The notes under the pieces: model-generated
Database searches by the model: none
What the model saw: the letters and a program-made list of their open reading frames with translations, nothing else
Told to the model about the DNA's origin: nothing
Shown here: positions 1 to 54,146 of the stretch, in pieces
Numbering within the stretch: the stretch's first letter is position 1
Layout: every line of letters begins with the position of its first letter
From: Alphaproteobacteria bacterium
GTDB lineage: Bacteria; Pseudomonadota; Alphaproteobacteria; CAAGCB01; CAG-977
Assembly (NCBI GenBank): GCA_024407875.1
Contig: JAKSVT010000015.1
Location: forward strand, 1 to 54,146
Reading direction: 5' to 3'
DNA length: 54,146 nucleotides
Program-made: the position numbers and the translations under genes

Positions 1-1823
1 GTTCCATGATCAGGTACACATTTACCTTCTTTTAGTGATTGTCCTGTAGGACAATCTGGATAACATTGTGTTATTGACGTTGCTCCAGGTCCATCTGTCG
101 TTTGGCCTGCTGGACATTTTGTTGGATATGGAGCTTCTGTCTTATCCCAATAATATCCTTTTATAGCTTCACCTGTACAACGGCATCCTGGATTTGTATT
201 ACAGCAATCTGAAACTTGAGACCATTTTGAACATCCTGCTGTTGATGGTGCATTATAATAGTTTCCACAACCACTATTTGCTGATCCACTTAATGGTAAA
301 CAGAATTTTTCATTTAAATTTGAACATTCAGCTTTAGTACATGTTCCTTGTGAAGTTAATGCATATCCTGTATTACATGATGTACAATAATACTTTGTTT
401 GTCCATTTGAATAACAACTCGACGTCGCTACACAACCCTCAATTGATGATCCTGAATATAAAGACTTACCTGATGGACATGTATTTATAGGTGTCGTTCC
501 ACCCGTAGTTGGCGTACATCCAGGAATAGGTTGACAAGTATAATCTGAAGTTCTAAATGTTCCGCATTGTTTACAATCTTTACAATAATATTTTGTAACA
601 CCATTATCCTTACATTTAAAACAATTACATAATTCAGGACATACTGTAAATACACTTACATTTCCTGTTGGACATACTCCTTCTTCATCACTTGGTGGTG
701 TTATACAATCAGATGAAGATGTTTTGCCTGTTCCATTTGTTGTTTTTCCAGATGGACATGCTGTTGGTTGTATTGAATTTGCCGGACAATAATTTCCTTG
801 TGGACATATTTGACATCCACCTGGTGTTGCAAAATATCCTGCTGAACATGCCTTTACACATTGATATGGTTTCATTGGCGTAAACAACAAATAACCAGAT
901 TCACAAACTGTACAACCATCGGCAGTACATGATTTACATCCTGTAGAACAATTTACACACTGTCCTGATGAAGCATCATAATATTGGTTTGAAGCACATG
1001 AAACAAAACAATCAGAAGATGATTTTGCTCCTGCATTTGAAGTTTTTCCGCTTGGACACTTTGTGTGATCTTTTAAACCACCTTCACAATAATATCCAAC
1101 TTCACACAAAATTGGTCCTGGAGAATATTTGCCCTTTCTTTCTGCTAGTGTCCAATGATATCCTGGTTTTACATTTTTACAATAACATCCTGAACTATAA
1201 CCATTACAACAATTACTTGTAGTTGCCCATTCACACCCTGGAACGTCTATTCCATAACTTTTACAATTGTCACCGGAAGGCAAACATTCATAAGGATTTT
1301 GATTACTCATATCACATGTACTTGTAGATGTTTTACAAAAAAAGCTACTTCCAGAAAACATTGAGTTATCTTTATAAACCATCTTCTTTTCATATCCAGA
1401 ATTACATGAACCTGTTTCACATGTGCAACCAGAAGATCCATTATAAGCTTGACTATTGCATGATCCATTTCCTAAAGTACATTTAGACGGACCTGAGCTT
1501 CCTGTACTAGAACCAGCACCACCTGATCCTTTACAACAATCAGGAAGACATGCTGACGCTGAGTATGTTTGTCTCGTTGCTCCACATCCCATCGTTGCAC
1601 CAATAGAAAAATACCCAGAATTACAATTTAATTGACCACAAGTCAATTTACCATTACCGGTATATTCACCGCACGTACCTGATCCATTTGGAACTGTACA
1701 AGAATCTCCTTTTCTAGAACATCCTGCACTTTGTTCACTAGGTGAAGTGCAACTTGCAGCGTTTGCATCATTTAAATATAAAGATGCAAACAAAAAGAAC
1801 AATAATCCTAACATCTTTTTCAT
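1..1823 (-). CDS. Secreted cysteine-rich protein with GCC2/GCC3- and furin-like modules, 3' end outside the window
   Basis: The reading frame from the ATG at 1823 stays open to the window edge (at least 607 codons), so the C-terminus is missing. It begins with a typical signal peptide (MKKMLGLLFFLF, then an ANA-type cleavage site near residue 22), so the product is exported. The rest is cysteine-, Gly-, Ser- and Thr-rich. It carries repeated CPSGKTT...SSSDC units, which resemble ephrin-receptor-like/GCC2-GCC3 repeats, and a furin-like CxxC stretch (CKSCTADGCTVCESGYL). AAAGGA precedes the ATG by about eight bases. A terminator at 2013-2046 separates it from the upstream cysteine-rich operon, so it should have its own promoter, proposed at 1857-1886. 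No enzymatic motif is visible. It is probably a disulfide-rich surface or periplasmic protein; the partner is unknown. Confidence 0.8.
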   Translation of the reverse strand, partial: MKKMLGLLFFLFASLYLNDANAASCTSPSEQSAGCSRKGDSCTVPNGSGTCGEYTGNGKLTCGQLNCNSGYFSIGATMGCGATRQTYSASACLPDCCKGSGGAGSSTGSSGPSKCTLGNGSCNSQAYNGSSGCTCETGSCNSGYEKKMVYKDNSMFSGSSFFCKTSTSTCDMSNQNPYECLPSGDNCKSYGIDVPGCEWATTSNCCNGYSSGCYCKNVKPGYHWTLAERKGKYSPGPILCEVGYYCEGGLKDHTKCPSGKTSNAGAKSSSDCFVSCASNQYYDASSGQCVNCSTGCKSCTADGCTVCESGYLLFTPMKPYQCVKACSAGYFATPGGCQICPQGNYCPANSIQPTACPSGKTTNGTGKTSSSDCITPPSDEEGVCPTGNVSVFTVCPELCNCFKCKDNGVTKYYCKDCKQCGTFRTSDYTCQPIPGCTPTTGGTTPINTCPSGKSLYSGSSIEGCVATSSCYSNGQTKYYCTSCNTGYALTSQGTCTKAECSNLNEKFCLPLSGSANSGCGNYYNAPSTAGCSKWSQVSDCCNTNPGCRCTGEAIKGYYWDKTEAPYPTKCPAGQTTDGPGATSITQCYPDCPTGQSLKEGKCVPDHG

Positions 1824-1856
1824 AACACGTGTCCTTTATTAAATATACACTTATAT

Positions 1857-1886
1857 ATTATAGAATATATAACACAATTATGTCGA
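1857..1886 (-). promoter_or_regulatory. Putative sigma-70-type promoter for the cysteine-rich gene starting at 1823
   Basis: On the minus strand TCGACA (1881-1886) and a perfect TATAAT (1857-1862) are 18 nt apart and give a leader of about 27 nt. A box reading TTTGCCATAATT (1887-1898) abuts the -35. A near-identical box (TTTGCCACAATT) lies upstream of the gene starting at 5111. Confidence 0.4.
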
Positions 1887-2012
1887 AATTATGGCAAATC
1901 TAAAAAAAAATGAAATAGTAATTTTTCAAAATTACATATCTCAAATCTTATTACATATGGTGTCAAACAATTTAAAATTTATTTTTTCTTAAAATTATAC
2001 ACATTTCTTCCA

Positions 2013-2046
2013 CAAAAAAGGCTCTTAAAATTTAAGAGCCTTTTTT
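2013..2046 (-). terminator. Rho-independent terminator after the cysteine-rich operon
   Basis: GGCTCTTA and TAAGAGCC pair around a five-base loop (2020-2040). Runs of A and T flank both sides, so the hairpin can act in either direction. It lies 11 nt beyond the stop of the minus-strand gene ending at 2057 and nothing ends on it from the plus side. Confidence 0.85.
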
Positions 2047-2056
2047 ATAAATTCAA

Positions 2057-2935
2057 TTATCTAAATTGTAAATTCGTTCTATCTAAAATAGCATCATCTG
2101 AAATGCGATCATCAATTTGATCCACATGCATTTGATGAACTCCACCGCCACCACCACCGGTGCCACCAGTTGTACCTCCATTTGGAACAACAGAGCCTCC
2201 TTCAATTGCTTGTTGTGATAAATCGAACTCACAACAACACTTCTTTCCATCGTTATATGATTTTTTAGACATACCAAGTCTACATGTTGTAGCAGCACAA
2301 GCATTAGCAACTTTTACACATTTTGGACCTTCACTCGCATCATATGATTGAACATAACCTTCATCACATTTTACGTTTTTACAAGAATTTTCATCGCATT
2401 CAGAGCATTCGCCATTAGCAATATTATATTTACCTTTACATGAGTAGCAATCATATGCTCCACTCTTGTATTGATGTCTATAATAATTACTCTTACATGT
2501 TTTACAATTTGCAGTGCTATTAGCATCACATAAATCGCAGCCATCTATATCACATGCCGGTTTTGTACATTTACCACCATGCCATATATTTTGTTCTGGA
2601 TCTGAACAAGTTGGACAAATTTCTCCATCAAAACATGCTGTACATTGATTTGTTGTAGCATCACATTTCTTACCAGTAGAACAGTCTGAATTGTTCTTGC
2701 ATTCAACACACTTAGCTGAACATTCACCAGTTACAACACAATATCCCTTCGATCCACAATTTTTTCTTTTGCATGGATCTGTCGGACATTTTGCTCCATG
2801 AGCAGCTTGTGAATCTGTGCCTGAAGCAGCTGCAGAGCTATCACCAGAACAGTTAACACCTAATTTACACGCTTTAGCATTTACAGTTAAAGGCATAAGG
2901 CTTAACAAAAGTACATAAAATAATATTTTTCTCAT
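2057..2935 (-). CDS. Small secreted cysteine-rich protein with Gly-rich C-terminal linker
   Basis: A 292-residue protein starting with a signal peptide (MRKILFYVLLLSLMPLTVNAKA). The next roughly 215 residues contain about 33 cysteines in CxxC, CxxxxC and CCC arrangements resembling EGF/furin-like and EB-type modules. The last ~55 residues have no cysteine and include a Gly/Thr-rich tract (TGGTGGGGGG) and an acidic tail. The ATG lies 4 nt after the stop of the 2940-5111 gene, so the two are one operon and probably translationally coupled. A terminator follows at 2013-2046. Related in composition to the proteins at 1-1823, 2940-5111 and 43367-45010. It is presumably disulfide-bonded after export; no catalytic residues are recognised and the function is unknown. 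Confidence 0.85.
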   Translation of the reverse strand: MRKILFYVLLLSLMPLTVNAKACKLGVNCSGDSSAAASGTDSQAAHGAKCPTDPCKRKNCGSKGYCVVTGECSAKCVECKNNSDCSTGKKCDATTNQCTACFDGEICPTCSDPEQNIWHGGKCTKPACDIDGCDLCDANSTANCKTCKSNYYRHQYKSGAYDCYSCKGKYNIANGECSECDENSCKNVKCDEGYVQSYDASEGPKCVKVANACAATTCRLGMSKKSYNDGKKCCCEFDLSQQAIEGGSVVPNGGTTGGTGGGGGGVHQMHVDQIDDRISDDAILDRTNLQFR

Positions 2936-2939
2936 CGCT

Positions 2940-5111
2940 TTACTCCTTTAACTCACAGCACATTTCACCTTCGCATTTAACATATGGTGCTTCACATGAT
3001 ACAGCTTCTAATTCTAGAGGTTTAGTCATACATCTTCCACCAGATACCATATACAAAGGACTATCACATGTTTTGCAGCTTGTACAATCACACGTACTGC
3101 AATGTGCTCCATACACTGTTGCACAAGTTTTGCATGTCATTGAAACATTGTCAGAAATACCTATATCTGTAGGCTGACCATTGCATGTTCTGCATTGAGA
3201 TATTACACATTGTCCCATTAAGTTCTTTGTATAACCAAGCTTACATGTAACGTCATTTCCTTCATCATCACATGTTGCAGCTCCTGCACTACAAGATACA
3301 CAGTTGCTTCCATTCCAATATTTTCCAGCTTCACATACTTTATGGCATGCACCTGTAGGATCATCATCTATATAGTTGCTTAACGAACCTGAAATACAAT
3401 TTACATAAGCATTCCATCCTGGAGTACCCATTTCAAAACCAGTCCATTGAACATCTTTAGATTTATCACAAACATATGTTGTACCGTAGCCTGTTGGAGC
3501 TTTTGTTGAACAGCATTTTGACTTTCCATTGACAGTCATAGCCATTTCATTAGAACCACATGCATAGCATTTTCCTAAAGAATTTAAGCCTTTTCCTGAT
3601 TTACAAATCTTACAACCTGTGCAGTCGCATTTATCACAATCTGAATCACTGAAGTAAACCGAGCACATTTTGCACATACCAAGTCCATTTTCGTAAACAG
3701 AAACACCTATATCAGGACTTGTACCACTACATGTAGTACATCCTCTTGCTTCGCATTTTCCTGTTGAATTATTGAGTAAATATCCCATTTCACAGGAAGT
3801 CGCTCTTCCATTTCCGTCACATGCAGTTGCATGATCTGGACATTTTACGCACTTCTTTGTCAAAGCGTTTAATGAATATCCACTTTCACATGTAGTGCAT
3901 CCTGAACAATTACATAATGAGCATCCTGCACCATATGCACTTGCACATGTCTTGCAAATTTGTTGAATGTTATCAGAAATTCCCATTCCATCATTACATG
4001 ATGAACATGCAGGAACTACACATCTTCCATCTAAAGCTAAAGAATACCCATTTTCACAGCCAGTTGATCTTCCATTTCCATCACAAGAAACTGCATGGTC
4101 AGGACATCTTACACACTTATGTGAACTACCATTTAAGTAATAGCCTCTTGAACAAGTTGAACAACCAGAACAACTACATGTTGAACATCCTGCACCGTAT
4201 GCACTTTCACATGTCTTGCAAATTTGTTGTACATTATCAGAAATTCCCATTCCGTTATTACATGTGGAACATGCAGGAATTACACACATTCCATTTACAG
4301 CTAAAGAGTATCCTGCTTCACACTCTGTTACCTTTCCATCTCCATCACAACTTTTTGCATGATTTGGACATTTTGTACAAGCACCATTATTCAAATAATA
4401 GCCTGTTTCACAAACTGTACATTGTGTTCCTAATCTATTACATGTCTTACAATTTGCAATCTCACAAAGAACAGGTTGTAAAGTACGAGAACATGTTACA
4501 TAACCATTTCCATTTGATGATGCTGTATATCCATCTTTACAGCTCTTACAACCATTTGCATTACATGTATTACATCCAGTATATGTGGTTGAGCAAGACA
4601 AACATGATGTCTTACTTGATGAAGGGTAGTACCCTGCTTCACAAGAAACACACGTCAAATTGTTTGTAGAACATGTTAAACAATTTGCAATTGTACATGA
4701 AGTTATTGGAGTTGTTGTTCCACCTGAATCCTTTACACAAGCACCATTATTCAAATGATAACCTGGAAGACAAGACTTACAATACCAACAAGTATCACAA
4801 GCTACAGATTTACAACCATTTGAAGAAATCATACTAGGACTTGGTTGATTACTTGAACTACAAGCATCACTTCCTACCGTAGCATTGTTAGCAAAACAAA
4901 AATGTTGGTAACCAGTATTTGGTTTTGAGGTTGTACCACCACCGCCACCACCGCCACCGCCGTTATGACAATCTACGCCAAATCCGTCTGTGCAATCTCT
5001 ATCTGTTCCATCATAGAACTCATCAACAGCTCTTGATGCAGCATTTAAAGCAAGCGCTTCAGAACTTATAAATAAAACACTTAATAAACTTAGAGCAAAT
5101 ATCTTTTTCAT
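2940..5111 (-). CDS. Large secreted cysteine-rich protein with tandem 88-residue repeats
   Basis: A 723-residue protein with a signal peptide (MKKIFALSLLSVLFISSEALA), a run of nine glycines at residues 51-59, then dense cysteine modules to the C-terminus. An 88-residue unit is tandemly repeated at residues 248-335, 336-423 and, diverging, from 424; a further related unit sits near 606-690. Each unit carries a CP(N/D)HAxxCDG box, a CE.GY box, a GMGISDN(V/I)QQICKTC box and an AYGAGCS box. This looks like furin-like/VSP-like architecture, with CxxC pairs as in protozoan surface proteins. First gene of a two-gene operon with 2057-2935. A GGGAG element about 11 nt before the ATG may be the ribosome site. 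Likely an extracellular adhesin or structural protein; the function is not known. Confidence 0.85.
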   Translation of the reverse strand: MKKIFALSLLSVLFISSEALALNAASRAVDEFYDGTDRDCTDGFGVDCHNGGGGGGGGGTTSKPNTGYQHFCFANNATVGSDACSSSNQPSPSMISSNGCKSVACDTCWYCKSCLPGYHLNNGACVKDSGGTTTPITSCTIANCLTCSTNNLTCVSCEAGYYPSSSKTSCLSCSTTYTGCNTCNANGCKSCKDGYTASSNGNGYVTCSRTLQPVLCEIANCKTCNRLGTQCTVCETGYYLNNGACTKCPNHAKSCDGDGKVTECEAGYSLAVNGMCVIPACSTCNNGMGISDNVQQICKTCESAYGAGCSTCSCSGCSTCSRGYYLNGSSHKCVRCPDHAVSCDGNGRSTGCENGYSLALDGRCVVPACSSCNDGMGISDNIQQICKTCASAYGAGCSLCNCSGCTTCESGYSLNALTKKCVKCPDHATACDGNGRATSCEMGYLLNNSTGKCEARGCTTCSGTSPDIGVSVYENGLGMCKMCSVYFSDSDCDKCDCTGCKICKSGKGLNSLGKCYACGSNEMAMTVNGKSKCCSTKAPTGYGTTYVCDKSKDVQWTGFEMGTPGWNAYVNCISGSLSNYIDDDPTGACHKVCEAGKYWNGSNCVSCSAGAATCDDEGNDVTCKLGYTKNLMGQCVISQCRTCNGQPTDIGISDNVSMTCKTCATVYGAHCSTCDCTSCKTCDSPLYMVSGGRCMTKPLELEAVSCEAPYVKCEGEMCCELKE
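3843..4370 (-). repeat. Two adjacent copies of a 264-bp coding tandem repeat
   Basis: Copies occupy 4370-4107 and 4106-3843 within the cysteine-rich gene and encode residues 248-335 and 336-423. They align without gaps and are visibly similar at the DNA level; a third, diverging copy starts at 3842. In-frame repeats of this kind can expand or contract by recombination. Confidence 0.8.
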
Positions 5112-5225
5112 AATAATTATACTCCCAAAAATATTCTCCTATTATGTCACATTAACAAACAATTGTGGCAAAATTAAGTTAAAAAAAATCTTTTTTTGTC
5201 AAAAAAATATGATTAATTAAAACAA

Positions 5226-6317
5226 TTATCTCTGATAATTCGATAAAGATTTAGCCATTATTTTACTACGTTGAGATTCTGCTTCAGCTCCTGATTTCAT
5301 ACGTTTTATCGGAGATCTTGCCATAAAATCACGCATTTTTTGGCCTAATAATTCTTTTAAACTTGCTGGTTTTTCTGGTTTAATATCTGACAACTTAGTT
5401 GCTTGAACTCCAGTATCTAAGCAAATATTTGGTACACGTTCAACAAATCTATCTTTATAACCAGTCTGCATATAATGTTCAGCAGCTCTTAAAAATTTTA
5501 TACCACGTCTTACTGAAGATAATGTCATATCTTCAATTGTCGCCTGTATATTATCACCTGTCACAGGATGTTTAAAATTTTCAACATCTTTAATAATTTT
5601 TGGAACTTCTACATCATCTCTATAAAAACCTGCCACTGTAGAAGCTAATCTTCCGCCCAATATCTTATCAAGACGTCTTAAACTATTTCCTAATGTTTGA
5701 TTTCTAGTTATTTTTCCAAGAGCTAACTGAACAGCAAAACCTGTTTTAAATGAAGAACCAACATTTTGAGCTTCTGGAAATGTTTTTTTATAACTATCTA
5801 CAAAAAAACTCCCCATACGTCTGACTTGAGACATATTTTTTAAAAATTTTAAAGTCGGATGATAATCTTTAATATTTATGCCTTCTTTATCCAATAACTC
5901 AACATCTAGCCACGTTTCAACTGCTCTATGTCTAGCATTAATAACATTCTTCTCTTCATCTGACGAATTATCTCTTTTACAACCAGATAAAGAATATACA
6001 AACGGGTGGAACTCTTGATCAGAAGCAACATGTGTTAAATATCCATATGTAAAAGCTTGTTTTTCTGCTTTAATTTTTGGATCTTTTTCTTCCATCACAT
6101 TATCCATCATTGTCAAAACAATATTTCTAATATCATGGCCCTTACCACCATGTATCATTGTCGACAAAATAGGATTAGTTCCAAATAAAAAGGCATCTGG
6201 ACATATTGCCCCCATTTCAAAAGCAACAGGATTATCCTTAATGCATTTTTGCATATCACCTTCTGCATTTTCCATTATTTGCTTTGAAATTATTATATGA
6301 GACAAATCTCTTGGCAT
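5226..6317 (-). CDS. Zinc-dependent phospholipase C-like protein
   Basis: 363 residues resembling the zinc-dependent phospholipase C fold (alpha-toxin / GPI-phospholipase D N-domain). Visible hallmarks are an early His (H7), the GAICPDAF motif (D41), HGGKGHD (H56, H61) and an H96-x3-D100-x3-H104 metal-ligand pattern inside an AFTYGYLTHVASD helix, which is how this family binds zinc. The family cleaves phospholipids or glycosyl-phosphatidylinositols, but many bacterial members have no known substrate. No signal peptide is visible, so either the protein is cytoplasmic or it uses another export route. The ATG is well supported by GAGGATG upstream. It stands alone: 114 nt separates it from the cysteine-rich operon and 83 nt from the cyclic-nucleotide-domain gene. 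The C-terminal third is basic and unassigned. Confidence 0.65.
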   Translation of the reverse strand: MPRDLSHIIISKQIMENAEGDMQKCIKDNPVAFEMGAICPDAFLFGTNPILSTMIHGGKGHDIRNIVLTMMDNVMEEKDPKIKAEKQAFTYGYLTHVASDQEFHPFVYSLSGCKRDNSSDEEKNVINARHRAVETWLDVELLDKEGINIKDYHPTLKFLKNMSQVRRMGSFFVDSYKKTFPEAQNVGSSFKTGFAVQLALGKITRNQTLGNSLRRLDKILGGRLASTVAGFYRDDVEVPKIIKDVENFKHPVTGDNIQATIEDMTLSSVRRGIKFLRAAEHYMQTGYKDRFVERVPNICLDTGVQATKLSDIKPEKPASLKELLGQKMRDFMARSPIKRMKSGAEAESQRSKIMAKSLSNYQR

Positions 6318-6400
6318 AAAACATCCTCTATATTTTTGGATATTTTGTACATTTTTTTGTCAAAAAATGCAAGAGATATTTTTAAAATCAAACAATTTAA

Positions 6401-6832
6401 TTAAATTGTTTCGTCCAATTTTGATTCCAAATCTCTAATTCTTTGGCATAAAGAAATAATAATACTACGTTCTAAAGCTTTATGTTCATTCATCAATCTA
6501 TACAAAACAAAACCAGAAATCTTATAAACAAAAGTATCTTCTATAGCTGTAATTGTAAGATCTGAAATTGTAGGATTTAACGCTGCTATTTCGCCAAAAA
6601 TATCATAGTTAGATAACTCTGAAACAACTTTACCATTTTTGGTAATACTAACCTGACCATTTAAAATAATATATAAATCGTTCCAATTATCACCATTATT
6701 AATAATATCAGTTCCTTGAACAAAAGATATTTCCTCTGATGCAGAAATTATATCGGCCAATACCGTTTCAGGAATATTTTGAAACAAAGGAACATTTTTT
6801 AATACTAAAACTTTTTCTAATGTTAATTGCAT
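6401..6832 (-). CDS. Stand-alone cyclic-nucleotide-binding (Crp-type) domain protein
   Basis: 143 residues from the ATG at 6832, chosen because AAGGAG sits 8-9 nt upstream; the open frame extends to 6868 but into the preceding gene. The fold is one cNMP-binding domain: an N-terminal helix, beta-roll signatures (NGDNWNDLYIILNGQVSI), the FGEIAALNP phosphate-binding-cassette segment and a C-terminal helix. No DNA-binding helix-turn-helix follows, so it is not a Crp-type repressor/activator. The Arg that normally contacts the cyclic phosphate after the FGE motif is absent (the sequence continues TISDLTI), so nucleotide binding is doubtful. Its Shine-Dalgarno overlaps the stop codon of the upstream transporter-HEAT gene, implying translational coupling. 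It probably acts as a regulatory subunit of that membrane protein. Confidence 0.8.
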   Translation of the reverse strand: MQLTLEKVLVLKNVPLFQNIPETVLADIISASEEISFVQGTDIINNGDNWNDLYIILNGQVSITKNGKVVSELSNYDIFGEIAALNPTISDLTITAIEDTFVYKISGFVLYRLMNEHKALERSIIISLCQRIRDLESKLDETI

Positions 6833-6842
6833 TTTTTTCTCC

Positions 6843-9734
6843 TTAAAACAATGGTTGGCTAATACCATCTGTCACAAAATGAATCATTCGTCTTACTGCT
6901 GCAGAATTATCTTCCATAAATGGCATTAATAAGCACGTTGCTTTATCAACATCGAACAATTTACCTATTGTATAAACAACCGTTTCTCTGACGATTGGAT
7001 CATCATTTGTCATATGAGGAATTAATAAGTCTAAATCAGATTTATCTCCAATTTTTGCTAACATATATATAGCGCAAGCAACTGTCCAAGTATTATAACT
7101 ATTTGATTGAATAATTCTTACAATATGTTCTTTGATTGGAAGAATTGGAGGATAAAAACTCAAACGTAATGCATTTAATTTTTCAATAACCGATATAGGT
7201 TGAAAAATTGGCATACATAATTGATGTAATTCTCCTGTTAAATTCTCATCAATTGACTTACTTATATTCAAACGTTCATCTTCACTTAAATAAGCATATT
7301 TATTTAACAAATCATCTATTTCATCATTAGGGTGTATCAAAGCTAATAATAACAGTATACGTTCTTTTGTATAATTAATTTCTGTTTGCAAAGCATTACA
7401 CAATGCTCTTCCTTCAGCTTTTGAGTTTAAATCGTCATTGTTAATTAGCTTATCTAAAGCAGATAAAATAATTGTGATAAATTCTATCTCATCATACAAA
7501 CATAATCTTATATTTGTACAATCTTTTCCTTTTGCTTTATATTTCAAAACAAACAAAGATTTAATAATATCGTATCTAATACGAGAATCTTTAATATTGA
7601 TATGATCCAGCAAAAACGTTTTACATTCTGGAGTATCAATATTACGAAGCATTCTTGCTAACATAGATTTTAATTGATGAGGAAATTGTGTTTTTCTCCA
7701 AACCCATTCTACAGCAGGAAGAACTTCATCACCATATTTAATTAATGTATTTAAAGCATCTTCTCTTAAATTTGGAAAACGAAATACATTCATTAATGCA
7801 GGAAGTAATTCTGGACAAAGTAATTTTTCACTAGCATGAATAGCTTGTAAACTCACTAATTCATTACTATCATTCAACAAACCTATTAATGGTTGATAAT
7901 AAACTTTATTCTGTGCATCGCCTAAAACTTTTGCTGCCATGCATCTAACATTAGCATCAGGATGAGAAATCATACTTGCAATAGTATTTATTGTTTCAAA
8001 AATACCTTCTTGTCCAACAGACAATAATCCTGACAAAGCCCCTTCACATAGTGACGGATTTGTAAAGAAATTTTTTGCCATAATTCTATCATCACGATTT
8101 CCTAATTTACAAAGGGCTCTAATAGCTGCACTTCTTACAACAGGGTCCTGTTCGTTATTTACTAAATATCTTATTTCCCCCAAAGCAGATCTAAAACTTA
8201 AATTTTCTATTTTTTCAATAGCGTATAAACGAACCTCTCTTGCTACATGGAACATCGCTTTGCGAAGTTCTAAGAAAAATCCTGGATGCAATGAATCTTC
8301 TACTACTCTTAAGCCATATATTGCATCATTTGGATTTATACTGTCTAATAATCCATTAATAAAATTACGAGTTTTCTTACCTGTAATTATTAAACGACCA
8401 GCTCTCCAAAGTCTTGTTCTTAAATTAGATAAAACTAAAACTATATAGCGCCTTTTTAATGCAAACAAACATATAAAGAATAATGCAGATGAAACTAAAA
8501 GCGCATTTAAAAAATTAATGTAGTTTAATTGTCCAATTTCAAATAAATAAATTACGAGACCTGCAACTATTAAACCTAAAGGCTCAACAATTCCCTTTCT
8601 TAACATTACAGCTCTGAAAAATGCTCTAGTTGAAACGACATTTGGAACTATCATATAGATAATTTCTTTTTTGTTTCCTGCAACAGTTAAATATGCTCCT
8701 CTACATAAAGCTACTAAGCCAAATAAAGAAAAGAGCTTGAAACTTCCAACATCATAATTAGGATCTATATTAGTATATCTTAAATATGAAGCTATATATG
8801 TAACTAAAATCGCTACTGGTAAAACATATAATAGTGGGAAAAATCCTATTTTTCTTAACAATACACCAAAAGCAAATAGGAATGATAACAAACCAACAAC
8901 AATAAATACCGTACTAAATATATCTGTTAAAATTACAGTATCTACTTTACTTGTAAATCCACCAGAAATAAAAACTGAAGATTTTACAAAGTAGTATTGG
9001 AACAATCCAGAACAAACAAACATTAGAAAAGAAGAAGCTAAGAAGATTTTCATTAACTTTAATTGTCTTCTATCTAATCCTTTCCACTTCATATCCTTTT
9101 TAAAGAACAAAAGTTTTTCTGAAATAGGAGCATAACCACTTGAAACAACTAATGCTGAACATAATACTAAAGGTAAAAGTACAGAAAATGCCACATAAAT
9201 CCAAACTGTAGGAGAATCTGTATGACCTATTCTAATTAATAATCCTGCAACTAAAATTCCCAAATTTGCAGAAATTACAGAAGCTGTTAAATTTTTAGGT
9301 CTGTCTTTAAACAAGCCAAATCTACACGCTAGAATCAAAAAGCCAGCTTCTATACCAACACGCATGCATTCAGCCCAAGCAGCCAGAATAGTAAATGTCA
9401 TTTTATTTGGAGATATTTTTACTAATCCACAAATTAATGCTCCTATTAAAAGAACAACAAACATTGCATATACTGGGAATTTAGTAGATTTACTCTTCAT
9501 CCAAATAATAAGTGGGCAAAGAGCCATAATACAAAAACCTGTAATAATTAAAACAGAATATAAGTTTTCAGCATTTGTTTTTTGCAAATAAAGAACCATT
9601 GCACCAACAGTAAACAATGAAGTTCCTAAAGATTTAAAAAAGCTAGCCACACACATAAACAAAGCAGGAATTAATTCATCTAAAGGAACATTAATTCCTC
9701 TTCCAAACTTTTGTTTTAAAGCTGTATATTGCAT
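6843..9734 (-). CDS. Nucleotide-transporter-like (NTT/MFS) membrane protein with C-terminal HEAT repeats
   Basis: 963 residues. Roughly residues 1-450 form a series of about 12 hydrophobic segments separated by short basic loops. The N-terminal pattern (VPLDELIPALFMCVASFFKS) is reminiscent of ATP/ADP-translocase (NTT) proteins. Residues ~460-960 are alpha-helical, with recurring HEAT-like pieces (e.g. DPVVRSAAIRALCKLGNRDD, DANVRCMAAKVLGDAQ, DPIVRETVVYTIGKLFDV). NTT proteins fused to HEAT repeats and a cyclic-nucleotide domain are known in free-living bacteria; here the cyclic-nucleotide domain is a separate gene immediately downstream. The substrate cannot be read from the sequence: nucleotide exchange is only one possibility, and a generic MFS carrier is the alternative. 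Length and HEAT content are secure, the transporter class moderately so. Confidence 0.65.
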   Translation of the reverse strand: MQYTALKQKFGRGINVPLDELIPALFMCVASFFKSLGTSLFTVGAMVLYLQKTNAENLYSVLIITGFCIMALCPLIIWMKSKSTKFPVYAMFVVLLIGALICGLVKISPNKMTFTILAAWAECMRVGIEAGFLILACRFGLFKDRPKNLTASVISANLGILVAGLLIRIGHTDSPTVWIYVAFSVLLPLVLCSALVVSSGYAPISEKLLFFKKDMKWKGLDRRQLKLMKIFLASSFLMFVCSGLFQYYFVKSSVFISGGFTSKVDTVILTDIFSTVFIVVGLLSFLFAFGVLLRKIGFFPLLYVLPVAILVTYIASYLRYTNIDPNYDVGSFKLFSLFGLVALCRGAYLTVAGNKKEIIYMIVPNVVSTRAFFRAVMLRKGIVEPLGLIVAGLVIYLFEIGQLNYINFLNALLVSSALFFICLFALKRRYIVLVLSNLRTRLWRAGRLIITGKKTRNFINGLLDSINPNDAIYGLRVVEDSLHPGFFLELRKAMFHVAREVRLYAIEKIENLSFRSALGEIRYLVNNEQDPVVRSAAIRALCKLGNRDDRIMAKNFFTNPSLCEGALSGLLSVGQEGIFETINTIASMISHPDANVRCMAAKVLGDAQNKVYYQPLIGLLNDSNELVSLQAIHASEKLLCPELLPALMNVFRFPNLREDALNTLIKYGDEVLPAVEWVWRKTQFPHQLKSMLARMLRNIDTPECKTFLLDHINIKDSRIRYDIIKSLFVLKYKAKGKDCTNIRLCLYDEIEFITIILSALDKLINNDDLNSKAEGRALCNALQTEINYTKERILLLLALIHPNDEIDDLLNKYAYLSEDERLNISKSIDENLTGELHQLCMPIFQPISVIEKLNALRLSFYPPILPIKEHIVRIIQSNSYNTWTVACAIYMLAKIGDKSDLDLLIPHMTNDDPIVRETVVYTIGKLFDVDKATCLLMPFMEDNSAAVRRMIHFVTDGISQPLF

Positions 9735-9868
9735 AATTCTTATTTCATCCTATATCTTTACAGATTTCTATCTGATAATTTAACGCTTTTCCAAAAAGCT
9801 AATTTTTATGACTCTTAACATAACGTATATTTATTGTCAAAGATAATAAATAAGCCATATTTTATAAC

Positions 9869-10387
9869 CTAATCGTCTTCTGTAACTTTAACAATTTGAG
9901 GCCTATGATTACAAGCACTCATAAATTTCATCAAATCTGCAGGTGTAATTGTCGTTGTCGCTGTATTTTTTAAAGGATGATAATTTACTAATTCTTGCTC
10001 CATCATTTCTTTATCTAATACAACATGAACAACATTTTCTTTATCATTGATAATTGAAAAAGGAGTAACAGAACCGCCACAAACTCCTAATTTTTCAAAC
10101 AATAAATCCGCATTTGCAAATGTTAATCTTTTTGAGCCTATAATATTTGGCAATGTCTTTAAGTTAACTCTTTTTAAAGCTGGAGCTATAATTAACCAGA
10201 ACACACCTTTTGCATCTTTACAAAAAAGATTTTTACAATGCATTCCTTTTATGTTAGCCCATACTTTTTCACCTTCTTCAACAGTATAAGCTGCTGGATG
10301 TGGAGTATTTACATATTTAATTCCAAGCTCTGTTAATTTATTTAATAACATTTCAGGAGTTGTAGGTAATTCTCTTTCTTCACACAT
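9869..10387 (-). CDS. Prolyl-tRNA editing (YbaK/ProX-type) deacylase
   Basis: 172 residues of a YbaK-fold aminoacyl-tRNA deacylase. The ProX/PrdX-type N-terminus (KLTELGIKYVNTPHPAAYTVEE), a KGMHCKNLFCKD segment and the conserved GVCGGSVTPFSI loop are visible. Such proteins hydrolyse mis-charged aminoacyl-tRNA, typically Ala- or Cys-tRNA(Pro), in trans to prolyl-tRNA synthetase. The ATG lies 8 nt beyond the stop of ftsY, so it is the last gene of the long minus-strand operon starting at 21165. No terminator hairpin is obvious in the 134 nt after it. Exact specificity (ProXp-ala versus another relative) cannot be read. Confidence 0.85.
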   Translation of the reverse strand: MCEERELPTTPEMLLNKLTELGIKYVNTPHPAAYTVEEGEKVWANIKGMHCKNLFCKDAKGVFWLIIAPALKRVNLKTLPNIIGSKRLTFANADLLFEKLGVCGGSVTPFSIINDKENVVHVVLDKEMMEQELVNYHPLKNTATTTITPADLMKFMSACNHRPQIVKVTEDD

Positions 10388-10395
10388 TATTGCAC

Positions 10396-11298
10396 CTAAT
10401 TTATAGCCATCATTGATTTTGCATATTCATTTGGATCGAAAGCTTTTAAATCTTCAATTTGCTCTCCAATTCCTACAGCATTAATAGGCAATTTGAATTC
10501 CTGAGTAAGAGGAATCAATACTCCCCCTTTCGCAGTTCCATCTAATTTTGTTATTATCAATCCTGTAACATTAACCATCGAAGAAAAAGCTTGAACTTGA
10601 GATTTAGCATTTTGACCAACTGTTGCATCTAAAACCTGTAAACATGCATGAGGTCCATCAGGAATTAATTTTTTTATAATTCTATTAATTTTTTCTAATT
10701 CAGCCATAAGCTCTGACTTATTTTGTAATCTTCCTGCTGTATCAATAAACAAAACATCATCTTCATTGGCAATTGACTCTTTTATAGCATCAAAAACTAA
10801 TCCCGCTGGATCTGAACCTGTTTGCTTTGCTACAATAGGACAATTTGTTCTTTCTGCCCATACCTTTAATTGTTCAACTGCAGCAGCTCTAAAAGTATCA
10901 GCAGCTGCGAATCTAACTTTAAGACCATTTTTTTTCATTTTAGCTGCCATCTTACCTATAGTAGTTGTTTTGCCTGCTCCGTTAACACCTACCATCATTA
11001 TAACAAAAGGCTTTTTTGTCTTATCAATTTCAATTTCTTTTGCATAAGGAGAAACACGTTTTGCTATTTCATTTGCAAAGAACTGTCTTATTTCTAAGTC
11101 TGTAATTTCTTTTTCAAATTTATCTTTAGATAAACTGTCAATCATTTCTTCAGAAGTAGCTACACCAACATCTGCCATAATTAGCAAATCATTTAAACTT
11201 TCTAAAACATCTTTATCTAATTTTTTCTTTGTTAATAAAGAAGAAATCCCATTAACAATAGGATTTGATGTTTTAAACAAACCTGAAAGCCAAGACAT
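10396..11298 (-). CDS. ftsY: Signal recognition particle receptor FtsY
   Basis: 300 residues from the ATG at 11298 (AAGGAG upstream; the frame is open to 11322, inside mtaB). The NG GTPase domain is complete: N-domain helices, P-loop GVNGAGKTTT, DTFRAAA, DTAGRLQN and the TKLDGTAKGG guanine-specificity motif. It is the membrane receptor for SRP that delivers ribosome-nascent chains to SecYEG. The long acidic A domain of E. coli FtsY is missing; only a short hydrophobic/basic N-terminus (MSWLSGLFK) precedes the NG domain, as in other compact FtsY proteins. The start overlaps the stop region of mtaB, consistent with operon coupling. Confidence 0.97.
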   Translation of the reverse strand: MSWLSGLFKTSNPIVNGISSLLTKKKLDKDVLESLNDLLIMADVGVATSEEMIDSLSKDKFEKEITDLEIRQFFANEIAKRVSPYAKEIEIDKTKKPFVIMMVGVNGAGKTTTIGKMAAKMKKNGLKVRFAAADTFRAAAVEQLKVWAERTNCPIVAKQTGSDPAGLVFDAIKESIANEDDVLFIDTAGRLQNKSELMAELEKINRIIKKLIPDGPHACLQVLDATVGQNAKSQVQAFSSMVNVTGLIITKLDGTAKGGVLIPLTQEFKLPINAVGIGEQIEDLKAFDPNEYAKSMMAIN

Positions 11299-11308
11299 TT
11301 TTATCTCC

Positions 11309-12520
11309 TTAAAATTTAGCAATTTCTGCTACAAAAACCGCATCCTTAACGTCTTTAATTTTAACATTTACAAAAGAACCTACTTTACATTTTTGATCAA
11401 AATTTACTTGCGTATAATATTCGCACAATCCACTATTTTCTTTTTCGACCAAAACACTCATAGACTGTCCAATCTTAGACATCATCCATAAATTCATTTG
11501 TTCTTCACCAGCTTCTCTTAAAATTCTAGCTCTATTTTTTCTAATTTCTACAGGGACTTGAGGAAGTTTAATAGCAGGAGTACCTGAACGCTCAGAATAA
11601 GGAAAAACATGCAAATGTGTAATCTTACTTTCTTTTACTAAATCTACAGTATTTTGAAACATCTCATCTGTTTCTGTAGGAAATCCTGTAATAAAATCCG
11701 CACCAAAAACCATATCAGGACGAACTAATCTAAATTTCTTGCACAAATCTATTATATCTTTTCTTTTGTGCCTTCTTGCCATTCTTTTCAATACAACATC
11801 ATCTCCTGATTGAGCTGAAAAATGAATGTGAGGTTGAACTATATCATTATTTGCAAAAACATTAATTAATTCATCATCAACCATAGCAGGATCAATAGAG
11901 CCTAAGCGAAGTCTTTTCAGACCATCTATTTTTGAAACCTTATTTACAAGAGCTCCTAATCTTGGATATTCCGTAATATCAACACCTGTTAGGCAAATTT
12001 CTTTAAATCCTTTATCTACTAGCTTACTAGCATAAGATAATATTTTATTTTCTTCTAAAAAACTGGCAGGTCCCCTTGCTTGGCGAATAATACAATAAGT
12101 ACAATGATTATTACATCCTTGTTGAATTTGAATAAAAGCCCTAACTTTATCATCAAAAAAAACAGGCTCTGACAAATTAACTTTTACTTCTTTATCCCAT
12201 GATGAAACATCAACGCCAGAATTTATTTTGTAATTATCTTTATTTAATTTTTCTCTATTTCCAAGAACTCTATCAACTTCTGGCATTTGAGCATAAATTT
12301 CAGGATGTACTTGAGCAGCGCACCCTACAACAAATATTAATGAATTAGGATTTTCTCTTCGTATTTTTCTTATGGTTTGTCTACATTGTCTTTCAGCTTC
12401 ACCTGTTACAGCACAAGTATTTACAACTATAATATCATCTTCAACATCAGAAAATTCAGAAATTGAAGCAGATTCAAAAGTATTTAAACGACAACCAAAA
12501 GTTTCAACTCTAATAGGCAT
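11309..12520 (-). CDS. mtaB: tRNA t6A37 methylthiotransferase MtaB
   Basis: 403 residues. The N-terminal UPF0004 domain has the three iron-sulfur cysteines C10, C36 and C67. The radical-SAM domain carries the CxxxCxxC motif C136, C140, C143 (QGCNNHCTYC), and the C-terminus is TRAM-like (VGSFVNVKIKD). MtaB converts N6-threonylcarbamoyladenosine 37 of ANN-decoding tRNAs to its 2-methylthio form using SAM and an auxiliary 4Fe-4S cluster. MiaB is the main alternative; the short N-terminus and the SIxxD-type internal motifs (LRLGSIDPAMVDDEL) favour MtaB. It is co-transcribed between fliN and ftsY. Confidence 0.93.
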   Translation of the reverse strand: MPIRVETFGCRLNTFESASISEFSDVEDDIIVVNTCAVTGEAERQCRQTIRKIRRENPNSLIFVVGCAAQVHPEIYAQMPEVDRVLGNREKLNKDNYKINSGVDVSSWDKEVKVNLSEPVFFDDKVRAFIQIQQGCNNHCTYCIIRQARGPASFLEENKILSYASKLVDKGFKEICLTGVDITEYPRLGALVNKVSKIDGLKRLRLGSIDPAMVDDELINVFANNDIVQPHIHFSAQSGDDVVLKRMARRHKRKDIIDLCKKFRLVRPDMVFGADFITGFPTETDEMFQNTVDLVKESKITHLHVFPYSERSGTPAIKLPQVPVEIRKNRARILREAGEEQMNLWMMSKIGQSMSVLVEKENSGLCEYYTQVNFDQKCKVGSFVNVKIKDVKDAVFVAEIAKF

Positions 12521-12537
12521 ATTATAAAAACAATTAA

Positions 12538-12963
12538 TTACTCTGATTCAACAACTTGAATTGTATCACCATGTTGAGCAATAATTAAATTAATTACTCT
12601 TGCTCCAACAGTACCGTCATCCATAACACAAACTTCAGCCATAGCAACAGGAACATCATTTGCACAAATTGTAACTGGAGAATTTTGTGTTTGGCCAAAA
12701 AATTCAACAACTGCACCACGTCCCATTTTTAACAATTGTTCAACGCGCATATTAGTTTTACCAAGAACAACTTTAATATCAACAACAACTTCTAATAAAG
12801 CAGCTTCTCCAAACACACATTCAAGAACTGTTTTATTCAACTCTTCTTTTTGAGGTCCTTCTTCTTCAGGTACAACTGTTTTTTCATCAGTAGTATCATC
12901 TGAAATTTTTATAGCTTTAACTGCTTCATCAATTGCTTCATCAACCATATTCTGCATTCCCAC
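12538..12963 (-). CDS. fliN: Flagellar C-ring switch protein FliN
   Basis: 141 residues: a divergent acidic N-terminal extension (~55 residues), then the SpoA/FliN-FliM C-terminal domain (VVDIKVVLGKTNMRVEQLLK, with the typical GAVVEF and NDVPVAMAEV strands). FliN forms the bottom of the flagellar C-ring with FliM, binds FliH for export and takes part in direction switching. The gene shares one nucleotide with the stop of yejF and precedes mtaB by 17 nt, so a lone flagellar gene sits inside a peptide-transport/housekeeping operon. A type III secretion SctQ homologue is the alternative, but the flagellin gene in this window makes FliN the better call. Confidence 0.85.
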   Translation of the reverse strand: MGMQNMVDEAIDEAVKAIKISDDTTDEKTVVPEEEGPQKEELNKTVLECVFGEAALLEVVVDIKVVLGKTNMRVEQLLKMGRGAVVEFFGQTQNSPVTICANDVPVAMAEVCVMDDGTVGARVINLIIAQHGDTIQVVESE

Positions 12964-14537
12964 TATTGAAAATTAAAAGCTGCTGCCATCAATTTTTTTG
13001 TATATTCTTGTCTTGCACTATTAAATATAACTGGATTTTTTCCATATTCAACTATTTTTCCGTTTTTCATCACATAGATTTTATCACAAAATGATTTAAC
13101 TAACCTCATATCATGACTAATAAACATATAAGACAACTCTTTCTCTTTTTGTAATTTTTTCAACAAATCAATAAGTTGAGCTTGTATTGTTGCATCTAAT
13201 GCTGATGTTGGCTCATCTAAAATAATTAGCTTTGGTTTTAAAATTAGCGTTCTTGCAATTGCTATTCTTTGACGCTGGCCACCAGAAAACATGTATGGAT
13301 ACCTATTTAAAATATCTGTAGGCATACCAACATCTATTAAAGCCTGTTCAATTAATTTTTTTCTTTCTTGTTTACTTAATTTTTTATAATGAATTTCTAA
13401 TCCTTCACCAACTATTTGTTCAATAGTCATTCTAGGTGATAATGAAGCATATGGATCTTGGAAAACAATACCTATTTGTGAACGCAATTTACGTAATTCT
13501 TTTTGTTTTAATAAATTAATTTGTTTACCTAAAAATGAAACTTTTCCTTCATAACCAACTAAATTTAAAATTGCATTTGCTAACGTAGATTTACCAGATC
13601 CTGACTCTCCAACAACGCCTATACATTCGCCTTTATTTATAGACAAGCTTACATCATCAACACCATAAAATATTTCTTTAGCTCTTCCAAAAATATTCTT
13701 TTTTAAAACAAAAGGAACAGAAACATTTTCAACAACTAACAATTTTTCTGCTGATAATTGCTCAGACTTTTTATCCTCCATATTATTTGCATTTAACAAT
13801 TCTTTTGTATATTCGTTTTGAGGATTATTAAATATATCCCTAGTCTTACCAGATTCAACAAATCTCGAATCTTTCATAACATAAACTCTGTCTGCTATAC
13901 TGCTAACAACATTTAAATCATGAGAAATAAACAATATTGCTAAATTCAATTGTTTTTTTAATTGTTTTAACAAACTTAAAATCTGTGCTTGAACTGTAAC
14001 ATCTAAAGCTGTCGTAGGTTCATCTGCAATTAAAAGTCTTGGCTCATTAGCCAATGCCATGGCTATCATTACACGCTGTCTTTCTCCACCAGATAATTCA
14101 TGTGGCAAAGCATCCATTCTTTTTTCTGCGTTATTTAAACCAACCAATTTTAATAATTCTAACACTTTAATATAAGCATGTCTTTTTTCAATTTCTTTAT
14201 GAGCATGCATTGCTTCAATAATTTGGCGGCCAATTGAATGTAGAGGATTTAAAGATGTCATAGGTTCTTGGAAAACCATACTTATTTCATTTCCTCTAAT
14301 ATCTTGGAATTCATAATCATTTCTACCACATAATTCTAAATCTCTCCATAAGATAGATCCAGTTGTTGTGGCATTTTGAACTAATCCCATTATTGATAAA
14401 GCAGTAACGCTTTTACCTGATCCTGATTCTCCAACAATAGCAACACATTCACCACTATTAATTTCATAACTTACATCATTAACAGCATATTTATTGGAAT
14501 TTGAAAATTTTACGCAAAGGTTCTTAACTGATAACAT
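12963..14537 (-). CDS. yejF: Peptide ABC transporter, duplicated ATP-binding protein YejF
   Basis: 524 residues with two complete ABC ATPase domains in tandem. Each has a Walker A GESGSGKS, Walker B plus D-loop (LLIADEPTTALD and LIILDEPTSALD), a signature (LSGGERQR and FSGGQRQR) and a switch His (FISHD). The two-in-one arrangement is characteristic of YejF, the energising subunit of the YejABEF oligopeptide importer, known for taking up short peptides and microcin C in enterobacteria. It follows yejE by one base and overlaps fliN by one. Cytoplasmic, peripheral on the YejB/YejE permease. Confidence 0.95.
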   Translation of the reverse strand: MLSVKNLCVKFSNSNKYAVNDVSYEINSGECVAIVGESGSGKSVTALSIMGLVQNATTTGSILWRDLELCGRNDYEFQDIRGNEISMVFQEPMTSLNPLHSIGRQIIEAMHAHKEIEKRHAYIKVLELLKLVGLNNAEKRMDALPHELSGGERQRVMIAMALANEPRLLIADEPTTALDVTVQAQILSLLKQLKKQLNLAILFISHDLNVVSSIADRVYVMKDSRFVESGKTRDIFNNPQNEYTKELLNANNMEDKKSEQLSAEKLLVVENVSVPFVLKKNIFGRAKEIFYGVDDVSLSINKGECIGVVGESGSGKSTLANAILNLVGYEGKVSFLGKQINLLKQKELRKLRSQIGIVFQDPYASLSPRMTIEQIVGEGLEIHYKKLSKQERKKLIEQALIDVGMPTDILNRYPYMFSGGQRQRIAIARTLILKPKLIILDEPTSALDATIQAQLIDLLKKLQKEKELSYMFISHDMRLVKSFCDKIYVMKNGKIVEYGKNPVIFNSARQEYTKKLMAAAFNFQ

Positions 14538-14538
14538 A

Positions 14539-15591
14539 TTATTTTTCCTTAGCTACTATTACTTTTCTTGGATCGAATGCATCTCTAAAAGCTTCTCCAA
14601 TAAATACCAACATTGACAACAACATCGTAAGTGTTACAAATGCTGTCCATGCTATATGTGTTGCCTGTAAGTTTTCTTTGCCTTGTCTTACTAATTCTCC
14701 TAAAGAAGGCTCTCCTGGTGGCAGTCCAAAACCTAAAAAATCTAAAGCAGTCAAAGATACTACAGCTCCTGACAAAATAAATGGTAAATACGTTATTGTT
14801 GCAACCATTGCATTTGGCAAAACATGTTTTAGAATTAACCTTAAATTAGATGCCCCCATTGCATATGCAGAACGAACATAATCATAATTTCTTGTTTTCA
14901 AAAATTCAGCTCTAACAACACTTACTAACGTTGTCCAAGAAAACAAGAGTAAAACAAATAACAACGTCCAAAATCCTGGAGTTACAATTCCTGAAACAAT
15001 AATTAAAATAAATAATTGTGGTAAAGCACCCCAAATTTCTAAAAATCTTTGGCCAAACAAATCAATTTTACCGCCAAAAAATCCTTGAATTGCGCCAAAC
15101 AAAACGCCAATTAGACTAGATAATGTTGTTAATAAAATTCCAAAAACTAATGAATATCTAATTCCATAAATCAACCTAGCAGCAATATCTCTTCCTAAAT
15201 CATCTGTTCCTAATAAATGAGCTCTACAAGGAGATACCGGAGCAGGTTTATCTAAATTATAAGCAATAGTATCATAATGATATGGAATGATAGGCATAAT
15301 CATCCAACCTATTGAATTAATTTTTTCTTTTAAATATGGATCATGATAATCAGCAGAAGTTTCAAAATCTCCACCAAATGTTTTTTCAGAATAATCATGA
15401 ATTATTGGAAAATACCAATTGCCATCATATCTAACAACTAAAGGTTTATCATTAGCTACAAATTCTGCACACAAACTAAATATAAAAATAAATGTAAATA
15501 TGATTAATGAGTAATATCCTCTTTTAGAGGCTTTAAATTTTTTTAAAATGTTTAGATTTTTTTCTGAAATGTGCATCATTTTAATTCCCAT
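14539..15591 (-). CDS. yejE: Peptide ABC transporter permease YejE
   Basis: About 350 residues of an inner-membrane permease with the DppC/OppC architecture. One N-terminal membrane helix precedes a periplasmic loop with YejE-type content (FANDKPLVVRYDGNWYFPI-like). The LGTDDLGRDIAARLIYGIRYSL segment and the EAA loop (AYAMGASNLRLILKHVLPNA) follow. The ATG at 15591 has GAAGG just upstream; starts at 15609 and 15579 are also possible. The gene overlaps the 3' end of yejB. It forms the membrane channel with YejB. Confidence 0.93.
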   Translation of the reverse strand: MGIKMMHISEKNLNILKKFKASKRGYYSLIIFTFIFIFSLCAEFVANDKPLVVRYDGNWYFPIIHDYSEKTFGGDFETSADYHDPYLKEKINSIGWMIMPIIPYHYDTIAYNLDKPAPVSPCRAHLLGTDDLGRDIAARLIYGIRYSLVFGILLTTLSSLIGVLFGAIQGFFGGKIDLFGQRFLEIWGALPQLFILIIVSGIVTPGFWTLLFVLLLFSWTTLVSVVRAEFLKTRNYDYVRSAYAMGASNLRLILKHVLPNAMVATITYLPFILSGAVVSLTALDFLGFGLPPGEPSLGELVRQGKENLQATHIAWTAFVTLTMLLSMLVFIGEAFRDAFDPRKVIVAKEK

Positions 15592-16681
15592 ATCTACCTT
15601 CGAAATCAATTCTAGGATCTATTAAATGATATGTTAAATCACATACTAAATTCAAAACTAATCCAATTAAACCAAACAAATACAATGTACCAAAAACAAC
15701 AGGATAATCTCTATTCATAACAGATTCAAATCCTAACAAGCCTATTCCATCTAATGAAAAAACAACTTCAATCAAGACAGAACCTGTAAACAGCATACCT
15801 ATTAACACTGAAGGAAAACCAGCAATAACAATAAGCATTGCATTACGGAAAACATGTCCATATAAAACTTTATTATCTTCTAAGCCTTTAGCTTTTGCTG
15901 TTAAAACATATTGTTTTGAAATTTCTTCTAAAAATGAATTTTTAGTAAGCATTGTTAATCCAGCAAAACCACCTGCAACCATAGATACAACAGGTAAAAC
16001 CAAATGCCAAAAATAATCTTTTATCCGTTCTACATAAGTTAATTCACTAAAATTATCGCTATATAATCCTCGTAAAGGAAACCAAGAAAAATATTGTCCA
16101 CCACAAAACAAAACAATTAAAGCCATAGCAAAAACAAAGGCAGGAACAGCATATCCTATAACAATAGTCCAATCTGATAAAATATCAAATTTTGAACCAT
16201 TCTTAACAGCCTTTGAAATTCCAAGAGGAATCGAGATAAAATAAATCAACAATGTTGTCCATATACCTAAAGACATAGATACTGGCATTTTTTGAATTAT
16301 TAAATCAATAACTTTAGTATCTTGATAAAAACTTTTTCCAAAATCAAATTTAAGATAATTTTTCATCATCTTAAAAAATCTAGTACTAGCAGGGACATCA
16401 AATCCAAATTGGTGTTCTAATTCTTTAATTAGTTCAGGATCCAAGCCTCTAGCACCACGGTATTTTGATTGCATAGTTCCTATATTTGGAACGCTTTTAA
16501 TATCCCCATTAGAAGTACCAGCTATTCTCGCCGTAGAAGAAGAACTTCCATTTTGAAGTTTTGAAATCATATATTCAACAGGCCCACCTGGAGCTATTTG
16601 TGCAAATATAAAATTTACAAACATTATTCCAAAGAGAGTTAATGGTATTAAAGCTAATCTTCTTAAAACATATTTAAACAT
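15581..16681 (-). CDS. yejB: Peptide ABC transporter permease YejB
   Basis: 366 residues. The DppB/OppB-type N-terminus (MFKYVLRRLALIPLTLFGI) is followed by a long periplasmic segment containing the RGLDPELIKELEHQFGFD stretch. Five further membrane helices follow, with the permease EAA-type loop (AKGLEDNKVLYGHVFRNA) and a C-terminal PRIDFEGRYG tail typical of YejB. It shares one base with yejA upstream and overlaps yejE downstream. It pairs with YejE in the inner membrane. The insertion around residues 45-75 is Ser/Gly-rich and variable. Confidence 0.94.
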   Translation of the reverse strand: MFKYVLRRLALIPLTLFGIMFVNFIFAQIAPGGPVEYMISKLQNGSSSSTARIAGTSNGDIKSVPNIGTMQSKYRGARGLDPELIKELEHQFGFDVPASTRFFKMMKNYLKFDFGKSFYQDTKVIDLIIQKMPVSMSLGIWTTLLIYFISIPLGISKAVKNGSKFDILSDWTIVIGYAVPAFVFAMALIVLFCGGQYFSWFPLRGLYSDNFSELTYVERIKDYFWHLVLPVVSMVAGGFAGLTMLTKNSFLEEISKQYVLTAKAKGLEDNKVLYGHVFRNAMLIVIAGFPSVLIGMLFTGSVLIEVVFSLDGIGLLGFESVMNRDYPVVFGTLYLFGLIGLVLNLVCDLTYHLIDPRIDFEGRYGN

Positions 16682-18621
16682 TAGTTTTCCAATCCTTTTC
16701 CTACCAAAAACAATCTTTCATAAACAGATTTCTTTTTATTTTTTCCTTGATTTTCAGCTTGTACTTTTCCTATAGCATCAGCCTTTTCTTTATCGTACCA
16801 CCATGTCATTAATTGTAGGCCTTTAATATAACTTTTTGAAAATCCACTATCTTCAGGAATTCCAAATTTATCCCAATAGACATAATTATATCCAGGCAAA
16901 TACCAATGAGGAACAACATAATAATTCCACAATAAAACTCTATCTAAAGCTCTTGTCGCTGCAACCAAATCTTTTCTATCTCTAGCTTTTATAATTTCTT
17001 GAATTAATTTATCTACAACCTCATCATTTACACCGATATAATTTTGTGTTCCTGGTACATTAGCTGATGAAGCTCCCCAATAATAATTTTGTTCATTACC
17101 TGGAGACAATGATTGTCCCCAAATATTTGTAATCATGTCATAATCGTAATTATCTAATCTATTTTTATATTGAGTTAAATCTACCACTCTTAAGTTTGCA
17201 CTAATTCCAAGTTTTTTAAGATTACGAACATAAGATAATGAAATTCTTTCCCAAGCTCCAGACATTGAACTGTCTATTAAAATTTCAAAATTAAATGGTT
17301 CTCCAGATTCATTTTTTAAAACACCATCTTGTATAGTCCACCCTGCTTTTTCTAGCAATTCAAAAGCTTTTTTTAACTGAGGTCTTATAAAACCTGATCC
17401 ATCTGACACTTCAGTTTTAAATTCTTTTGTAAAGACTTCTTCAGGAATCTTATCTTTAAAAGGAGTTAATAGTTCTAATTCTTCTTTTGAAGGTAAACCT
17501 CTTGAAGCTAAATCTGAATTATCAAAATAGCTATTAATTCTTTTATACATTCCCGAGAATAAATTTTTATTAGCCCATTCAAAATCAAAAACTAGAGCCA
17601 ATGCTTCTCTCACATTTCTATCTTTAAAAATAGGTTTTCTTATATTAAAAACAAAGCCTTGCATTCCACTTGGATAAGAATGTCCAAAAAATCTTTTTAC
17701 TAAGCCTTGAGTTTTTTCATTATACATAGAAACCCATTTTTTAGCTTCATTTTCAAGTCTAAAATCAAAAGCTCCTGCTTTCAAAGCTTCAACAGCAACT
17801 GTTGCATCTCTATAATAATCGTATCTTATTATATCAAAATTCTTTGTTCCTTTTACTGAAGGAATATCTTTAGCCCAATAATTTGGATTTCTTTCATAAA
17901 CAATATTTCTTCCTGGTTCAAAAGACTTAATTGTATAAGCTCCACTTCCAACAGGAATTTCTAAAGTAGTAGCTGTAAAATCTTTATTTTCCCAATAGTG
18001 TTTAGGCAAAACAGGCATTTGACCTATTATAATAGGTAATTCTCTATTTTGAACTTTTCCTGATGCATCTTTTTTAAACAAAAAAACGACACGTCTTTGA
18101 TGTTCAACAATCACTTCTTTTACACTACCATAATAATATCTATATTGAGGAACACCTTTAGTTTTTAACAATTCAAAAGTATATGCTACATCATATGCTG
18201 TAATAGGCGTACCATCTGAAAATTCTGCTTTTGTATTTAAATTAAATGCAACCCAAGACCTATCCTCAGGTATTTCAATCGTACTAGCAATTAAGCCATA
18301 AACACTAAACGGTTCATCCTCTGAATCAACCGTTAACGTATCATACATTAAATCAACACCAGCTGCAGCGGTTCCTTTTATAACAAAAGGATTAAATGTA
18401 TCATATGAACCAAATGCGGAAAATTTAATTATTCCTCCTTTTGGAGCATCAGGATTTACATAATCAAAATTTTTAAAATTCCAACCATATTTAGGACGTC
18501 CATGCATTGCAACACCACGTGCAACTTCAGCATGGTAAGGAGAATCAGCTTTAACAACATTTGATGATAAAATAAGAATAAAACTACTTATCAACAATGA
18601 AAAAAATGAACATTTTTTCAT
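16681..18621 (-). CDS. yejA: Periplasmic peptide-binding protein YejA
   Basis: 646 residues of the SBP family 5 (extracellular solute-binding) fold. It has a signal peptide (cleavage near KADSP, residue ~26) and the YejA-typical opening HAEVARGVAMHGRPKYG with FNYVNPDAPKGG-like text. Length and end match YejA rather than DppA/OppA. It delivers peptides to YejBEF. The start codon overlaps the stop of the phosphatase gene upstream by one nucleotide; yejA, yejB, yejE and yejF are contiguous. Confidence 0.95.
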   Translation of the reverse strand: MKKCSFFSLLISSFILILSSNVVKADSPYHAEVARGVAMHGRPKYGWNFKNFDYVNPDAPKGGIIKFSAFGSYDTFNPFVIKGTAAAGVDLMYDTLTVDSEDEPFSVYGLIASTIEIPEDRSWVAFNLNTKAEFSDGTPITAYDVAYTFELLKTKGVPQYRYYYGSVKEVIVEHQRRVVFLFKKDASGKVQNRELPIIIGQMPVLPKHYWENKDFTATTLEIPVGSGAYTIKSFEPGRNIVYERNPNYWAKDIPSVKGTKNFDIIRYDYYRDATVAVEALKAGAFDFRLENEAKKWVSMYNEKTQGLVKRFFGHSYPSGMQGFVFNIRKPIFKDRNVREALALVFDFEWANKNLFSGMYKRINSYFDNSDLASRGLPSKEELELLTPFKDKIPEEVFTKEFKTEVSDGSGFIRPQLKKAFELLEKAGWTIQDGVLKNESGEPFNFEILIDSSMSGAWERISLSYVRNLKKLGISANLRVVDLTQYKNRLDNYDYDMITNIWGQSLSPGNEQNYYWGASSANVPGTQNYIGVNDEVVDKLIQEIIKARDRKDLVAATRALDRVLLWNYYVVPHWYLPGYNYVYWDKFGIPEDSGFSKSYIKGLQLMTWWYDKEKADAIGKVQAENQGKNKKKSVYERLFLVGKGLEN

Positions 18622-19400
18622 TATCTTAACGCCTCTACTACTTTGTTTAACATACTTTTATCACCAACAGCCAAAACATGCCCATCACTATTTCTTGTTA
18701 ATTGCTTACCTTCCCAATCAGTAATTGCACCACCAGCTCCTTCAACAATTGGCACTAAAGCTGCATAATCATAAAGTTTCATATTTGCTTCAGCAATAAC
18801 ATCTATACACCCCATAGACAACAACCCATAAGCATAGCAATCAGCACTAAACCTTGAAACACTCACTTTTTTATTTAGTTTATCAAATCTATCGGCATCA
18901 CTTGCATCTTTAAACATTAATCTACCACCTGTAGAATAAAGAGCAGCTTTTTCCAATGCTTCACAACTTCTAGTTTCACAAGGTTTACCATTGTATAGTG
19001 TATGTCTATCCAATACACCTAACCATCTTTCCTTTAAAACAGGTTGATCTATTATTCCTACGACAGGAACATTATGATGAAGTAATGCAATAAGAGTTCC
19101 AAACAAAGGCGAACCTGTTATGAAAGACTTTGTTCCATCAATTGGATCTAAAACCCAAACATATTCAGCATCAGGATTTTCAATTCCATATTCTTCACCA
19201 ACAATTCCATGATTAGGAAATTCAGAATGAATAACTTCTCTCATTGCAGCTTCTGTTGTTCTATCTGCAATAGTTACAGGGGAAGTATCGCCTTTCGTTT
19301 CTATAGTATCAAACAAATCTTTCTTACGAAAATATCGCATAATATTTCTTCCTGCGATATCTGCCAATTCCTTAGCTATTTGAATTTTGTCTTCATACAT
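18621..19400 (-). CDS. hisN: Inositol-monophosphatase-family phosphatase, probably histidinol-phosphatase HisN
   Basis: 259 residues with the family's Mg-binding signatures: GEEYG around residue 68, WVLDPIDGTKSF (DPIDGTxSF) and a C-terminal DYAALVPIVEGAGG. These enzymes hydrolyse phosphate monoesters. The FITGSPLFGTLIAL and AYGLLSMGCIDVIAE segments fit the HisN-type histidinol-phosphate phosphatase of alphaproteobacteria better than SuhB or CysQ, but substrate is not proven. It overlaps the upstream isomerase-like gene by 8 nt and abuts yejA. Confidence 0.75.
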   Translation of the reverse strand: MYEDKIQIAKELADIAGRNIMRYFRKKDLFDTIETKGDTSPVTIADRTTEAAMREVIHSEFPNHGIVGEEYGIENPDAEYVWVLDPIDGTKSFITGSPLFGTLIALLHHNVPVVGIIDQPVLKERWLGVLDRHTLYNGKPCETRSCEALEKAALYSTGGRLMFKDASDADRFDKLNKKVSVSRFSADCYAYGLLSMGCIDVIAEANMKLYDYAALVPIVEGAGGAITDWEGKQLTRNSDGHVLAVGDKSMLNKVVEALR

Positions 19401-20163
19401 AGCGTTTCATCCATTTTAATCCATCAATTGTTTTAGCTCTTGGCAAATAAGAGCAACCTATTTTTCCAGAATAAGAAACCTGTTCTAATAATGAAACAAT
19501 ATAAGAATAATTAAGTTCTCCATAATCAGGTTCATTCATTGAAGGAACACCTGCAATACGTACATGATTAATTATTTCAGCATATGTATCAATTGCCATA
19601 CTAATATTGCCTTCAGCCATTTGTGATAAAGCAACATCATATAACATTCCAAATGCTTTATTATCATCCAAAGTTTCCAATATTGAAGATAGATCTAATG
19701 TATTTTCAGGAAAAACATTTTCTTCAATACTATTTCTTTCTGTAATACCAACTAATAATTTGATCTTGTTATGTTTTAATTTCTCTGCAACAGCATGTAA
19801 TGATTTACAAAAATTATCTTGTAATTCTTCAAAATCATATTCTCCATCTTTAAAAACAATTCCTGGAACATAAATCATTTTACATTCCAAAAAGTCTGCA
19901 ACATCAATCATTTTATCGATTTTTTCTATAAAATCTTTTCTTTTATTTGTTAAAAATGCATTTTTAGACCATTCTTTTGGCATTGATATCAAAACTGTTT
20001 TTAATTTTTTATATGATGCGCAATCGCCTAATTTCCCTAAAGGAATCTTTTCATCGTAAGTAAATTCAGCACCATCAAATCCATTTTCCTGAGCTAATTT
20101 AAATCTCTCTAAAAAAGGAACTTCTACAAATAATTTATCTAAATCTGCACTAAATACTGCCAT
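19393..20163 (-). CDS. TIM-barrel protein of the hydroxypyruvate isomerase (Hyi) family
   Basis: 256 residues of a xylose-isomerase-like TIM barrel. It starts FSADLDKLFVEVPFLERFKLAQENGFDGAEF, which is the signature opening of hydroxypyruvate isomerase/Hyi-like proteins, and ends with the (Y)SGKIGCSYLP segment typical of them. Hyi converts hydroxypyruvate to tartronate semialdehyde, but alphaproteobacteria carry many paralogues of unknown substrate, and no glyoxylate-pathway partner lies nearby. Conserved acidic metal ligands are partly recognisable (E in VGITERN, D in LYDVALS). Second gene of the operon. Confidence 0.7.
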   Translation of the reverse strand: MAVFSADLDKLFVEVPFLERFKLAQENGFDGAEFTYDEKIPLGKLGDCASYKKLKTVLISMPKEWSKNAFLTNKRKDFIEKIDKMIDVADFLECKMIYVPGIVFKDGEYDFEELQDNFCKSLHAVAEKLKHNKIKLLVGITERNSIEENVFPENTLDLSSILETLDDNKAFGMLYDVALSQMAEGNISMAIDTYAEIINHVRIAGVPSMNEPDYGELNYSYIVSLLEQVSYSGKIGCSYLPRAKTIDGLKWMKRYV

Positions 20164-20178
20164 TTTTACACCATAATA

Positions 20179-21165
20179 TTATAATAAATTTTTATTAATA
20201 TAATTCGCAATTGTTTTTGATTCAAAAACTGTTTTATGAGGGAAAATTTCAACATTATCAGTTAAAGGTTGAGCTCCCATCGTCGCATAAAGTTGAGAAT
20301 GAAGCATCGCATGTTTTTTTCCAACAAAACCATTAGGAGCAAAAATTAAAACAGGCTTATCTCCTGCAGCAGCTTCTGAACACATAGATACAGAATCTCC
20401 TGTTACAATTATATAATCTGCACAAGACAACAGCCCAAAATAAGGATTTTCAATATTTGTATCACCAAAATGATAGAAAAATTTAGGTCCTTTTAAAGCT
20501 TCATCTATAATTTTTTCTTGTTCAACACCTGTTCTACGAGAAGTCGTAACCATAACAAATGCCCCACCTAATGATTTAACAAAAGCATTTGTTTTATCAG
20601 CTAAATCTTGAGCCATTTCTTTAGTAAAAGGTTTATCTTTTGTTGCGCCACCAATAATTAACGAAACTTTTGGCAATTTATCAAAGCCTTCCATCTTACT
20701 AAAAATAGGGAACCACTTTTCTTTTTCTATTTTTAATTTTTCTTCATTAACTCTGTGTGCTGCACCTATTATGCGCAAAATATTTTTTGCTTTTTTATGG
20801 CAACCATCATGTTGAGGTAAAACAATTAAATCATAATCCTTTTGATTAAATGCACCAGGGAACATAATTTGTACAATTTTTGTTTTGCCCTTAGATTTCT
20901 TTTTCAAATATCTAAGCATTGTACTTGCTCTTCTACCCGCTGCAATAGCAATATCTGGATATGGTTCACAAAACTCTTTTAAACATTCTTTTTTTATTCC
21001 TAAAGAAGAATTACCACGCAAAACATTTGGCAAGCGAATCCATTTATTATAACATAGTTTTTTTATAACTATATTAAGGCCTAATGACTCTGCTACACCT
21101 AATGATTGATTATTATTTCCAGCTCTATCGTCAGTTAGAACCCATATTGTTTTCATATTATCCAT
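20179..21165 (-). CDS. Mitochondrial-fission ELM1-family protein
   Basis: 328 residues opening IWVLTDDRAGNNNQSLGVAESL, the hallmark of the ELM1 family shared by plant mitochondria and alphaproteobacteria. A GT-B-like second half (KVSLIIGGATKDKPF, FVMVTTSRRTG, DYIIVTGDSVSMCSEAAAGDKPVLIF) hints at a glycosyltransferase-like fold. In plants ELM1 recruits the fission dynamin to mitochondria; the bacterial role is unknown. AAGGTG lies about nine bases before the ATG. It is the first gene of the run ending at 9869 and is transcribed divergently from the GH114-like gene. Confidence 0.85.
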   Translation of the reverse strand: MDNMKTIWVLTDDRAGNNNQSLGVAESLGLNIVIKKLCYNKWIRLPNVLRGNSSLGIKKECLKEFCEPYPDIAIAAGRRASTMLRYLKKKSKGKTKIVQIMFPGAFNQKDYDLIVLPQHDGCHKKAKNILRIIGAAHRVNEEKLKIEKEKWFPIFSKMEGFDKLPKVSLIIGGATKDKPFTKEMAQDLADKTNAFVKSLGGAFVMVTTSRRTGVEQEKIIDEALKGPKFFYHFGDTNIENPYFGLLSCADYIIVTGDSVSMCSEAAAGDKPVLIFAPNGFVGKKHAMLHSQLYATMGAQPLTDNVEIFPHKTVFESKTIANYINKNLL

Positions 21166-21298
21166 AACAAAAACACCTTATAAATGAACAAAATTCACTT
21201 AAAAAAATATATAATTTAAATTTTAATAAATTGCATAGAAATGGATTTTATAATAAAAAATAACAAAATAATATAAAAAAGAGTCGAAAGATATAAAT

Positions 21299-22405
21299 AT
21301 GCTGAGAAGAATGAAAATTTTGTTTGCTATTTCCTTTTGCTTAATATCGGGCAAAACATTTGCGCAAACAGATATTCCTCCAAATTATGATCCTTTAGCA
21401 GAACAATTAAAAATTGAAGCAGCATTCGTTCCTAATTATAGAGAATTACTACGCGACATTATTTACACTTTTAACACATTTGCAAAAGCTAAAAATCCTG
21501 AATTCAAAATTATCATTGATTCTGGTTTCGAATTATTGACTAGAAACGGTTGGGAAAACCATTTAGATGAATTACATAGAGCTGAATTGGCTGGAGCTAA
21601 AACAGATGACGAAAAGTTCTTATTAAAATTATTTTCACCAGAACATCCAATTGCAGCAGGAACTCCTATGCGCAGATTTGTAAACTCTATACGAGGCATT
21701 GTTTTAACAAATACATATTGTTCTGAAAAAAGCGGAAAATTATCTGAAGAAAATCAAAAGATAGTTAAGGACTATGGAATTAATTTATTGGCATTTGAAC
21801 ATTGCAATAATGAAAAAGAACAAATAGAAGCCTATAAAGAGTTAGATAAATTAAAAATACCAGCACATATTGATTTGGATCAAAAAGCAAAATTTGATTT
21901 TGTTCCACAACTCGCTGAAATACATAAAGAAAACACAGACACAATAGATTCATTAGACAAAGTTAAAAATATATTAGTCGTAACAAATACAAGAAACTAT
22001 TCTGACAAAGACTTATTTTTAGATAAAATTTCTAAAACAAATTACGACTTAGTTATTATTGATCCTTTCTTTAAAGATTCTCAAGAAATATCAAATGAAG
22101 ATATACGAGAATTAAAATCCAAAAGAGTTGGATCAAGACGTCTTGTTTATGCTGTTTTAAATATTTCTGTTGCAAAAGATACAAAGCCTTATTGGGAAAA
22201 ATCTTGGAAACAAGGCAAACCTAATTGGTTGAGATTTATAGCTCCTGAAGGTAATGGTAATATCATAGTCGACTTTTGGAATCCTGCATGGAAACGTATA
22301 TTAGGCGTGTACTTTAGATCAATTATGGATTTAGGCTATGATGGTATATTAATTCAAGGCCTTGATATACATAAAACATATGAAAAAATTATCCCTATCG
22401 ATTGA
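21299..22405 (+). CDS. Secreted GH114-like (endo-alpha-1,4-polygalactosaminidase family) protein
   Basis: 368 residues with a signal peptide (cleavage near GKTFAQ, residue ~23). The body is a TIM-barrel-like sequence whose pieces match the GH114/TM1410 family: NILVVTNTRNY, LVIIDPFF, VYAVLNISVAKDTKPYW, VDFWNPAWKRILGVY and LGYDGILIQGLDIH. Family members cleave galactosaminoglycans or act on exopolysaccharide; catalytic residues cannot be assigned with certainty here. A start at 21311 is possible too. The stop codon overlaps the -35 of the mipZ promoter. Likely periplasmic or outer surface. Confidence 0.7.
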   Translation: MLRRMKILFAISFCLISGKTFAQTDIPPNYDPLAEQLKIEAAFVPNYRELLRDIIYTFNTFAKAKNPEFKIIIDSGFELLTRNGWENHLDELHRAELAGAKTDDEKFLLKLFSPEHPIAAGTPMRRFVNSIRGIVLTNTYCSEKSGKLSEENQKIVKDYGINLLAFEHCNNEKEQIEAYKELDKLKIPAHIDLDQKAKFDFVPQLAEIHKENTDTIDSLDKVKNILVVTNTRNYSDKDLFLDKISKTNYDLVIIDPFFKDSQEISNEDIRELKSKRVGSRRLVYAVLNISVAKDTKPYWEKSWKQGKPNWLRFIAPEGNGNIIVDFWNPAWKRILGVYFRSIMDLGYDGILIQGLDIHKTYEKIIPID

Positions 22406-22430
22406 CGAATTTTAAAAAATTTGATATAGA
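22402..22430 (+). promoter_or_regulatory. Promoter of mipZ
   Basis: TTGACG (22402-22407) and TATAGA (22425-22430) are separated by exactly 17 nt. The -35 overlaps the stop codon of the preceding gene, and the start codon of mipZ follows 38 nt after the -10. Confidence 0.6.
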
Positions 22431-22468
22431 AATGACCATTAAATTTTTTAAATTAGTGAAGATAGAAA

Positions 22469-23269
22469 ATGGCTGAAAAGAACGCAAAAATCATTGTTGT
22501 AGGTAATGAAAAAGGTGGTACAGGGAAGTCCACTGTTGCTATGCATTTAATCGTATGGTATTTGCGTCAGAATAAATTGGTAGCATCTATTGATTTAGAT
22601 GGAAGACAAGGTACATTAACTCACTATATAAAAAACAGAGCAACATTCGAAGGTGCCCATCATTTAAATTTAGGTCTACCTGAACATATTTGTGCTTCTA
22701 TTAGTGATAATACAACTAAAGAAGAACAAGAAGAAAACGAAACAGCTTTATTGTATCAAATTGAAAAAATGCGTAAAGAAAATGACGTAATTATAATTGA
22801 TACTCCTGGGTCTGATAGTCAATTATTTAGAGCAGCACATGCTTTAGCTGATATATTAATTACACCAATGAATGATAGTCTTCTTGATTTAGATTTATTA
22901 GCTAAAATAGAGCCTGATACATTTAACATTAAAACACCAGGACATTACGCACAAACAATTTGGCAAGCTAGACAAAGAAGAGCGGCTCTTCGTAAAACTC
23001 AAATGAAATGGTTTGTTTTAAGAAACCGGGTTATGCATGTTTTAAACAAAAACGAAAAGCTCGTATGGAGCTTATTGCAAGCATTGGGTAAAAGAATTAA
23101 CTTCACTCCAATTTCTGGATTAGGTGAACGTGTTATATTTAGAGAATTATTTTTACACGGTTTAACGTTATTAGACTTATCGAAACAAACAAAAGCAGTA
23201 AAGCTTTCAGCTGCTCATATCGCTGCAAAGCAAGAGTTACGAAGAATTATAGACGCTATTGGTTTATAA
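22469..23269 (+). CDS. mipZ: Division-plane positioning ATPase MipZ (ParA/MinD family)
   Basis: 266 residues with a deviant Walker A (GNEKGGTGKST), the DLDGRQGTLTHYI segment and a Walker B-like VIIIDTPGSDS. Insertions typical of MipZ (IWQARQRRAALRKTQMKWFVLRNR) are present. MipZ dimerises on ATP, binds DNA and ParB near the origin, and inhibits FtsZ assembly so that the ring forms at midcell. The family is essentially alphaproteobacterial, the strongest taxonomic marker in the window. parB is not in the window. A private promoter precedes it. Confidence 0.95.
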   Translation: MAEKNAKIIVVGNEKGGTGKSTVAMHLIVWYLRQNKLVASIDLDGRQGTLTHYIKNRATFEGAHHLNLGLPEHICASISDNTTKEEQEENETALLYQIEKMRKENDVIIIDTPGSDSQLFRAAHALADILITPMNDSLLDLDLLAKIEPDTFNIKTPGHYAQTIWQARQRRAALRKTQMKWFVLRNRVMHVLNKNEKLVWSLLQALGKRINFTPISGLGERVIFRELFLHGLTLLDLSKQTKAVKLSAAHIAAKQELRRIIDAIGL

Positions 23270-23385
23270 TAAAATTCTGTAAAAAAACTCAAAATTATTG
23301 ATAAAAACTCTTTATTTTTTGTCTAAAATCATTTATATTTAGTTTAGGTAATAGTAATTATATCTATGTTTTAAGAGAGCTAACT

Positions 23386-24675
23386 ATGGATAAAGATAAC
23401 GAAAACAAAGAATCTAAATCAGTATCAAGTTTCTTTAGCAAAGATGGATTAAAGAAATTTAGAAGTGGTTGCAAAGCTTTTGCTGACAAACAAGCTGTAA
23501 AAGTTCTTGCGGCTACAATGGTTTTAGGTGCAGCTTTCTCTGGTTCAATGTCAGGACAAAACAAAGCTTCTGTTCAAGATACTCAACAATCAGATGTTGT
23601 TTACGCTATTACACAACAAAATGATACTCTTTGTTCCATTAAAACTACACAAATGGATTCTGCTAAACATGCACGTTTACAAAATTTAGTTAACGGTGTT
23701 TGCAAAACATCAACAGGTCAAGATATTTTAAAATCTTTATCACAACAAGGAACCACCATAGGTTTTCAAAGTGGAATTAGTGCAATAGGATTTTACGACA
23801 GTAAAACAAATTCAATTACTTTAAATGAATCACAAGCTGATGCTTATTTAAATTCAAACATCGTTCATGAAGGTAGACACTCTGTTCAAGATAGAGTTGG
23901 CCATGTAAACATTAGTGTTAATAACAATATTGCATCAAACATTATGATTTCTACAGCTATGGAAGCAGATGCTGTTGCAAATCAAACAAAACATTGCTAT
24001 GAATTAAGATGTGATGGCGATAGTACAGCATGGAATGCTCTTTTGAATCAACACAAAGAAGCAGCTTTAGCTTACGAAAGTGGTGTTAAAGAATATTCAC
24101 ACATTCAAGATGCACAACAAAGAAACGATTCTATTATGACAAAAACATTTAAAGCTTGGCATCAAGATAGTCAATACGCTTCTGGGTATCATGTAAAGAT
24201 TCTACAATATCATAATAATATTGTTGGCAAGTATTCTCCTGAAAAATTGCAAAAATCAACTAAATTATTCCAGACACAAATCAATGCTTCTGATTTATTA
24301 GTTGCTGTTTGTTCTGGTAATACAAACCATTCTTATGCTGGAACAGATGGTTCTATATTAACAACACCTGAAACATTCTACTTAGCTAAAAACGTTAAGC
24401 AAGGTATATATAATTATGAAAACAATCTTAAAACAAAAGCTAATAAAGAAGATTATTCAACAGATAATATGTATGTTTTAGGTACTTCTACAACATTTGA
24501 TGGTAGTACATTTGAAATTACTGAAAACATATCATCAACAACAAAATCTTTACAATCACAAATTCAATCAAAATCTTCAACAGGTAATTCCTTACAAGCA
24601 AAATTGAAGACACAACAAGCCTCAAATACAGTGAAGGCTCATGTTCAATCAAATGCAAATAGTGTTGTAAGATAA
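23386..24675 (+). CDS. Signal-anchored putative HExxH metallopeptidase (paralogue of 52595-54013)
   Basis: 429 residues. A ~38-residue charged N-terminus precedes one hydrophobic segment (VKVLAATMVLGAAFSGSMSG, residues 38-57) that could be a signal anchor or long signal peptide. The middle domain has HEGRH (H161, E162, H165), a HExxH zinc-binding signature, and a downstream AMEADA in which E193 could be the third ligand, as in gluzincins. A SYAGTDGSIL block (~residues 321-330) and a Gln/Ser/Lys-rich tail follow. The 52595-54013 protein shares the same order, the same 28-residue His-to-Glu spacing and the same SYAGTDGSIL. It may belong to the DUF6782-type putative metallopeptidases. Substrate unknown; a shared terminator follows. 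Confidence 0.7.
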   Translation: MDKDNENKESKSVSSFFSKDGLKKFRSGCKAFADKQAVKVLAATMVLGAAFSGSMSGQNKASVQDTQQSDVVYAITQQNDTLCSIKTTQMDSAKHARLQNLVNGVCKTSTGQDILKSLSQQGTTIGFQSGISAIGFYDSKTNSITLNESQADAYLNSNIVHEGRHSVQDRVGHVNISVNNNIASNIMISTAMEADAVANQTKHCYELRCDGDSTAWNALLNQHKEAALAYESGVKEYSHIQDAQQRNDSIMTKTFKAWHQDSQYASGYHVKILQYHNNIVGKYSPEKLQKSTKLFQTQINASDLLVAVCSGNTNHSYAGTDGSILTTPETFYLAKNVKQGIYNYENNLKTKANKEDYSTDNMYVLGTSTTFDGSTFEITENISSTTKSLQSQIQSKSSTGNSLQAKLKTQQASNTVKAHVQSNANSVVR

Positions 24676-24695
24676 GATATATTTTTTAAGTTTTT

Positions 24696-24729
24696 AAAAA
24701 GGAGGAATTTTTCAATTCCTCCTTTTTGT
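24696..24729. terminator. Bidirectional terminator between the HExxH gene and adhE
   Basis: A perfect 14-bp inverted repeat (AAAAAGGAGGAATT, 24696-24709, with its complement at 24714-24727) and a four-base loop lies between two convergent genes, with T-rich 3' flanks in both directions. Confidence 0.92.
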
Positions 24730-24733
24730 TTTC

Positions 24734-27325
24734 TTAAACGATGCCTTCATAAGCTTTTAAGTAGATTTCTTTAATTTCTTTCATTAAAGGATATCTTGGG
24801 TTAGCACCTGTACATTGGTCATCAAATGCCATCTCAACCATCTTATCTAACTTAGCTTCGAAATCTTCTTTCTTAATACCAAAATCTTTAATTGAATGTG
24901 GAATATTAATCTCTGTTTTTAAGTTTTCAATTGCTTGTAATAACAATTCCAACTTTTCATCATCATTAGATCCACCTAGCTTCAATTGATTTGCAATTTG
25001 AGCATAACGCTCTTTTGCATTTGGATATTTATATTGAGCAAAACCTGCTTGTTTTACAGGATCTTCACTTGAATTATAACGTATAATTTGGCTAATTAAT
25101 AATGCGTTTGCAATACCATGTGGAATATGGAATGTTGCACCTAATTTATGAGCCATTGAATGGCACAATCCTAAGAATGCATTAGCAAAAGCCATACCTG
25201 CCAATGTAGCAGCATAATGAACCTTTTCTCTAGCAATTGGATCATCTTTACCATTTTTATAAGAACGTGGTAAATATTTGAATACTTCTTTAATAGCTTC
25301 TAAAGCAACAGAATTTGTAAAGTTTGTAGCCATTATAGAAACATAAGCTTCAATACCATGAACAATCGCATCAATACCACCTGCTGCACATAAGCCTTTT
25401 GGCATAGTATCTACTAAATCAGGATCGACAATAGCCATGGATGGGGTTAAAGCATAATCAGCCAAAGGATATTTAATTTGTGTTTTATCATCAGTAATAA
25501 CTGCAAATGGAGTTACTTCAGATCCTGTTCCTGATGTTGTAGGAATAGCAACCATTTCTGCTTTTACGCCTAAAGCAGGCAAATCACAAATACGCTTACG
25601 GATATCCATAAAGTCCATAGCAATATCTTCAAAAACAACATCTGGTTGTTCATACATCAACCACAAAATCTTTGCAGCATCCATAGGTGAACCGCCACCC
25701 ATTGAAATAATAACATCTGGCTTAAAGTTATTAACCATAGGCAAAGCTTCATTAATTGTTGCCAAATCTGGATCAGGTTTAACATCAAAGAAAATTTGAT
25801 AATCTGTTCCGATTTCATCCAAAACAGTTGTAATTTTATTTACCATTCCTGAATCGAATAAAAATCTATCTGTTACAATAAATGCACGCTTTTTACCTTT
25901 TAATTCACGCAAAGCTAAATCAATTGCTCCACGTTTGAAATAAATCTTTGGAGGTACTTTAAACCAGAGCATATTTTCTCTCCTCTCTGCGACGGTTTTA
26001 ATATTTAAAAGATGTTTAGGGCCAACGTTTTCACTTGTTGAATTACCACCCCATGAACCACAACCAATTGTAAGTGTTGGTTCTAATCTAAAGTTGAACA
26101 AATCACCAATAGCACCTTGTGTTGAAGGTGTATTAATCATCACACGTCCTGTATGGATTCTACGGCCGAATTCTTTAATTCTGTCCTTAATTCTAGCATC
26201 TGTGTGCAATGCTGAAGTATGACCAGCTCCGCCATGATTTACCAATTCGCATGCAATATTTGTAGCTTCATCAAAATCACTAGCTTTATACATTGCTAAA
26301 ACTGGTGACAATTTTTCTCTAGCAAAAGGTTCTGCAGGAGAATAATCAGTAACTTCACCAATTAAAACTTTTGTATTTTCAGGAACATCAATATTAGCCA
26401 TTTTTGCAATTTTGTATGCAGGTTGACCAACAATTTCAGGATTTACACCTTTTGGTGTCATAATAATAGAACGTACAGCGTCAATTTCTTTATTATTTAA
26501 AATATAAGCACCGCGATACTTAAATTCTTCCTTAACTTCATCATAAACATCTTTAACAACAATAACTGATTGTTCACTAGCACAAATCATTCCGTTGTCA
26601 AAAGTTTTACTTAACAAAATAGAAGATACAGCCATCTTAATATCTGCAGTTTCATCAATAACAGCAGGAACATTACCAGGGCCAACACCTAATGCAGGTT
26701 TCCCTGAGGAATATGCTGATTTTACCATTCCAGGACCACCTGTTGCTAAAATGCAATCGATGTGAGGATGTTGCATTAACATAGTTGTCAAATCTAAGCT
26801 TGGTTCATCAATCCAACCAATAATACCTTCTGGAGCACCAGCTTTCACTGCAGCATCTAAACATAATTTGGCTGCTTCAATGGTTGATTTTTTTGCACGA
26901 GGATGTGGAGAAAAAATAATTCCATTTCTTGTTTTCAAAGCAATCAAAGATTTAAAAATTACAGTAGCTGTTGGATTTGTTGTTGGAATAACACCCGCAA
27001 TAACACCAATTGGTTCAGCAACTTTATAAATACCATTTGTTTCATCGCGTTCGATAATACCACATGTTTTCATATTACGGTATTTATTGTACACATATTC
27101 AGAAGCAAAATGATTTTTAATAATCTTATCTTCTACAACACCCATACCTGTTTCTTCAACAGCCTTTTTTGCTAATGGTATACGTTGTTTATTAGCTGCA
27201 ATAGCTACAGCTCTAAAAATAGCATCTACTTGTTCTTGAGTATAGGAAGCAAATTGTTCCTGTGCTTTATTAGCCAAGTCTATAACGCGTTCTAAATCTT
27301 CTGCAGTTTTGACTTCACTTGTCAT
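24734..27325 (-). CDS. adhE: Bifunctional aldehyde-alcohol dehydrogenase AdhE
   Basis: 863 residues, the usual AdhE length. The N-terminal acylating aldehyde dehydrogenase domain has the catalytic Cys in FDNGMICASEQS. The C-terminal iron-dependent alcohol dehydrogenase domain has SMGGGSPMDAAK and a metal-binding HSMAHKLGATFHIPHG. AdhE reduces acetyl-CoA to ethanol with two NADH and works in fermentation, often as spirosomes. AGGGG lies about seven bases before the ATG. It follows folD by 123 nt on the same strand with no terminator seen between, so partial co-transcription is possible. Implies anaerobic metabolism. Confidence 0.97.
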   Translation of the reverse strand: MTSEVKTAEDLERVIDLANKAQEQFASYTQEQVDAIFRAVAIAANKQRIPLAKKAVEETGMGVVEDKIIKNHFASEYVYNKYRNMKTCGIIERDETNGIYKVAEPIGVIAGVIPTTNPTATVIFKSLIALKTRNGIIFSPHPRAKKSTIEAAKLCLDAAVKAGAPEGIIGWIDEPSLDLTTMLMQHPHIDCILATGGPGMVKSAYSSGKPALGVGPGNVPAVIDETADIKMAVSSILLSKTFDNGMICASEQSVIVVKDVYDEVKEEFKYRGAYILNNKEIDAVRSIIMTPKGVNPEIVGQPAYKIAKMANIDVPENTKVLIGEVTDYSPAEPFAREKLSPVLAMYKASDFDEATNIACELVNHGGAGHTSALHTDARIKDRIKEFGRRIHTGRVMINTPSTQGAIGDLFNFRLEPTLTIGCGSWGGNSTSENVGPKHLLNIKTVAERRENMLWFKVPPKIYFKRGAIDLALRELKGKKRAFIVTDRFLFDSGMVNKITTVLDEIGTDYQIFFDVKPDPDLATINEALPMVNNFKPDVIISMGGGSPMDAAKILWLMYEQPDVVFEDIAMDFMDIRKRICDLPALGVKAEMVAIPTTSGTGSEVTPFAVITDDKTQIKYPLADYALTPSMAIVDPDLVDTMPKGLCAAGGIDAIVHGIEAYVSIMATNFTNSVALEAIKEVFKYLPRSYKNGKDDPIAREKVHYAATLAGMAFANAFLGLCHSMAHKLGATFHIPHGIANALLISQIIRYNSSEDPVKQAGFAQYKYPNAKERYAQIANQLKLGGSNDDEKLELLLQAIENLKTEINIPHSIKDFGIKKEDFEAKLDKMVEMAFDDQCTGANPRYPLMKEIKEIYLKAYEGIV

Positions 27326-27448
27326 TTCATACCCCTATTTTCACAACATATTTGTTGTTAAATTTTCTTTCTATAGAATCTCAAATTTTCTCGATATTAA
27401 GTCAATTTTCGGTATTATACTTCAATTTTTTTAAAATAGTACAAAAAA

Positions 27449-28276
27449 TTACTTTTTATGTAAATAAAGTGTATTTTCCAACAACATTGCTATTGTCATT
27501 GGCCCTACTCCTTTTGGAACAGGAGTAATCGCAAAACATTTTTCAGCAACATTTTCAAAATCCACATCACCACAAAGTTTGCCATCTTCTAAGCGATTAA
27601 TTCCGACATCGATTACTATTGCTCCATCCTTTACCCATTCTTTTTGTACAAACTTTGGCTTTCCAACAGCAGCAACAACTATATCTGCTTGTTTACAAAG
27701 TTCTGGTAAATTTACTGTTTTAGAGTGAGCTATAGTAACTGTACAATTTTCTTTTAACAATAATTGAGCCATTGGCTTTCCAACAATATTTGATCTTCCT
27801 ATTACTAAAGCATTCAATCCTGTCAAATTTTCTTTAACTGACTTAATTAATTTTAAACATCCTTTTGGAGTACAAGCAACAGGACCTTCTAACCCTAACA
27901 TTAATTTTCCTAAATTTACAGGATGAAAACCATCAACATCTTTATTAGGATCTATTGCTTGAATAACAGTTTGTTCTTCCATTCCTTCTGGTAATGGTAA
28001 TTGAACTAAAATTCCATCTACATCTTCATCTTTATTTAATTGGTCAATTATTGCTAATAATTCAACTTGCAAACATTCTTTTATTCTATAAACTCTAGAT
28101 TTTATTCCAACTTCTTCACAAGCTTTTTCTTTATTACGAACATAAATTTGACTAGCAGGATTTTCTCCCACTAATATAACAGCCAATACAGGCTTTTTTT
28201 CCATTTTATCAATTTCTTCTTTTAATTTACGTCTTTCTTCTTTTGCGAATTCAAATCCATTAATTAATTGATACAT
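27449..28276 (-). CDS. folD: Methylenetetrahydrofolate dehydrogenase/cyclohydrolase FolD
   Basis: 275 residues with the FolD signatures: [17 protein letters not shown] (the catalytic Lys in this region), [38 protein letters not shown] and [14 protein letters not shown]. The enzyme interconverts 5,10-methylene-, methenyl- and 10-formyl-tetrahydrofolate using NADP. It overlaps the DUF167 gene by 13 nt and is the last gene of the envelope operon before adhE. Confidence 0.97.
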
Positions 28277-28602
28277 TTTTCCAACTCTCCTGATAAAATG
28301 GAATATATTTCATCAACATTTCCATTTATAATAAACGTTTTATTTCTATCTGTTTGTCCACTAACCAAACTTACAGATCCTTTTGATAATTTTAATGTTT
28401 TTGCTATTAATTTTTGAACAGCCTCATTAGCTTTTCCATCAACGGGAGGAGCATTTACAGCAATTTTTATTCTTTGCTTTCCATCTGGATCATCATATAT
28501 TCCTTCAATACCCTCTCTTTTAGCTTTAGGCGATAGTCTAACATATAATTTTAAAGCATTATCAACAATCGTACCATATTTACAATTGGTTGGCCAACCC
28601 AT
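28264..28602 (-). CDS. DUF167 (YggU-type) protein
   Basis: 112 residues with the YggU/DUF167 fold: [32 protein letters not shown]-type text (here [18 protein letters not shown]) and [14 protein letters not shown]. Function unknown. GAGGAC precedes the ATG at 28602; the coding sequence overlaps the yggT end by 23 nt. The yggT-yggU pair is a common neighbourhood in proteobacteria. Confidence 0.9.
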
Positions 28603-28891
28603 ATAACGTCCTCACAACAAAACTAACTATAAAATGCAAAACGAAAAATCCTAAAATAGGAGACAAATCTAAATTGCCAATAGGTGGTACATATCGACGG
28701 AAAAAATCAAAAAACTTATCTGTTAACTTATGTATAATTTCAGATACCTTTTCTACTATTTGATTTCTTGTATTAATTATTCCGAAAGCTTCTAACCAAC
28801 TTAAAATAATAGCTGCTAATAAAACTTTTTCATATAAACGATATGCAATAATTATTATATTTGCTAATGAAACCAAAAGAGCTGCAATCAT
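28580..28891 (-). CDS. yggT: YggT-family membrane protein
   Basis: 103 residues from the ATG at 28891, which overlaps the rsmA stop in an ATGA arrangement and has GAGG upstream. Two hydrophobic segments (IAALLVSLANIIIIAYRLYE, LLAAIILSWLEAFG) and a third at the C-terminus flank a central DFFRRYVPPIGNLDLSPIL motif typical of YggT. The function of YggT is not established; roles in osmotic stress and in positioning of division have been suggested. Forms an overlapping pair with the DUF167 gene. Confidence 0.88.
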   Translation of the reverse strand: MIAALLVSLANIIIIAYRLYEKVLLAAIILSWLEAFGIINTRNQIVEKVSEIIHKLTDKFFDFFRRYVPPIGNLDLSPILGFFVLHFIVSFVVRTLYGLANQL

Positions 28892-29727
28892 TTTTTCAAC
28901 TCCTCTATAGCACAAGCCATTTTACAAAATTGCTCAACAGTTAATTCTTCAGGTCTAGCTGTTGGATCTATTCCCGTTTTTTCACACAACTTTTCAACAT
29001 CACCAAATGCTTTTAAAGAACTTCGCAGCATTTTTCTTCTTTGATTAAATACAGTTAATGTTAAATTTTCTAAAATCTTCTTATTTGCTTTAAATCTTGG
29101 CTCTTTTAATGGTTCAATTTGAACAATTGCACTTGTAACTTTTGGAGATGGAGTAAAACATTCTTTAGGCACAGTAAACAATATTTTTACATTACATAAC
29201 CATTGAACAAGAATAGATAATCTACCATAATCAGCTGTTCTAGGTACAGCAACTAATCTTTCAGCAACTTCTTTTTGAAACATCAAAGTCATAGATACAA
29301 AATTTGATGCTTGTTCTAACCAACCAATTAATAATGCTGTACCAACATTATAAGGCAAATTTGCAATTACAGCTCTTGGAGCTTCACCTAGTGTAGCAGC
29401 ATCAACTTTTAAAGCATCAGTATTCATTGAAATTAATCTATTTGGATAAGCATTAGATATCTCATCTAAAATACTTAAACATCTTTCATCTTTTTCAATA
29501 GCAATAAGTTTCTTTGCTCCATTTTCCAGAATTTGTCTTGTTAAGCCACCAGGTCCTGGACCTATTTCAATAATAGTTCCTTTTTCAAAACATTCAGGAT
29601 GAGCATTTTTAGAAGATCTAACAATCTTATCTAACAAATTAACATCTAAAATAAAATTTTGACCTAATTGTTTTTTTGCAATTAAGTCATGATCAATCAA
29701 TACTTGCCTAAGACTTGGTAATTCCAT
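28888..29727 (-). CDS. rsmA: 16S rRNA (A1518/A1519) dimethyltransferase RsmA (KsgA)
   Basis: 279 residues. The SAM-binding motif I EIGPGPGGLTRQ, NLPYN (motif IV) and a C-terminal VFNQRRKMLRSSLKAF segment are clear. RsmA dimethylates two adjacent adenosines near the 3' end of 16S rRNA, a late step in 30S assembly. It follows surA by 5 nt; in many proteobacteria pdxA sits between them, but here it does not. It overlaps yggT. Confidence 0.96.
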   Translation of the reverse strand: MELPSLRQVLIDHDLIAKKQLGQNFILDVNLLDKIVRSSKNAHPECFEKGTIIEIGPGPGGLTRQILENGAKKLIAIEKDERCLSILDEISNAYPNRLISMNTDALKVDAATLGEAPRAVIANLPYNVGTALLIGWLEQASNFVSMTLMFQKEVAERLVAVPRTADYGRLSILVQWLCNVKILFTVPKECFTPSPKVTSAIVQIEPLKEPRFKANKKILENLTLTVFNQRRKMLRSSLKAFGDVEKLCEKTGIDPTARPEELTVEQFCKMACAIEELKK

Positions 29728-29732
29728 ATTGT

Positions 29733-30941
29733 CTATCTCTCAATCAAAGCTGAATGTCTAAGCTCTTTTAATCTACGAGCAGCAACCATCTCTACTTGTT
29801 GATTTTCCAATTCTTCTTTTAAAGCCTCATCTGAAGGTATAGCTGATAATTCTTTATTTCCACAACACATAAATATCAAAGCACCTTCTTTAATAGTAAC
29901 AGGCTTTGTTGGTGTTAATAAAGGAACTGAATTTATAGCTTCTAAAATTGGTTTTGGAATATCTTTTTCAGGAACAATTCCTAGCTTAATATTTGGTGAG
30001 GTCATTTGACTTTCAGCAAACTTTAAAAATTGATCACATGATCCTCTTGTCATTTGAACTTGTTGCAAAATTGATTTTACTTTTTTGTTTGTCAAAGACT
30101 CTGGCAAAAACAATTGTAATAAATCTTTTCCATTTTGTTTTTGATCATTTTGAGGATCTCTTATAGCTCTTAATGCTACAATATGATATGCCCCATCATA
30201 CTCTAAAGGCATAGTAACTCTTCCTGGTTCGAAGTCTTCTAATGCTTTTAACAATACACTATTCAAAGAATCTTCACTAACCCAACCAATAACGCCACCA
30301 TTTGCTGCACCAGCACCTTGTGAGTACTGCTCAGCTAAATCATCAAAGTTATATCCTTCTTTTAATTTTGTTAAAAGTTGAATTGCTTTGCCATAAACAG
30401 CACCACTATCTTCTCCATTTTTCAAAGACAAAACAATTTCTGATAAGAAATATTGTTTCTTAAGCATCATTGCTTTTCTTTCTTCAATTTGAGCATTAGT
30501 AGGAGCTAATCTATTTTGGTATTGCTTTCTAATTGCACGATAAAAAACCATATCGCTTAAAACTTGATCTTTAATTAAATCATATGATAATCCTTGTTTC
30601 TTCAATTCTTCTTTGAACAATTCTGGATTAATTTTATTTTGAAGTAGAGCTGATTTAACTGCATCTTCTAACTCATTAGGATATACTTTGATATCAAATC
30701 TTTTGCCTTCTTGAAGCTTTAATTTTTCATCTATTAATTGTTGTTCTAATTGCTTTAAGATATTAGGATCTTTCCTATTAACTTTATGTGTTAATTCGGC
30801 AAATTTTAATCTTTGTTCAAAATCACGTTCAGAAACAATTTCATCATTTACACGTAATTTAATCTCTGATGTTGCTTTTGCTTGGGAACATAAAGAACTT
30901 AAAATAATAGCGGCAACAAAAAATTTATAATAAACCTTCAT
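29733..30941 (-). CDS. surA: Periplasmic chaperone/peptidyl-prolyl isomerase SurA
   Basis: 402 residues. Signal peptide (cleavage near SQAKA), a SurA-type N-domain (IVSERDFEQRLKFAELTH) and one parvulin domain (KKQYFLSEIVLSLKNG ... YSQGAGAANGGVIGWVS ... HIVALRAIRD), followed by a long C-terminal helical piece. SurA escorts unfolded outer-membrane proteins, including LptD, to BAM. Here it lies directly downstream of lptD, matching that dependency. Only one clear parvulin domain is visible; the second region is divergent. Confidence 0.92.
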   Translation of the reverse strand: MKVYYKFFVAAIILSSLCSQAKATSEIKLRVNDEIVSERDFEQRLKFAELTHKVNRKDPNILKQLEQQLIDEKLKLQEGKRFDIKVYPNELEDAVKSALLQNKINPELFKEELKKQGLSYDLIKDQVLSDMVFYRAIRKQYQNRLAPTNAQIEERKAMMLKKQYFLSEIVLSLKNGEDSGAVYGKAIQLLTKLKEGYNFDDLAEQYSQGAGAANGGVIGWVSEDSLNSVLLKALEDFEPGRVTMPLEYDGAYHIVALRAIRDPQNDQKQNGKDLLQLFLPESLTNKKVKSILQQVQMTRGSCDQFLKFAESQMTSPNIKLGIVPEKDIPKPILEAINSVPLLTPTKPVTIKEGALIFMCCGNKELSAIPSDEALKEELENQQVEMVAARRLKELRHSALIER

Positions 30942-30954
30942 TTTTCCCTCAACA

Positions 30955-33201
30955 TTACATCACATTAAATGCACCATAAGGCTTTAATTCTATGCCCATT
31001 TCAATTGTTGTTTCTTTTTTAGTAGTACCATCTTTATCATGAACATTATATTCTCTTTTTACAGAACCTATCCAAGCAAAACATTCATCTTCATATCTAA
31101 TAGCCCAAGTCATATCTGTCATTCCATAATCTTTAGAATCTTTCTTTAAGTTATATCTTTGATTAAGAGATGTTGACCAAAATCTACTAAGTTGTGATGA
31201 TACTGTATAATTAATTTCTTCTTGATCTTTAGCATATCTATCTTTATCGATTTTATTTTTTAAATAAATATAAGATGCACTAAATCTCAATAATGGATTT
31301 CCTACACTAAAGTGAGTATCACTTCTTGCTAATTTATGATTATCTTTATCAATACGGAAAGAATAACCAATATTAGCCCATCCATTTAAATTTAATGTAG
31401 CTCTTCCTACATAATCAGAATAATGATCATGTAATCCTGAAGTCCAAGAAAATTCTTCTCTATCAGAAAAACGATAGCTTTGTCCGAACATTAATGATAA
31501 TGAAGTTCCATTTTCTCCATTAATTGATGTTTTAAATCCATAATCAACTCTAGAACCTGGCTCTATTCTATCATTAGCTACATATCTTCTTTCAGAAAAT
31601 AGTGCTATATCCGTCATATCGATTTCGTTAGATTCTTCATTTGGAATATTTTTATTTTGGCTTGAATTTGGAGCAGCAACACCCATAACCATTGGTTCAA
31701 ATATTACAGAATAATTATCTTGAACATTTACTAATGGATATGACAACATTAACGAAGCTTGTGAGCTTTCGCTTGTAGCATTACCTGTAAACGAATCTTC
31801 TGGGTCTTTTCTATACTCATTTATCCTATAAATATTGAATATATGAGAAGTTCCAACTTCATATGCTAAGCCCCAATTTGAAACACCAGGATAATGGTAT
31901 GCGAGTTCAGTAGAAACTCTATTGGATTTTTTGGTTAATCCTATAAAAGAATCTTTTCTTCTTAATTCAGCAGAAGAAGCTGCTAATGTAAAATATCCAT
32001 TATTATCAAACGGAGTTAAATATTTTTGCATTTTAATTTCTGGTAAAACTTTTGGGATTGAATCATCTTCAACATCTTTACGCATATCTCTATATTCAGT
32101 TGCGCCCAAATAAACGTAATAATCTGATGCCAAAGCTTCAGCTTTTACTTCTGAGGTTAACCAGTTTTCACCATCATCTCTAATATCATACAAACGCATA
32201 TATGTATCATCTGATACTCTATCTCCATTAACTTGGAAACGCCAAACGTCTGTCATTTTCCAGTCAAAGTCAACTTTATAGTTGTACATATCTTTGTATT
32301 TAGAACCTTCAAATGCTAAAGAAGCATCTTTAAATTTGTGTCTAAAATCACCTGCGTGCAACACACCTTTTTCTGCTATCCATGGTCTATATGTAATATC
32401 TGTATTATCATCTACTTCGATATAATAAGGAACTATGACACCCTTTCCTAGCTTACTATTGCTTTTATAAGAAGGCATCAAAAATCCCGTTTTACGCTTT
32501 ACTGTAGGATCTGGATATGAAAAATAAGGAATGTACAATAAAGGCATCTCTTTCATATATAGCTTTGAATGGTACACATACATTTGCTTTTCATCTTTGT
32601 TATGCTCTAAACGAGATGCCTTAATATGCCAAAATCTATCCAATTCTTCCAATTGACTATTTGTATATGTGCTTTCATCTTCAATTGGGAAACCATTAAT
32701 GCAATAATCACAAGTTGAATAATCAACATCATAAAAGTTTGTTACATCTTGTCCTTCTTCATCTTTTTCATGAGTTGCACTAGCAGCTGTTGCTATAGAT
32801 TTATCAAACATTATATAGCGAACACCATTCATTTTATCGCTATCATTTTTTTTATTATTTTGATTTCCTATTTCATCAGGTTTATTTTTTTCTGTAATTA
32901 ATACCTTTTCTGCTCTTATGATATCATTATCTATTGTTTTAATTTCAACATTACCATTTGCTGAAATAGTTTTATTTACAGTATCATAATTTACATATTT
33001 AGCTTTAAACTCATTATTACCATATTTTAAATAAACATTTTCATTTAAAATTATTTGGCCTGTTTCCTTATTATAAACTACTTCATCTGCAGAATAATTA
33101 ATTGGTAAATTACTATCAAATTCTTCGCTTTTAACCGCAAAAGCCGGTACTAATGTACCGACAAAGATAAAAGCGCCGATAAAGAAATAACGCTTAATCA
33201 T
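30955..33201 (-). CDS. lptD: LPS-assembly outer-membrane protein LptD
   Basis: 748 residues. A signal peptide (cleavage near AFAVKS) precedes an N-terminal OstA/LptA-like beta-jellyroll (NYSADEVVYNKETGQIILNE, VNYDTVNKTISANGNVEI). The C-terminal part is a long beta-barrel-type sequence with LptD landmarks such as MPLLYIPYFSYPDPTVKRKTGFLMP. A CDYC pair lies near residue 170; the inter-domain cysteine pattern of E. coli LptD is not obvious. LptD/LptE inserts LPS into the outer leaflet, so this organism probably makes LPS. Start overlaps the lptF stop (ATGA). Confidence 0.95.
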   Translation of the reverse strand: MIKRYFFIGAFIFVGTLVPAFAVKSEEFDSNLPINYSADEVVYNKETGQIILNENVYLKYGNNEFKAKYVNYDTVNKTISANGNVEIKTIDNDIIRAEKVLITEKNKPDEIGNQNNKKNDSDKMNGVRYIMFDKSIATAASATHEKDEEGQDVTNFYDVDYSTCDYCINGFPIEDESTYTNSQLEELDRFWHIKASRLEHNKDEKQMYVYHSKLYMKEMPLLYIPYFSYPDPTVKRKTGFLMPSYKSNSKLGKGVIVPYYIEVDDNTDITYRPWIAEKGVLHAGDFRHKFKDASLAFEGSKYKDMYNYKVDFDWKMTDVWRFQVNGDRVSDDTYMRLYDIRDDGENWLTSEVKAEALASDYYVYLGATEYRDMRKDVEDDSIPKVLPEIKMQKYLTPFDNNGYFTLAASSAELRRKDSFIGLTKKSNRVSTELAYHYPGVSNWGLAYEVGTSHIFNIYRINEYRKDPEDSFTGNATSESSQASLMLSYPLVNVQDNYSVIFEPMVMGVAAPNSSQNKNIPNEESNEIDMTDIALFSERRYVANDRIEPGSRVDYGFKTSINGENGTSLSLMFGQSYRFSDREEFSWTSGLHDHYSDYVGRATLNLNGWANIGYSFRIDKDNHKLARSDTHFSVGNPLLRFSASYIYLKNKIDKDRYAKDQEEINYTVSSQLSRFWSTSLNQRYNLKKDSKDYGMTDMTWAIRYEDECFAWIGSVKREYNVHDKDGTTKKETTIEMGIELKPYGAFNVM

Positions 33202-34478
33202 CTTCGTCTCTTTTGCTTACCTTTTTTATTAAATTTAGATTTATTTTTTTGTTTTATATTTGAAGCGTCTTCGCTTAAAGCTTCATTTAACTTATTAGCT
33301 TTCATAGCTTTAACTTTTTCAAACAGCTTTTCTAAATATATCGATAATCTATTTATAATTGCATTTATTCTTTTAAATTTAAATGATCCCGCATGTTTGA
33401 TGACATAAATTCCACCAATCAAAGGAATTATAGGAAGTATACAAAATACTGGCAACAAACCTAAATCTATTGTACATCTATTTGATAATCCAATAGTAAA
33501 TACTTCAAAAAACGCCATAACTAAAATTGTACAAACAACTCTTTTACCATGGCCCTGTCTGTTAAAATTACCAGTCAATAATCCTGCTGCAGCAATTAGC
33601 ATAAACGCAAAATTCAATATCGGCATTACTATACGTTTAGCAGCTTCAACTTTTAATTTATTATAACTTTTTTTATCAAAATTTCCATTAAACATAAAAT
33701 CGTCTTTTGTGGCATTCATTAAATCCTTAAAAGACATTTCTGTATGGCGCTGATTTCTTTTCTTCTCTTTTTTAGAACCACCGAAATCAATATTATATGA
33801 ATCGAATCTTAAAACAGAAAAGCGGCCTGTAGAATATACATATTCTTGTCTAGAACCATCAATTAATCCAATTTTAGGTGTTCCATTTTGGTAAACAATT
33901 TCACCTTGTTTTGCCATAACGGTTACTTTACTTTTTGGAGAATGTTTATCATGTAAAAAGATGTTAAACAACTCACCATTTTTACCTTTTTCTTGAATAA
34001 AAATAGTAGCATCTCTACCTAAATTTGTAAATTCACCAGGTTGAAGCAACAAATGAGATACATCATGTTGAATTTTCCATCTAAATTCACGGAAATTTGC
34101 ATCTGCCTTTGGTACTAATACCAAAGAAATATAAAAGCCTAAAATAGTGAAAATTGTGCCAACAATGAATACTGGTTTTGCCAAATCCATTGCACTCATG
34201 CCTGCAGCTCTTAAAATCGTTAATTCTCTATCTGTAATCATTTTATTATACGCATAAAGCGTAACCGCAAATAACGCTATAGGAGAAATTACGGTCAAAT
34301 AACTAGGAACAAGCATTAACGTTAATTGTACGAAAAGCCAAATTGATACTTTTGATTCTAACAAAATTTGAAACAATCGTAATGATTGAGATAACCAAAC
34401 AATAAGCAACAATCCCGATGTAATCAGGATAAAACCTAGTAAAAGTTGCTTAAGCATATATTTAGTTATAATTTTCAT
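33198..34478 (-). CDS. lptF: LPS export ABC permease LptF
   Basis: 426 residues from the ATG at 34478; the in-frame GTG at 34484 is less likely. The N-terminus (MKIITKYMLKQLLLGFILIT), the SQSLRLFQILLESKVSIWLF segment and the LQPGEFTNLGRDATIFIQEK periplasmic part match LptF. LptF/LptG form the inner-membrane permease that, with LptB and LptC, extracts LPS. The C-terminal ~90 residues are Lys-rich and basic, longer than usual. lptG is not beside it: the next gene is lptD. It follows xerD by about 36 nt. Confidence 0.9.
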   Translation of the reverse strand: MKIITKYMLKQLLLGFILITSGLLLIVWLSQSLRLFQILLESKVSIWLFVQLTLMLVPSYLTVISPIALFAVTLYAYNKMITDRELTILRAAGMSAMDLAKPVFIVGTIFTILGFYISLVLVPKADANFREFRWKIQHDVSHLLLQPGEFTNLGRDATIFIQEKGKNGELFNIFLHDKHSPKSKVTVMAKQGEIVYQNGTPKIGLIDGSRQEYVYSTGRFSVLRFDSYNIDFGGSKKEKKRNQRHTEMSFKDLMNATKDDFMFNGNFDKKSYNKLKVEAAKRIVMPILNFAFMLIAAAGLLTGNFNRQGHGKRVVCTILVMAFFEVFTIGLSNRCTIDLGLLPVFCILPIIPLIGGIYVIKHAGSFKFKRINAIINRLSIYLEKLFEKVKAMKANKLNEALSEDASNIKQKNKSKFNKKGKQKRRR

Positions 34479-34513
34479 GATCACGTATTATAACAATAAT
34501 TTGTTATATGTCT

Positions 34514-35443
34514 TTATTTTTTTAACAAATCTTCAAAAAAATTTTCATTTACTAAAGGATGAGCTTTTTTTACAGCTTCTTTTAATCTATCATCTAGCAC
34601 ATGCGTATATATTTGAGTTGTTGAAATATCGCTATGTCCAAGCATTACTTGAACAGATCGCAAATCAGCATCATGTTGTATTAAATGTGATGCAAATGAA
34701 TGCCTTAAAACGTGAGGTGAAACTTTATTAGGATCAATATTAGCAAGCACTGCTACAGCTTTTAATTCACGAAAAAATACTGTTCTATCCAAATGCCCTA
34801 ATTTACCAAATGCTGGAAATAACCATTTAGATGTTCTTCCATGAGGCAAATGCATTTCTCTAATAGGTATCCATTCTTTAATAGATTTTTTTGCAATATC
34901 TGTTAAAGGAACTAAACGATCTTTACTTCCTTTACCTCTTATCAACAATGAATTGTCTTTTAAATTTGCAACACTAACAGGTAAATTTAATAATTCTGAT
35001 ACTCTCATACCAGATGCATATAAAATTTCAAGCAAAGCTCTCATTCTTATTTTTTTAAAGTCATTTGGAAGCTTATCTGTTGCTTGTATTAAATTAGAAA
35101 CTTCTTCTTCTGATAAATATTTTGGAAGAACACGTCCTTTTTTTGGAGAATCCAAAACGTCAGAAGGATTATCTTTTCTTATTTTTTCTGTGTATAAAAA
35201 TTTATAAAATTCTCTAATAGCAGATAATCTACGAGACTGGGTTCTAATTGAATACCCATTTTTTGTTTGTAGTTCTAAATAGTCTCTTAAATCACTAATT
35301 TGAGCATTTACGAAATTCTTTTTTTTGTTATTTAAAAAATCACTTAAATTTTCCAAATCCCTTCTGTAAGCATCTATGGTGTTTTGAACAGCTCCATGCT
35401 CTGCTTGCATCATTTCTAAAAAAGAATCTAAATGATATTCCAT
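34514..35443 (-). CDS. xerD: Tyrosine recombinase XerD (or XerC)
   Basis: 309 residues of a tyrosine site-specific recombinase. A SAM-like N-terminal domain (LDSFLEMMQAEHGAVQNTIDAYRRDLE) precedes the catalytic domain with LYASGMRVSELL (Arg), HVLRHSFASHL (HxxR), LGHSDISTTQIYTHV (H and the nucleophilic Tyr). Size and context fit a chromosome-dimer resolvase rather than a mobile-element integrase: no attachment sites or cargo are seen. XerD is preferred over XerC on overall pattern only. Directly downstream of a small membrane ORF (35445-35600). Confidence 0.9.
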   Translation of the reverse strand: MEYHLDSFLEMMQAEHGAVQNTIDAYRRDLENLSDFLNNKKKNFVNAQISDLRDYLELQTKNGYSIRTQSRRLSAIREFYKFLYTEKIRKDNPSDVLDSPKKGRVLPKYLSEEEVSNLIQATDKLPNDFKKIRMRALLEILYASGMRVSELLNLPVSVANLKDNSLLIRGKGSKDRLVPLTDIAKKSIKEWIPIREMHLPHGRTSKWLFPAFGKLGHLDRTVFFRELKAVAVLANIDPNKVSPHVLRHSFASHLIQHDADLRSVQVMLGHSDISTTQIYTHVLDDRLKEAVKKAHPLVNENFFEDLLKK

Positions 35444-35444
35444 A

Positions 35445-35600
35445 TTATTTATTCATTTTAGCGACTATTTTGTCATAGCTCATAGTAACAGATACTTCTT
35501 TTTGTTCAATTGTATAATCGAATTTATAAATTAAAATACCAACACAAACAATTAATGCAAAAATGAAAAAATTTCTTAATTTATGTGATCTACGTCTCAT
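35445..35600 (-). CDS. Small single-pass membrane protein upstream of xerD
   Basis: A 51-residue ORF on the minus strand. The ATG at 35600 is preceded by AGGTCAGG and the stop is one base before the xerD ATG. The sequence is a basic N-terminus (MRRRSHKLRN), one hydrophobic helix (FFIFALIVCVGILIY) and a polar tail (EVSVTMSYDKIVAK). It has the shape of a type II membrane peptide and is likely co-transcribed with xerD. No homologue is recognised. Confidence 0.6.
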   Translation of the reverse strand: MRRRSHKLRNFFIFALIVCVGILIYKFDYTIEQKEVSVTMSYDKIVAKMNK

Positions 35601-35655
35601 AATTTACCTGACCTTTACAAAATTTTAAAAATTTATATATATTCATATTATTGTT

Positions 35656-35683
35656 TTGATTTTTAACACAAAGTAGTTAAAAT
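35656..35683 (+). promoter_or_regulatory. Promoter of aroK-aroB
   Basis: TTGATT (35656-35661) and TAAAAT (35678-35683) are 16 nt apart and lie 33 nt before the aroK start codon. A promoter for the divergent small ORF/xerD run should lie in the same intergenic region but was not pinned down. Confidence 0.5.
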
Positions 35684-35716
35684 AGTCTTATAGATTCATA
35701 ATTTTAGGAAATAAAA

Positions 35717-36265
35717 ATGGCTGAGAAATTATTTTTCCCATATCCTTTGACAAAAACTTTACTCCTTGTTGGAATGCCTGGAGCAGGTAAAACAAGTGTA
35801 GGAAAAAGATTAGCCAAGATTTTTGAAATTCCTTTTATAGATGCTGATGATGAAATTGAAAAAGCCGGTGGTTCTGCTATAGCTGATTTATTCAATATAT
35901 TCGGTGAAACAGAATTTCGTAGAGCTGAAGAAAAAATCATGGAAAGATTATTAAAGGGTCCTGTTTGTGTTCTTTCTTCAGGTGGTGGAGCTTTTATTTC
36001 TGAAAAAACAAGAGAAAATGCAAAAAAATATTCTGTATCTTTGTTTTTAGATGCACATATAGATACATTAGTAAGAAATACAATTGGCAGATCTCATAGA
36101 CCATTATTAAATTCAGCAGATCCTTCTGAAGCATTAAAAAAATTATTGTCAGATCGTCGTAAATATTACGAATTAGCTGATATACATCTACCTTATGAAA
36201 AAGAAACATTAGGTCAAGTAATTCGTCGTGCAGTTACTGGAATTAATGATTATGCAAGAAAATAA
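35717..36265 (+). CDS. aroK: Shikimate kinase AroK
   Basis: 182 residues. Walker A GMPGAGKTSVGKRLA, shikimate-binding DADDEIEK, FGETEFRRAEEK and GGGAF segments, and an RHRPLL-like lid (GRSHRPLLN). AroK phosphorylates shikimate at the 3-hydroxyl. It forms a two-gene unit with aroB, which overlaps its end, the standard proteobacterial arrangement. Confidence 0.96.
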   Translation: MAEKLFFPYPLTKTLLLVGMPGAGKTSVGKRLAKIFEIPFIDADDEIEKAGGSAIADLFNIFGETEFRRAEEKIMERLLKGPVCVLSSGGGAFISEKTRENAKKYSVSLFLDAHIDTLVRNTIGRSHRPLLNSADPSEALKKLLSDRRKYYELADIHLPYEKETLGQVIRRAVTGINDYARK

Positions 36266-37313
36266 GACTTTATTTGTTAAAACAACAAATAGCGATTACA
36301 AAATAATAATAGATCAAAATTTAATATCTAACATAAAACCACATTTAGATTTTTTAGGTAATAAAAAATATTTTATAATTACAGATTCGAATGTAGCCCC
36401 TTTATATGCTGATTTAGTATCTAAGCAATTGAATGCTCCTGTATTAACAATTCCAGCAGGAGAAGCATCAAAATCTTGGGCTATGGCAGAAAAAATTACA
36501 ACAGATTTATTAAATCAAGGCTGTGATAGAAAGTCATGTTTAATAGCTTTAGGTGGTGGCGTTGTTGGTGATTTAACAGGTTTTTGTGCAGGAATTATAA
36601 ATAGAGGCATAGATTTTATTCAAATTCCTACAACTCTATTATCTCAAACAGATTCTTCTGTTGGAGGTAAAACCGCTATCAATAGCACTGCTGGTAAAAA
36701 TTTAATTGGATTGTTTTACCAACCAAAAATAGTTCTAATTGATATTGATACCTTAAAAACTTTGCCTAAAAGAGAAATATTAGCAGGATATGCAGAAGTT
36801 GCAAAATATGGACTAATATTAGATAAAGATTTTTGGAATTGGCTAAAAGAAAATGGCAATAAAGTAATTGATTTAGATACAAAAGCTTTAATACATGCTA
36901 TTTACACATCATGTAAAACGAAAGCTGATATAGTTTCTAAAGATGAAAAAGAAACTTCAGGACTAAGAGCTTTATTAAATTATGGTCATACTTATGCTCA
37001 TGCATTTGAAATAGATTCTAAATTTAAGTTTTTACATGGAGAAGCTGTTGCTATGGGATGCGTTTATGCAGCAAAATTAGCAAAACTTTTGAACATATCA
37101 GATTTAGAAAATGAAATAATAAGCCATTTTGAACAAATTGGATTACCTATTAAATATGATAATTTATCAAATAAAGACTATTTAATAAGTATTATGAAAA
37201 AAGATAAAAAGACTGTTGATAATCATTTGAATTTTGTAATTTTAAATAGTATAGGAAACGCTATTGTAAAATCAAACGTTGAATTTGATTTAGTAAAAGA
37301 GTCTTTAAATTAA
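36246..37313 (+). CDS. aroB: 3-dehydroquinate synthase AroB
   Basis: About 355 residues. NAD-binding core GGGVVGDLTGFCAGIINRGID, QTDSSVGGKTAIN, GYAEVAKYGLI and LNYGHTYAHAFE (metal-ligand His) are all present. AroB converts DAHP to 3-dehydroquinate, the second step of chorismate biosynthesis. Starts at 36246 and 36252 are both plausible; both overlap the aroK 3' end, so the two genes are translationally coupled. Confidence 0.96.
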   Translation: MIMQENKTLFVKTTNSDYKIIIDQNLISNIKPHLDFLGNKKYFIITDSNVAPLYADLVSKQLNAPVLTIPAGEASKSWAMAEKITTDLLNQGCDRKSCLIALGGGVVGDLTGFCAGIINRGIDFIQIPTTLLSQTDSSVGGKTAINSTAGKNLIGLFYQPKIVLIDIDTLKTLPKREILAGYAEVAKYGLILDKDFWNWLKENGNKVIDLDTKALIHAIYTSCKTKADIVSKDEKETSGLRALLNYGHTYAHAFEIDSKFKFLHGEAVAMGCVYAAKLAKLLNISDLENEIISHFEQIGLPIKYDNLSNKDYLISIMKKDKKTVDNHLNFVILNSIGNAIVKSNVEFDLVKESLN

Positions 37314-37326
37314 TAAGGAAAACAAA

Positions 37327-37875
37327 ATGCCTTTATCAGAACCTACTCATGAACGCGAAGAGATATATTTTCGTCATGTAAATTATACAGGTTATAGAAG
37401 AGATGATGATTTATGGGAAATCGAAGGCCATTTTGTAGACAGACGACCTTATGACTATCCTTGTGTAGATAGAGGAGGCTTTATTAGAGCTGGTGAAACT
37501 TTCCACGAAATGACTTTAAGATTAACTGTAAATGATGACTTATTTATAAAAGATATCGAATTACATATTGAAAAGTTTCCTTATAAGCAATGTCCTTTAG
37601 CTGAAGCTGTATATAAAAAGATAATTGGAATGCAAATAGTTCCAGGATTTAATAAGGAAGTTAGACGTCAAATCCCTGCAACACTCGGTTGCGTTCATAT
37701 ATATGAATTACTACTAGGAACTGCAAATTGTGCATTCCAAACATTAGCTCAAGTTCGTTTTATGAAATATTGCAGAGGAACTCAGCCAGATCCTTTAAAT
37801 ACATGTTTAGCGTGGGATTCTAATGGTCCTATGGTAAAACGTGAGTGGCCTGATTTTTATACTGGTGAGAAGTAA
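37327..37875 (+). CDS. DUF2889 protein
   Basis: 182 residues starting at an ATG with AAGGAAAAC upstream, 13 nt past the aroB stop, so it belongs to the same transcript. The sequence matches DUF2889: RRDDDLWEIEGHFVDRRPYDYP, HEMTLRLTVNDDLFIKDIE and GCVHIYELLLGTANCAFQTL. The function is unknown; family members occur in alpha- and betaproteobacteria. An A/T-only inverted repeat with a nine-base arm (37874-37898) follows the stop and may end this transcript and that of the convergent Fic gene. Confidence 0.85.
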   Translation: MPLSEPTHEREEIYFRHVNYTGYRRDDDLWEIEGHFVDRRPYDYPCVDRGGFIRAGETFHEMTLRLTVNDDLFIKDIELHIEKFPYKQCPLAEAVYKKIIGMQIVPGFNKEVRRQIPATLGCVHIYELLLGTANCAFQTLAQVRFMKYCRGTQPDPLNTCLAWDSNGPMVKREWPDFYTGEK

Positions 37876-37908
37876 TATTTTTATTACCCAAAAATATTAA
37901 ATCGTTAT

Positions 37909-39000
37909 TCACTTAATAACATAATGAGTATTTCTACCATTACCTACTTTTTTAAGAATTTTTTTGGCTATTAAATCATTAATATCATTACTTGCTGTAT
38001 CTTGAGAACATTTACAAAATTTTGCCCATTTTGTAGATGTTAAGTTTCCTTCAAAATTATCCATTAATTTATTAAGTACTTTTTTTTGTCTTTCATTAAA
38101 CGACATTAAATAATTCTTATGCCAAAATTCAGCACGTTTAATCACATCTTTTAAAAGATTCTCACTTGATTTTATAGCTTGTAATAAGTTATCTAAAAAC
38201 CAAACCAACCATTTTGTAATATCCATAGAATCTTTTTGAGTTATTTCTAAAATGTCATAATAACTTTTTCTATTTTTTTGTATTTGTGATGACATCGAAT
38301 AAAATCTAAATTTATTACCATCACTTTTTGAAAGAATCATATCAGTTAACGCTCTGGCAATACGACCATTTCCATCATCAAAAGGATGTAAAATTACAAA
38401 CCACAAATGAACAACACCTGCTTTGATAAGGCAATCAATTTCATCATTATTAATATATTTTATTAAATCTGCCATTTCTTTTTCAAGAACGTCTGCACTT
38501 GGAGCTTCGTAATGAACTTTTTCTCTGCCTATAGGACCAGAAATAATTTGCATAGGTCCTAATTCATCATTTCTATATCGACCAACATTAATTTTGTACA
38601 TACCACTATAGCCAGTTGGAAATAATGAAGCATGCCAACCAATCAATCTTTCTTTTGTCATTTTTGAATTAAAATTTTGAGTAGCATCAAGCATCATTTC
38701 AACAACACCATCAACATGTCTTGAACTCTTAGCTTCTCCGCCAATATCTATTCCTAATCTTCGAGCAACAGATGAACAAACTGAATGTCTATCTAAAATT
38801 TCTCCTTCAATTTCAGAAGACTTAATAATATTTTCAGTCAATATTTGCATATAAGCATTATTCTGAACATCAAAGCCTAATGCTTCCATTTTTCCAAGTA
38901 AATATCCTTGAGATTTTTTTATCTCAAATAACAAATTTTGGACCTTTTCTCCGTCCCATATAAACCTTGGCCAATCTTTATTTTGATAAATATATTTCAT
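37909..39000 (-). CDS. Fic-domain protein (probable AMPylase) with N-terminal inhibitory motif and winged-helix tail
   Basis: 363 residues from the ATG at 39000 (GGAG upstream; a longer TTG-started frame reaches 39084 but lacks a ribosome site). Residues 1-60 are a DUF4172-like N-terminus. S61-x3-E65-G66 (SSEIEGE) matches the (S/T)xxxE(G/N) inhibitory motif, and HPFDDGNGRIAR (H205-R216) is a canonical Fic active site. The C-terminus (~330-363, AKFCKCSQDTASNDINDLIA) looks like a winged helix. Class II Fic enzymes attach AMP to proteins and are restrained by the inhibitory Glu. The wHTH suggests DNA binding, possibly to its own promoter. Target unknown; no antitoxin-like partner gene is adjacent. 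Confidence 0.9.
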   Translation of the reverse strand: MKYIYQNKDWPRFIWDGEKVQNLLFEIKKSQGYLLGKMEALGFDVQNNAYMQILTENIIKSSEIEGEILDRHSVCSSVARRLGIDIGGEAKSSRHVDGVVEMMLDATQNFNSKMTKERLIGWHASLFPTGYSGMYKINVGRYRNDELGPMQIISGPIGREKVHYEAPSADVLEKEMADLIKYINNDEIDCLIKAGVVHLWFVILHPFDDGNGRIARALTDMILSKSDGNKFRFYSMSSQIQKNRKSYYDILEITQKDSMDITKWLVWFLDNLLQAIKSSENLLKDVIKRAEFWHKNYLMSFNERQKKVLNKLMDNFEGNLTSTKWAKFCKCSQDTASNDINDLIAKKILKKVGNGRNTHYVIK

Positions 39001-39024
39001 GTAATCTCCGAATATTTTACGGAT

Positions 39025-39053
39025 ATTATAACAATTATTCTCCGAAAGTTCAA
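39025..39053 (-). promoter_or_regulatory. Promoter of the fic gene
   Basis: On the minus strand TTGAAC (39048-39053) and a perfect TATAAT (39025-39030) lie 17 nt apart. CGGAGAAT occurs in the spacer (39037-39044) and CGGAGATT at the ribosome-binding site (39003-39010). TCCG and CGGA form an inverted repeat at 39007-39023. Confidence 0.7.
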
Positions 39054-39250
39054 CTCTATAAAATTTAAACAAAAAAAGAATCAAATAGAATAAATTTAAT
39101 CGCTTTATTTATACAAAAAAATTGTATTTTTATATTTTTAATTAAAAGAATTTAAAAATTTTATCGATTCTTTAAAATGAAAATTCAATTATTTTTTATT
39201 TAGGATTCAATAACTTATAATTTTTATTACATATTTACGTCAAATTTATC
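39054..39250. other. Gene-free AT-rich spacer between fic and flagellin
   Basis: No ORF with a ribosome-binding site, no hairpin with T-run and no RNA gene is recognisable here. It holds the upstream part of the fic promoter and the approach to the flagellin promoter. Confidence 0.6.
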
Positions 39251-39277
39251 TTGACTTATGCCTGGGGGGGGTATGAT
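39251..39277 (+). promoter_or_regulatory. Probable flagellin promoter with a G8 tract in its spacer
   Basis: TTGACT (39251-39256) and TATGAT (39272-39277) are separated by only 15 nt, the last eight of which are guanines (39264-39271). TTGACT is also the -35 read for the pgm and ada genes. Predicted transcription starts near 39284. Sigma-28 or sigma-54 use cannot be excluded but no consensus for either was seen. Confidence 0.55.
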
Positions 39278-39284
39278 AGAAATT

Positions 39285-39305
39285 GGAACAAGAAATTTAT
39301 GTTCC
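39285..39305 (+). promoter_or_regulatory. Leader hairpin at the predicted 5' end of the flagellin mRNA
   Basis: GGAACA (39285-39290) pairs perfectly with TGTTCC (39300-39305) around a nine-base loop. A C5 run follows at 39304-39308. Such leader stems stabilise flagellin messages in some alphaproteobacteria or are bound by FlbT; which applies here is unknown. Confidence 0.4.
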
Positions 39306-39355
39306 CCCTGAAGGCAGTATGCCATGGGAAATTTACTTATAGAAGGAGACGGAAT

Positions 39356-41398
39356 ATGTCTAATAATAAGATTGCTTTAACAAGCTCTATGCGTTCAAAT
39401 TTGTTGAGCTTAAAAAACACCCAAGCTTTGTTTGATTCTACACAAAATAAGTTATCTACAGGATATAAAGTAAATAGCGCTATGGATAATCCATCTAGCT
39501 ACTTTACAGCACAATCTTTAAATGCTCGTGCAGACGACTTAAATACATTGTTGGACTCAATTGGCCAAGCAGTTTCTACATTGGAAGTTGCTGACCAAGG
39601 TATCACATCATTGCAAGACTTAGTATCTCAAGCTAAATCTATTGCTAATAACGCTCGTGATACAGCAAACGTTTCTGCAAGTGTTACATCTACAATCAAA
39701 TTTAACACAGATGCATTGAAAGCACAAAAAGTAACAGACGCTGTAAAAAATGCTAAAGTTGGCGATACAATGACAATTCGTATTGGAGACTCAACATCTA
39801 TTACAGGCAAGACAAACGTTCAAGAAGATACTAAATTATCAGGCATCAATATGGAAGATGATAACATGGGATCTTTAGTTGTTGATGGTAAAGAGTATAC
39901 TCTTAATACTAAAGCAGCTGAAGACTCAATGACAGCATCTTTTATTGGTGCAGAAACACCTGCGTCATTTACAGTTACTAGTGGAACAATTGTTGTAAAT
40001 TCAGATCTATCTGCAGTTTCAGTAGCTGAAAATGCAACAACAGAACCTTCTGGACTTTTAAAATTAACAGCAGAAACAGCTGCCCCTACAGCACCAACTG
40101 ATGGAGATGAAGTTATCTACAAAGGTGCTGATGGAAAATTTGCTAAGGCAACGTGGAATGACACAGATAGCAAATGGAAGAATGGTTCAGATGATGTAAC
40201 TGCGCTTATTACTGATGGTAATACATATGCTTCAACAACTGCAACATCAGGTACAGATTATCAATTTGCAGCTCACTCAGATAATACTACAGTATTCACA
40301 GCAAAAGATGCTAATACTTTAGTTGATGGTGATGGTAATGAATATGCATATAGTGCAGGATCATTAACAGCAGGACAATCATATAAAGCTACAGATGCAT
40401 CCATGAATGTTTCTAGTGATGGTAAAACTACAATTAGTGGTACATTCACTGATGCTGCAGGAGCAAAAGCTAATGCAAAAATGGGACCTGCAACAATCAA
40501 TGTAAAAGAAGGCTCCACAGTAGGCGACTTTGCCAAAGTTGTAGAAAATATGATTGGCTCAAATAAGATTGATGTTTCTGTTGAAGATTCAAACTTAACA
40601 ATCAAAACATTAGATACAACATCTGTTGAAGTTCGTGATGTGCTTGATGGTGCTGGACAATCAACAGGAAAAGGCATTGCTTCAGCTCTTCAAATGGATG
40701 ATGGAATTACAATTTCATTAGATGCAGATGATACAGCAGAATCATTACGTCAAAAGATTGAAAAAGAAATCCCAGGCGTATCTGCAGAAATCAACTCTGA
40801 TGGTAAAATGGTAATTAAATCATCTGAAGGTGATGACTTAGTAATTTCTGGTGATTTAGCTGAAAAATTGGGCGTTTCTGGTGCTGCTACAAACGGTAAC
40901 AATGAACGTGCTCAATATGCTGAACAATTTAACGGTGTTTTAAGCCAAATCGACCAATTAGTATCTGATACTTCTTATAAAGGTATCAACTTATTGAAGG
41001 GCGATAGCTTAACAGTTGTATTCAATGAATCACGTACATCAACATTAGAGTTGAAAGGTGTTACATTTGACTCAACAGGTTTAGGCTTAGTCGCTTCAAA
41101 AGGTGAATGGAAATTAACAGCTGATATTGATGAATCTTTAGATCAAATTACTAAAGCTACATCAATGTTGCGTGCACAAGCAAGTAACTTCGGTCAAAAC
41201 TTGTCAACAGTACAAATCCGTCAAGATTTTACTGAAAACATGATCAACGAATTGCAAACAGGTGCAGATAAGTTGACATTAGCTGACAACAACGAAGAAG
41301 CTGCTAACATGCTTGCTTTGCAAACAAGACAATCTTTGGCTACAAAGTCTTTGTCTCTTGCAAATCAATCAGCTCAAGCTGTTTTACAATTGTTCTAA
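39356..41398 (+). CDS. Flagellin (filament protein)
   Basis: 680 residues from the ATG at 39356, seven bases after AGAAGGAG; the frame is open further upstream to 39251 but lacks a start site. The conserved D0/D1 ends are clear: N-terminal LSTGYKVNSAMDNPSSYF and LNTLLDSIGQAVSTLEVADQ, C-terminal LRAQASNFGQNLSTVQIRQD and ALQTRQSLATKSLSLANQSA. The ~400 residues between form a Gly/Ser/Thr/Asp-rich surface-exposed domain with no cysteine. It builds the helical flagellar filament after type III export. It is a monocistronic gene with a strong ribosome site and a terminator, as expected for very high expression. The N-terminal region aligned with the TLR5-contact segment of enterobacterial flagellin lacks its Arg. 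Confidence 0.95.
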   Translation: MSNNKIALTSSMRSNLLSLKNTQALFDSTQNKLSTGYKVNSAMDNPSSYFTAQSLNARADDLNTLLDSIGQAVSTLEVADQGITSLQDLVSQAKSIANNARDTANVSASVTSTIKFNTDALKAQKVTDAVKNAKVGDTMTIRIGDSTSITGKTNVQEDTKLSGINMEDDNMGSLVVDGKEYTLNTKAAEDSMTASFIGAETPASFTVTSGTIVVNSDLSAVSVAENATTEPSGLLKLTAETAAPTAPTDGDEVIYKGADGKFAKATWNDTDSKWKNGSDDVTALITDGNTYASTTATSGTDYQFAAHSDNTTVFTAKDANTLVDGDGNEYAYSAGSLTAGQSYKATDASMNVSSDGKTTISGTFTDAAGAKANAKMGPATINVKEGSTVGDFAKVVENMIGSNKIDVSVEDSNLTIKTLDTTSVEVRDVLDGAGQSTGKGIASALQMDDGITISLDADDTAESLRQKIEKEIPGVSAEINSDGKMVIKSSEGDDLVISGDLAEKLGVSGAATNGNNERAQYAEQFNGVLSQIDQLVSDTSYKGINLLKGDSLTVVFNESRTSTLELKGVTFDSTGLGLVASKGEWKLTADIDESLDQITKATSMLRAQASNFGQNLSTVQIRQDFTENMINELQTGADKLTLADNNEEAANMLALQTRQSLATKSLSLANQSAQAVLQLF

Positions 41399-41498
41399 TC
41401 ATAGATCTTGTTTATCAAGGGCAATCACATTGCCCTTGGTACTTAAATATAATTTTGGAATGTTTTCTAATGCAATTTTACATTTCAAAGTTTGGCAG

Positions 41499-41526
41499 AC
41501 GGGACAGAAGTCCCGTTTGTTTTTTT
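41499..41526 (+). terminator. Rho-independent terminator of the flagellin gene
   Basis: ACGGGAC (41499-41505) and GTCCCGT (41510-41516) form a stem followed by a T-run to 41526. A further upstream hairpin, CAAGGGCAA/TTGCCCTTG (41416-41438), lies right after the stop and has no T-run; it probably protects the 3' end of the message. Confidence 0.88.
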
Positions 41527-41571
41527 ATATAAAACTCCCCTTAAGTCCTTATCGAATTTAACAAAATTACT

Positions 41572-41600
41572 TTGACTAATTAAAAAAAAACATCTAAAAT
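41572..41600 (+). promoter_or_regulatory. Promoter of the phosphoglucomutase gene
   Basis: TTGACT (41572-41577) and TAAAAT (41595-41600) at exactly 17 nt. It lies 55 nt before the ATG and downstream of the flagellin terminator. Confidence 0.65.
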
Positions 41601-41646
41601 ATTAACAATTTAGATTTTTTATTGTTAAAAATCGAACCTTAAATAG

Positions 41647-43287
<1,641 letters not shown>

Positions 43288-43301
43288 TATTACTAAAATT
43301 A

Positions 43302-43332
43302 CATTAGGGATGGTTTTAAATCATCCCTAATG
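43302..43332 (+). repeat. Perfect 11-bp inverted repeat after pgm, without T-run
   Basis: CATTAGGGATG (43302-43312) and CATCCCTAATG (43322-43332) enclose a nine-base loop. It sits between the pgm stop and the ATG of the next gene. No T-run follows, so it is not a standard terminator; it may be a processing or attenuation element in a shared transcript. Confidence 0.6.
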
Positions 43333-43366
43333 ATTCGTAAGAAACATAAACAATCTCATTATAAAT

Positions 43367-45010
43367 ATGAAAAAATCAATTATTCTATTTTTGTTATTAT
43401 CATTTTGTTTTATCCCTGTTAACTCTTTTGCAGAAGAAACAGGATTTATTATTAAAGGTAAATGCAATGGTATGAATTGCCATTGTGAAACTAACAATGA
43501 TTGTGCAAAAGATGAATATTGTAATGATGATGGCCTTTGTATGTTTGGCTGCAGATATAATGAAGATTGTCCTCCTGAACAATTTTGTCAAGACCATGCT
43601 TGTGTTGCAAACTGCATAGGTAACACTTCTTCTGCTGGTGAATTTTGTGAAGCAACAACACCTCTTTGTTTTACAGCTAGTGACCAACATGAGTCATACT
43701 GTGCATGTGATGATAACTCTTGTCATACAGGAACAGAATGTGTAACCGTAAAAGGTCAAAGATCCTGTGAACCTTGTGCAGCAGGTTCTAGATGTAACTG
43801 CCCTTCTGGTTATAAAGCAGATGGTGCTTCAAACTGCATTCCTTGTGAAATGGGTGAATCTTGTGGATGCCCAGAAAATTATACAACCAACATTCATGGC
43901 ATTTGTGTAAGATGTAACGTTGATACAGAATGTCCTTTCGGTCATCAATGTCACAATCAAGGAAAAACAAATTCAACATGTGAACCTTTTTCATGTTCAT
44001 ATGGAAAATATCAAGATGCACATAGTTGCGAATTATGTAGCTTAGTCCTTACTCACTGCAAAGCATGTACCGCAAAAGACAAATGTACGAACTGTGAAGA
44101 TGGATATGCTCCTGCATATGGTTTTTGCTCAAAATGCTCAGATATTTTTGGTGATATAAACTGTAAAGAATGTTCAGAAACAAAATGTACAGCTTGTAAG
44201 CCAGGATATAATATAGAAGATGGAAAATGCGTAAGAATAGTCTGTGACAAAGGATTATACTTAAATAAAGAAGGCGTATGTGTTCCTTGTCCAAAAGAAT
44301 GTTCAGAATGTTCTTCTGAAAATTTATGTTCAGAATGTTCACCAGGTTATGAAAAAACCAATGATGATAAATTCTGTAAGAAAATTGAATGTCCTGAAGG
44401 CTCATATTTTGGTGGAACATTATGTATGCCATGTCTACCAAACTGTGCAAAATGTACAAACAGCAATGATTGTCAGGCTTGTGCTGTCGGTCATGTATTC
44501 AATAAAGAAATCGGCGTTTGCCAAGAAACCTTATGTCCAAAAGGTTTTAGAAAAGATTATATTGATGGCGAATGCAAAAAGTGCACCATGGATCATTGCA
44601 TAGATTGTGGCGAAAAAGAATGCTATTTCTGTGAAAAAGGGTATGTATTTAAAGATGATAAATGCGTCCCAGAAAAATGCCCTGCAAACTGCAATAAATG
44701 TTCTGAAATTGGAGTTTGTGATGAATGTAAAATAAATACAACTCTAGTTGATGGAGTATGCAGACGTATATTGTGTGGCAAAGGCAAATATCTTGAAGAA
44801 GGAAAATGTAAAGCATGTTTGCCTGGATGCAAAAACTGTACAGATAAACACCACTGCAAGATTTGTGAATCTAATGAATACTATTTAGAAAACGGTTATT
44901 GCAGAAAATGTAACACAATAACAAGCAATTGCAAAACATGCAATTCATCAAAGAAATGTACTTCTTGTACTGTTGGCACATTAACCAATGGTATGTGTGT
45001 AAGTAATTAA
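43367..45010 (+). CDS. Secreted cysteine-rich protein with furin-like repeats
   Basis: 547 residues with a signal peptide (cleavage near NSFAEE, residue ~22). The first ~100 residues hold closely spaced cysteine pairs (NDCAKDEYCNDDGLC) resembling EB/dickkopf-like modules. From about residue 210 to the end there is a series of ~45-residue furin-like repeats built on C-x2-C...C-x2-C with CK(A/E)CxxxxxCxxC cores (e.g. CKACTAKDKCTNCEDGY, CSECSSENLCSECSPGY). Same general type as the proteins at 1-5111, but with a different module order. No Shine-Dalgarno is obvious before the ATG; transcription could come from the pgm promoter. The stop overlaps that of the convergent symporter by 4 nt. Confidence 0.85.
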   Translation: MKKSIILFLLLSFCFIPVNSFAEETGFIIKGKCNGMNCHCETNNDCAKDEYCNDDGLCMFGCRYNEDCPPEQFCQDHACVANCIGNTSSAGEFCEATTPLCFTASDQHESYCACDDNSCHTGTECVTVKGQRSCEPCAAGSRCNCPSGYKADGASNCIPCEMGESCGCPENYTTNIHGICVRCNVDTECPFGHQCHNQGKTNSTCEPFSCSYGKYQDAHSCELCSLVLTHCKACTAKDKCTNCEDGYAPAYGFCSKCSDIFGDINCKECSETKCTACKPGYNIEDGKCVRIVCDKGLYLNKEGVCVPCPKECSECSSENLCSECSPGYEKTNDDKFCKKIECPEGSYFGGTLCMPCLPNCAKCTNSNDCQACAVGHVFNKEIGVCQETLCPKGFRKDYIDGECKKCTMDHCIDCGEKECYFCEKGYVFKDDKCVPEKCPANCNKCSEIGVCDECKINTTLVDGVCRRILCGKGKYLEEGKCKACLPGCKNCTDKHHCKICESNEYYLENGYCRKCNTITSNCKTCNSSKKCTSCTVGTLTNGMCVSN

Positions 45011-46305
45011 CTAAAGAATAAGATTGCAATCATTGATATTGGAACAACAAATTTAATTGCAAACTCAAATACTTTTTGTTTTTTCTTATTTTTAAATACT
45101 TTTAGTTTTTGTGGCCCAAGTATATAACCGATTATTAAACTAAATAGCAATCCTGAAATAGGTAATAAGATATTTGTTGATAAATAATCTAAAAAATCAA
45201 AAAGAATTCTACCAAAAAGCTTTATATCACTAAATCTACCAAATGATAAAGATACTATAGATCCTACAATTAAATAAACCGTAGTTAAAACTACTGTAGC
45301 CTTTTTACGAGAAAAATGCGTTTCATCACACAAAAAAGATACAACTACTTCAAACAAAGCAATAACAGAAGTTAATGCTGAAAAATAGAGTATTAGGTAA
45401 AACAATTCGCCAAAAAACAATCCAAAAGGAATGCTTGAAAAAATTTTAGGCAAAGTTACAAACACTAATTCAGGACCTGAAGTCATTGGAATATTAAATG
45501 AGAAAACTGCAGGGAAAATAGCTAATCCAGCTAAGATAGAAACCAACGTATCCATAGTAATTACTGGCCAAAGAGTTTTTCCTATATCTATTTTATCTTT
45601 TCTATAATAGGAGCCATAAGTAATGTAAATCCCCATACCTACTGACATCGAATAGAAAACTTGTCCTAAAGCATCTATCAATGTTTGAGATGAAAGCTCT
45701 GATAAATTAGGCTTAAATAAAAATATTGCACCTTTCGAAGCATTAGGCAAAGTAATTGATCTAATTACCAGCATTACTAACAACAAAAACAATACCGGCA
45801 TCATAAATTTACTAACTTTTTCAATGCCTTTTTCTACACCAGAATAAATAATTATTGATGAGCTTAAAAAGAATACAACAAATGAAACAATTGGCTGAAA
45901 ATCACTAGTTACAAAACTATTGAATGACGCTGAAAAATCAGCATCTTTGGATGAATATATCATCTTTGGAATATATGCTATAATCCATCCACCTACTACG
46001 CTATAATAAGATATTATTAAAGCAGAAATAACTACAAAAATTAAGCCAAAATATCTAACATTAGGAGAAATCCATTTAAACGCACCCATGCTAGATTTTT
46101 TTGAAGAAATTCCTAGAGCAACTTCAGCTAAAACCATAGGAGCTGCAACAAACACAACGAACATTAAATAAGCTAGCAAAAAAGTGCCACCACCATCTTT
46201 AGCTACCAAATATGGAAATCTCCATAAATTTCCTAATCCTACTGCTGAACCTGCCGCAGCTAAAACCAAGCCTAACTTAGAATTCCAAGAAGCTCTTTCT
46301 GACAT
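45007..46305 (-). CDS. Sodium:neurotransmitter-symporter-family transporter
   Basis: 432 residues. The NSS signature opens the protein (SKLGLVLAAAGSAVGLGNLWRFPYL), followed by KDGGGTFLLAYLMFV and about 11-12 hydrophobic segments. Bacterial members couple sodium to import of amino acids or amines; the substrate is not readable. It precedes no partner gene of clear relation; recJ lies 18 nt upstream on the same strand, so co-transcription is possible. Overlaps the 3' end of the cysteine-rich gene by 4 nt. Confidence 0.92.
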   Translation of the reverse strand: MSERASWNSKLGLVLAAAGSAVGLGNLWRFPYLVAKDGGGTFLLAYLMFVVFVAAPMVLAEVALGISSKKSSMGAFKWISPNVRYFGLIFVVISALIISYYSVVGGWIIAYIPKMIYSSKDADFSASFNSFVTSDFQPIVSFVVFFLSSSIIIYSGVEKGIEKVSKFMMPVLFLLLVMLVIRSITLPNASKGAIFLFKPNLSELSSQTLIDALGQVFYSMSVGMGIYITYGSYYRKDKIDIGKTLWPVITMDTLVSILAGLAIFPAVFSFNIPMTSGPELVFVTLPKIFSSIPFGLFFGELFYLILYFSALTSVIALFEVVVSFLCDETHFSRKKATVVLTTVYLIVGSIVSLSFGRFSDIKLFGRILFDFLDYLSTNILLPISGLLFSLIIGYILGPQKLKVFKNKKKQKVFEFAIKFVVPISMIAILFFS

Positions 46306-46323
46306 AAATTTTTCCCTTTTTAA

Positions 46324-48105
46324 CTAATTTGCTAAAGCTATATCTTCAATAATAAATTGTATTGATGTTTGTCCATTATAAGTATCTGCTTGAACATACC
46401 CCACAATATGAAAAAGTTCACCTTTTGATCTCATCATCATAACACCAAGTTCTGTATCAGCAACATTGAATGCTATAGCAGATATTCCTGTTTGCCCCGC
46501 TGCTCCTTTAATATAGCAAGCAATATGACCAGATCCAACAATCTTTGCATTACAGATAATAACATCAGCAACAGCAATTCTTGGTTCAGGATTACCCTCG
46601 CCAAAAGGTTCCATTTTCTTAATATATTGCAATAATGACCAATTAACTTCTCTTAAATTAAATACAGCATCAATTTCATATTCTGGATTTTCAACAATTG
46701 AAACAGCACGATCATGCATTGATTCAATCAAGAATTTTTTAAATTCATTTTTTCTTTCCTCTGGAACAGAAAAACCTGCAGCTAGAGTATGGCCTCCACC
46801 ATTTGTTAATATACCTTTTTCTTTAGCAGCAAGAATACATGCTCCTAAATCAAATTCAGGAACAGATCTTCCTGATCCATGGCAATCATCACCAACACCA
46901 CACATTACCAATGCTGGACGTTTATAACGTTCTTTTAATTTACCTGCAATAATTCCAATTACACCAGGATGCCATTCTCTACCATGAACAAAAATAATAG
47001 GTTCATCCGGACCACTTTCAACTAATGTAATTGCTTGGCGGAAAATTTCTTCACATAATTGTCTTCTTTGAACATTTAATTCATCTAATTGTAAAGCAAT
47101 AACCTGTGCTTCTTCTTCATTTTGAGCACATAAAAGCTTCATACCTAAACTGGCATGTCCAATTCTTCCACCTGCATTTAATCTAGGACCAATAGCATAA
47201 CCTAAATGATGTTCTGTAATATCACCTTTTATTTTTGAATTATTACATAAATAAGCTAATCCTTTATTATATCCTTTAGATAAACAATAAAGTCCATATT
47301 TTACGAATAATCTGTTTAAACCTTGAAGTTTCATTACATCGCAAATAGTACCTAAGGCAACCATATCGAGCCACATTCTTAAATCAGGTTCGCTATGATT
47401 ATTACTATACCATCCACGTTGTCTTAATTCTCGATTTAACCCTATTAAAACCATAAATACGACACCAACTGCAGCCATATCTCTTGGTCTAAATTTTAAA
47501 GTTAATTCATTAACCTTTTCATCTTGTCTTTTTGGATTTACTAAAGCAACAACATTTGGTAAAGAACCATCTTGTTCATGGTGATCAATAACTACAATAT
47601 CAGTATTTGGAACAGCTTCAAAAGCTTCAAAAGCTGAAGTTCCACAGTCTACTGTTATTATTAATTTTACTCCCTGTTGTACAAAATCTTCCATAGCTGC
47701 AGGAGTTGGACCATATCCATCTTCTCTTTCTGGAATTTTTGCAATAACATCTTCATCACAAACATGTTTTAAAAATTTATACATCAATGATGTAGATGTA
47801 GCTCCATCAACATCATAATCACCAAAAATAGCTATCTTTTCTTTATTTACTATAGCATCAGCTATTCTTTTTGCTGCTTTATCAGCATCCGTTAATATTA
47901 AAAACGGATCAGGCATATCTCTTAATGCAGGTTGCATATAAAAGCCTATATTAGATAAGTCAACACCTCGACTTACTAACATCTTTGCCATATTTTCATT
48001 GGCTATTCCGTTTTTTACTAATTCTTCAACCTTTTTAGGATCAAATTTTTTAATAACCCATTTTTGACCTAAAACAGATTTGTTTACACCTAATACTTCA
48101 CTCAT
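46324..48105 (-). CDS. recJ: Single-stranded-DNA exonuclease RecJ
   Basis: 593 residues. The DHH phosphoesterase motifs are FGDYDVDGATS, VDCGTSAF, VVIDHHEQDG and, further on, GPRLNAGGRIGHASLGMKLL. The DHHA1 motif HGSGRSVPEFDL...NGGGHTLAAGF follows, and the C-terminal part has an OB-fold-like pattern. RecJ degrades ssDNA 5'-3' in recombination and mismatch repair. Hom lies 16 nt upstream on the same strand, the common alphaproteobacterial order. Confidence 0.96.
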   Translation of the reverse strand: MSEVLGVNKSVLGQKWVIKKFDPKKVEELVKNGIANENMAKMLVSRGVDLSNIGFYMQPALRDMPDPFLILTDADKAAKRIADAIVNKEKIAIFGDYDVDGATSTSLMYKFLKHVCDEDVIAKIPEREDGYGPTPAAMEDFVQQGVKLIITVDCGTSAFEAFEAVPNTDIVVIDHHEQDGSLPNVVALVNPKRQDEKVNELTLKFRPRDMAAVGVVFMVLIGLNRELRQRGWYSNNHSEPDLRMWLDMVALGTICDVMKLQGLNRLFVKYGLYCLSKGYNKGLAYLCNNSKIKGDITEHHLGYAIGPRLNAGGRIGHASLGMKLLCAQNEEEAQVIALQLDELNVQRRQLCEEIFRQAITLVESGPDEPIIFVHGREWHPGVIGIIAGKLKERYKRPALVMCGVGDDCHGSGRSVPEFDLGACILAAKEKGILTNGGGHTLAAGFSVPEERKNEFKKFLIESMHDRAVSIVENPEYEIDAVFNLREVNWSLLQYIKKMEPFGEGNPEPRIAVADVIICNAKIVGSGHIACYIKGAAGQTGISAIAFNVADTELGVMMMRSKGELFHIVGYVQADTYNGQTSIQFIIEDIALAN

Positions 48106-48120
48106 GCAGATATCCTTGAA

Positions 48121-49413
48121 TTAAACTTCTTCAATTCTAATCATGCACGGTTCTTGTAAAACGAAATCCAACTTCTTAATTTTTTCTAAAGCGGCTTGAA
48201 CTCTTGCTTCAACAGATTTATGCAAAATCATCATCAATGGAACATGGTCTTTACTTTCACCACGTTGAATCATTGATGCAATAGAAACACCTTCGGCTCC
48301 TAATATACCAGCAATCTCTGCAACAACTCCTGGTTTATCCATAACTTCAAAGCGAATATAGTATTTTCCAACTCTTTCTGACAAATCAACAATAGAAACA
48401 GGCTTAACTTTACTTTGTGGCAATCCTAATAAAGGCAATCCTCTTCCCATAGCAATATCAGCTACATCTGATACAACTGCTGAAGCTGTAGGTGTTTCGC
48501 CAGCACCACGTCCAACAAACATTGAATGGCCAACAAAGTCGCCTTCGGTAATTACAGCATTAAATACGCCATCTACGTGAGCAATTTCACTAGTTTGTGG
48601 AATCATACATGGATATACGTTTAGTGATACACCTTTATCATTCTTACGACCAACGCCTAATAATTTAATTCTGTATCCCATTTCTTCAGCAAAAGAAATA
48701 TCCAAAGCTGAAATATGACGAATACCTTCAACAGATAAAACATCAAAATCAATAGGCATTCCAAAAGCTAAAGCTCCTAACAATGCTGTTTTATGAGCAG
48801 TATCAACACCATCAATATCAAATGATGGATCAGCTTCAGCATATCCTAATTTTTGAGCTTCTGCTAAAACTTCATCAAATGCTTTTCCTGTCTCTCTCAT
48901 AACCGTTAGAATATAGTTACATGTTCCATTTAAAATACCATAAACTTGAGATATTCTATTTGAAACCAAACCTTCTCTAACAGATTTAATAATTGGAATA
49001 CCACCTGCAACGGCAGCTTCATATCCAACTAATACACCAAATTTTTGAGACAATTCAGCAATTTCATTTCCATGATGAGCTAACATAGCTTTATTTGCTG
49101 TTACAAAATGTCTTTTAGCATTTAAAACTTTTTGACAATATTTATAAGCAATACCATCAGCACCGCCCATCAATTCAATAAATAAATCAGCATCAGATTT
49201 ATCAACCATTTCTAAGCAATCTGAAAAATAGCTTACTGTATTTGGAATTTCTAATTCTGACATTCTGTTTTTATTTAAATCAGAAACAGCAACTAATTCA
49301 ATCTTACATCCCGTCCTATCTGACAAAATATCAGCTTGTTTTAATAACGCTTTTGCAACACCACCACCTACTGTACCAAGACCAGCTAACGCAACTTTAA
49401 TAATATCTCTCAT
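48121..49413 (-). CDS. hom: Homoserine dehydrogenase
   Basis: 430 residues. NAD(P)-binding GLGTVGGGVAKAL, the catalytic-domain segments EAAVAGGIPIIKSVREGL, GILNGTCNYILTVM and GYAEADPSFDIDGVDTAHK, and a C-terminal ACT domain (RFEVMDKPGVVAEIAGIL) that usually binds threonine for feedback control. It reduces aspartate semialdehyde to homoserine on the way to threonine and methionine. Confidence 0.96.
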   Translation of the reverse strand: MRDIIKVALAGLGTVGGGVAKALLKQADILSDRTGCKIELVAVSDLNKNRMSELEIPNTVSYFSDCLEMVDKSDADLFIELMGGADGIAYKYCQKVLNAKRHFVTANKAMLAHHGNEIAELSQKFGVLVGYEAAVAGGIPIIKSVREGLVSNRISQVYGILNGTCNYILTVMRETGKAFDEVLAEAQKLGYAEADPSFDIDGVDTAHKTALLGALAFGMPIDFDVLSVEGIRHISALDISFAEEMGYRIKLLGVGRKNDKGVSLNVYPCMIPQTSEIAHVDGVFNAVITEGDFVGHSMFVGRGAGETPTASAVVSDVADIAMGRGLPLLGLPQSKVKPVSIVDLSERVGKYYIRFEVMDKPGVVAEIAGILGAEGVSIASMIQRGESKDHVPLMMILHKSVEARVQAALEKIKKLDFVLQEPCMIRIEEV

Positions 49414-49420
49414 AACCTAA

Positions 49421-50620
49421 TCATTCCTCTTCTAATACATCAAAATTAATTTCTGAATCTTTTGGTTGTAGCTTAAGCTTTGGTCTTTTTAATTTATTTA
49501 TTCTTTTTAATTTTAAAACAGGTTTTAACTCAACCTTTTCCTCACGCTTAGGCAATTGTTCAACAATAGGTCTGTTAGTAAAATCGAAATTTTCTTTTGG
49601 TTCAGAAAAACTATTCTTTTTAGTTTTTTGTTCTACTTTTTCTTCAACTTCATCTTTGATTTTAAAATCATCTTCACCAACATGTGAACTAATACGTGCA
49701 ATTTCTTCTAATTCTTTTGCAGTTAATTCAGAAGTAAAAGAACGCATATCATATTCATTTTCTATAACTGGAGTTGAAGAATTAACTTCTAATGTATTGT
49801 CCTCTGTTATATCTGCTTTTTTAATATCTTTTTCAACACTAGGTTCTTCAACAACTTCTTTACCACCCGATACAATATCATCTAAAAATTTTCTCTCTTC
49901 TTCAGGAGTCATTTTTTCTTTTATAGTAATATTGTCTTTAATACCTTCATTAACAATTTTCATGTTTTCAGGTAATTCTTGATCTGAAGCACGAATCGCA
50001 TCCATCTCTTCAGCATCTTCAATCTTTTGTACTACAGCTCTACGACGCTCTTTATCTGTTAAAGGCCTTTTATCTAATTCTTTTTCTCTTTGAAGTTTTG
50101 CTTCTGCTACTTCATCTGTTTCTTCATCTTTTAACGATGGTATCTCAACAGGCTCTTCACCATTTCCAAAAATAGATGATTTACTATTTTCATATTCGTT
50201 TTCTATATTTTCAGAATCACCAGGCTTAGCTACTTCTAATGGTCTAACTTCTTCAACTTCTTTTCTTTTAATTGAATCATCTGTTTTAATATTTGATGGA
50301 ATATTCAATCCTCTTCTTAAAGAAGCTAATTGTCTTCCATACTCACCCATAACATCTCTTCTAACAGGCTCTTTTTTTTCTTCCTCAAAAACACCTGCTA
50401 ATTTTGCATCTTGAGCATCTAAATTATTTTCATTTACTTGGTTTTGATACAAATCCATATTATCGTTTATTGTAGCACCAAGACGATCTTCTTTTTCAAC
50501 TTTTACATACTGTGTTTCTTGATGATCAATTTCACCAAAAAAATAGTCGTCTTCAGAAATACTCGAACATCCAGAAACAATTATAGTTGTTCCCAATAAA
50601 AACTTTAAAGCATTATTCAT
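49421..50620 (-). CDS. Predicted lipoprotein, highly charged, function unknown
   Basis: 399 residues from the ATG at 50620. Hydrophobic N-terminus followed by the lipobox IIVSGCSS, so Cys at about residue 19 should be lipidated in the envelope. The remainder is rich in Glu, Asp, Lys and Arg with little hydrophobic core and is probably largely disordered. The C-terminus is Lys/Leu-rich (LKLKRINKLKRPKLKLQP). No domain is recognised. It starts the operon with hom and recJ, 7 nt before hom. Confidence 0.75.
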   Translation of the reverse strand: MNNALKFLLGTTIIVSGCSSISEDDYFFGEIDHQETQYVKVEKEDRLGATINDNMDLYQNQVNENNLDAQDAKLAGVFEEEKKEPVRRDVMGEYGRQLASLRRGLNIPSNIKTDDSIKRKEVEEVRPLEVAKPGDSENIENEYENSKSSIFGNGEEPVEIPSLKDEETDEVAEAKLQREKELDKRPLTDKERRRAVVQKIEDAEEMDAIRASDQELPENMKIVNEGIKDNITIKEKMTPEEERKFLDDIVSGGKEVVEEPSVEKDIKKADITEDNTLEVNSSTPVIENEYDMRSFTSELTAKELEEIARISSHVGEDDFKIKDEVEEKVEQKTKKNSFSEPKENFDFTNRPIVEQLPKREEKVELKPVLKLKRINKLKRPKLKLQPKDSEINFDVLEEE

Positions 50621-50949
50621 CAATATATATCCACTAACTTACATTCTTTTTCGCTCGCATTTTACATTTTTTATTTAAGATTCGCAAGGAATCTCATAGT
50701 GCTAGAAGTACTTTTTTTATTTACATTTTTTAATTTAAAAAGATTAATTAAACGAATTTATACATAATAGAAGAAATTTTTTCTTTGTTTAATATTAATA
50801 ACTTAAGTTAATCCGTCATTTTTACATTCTAAATATAGACAAACTAGACAAAAAAATCTTGACTTAAAACGATTAAATGTTATTCTATTCTAAGATTAAA
50901 ATTATTATAAAAAAAATTAAATAAACAACGATTTTTTAGGATGGTAAAT
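50621..50949. other. Divergent regulatory region between the lipoprotein and ada genes
   Basis: About 329 nt with no gene-sized ORF. It contains the ada promoter (50859-50886), an AGATTC-GAATCT inverted repeat (50678-50694), and an AGTGCT/AGTACT hairpin followed by seven T (50698-50718) reading like a short plus-strand terminator. No promoter for the lipoprotein operon could be fixed. Confidence 0.6.
50859..50886 (+). promoter_or_regulatory. Promoter of the adenosine deaminase gene
   Basis: TTGACT (50859-50864) and TATTCT (50881-50886) are 16 nt apart. The ATG at 50950 lies 64 nt beyond the -10. Confidence 0.5.
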
Positions 50950-52227
50950 ATGAAAAACTCTTTTGATACATCAACTGTAAAAAAAGCAACATTGCATGAA
51001 CACATTGAAGGTACTGTAACACCTGAAATGGCTGTTAAATTAGCAAACAGACATCAGGTAAAATTACCTGAAGGTTTTATTATGGCTGAAGGCCAATATG
51101 ATAAAAACGATTTTCCAAATGGTCGCTATGCTTACAATGAAAGCGAATTTGGTGAATTCATTACAACTTATGACACAGCAGCTGCTTTAATGAAAACACC
51201 TCAAGATTATTATGACGTAACAAAAGACTACTTAACAAAGAATGCAAATGCCGGTGGCGTATATGTGGAAATGATTTTATCACCATGGCATATGTCAACA
51301 ACAAAAAATCCTGAAACAGGCAAAGATCAATTAGATGCCAAGAAACATGCCCAAATGATGGGAGCTATCACAAAAGCTGTTGAAGAATGCAAAGAAGAAT
51401 ATGGTATTGAAACACGCTTTATTGCTACAGGTGTTAGAAACATGGGCAAAGAAGCTGTAATGGAAGTAGCAAAATTCGTACACGATAATCCACATCCTTT
51501 GATTACAGGATTTGGTATTGCTGGTGATGAACGTGCTGGAGAATTCGATGATTTTGCAGATGCTTTAGCATTAGCGAAAGCTAGTGGATTAAAATTAGCA
51601 GTACATGCTGGTGAAATTCGTGGTCCAAAATCAATTAGCGATGCTATTCGTTTAGGAGCAAGTCGTGTTGGACATGGTGTTTCTGCAGTTCAAGACGATC
51701 AAGTAATGAAAGATTTAGCTGAAAAGAAAATCATGGTTGAAGTTTGCCCAACATCAAACCGTATTTTAGTAAACGATTTAAAAGGTGATTTAGCAAACCA
51801 TCCTGCTCGCAAATTGTATGATGCTGGTATTCAAATTTCCATTAACCCAGATGATGCTGGTATTTTTGGAACAAATACTGCAAAAGAACACAGAGTATCA
51901 AACAATGCATTTGGTTTCACAAAAGCTGAAATGACAGATATTACTCTTTGTGCTGTAGATTGCTCATTTGCTGACGTAAAAACAAAGAAACAAGTAAAAG
52001 AAAACATCTACAAATCAATGAGTGCTGAAGATCGCAAAGAAATGGCAGAATTAGCTGCAAATGCTAAAAACCCTATTTTAAAAGAGCGTTTAGACTCACG
52101 TGTAAAAGAAAGCGAAAGAGTTGCTAAGAAAATGAGAATCGAAGAAATGAAAGGCAAAGCTTTAAAATCTTCTAAAAGTTCAAATTTAGCTTTAGCAAAA
52201 CGTTTAAAAGATAATAAATCTAGATAA
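50950..52227 (+). CDS. Adenosine deaminase family protein
   Basis: 425 residues from the ATG at 50950 (AGGA eight bases upstream; the in-frame ATG at 50941 overlaps that site). Motifs of the adenosine/AMP deaminase fold: LHEHIEGT (HxH zinc ligands), VHAGEIRG (catalytic Glu), SRVGHGV (His) and SINPDDAGIFG (Asp pair). The enzyme should deaminate adenosine, deoxyadenosine or a related purine to the inosine form, for purine salvage. It is about 90 residues longer than typical ADA, mainly from a Lys-rich C-terminal extension. Single gene with its own promoter and terminator. Confidence 0.88.
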   Translation: MKNSFDTSTVKKATLHEHIEGTVTPEMAVKLANRHQVKLPEGFIMAEGQYDKNDFPNGRYAYNESEFGEFITTYDTAAALMKTPQDYYDVTKDYLTKNANAGGVYVEMILSPWHMSTTKNPETGKDQLDAKKHAQMMGAITKAVEECKEEYGIETRFIATGVRNMGKEAVMEVAKFVHDNPHPLITGFGIAGDERAGEFDDFADALALAKASGLKLAVHAGEIRGPKSISDAIRLGASRVGHGVSAVQDDQVMKDLAEKKIMVEVCPTSNRILVNDLKGDLANHPARKLYDAGIQISINPDDAGIFGTNTAKEHRVSNNAFGFTKAEMTDITLCAVDCSFADVKTKKQVKENIYKSMSAEDRKEMAELAANAKNPILKERLDSRVKESERVAKKMRIEEMKGKALKSSKSSNLALAKRLKDNKSR

Positions 52228-52235
52228 ATTTAAAT

Positions 52236-52266
52236 AAATCCCGCCTTAAAAAGCGGGATTTATTAA
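52236..52266 (+). terminator. Terminator of the adenosine deaminase gene
   Basis: AAATCCCGC (52236-52244) and GCGGGATTT (52253-52261) form a nine-base stem with an eight-base loop; the 3' arm ends in T and a T-rich stretch follows. Confidence 0.85.
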
Positions 52267-52276
52267 TTTAAAAAAA

Positions 52277-52300
52277 ACCGCTCTAACAAATTAGAGCGGT
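52277..52300 (-). terminator. Terminator of the YdcH-like gene
   Basis: A perfect 10-bp stem (ACCGCTCTAA with TTAGAGCGGT) around a four-base loop. On the minus strand a T-run follows immediately, so it ends the transcript of 52325-52489. Confidence 0.88.
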
Positions 52301-52324
52301 TCGTTATTATATAAACTACGTAAA

Positions 52325-52489
52325 TTAGCCCTCAGCTGATTCTATTTCTTCTTTAAGTTTCAATTTTTGACGTTTTAAATCAGAAATTACAGTTTCATCA
52401 GGTAATGGGCGCTTCATTTCTTCAGCAATTTTAGCGTCTAAAGCTGCATGTTTTGCTTTTAATGATTGTAAAAAACTATTATCTGCCAT
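52325..52489 (-). CDS. YdcH/DUF465-family small protein
   Basis: 54 residues, starting MADNSFLQSLKAKHAALDAK, matching the short helical DUF465/YdcH family (two antiparallel helices; motif PDETVISDLKRQKLKLK). Function unknown but widespread in proteobacteria. AGGGAG precedes the ATG at good spacing and a strong terminator follows, so it is a genuine gene despite its size. Its transcript is separate from the neighbouring genes. Confidence 0.85.
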   Translation of the reverse strand: MADNSFLQSLKAKHAALDAKIAEEMKRPLPDETVISDLKRQKLKLKEEIESAEG

Positions 52490-52594
52490 AACAATATGCT
52501 CCCTTGTTGTTTAAATAACTGAATTTATTATACATACAAAAACAATTGAAATCAAAAACAAATTTTTAATTTAAAAAGAAAAAGATTAAATTTT

Positions 52595-54013
52595 CTAACC
52601 TCTATCTTTATTCATAAGATTTTTTGCTTGACTAATAGTAATTGTACCTGTCTTTGTATTATTATTAGAAATTTTTGAATTTTCAGTATTATTAAATTTA
52701 TTTATTGATTGCTGAAGATTATTTCCAGATTGTTTCTGCGTTTTTTCCTGTCCAACACTTTGTAACGATTGTTGTAAAGATTTGCTTCTCATTTTATTCA
52801 TAGTTTGTAATTTACTATTTAAAGATACCTTTTTAACAGATTCTTTTTCATTATTAAATTCTGCATTTTGAACATTTGTATCAGATTTTTCTTCTTGTCC
52901 AATTTTTTCATATTCTGCTATTTTCTCTTTCGATAAATTATTCCAATCAGAATATGTCACATTCAAAATTTTATCGTTACTATTTGCAACATACATATTA
53001 TCGGACGAACTATCACAATTTCCAGAAACTGTAAGCAAATTACTATTAATTTTACATACATCATTATAAGAATCTTGTGTAAGATAATTTGTTTGAGATG
53101 TTTTTAAAATGCTACCATCAGTTCCTGCATAAGAAACACCATTCATATTAAGTATTTTTGTAACTACACTATCGGCATTATGTGTATCAATTCCAATTTG
53201 TCCCAATGTAGTTTCATCTTCTTCAGAAATTGCACTTTTATATTCAGCAATCAGCGACTTATCGTAATTTTTTACATAATTTACATCAGAATACCAAGCT
53301 AATGCTGTATTTTTCATAATTTTATTTGTATCTGCACCACATGTATCAACATTATTTTGATAAGCTTCAGTCATACATGGATTACATATTTTCATTACTT
53401 TCCAAGGTATACTATCGCCTTGTTGCATCATCTCATATGAAAACTTTGTTTCTGTCATCATAGCATCAGCTTCCATAGCCCTAGTTAACATAGTTGAAGA
53501 TTCATATGTATAATACATATTTGAATAACTTTCGTAATTTCGTTCTTGAATAGAATGTTTTCCCTCATGAACTAATGTAGATAATGTAAAAGCTGGATTA
53601 ATATTTTGATTAACAACTATACCATCATCCTCTGTACTATAATATCCAAATAAATTTGAACCGGCTTCTCCTAATGTCAATGATGTCCCATTTTTTGAAA
53701 CTTCACCAAGCACATATCTTCCTGTTGGTGTTTTTAAAGCTTTTCCAATCATATCTTCTAAAATAGAATCATTTTTTGCACCATTAGAAACAATATCGAA
53801 ACTTAAAGTGCCACCTGGAGCAGCAACAATTTCCTTAGTATATTTGTCCCCAATTTCATGGCCCGATAGTTCTGTAGCCGCTGCTTTATTTTGAGCAGAA
53901 AAGGCTGTAGCTAAAATCATTCCTGCAACTACAGCAGAACGACCAAATGCTGTACTCCCACTTTTATGAGATTCAATCTCACCCTTATTCATAAAATCAT
54001 CAAATAAAGACAT
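52595..54013 (-). CDS. Signal-anchored putative HExxH metallopeptidase, paralogue of 23386-24675
   Basis: 472 residues from the ATG at 54013 (AGGAAC upstream; an in-frame GTG at 54019 also exists). A ~25-residue charged N-terminus precedes a hydrophobic stretch (SAVVAGMILATAFSAQ). The metallopeptidase core has HEGKH (H149, E150, H153) and AMEADA (E181, 28 residues after the second His, as in the paralogue). SYAGTDGSIL and a Gln/Asn/Ser-rich tail follow. Shared FS(x)QNKA text after the membrane segment links it to the paralogue. Substrate unknown. No clear operon partner; it lies near the right edge. Confidence 0.7.
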   Translation of the reverse strand: MSLFDDFMNKGEIESHKSGSTAFGRSAVVAGMILATAFSAQNKAAATELSGHEIGDKYTKEIVAAPGGTLSFDIVSNGAKNDSILEDMIGKALKTPTGRYVLGEVSKNGTSLTLGEAGSNLFGYYSTEDDGIVVNQNINPAFTLSTLVHEGKHSIQERNYESYSNMYYTYESSTMLTRAMEADAMMTETKFSYEMMQQGDSIPWKVMKICNPCMTEAYQNNVDTCGADTNKIMKNTALAWYSDVNYVKNYDKSLIAEYKSAISEEDETTLGQIGIDTHNADSVVTKILNMNGVSYAGTDGSILKTSQTNYLTQDSYNDVCKINSNLLTVSGNCDSSSDNMYVANSNDKILNVTYSDWNNLSKEKIAEYEKIGQEEKSDTNVQNAEFNNEKESVKKVSLNSKLQTMNKMRSKSLQQSLQSVGQEKTQKQSGNNLQQSINKFNNTENSKISNNNTKTGTITISQAKNLMNKDRG

Positions 54014-54146
54014 AACCACAGGTTCCTAATTAATTACAAAAGTTCTTTTATTGTAGCAAAACAATACAACAAAAACAACTTTAAAAAAAATAGAATCAAT
54101 TACGCTGTAAGTTTTTTTTCTTTAAAATCAGCAAAAAATTATCTTA
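54014..54146. other. Right-hand edge of the window, no gene recognised
   Basis: AT-rich sequence upstream of the second HExxH gene. No complete gene or hairpin is seen; the promoter of that gene may lie here. Confidence 0.5.

What the first reader, a model, noticed from the sequence alone, without database searches (positions are those of the whole stretch)
39251..39277. G8 homopolymer in the spacer of the flagellin promoter: possible phase-variation switch
In an AT-rich genome eight consecutive G is very unusual. It lies exactly between TTGACT and TATGAT and makes the spacer 15 nt, whereas the other promoters read here (mipZ, aroK, fic, pgm, ada) have 16-17. Gain of one or two G by slipped-strand mispairing would bring the spacer to 16-17 and could switch flagellin from low to high expression. 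Intergenic homopolymers acting this way are known in other pathogens, e.g. phase-variable promoters of Neisseria and Haemophilus. The link to this gene is inference.
Basis: partly seen in the sequence, partly recalled or inferred. Interest (0 to 1): 0.72.

Follow-up and report, generated by a model that had tools for sequence, protein, structure and literature searches.

The report
Poly-G switch in a flagellin promoter
In an uncultured gut-type alphaproteobacterium, a run of eight Gs sits exactly between the two RNA-polymerase contact sites of a flagellin gene, and the only other two G-runs this long in the genome sit the same way before other genes, which points to genes that slip at random between weaker and stronger expression, as known from meningococcus and the syphilis spirochaete.

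Summary
G8 (39264-39271) lies between TTGACT and TATGAT (spacer 15 nt), 78 nt before a flagellin ATG, and is the only G/C run above 5 in the window. G8 alone is only mildly unusual for the genome; its placement is the strong evidence. All three G>=8 tracts in the own 1.77-Mb genome sit in a TTGAC-N-TANNNT spacer; no such spacer with only G4-G7 was found there; the reversed-pattern control is zero. Two of three congeners repeat the arrangement before an orthologous flagellin (G10), pilins, Cys-rich secreted proteins, a lipoprotein-like protein and a glycosyltransferase. Nine related flagellin promoters without a G tract have 17-nt (eight) or 18-nt (one) spacers; both poly-G flagellin promoters have 15. 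A recent duplicate in a congener differs in its tract (G8AGGG versus G10) while the downstream flank is 178/180 identical.

Best explanation: transcriptional phase variation by spacer-length slippage, as at porA, fetA and tp0126, with the assembled allele predicted low. Other flagellin genes in the genome lack the tract, so the switch would change filament composition more than motility. Not shown: length variation within the species, a transcription start, or activity against tract length.

The parts
39251..39256 (+). -35 element TTGACT
   Evidence: sequence; same hexamer at the orthologous flagellin of G003/L035
39257..39263 (+). fixed part of the spacer, TATGCCT; nearly repeated at the C23 site (ATATGCCT) of the same genome
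39264..39271 (+). G8 homopolymer, the putative slippage tract
39272..39277 (+). -10 element TATGAT, directly after the tract
   Evidence: TANNNT directly after the tract at the other promoter-type sites
39284..39355 (+). predicted 5' leader (start site inferred at about 7 nt after the -10); weak hairpins, not better than shuffles; ribosome site AAGGAGA before the ATG
39356..41398 (+). flagellin gene, 680 aa
   Evidence: PF00669, PF07196, PF00700 over cut-off

Best explanation
The G8 tract is a contingency (phase-variation) element in a sigma-70-type promoter. During replication the tract gains or loses Gs by slipped-strand mispairing. Each change alters the distance and facing between the -35 (TTGACT) and -10 (TATGAT) elements, so RNA polymerase fires the flagellin gene strongly near a 17-nt spacer and weakly away from it. 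The assembled allele (G8, 15 nt) is predicted to be a low state and G9-G10 higher. Since other flagellin genes in the genome lack the tract, switching would alter which flagellin, with its own exposed middle domain, is present in the filament. Shown by sequence: the tract, its exact placement, its recurrence at other loci and in congeners, and the 17-nt norm of the orthologous promoter. Inferred: slippage in this species, the direction of the effect and the biological role.
For: All three G>=8 tracts of the genome are in TTGAC..TANNNT spacers, with no G4-G7 sites of this kind and zero reversed controls. Recurrence in congeners G001 and G003, mainly before envelope genes. Orthologous flagellin promoters without G tract: 17 nt at eight loci, 18 at one; own paralogue on C17 also 17; the two poly-G ones 15. 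Spacers at the genus poly-G sites range over 15, 17, 18, 19 and 20. Paralogue pair in G001: tract G8AGGG versus G10, downstream flank 178/180 identical. Repeated leaders in the sister genus carry C13-C15. Many coding G tracts in the family lie in autotransporter-, glycosyltransferase- and acyltransferase-like genes, the usual contingency-gene classes (partly by eye). Known precedent: porA and tp0126, optimum 17 nt (PMC7864442); fetA (PMC5320596).
Against: Five of the genus sites, including all three in G003, have the same 15-nt spacer, which a freely drifting tract would not predict. G8 is near the lower end of tracts that slip often, and MutS is present. No within-species length variation has been seen. 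For G003 a different -10 (TAAAAT, 20 nt) is possible. The antiporter and the 223-aa membrane protein are not typical surface antigens.
Confidence: 0.78

Rival explanations
1. Fixed promoter class: the G tract and the short 15-nt spacing are a stable design, for example bridged by an activator or read by a regulator that binds G-rich DNA, and do not switch.
For: 15 nt at five genus sites with near-identical cores in G003 (TTGAC-W-TATGC-G10-TARANT); shared core sequences within each genome.
Against: Tract (G8-G12) and spacer (15-20) vary between sites of one genus; the paralogue pair differs only around the tract; one copy has an interrupted tract; flagellin promoters without tract keep 17 nt.
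Confidence: 0.13
2. Translational switch: the tract lies in an extended reading frame (TTG 39251) in frame with flagellin, so slippage would shift the frame.
For: The frame is open from 39251 into the gene.
Against: Flagellin has a conserved MSNNKIAL-type start with its own ribosome site; no reading frame covers the tract at the orthologous G003 site; the extension would translate the -35 and -10 elements.
Confidence: 0.03
3. Sequencing or assembly artefact (for example dark-cycle poly-G) or a chance tract without function.
For: All genomes here appear to be metagenome assemblies; one G001 tract is visibly broken in assembly (G9-NN-ACG-G16); G8 somewhere in the genome is not surprising by composition.
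Against: Artefacts would not fall between TTGAC and TANNNT three times out of three; the placement recurs in independent MAGs; control patterns give zero.
Confidence: 0.06

Closest known systems
porA promoter of Neisseria meningitidis (van der Ende et al. 1995, as cited in PMC2791445 and PMC7864442)
   Same: poly-G between -35 and -10; expression falls when the spacing is reduced from 17 nt
   Different: porin in a betaproteobacterial pathogen with measured length variants; here flagellin, and variation not observed
tp0126 (OmpW homologue) promoter of Treponema pallidum (PMC7864442)
   Same: poly-G between -35 and -10 with best transcription when the total spacing is 17 nt
   Different: spirochaete outer-membrane protein with reporter data; none here
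fetA promoter of Neisseria gonorrhoeae (Carson et al. 2000, as described in PMC5320596)
   Same: homopolymer between -10 and -35 altering expression
   Different: poly-C, C10-C14 between strains; siderophore receptor
fim2/fim3/fimX promoters of Bordetella pertussis (PMC1891110)
   Same: G/C homopolymer in the promoter region of a surface-filament gene whose length sets transcription
   Different: the C stretch belongs to a fim-box promoter element; spacer geometry not compared here
Bifidobacterium breve pilus G tracts (PMC9187656)
   Same: G-tract slippage controlling a surface filament in a gut commensal
   Different: the tract is inside the gene, not in the promoter spacer

Membership tests
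promoter-spacer homopolymer phase variation (porA / tp0126 / fetA type) | G/C homopolymer exactly between -35 and -10 of a sigma-70-type promoter | tested here: met
   TTGACT-TATGCCT-G8-TATGAT; same arrangement at all G>=8 tracts of the genome
promoter-spacer homopolymer phase variation (porA / tp0126 / fetA type) | Spacing passes through the functional optimum as the tract changes | tested here: inconclusive
   G8 gives 15; G-free orthologues have 17, so G10 would reach it; no other allele of this locus seen
promoter-spacer homopolymer phase variation (porA / tp0126 / fetA type) | Tract length varies between cells or strains of one species | not testable with these tools
   one genome per species; only a paralogue pair and different sites in congeners
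promoter-spacer homopolymer phase variation (porA / tp0126 / fetA type) | Transcription depends on tract length | not testable with these tools
   needs RNA or reporter data
promoter-spacer homopolymer phase variation (porA / tp0126 / fetA type) | Controls surface-exposed or secreted products | tested here: met
   flagellin; in congeners flagellin, pilin, glycosyltransferase, and Cys-rich proteins with signal-like N-termini; exceptions are the antiporter and the 223-aa membrane protein of the own genome
translational (in-frame) homopolymer phase variation | Tract inside the reading frame of the switched gene | tested here: not met
   tract ends 84 nt before the flagellin ATG; no frame over the tract at the G003 orthologue

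The most novel reading that the evidence does not exclude
An uncultured gut alphaproteobacterial genus has a set of poly-G-spacer promoters, a transcriptional phasome: within each genome near-identical promoter cores with a G tract stand before unrelated, mostly envelope genes, so that each cell draws a random combination of flagellin, pilin and surface-protein levels. Flagellin make-up would be switched directly at its own promoter, which I did not find described in the papers searched.
Probability: 0.45. Interest if true: 0.65.

Novelty: new member of a known kind. Interest (0 to 1): 0.5.

Why it matters
Phase variation by promoter-spacer homopolymers is known mainly from human pathogens. 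Finding it as a recurrent device in an uncultured lineage related to herbivore-gut MAGs, acting on flagellin and pilin genes, would suggest that random surface switching also serves ordinary life in the gut, perhaps against immune recognition or phages (inference). It can be tested from metagenome reads, and it warns that a consensus MAG sequence shows only one state of such genes.

Tried and rejected
Extended in-frame ORF (translational switch): rejected. Artefact or chance: judged unlikely on placement. Loss of mismatch repair as a booster of slippage: mutS found in all 12 family genomes. Structured 5' leader or known RNA element: fold no better than shuffles, no Rfam match. Genus-wide TTGAC-N-TATAAT spacing was uninformative in the AT-rich genomes (matches about equal to the reversed control); in G001 and G002, where background is lower, spacers are mostly 16-18. 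Class-level survey: 15 of 289 genomes have a site; about 15 sites lie outside the family against 9 control matches, so most of those may be background, though some look real. The two pilin copies in G001 are paralogues (87% over 659 bases), not strain alleles. The organism's name was not determined; the nearest named records are gut and rumen Alphaproteobacteria MAGs.

Full report
What is there. The window reads TTGACT-TATGCCT-GGGGGGGG-TATGAT at 39251-39277 on the + strand, 78 nt before the ATG (39356) of a 680-aa flagellin with an AAGGAGA ribosome site. The spacer is 15 nt. G8 is the only G or C run longer than 5 in the window. Length alone is not decisive: low-order Markov models expect about 0.1 to 1.8 such tracts in a genome of this size.

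Placement is the strong evidence. The own genome (G000, 1.77 Mb) has seven G/C tracts of 7 or more. Four G7 tracts are in reading frames (two autotransporter-like genes, a Cys-rich protein, a yidD-like gene; identities by eye). The three tracts of 8 or more are all upstream of genes and all sit between TTGAC and TANNNT: the flagellin (G8, 15 nt, TATGAT), a potassium/proton antiporter (TTGACA-TTTTACT-G8-TATTCT, 15 nt) and a 223-aa membrane protein without family match (TTGACA-ATATGCCT-G10-TAATTT, 18 nt). The chance that a random place has both elements is 2e-4 to 1.3e-3. Relaxing the search to four Gs adds no further site in this genome, so the tracts are a separate class and not the end of a continuum.

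Congeners. The pattern occurs in all four genus genomes with a reversed control of zero; the G002 site lies in a reading frame and is not counted. In G003 three sites share TTGAC-W-TATGC-G10-TARANT with 15 nt, before a flagellin, a pilin (PilS/Bundlin families) and a lipoprotein-like protein. In G001 sites precede a family-2 glycosyltransferase (G9, 17 nt), Cys-rich secreted-looking proteins (G12, 20 nt; an interrupted G6TG4, 19 nt; one tract broken in assembly) and two pilin paralogues with TTGAAA as -35 (G10, 18 nt; G8AGGG, 20 nt). Over 110 distinct sampled tracts of 8 or more in the family, TTGA[CA] upstream and TANNNT directly after are associated (p = 0.0008); the sample was not random, and one of the 11 double positives (L053) is inside an autotransporter-like frame and probably chance.

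What the promoter looks like without the tract. Flagellin genes of related MAGs, found through the conserved N-terminus, have a sigma-70-type promoter about 80-115 nt before the ATG. At eight such loci the spacer is 17 nt and at one it is 18. At two of the eight (L175, L177) the script ranks another hexamer pair one match higher; I take the 17-nt pair because it lines up with the others. All nine carry TG one base before the -10. An own paralogue on contig C17 also has 17 nt; for the C5 paralogue no clear promoter was found. The two poly-G flagellin promoters, in this species and in G003 (the same locus as L170, a horse-faeces MAG), have 15; for G003 a 20-nt reading with TAAAAT is also possible. 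Two more Gs in the window allele would give the family norm.

Evidence for tract change. In one genome, G001, two pilin paralogues have 178 of 180 identical bases downstream but G8AGGG versus G10 in the tract. In the sister genus a repeated leader of Cys-rich secreted genes carries C13, C14 or C15 on the gene strand among six copies whose flanks are 77-93% identical. Both show that such tracts change length in this family over evolutionary time; neither shows switching within a population.

Mechanism. The best reading is phase variation by slipped-strand change of the spacer. This is the established mechanism of porA and tp0126, whose optimum is 17 nt (PMC7864442), and of fetA (PMC5320596). 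The present allele is predicted low and G9-G10 higher; the direction is inferred from the 17-nt norm and from general knowledge of sigma-70 promoters. The genome holds at least two other closely similar flagellin genes without a G tract (C5, C17), and the C17 protein matches the window flagellin closely at both ends but poorly in the middle (about residues 200-375), the part expected to face outward on a filament. So the expected phenotype is a change of filament composition.

Weak points. The uniform 15-nt spacing at five sites could mean a fixed design that needs an activator. G8 is short, and MutS is present. The genomes appear to be metagenome assemblies, in which homopolymer lengths are consensus values. 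No reads, RNA data or second strain could be examined.

Novelty. The mechanism is known; the lineage and the target (flagellin at its own promoter) are new to me, and seven searches of the open literature returned no description, which is not proof of absence. I file it as a new member of a known kind.

Noticed in passing
G000:C1:104291-104298 and G000:C23:49542-49551 (L242, L241): Two further poly-G spacer promoters in the same genome, before a potassium/proton antiporter and a 223-aa membrane protein without family match.
   Followed up: yes
L056, L068, L132, L137, L140, L143 (genus g3, genome G005): A repeated leader with C13-C15 on the gene strand, about 110 nt before the start of Cys-rich genes with signal-like N-termini; block ATTTGTNACACTTTTNTTAAAAATATA just before the C tract. 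Whether the tract is in the spacer or at the transcription start is open.
   Followed up: partly
L248:1345-1579 (G002:C62): Four 36-37-nt repeats at 66-nt spacing with a cas2-like gene next to them: looks like a type II-C CRISPR array in which every repeat contains a full TTGACA-16-TATAAT promoter.
   Followed up: partly
upstream of flagellin genes in L171-L180: Family flagellin leaders share a GC-rich, hairpin-like 5' leader and a TG-extended -10 at a 17-nt spacer; possible post-transcriptional control site, not examined.
   Followed up: no
L229, L231, L233, L237 (other Alphaproteobacteria): Isolated poly-G-spacer promoter-like sites in other families, three of the four before short genes with signal-like N-termini; not tested further.
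   Followed up: partly
G000 C21:4667-4673, C44:3214-3220, C17:14699-14705 (L012, L017, L011): G7 tracts inside autotransporter-like and Cys-rich protein genes of the own genome, possible frameshift contingency sites.
   Followed up: no
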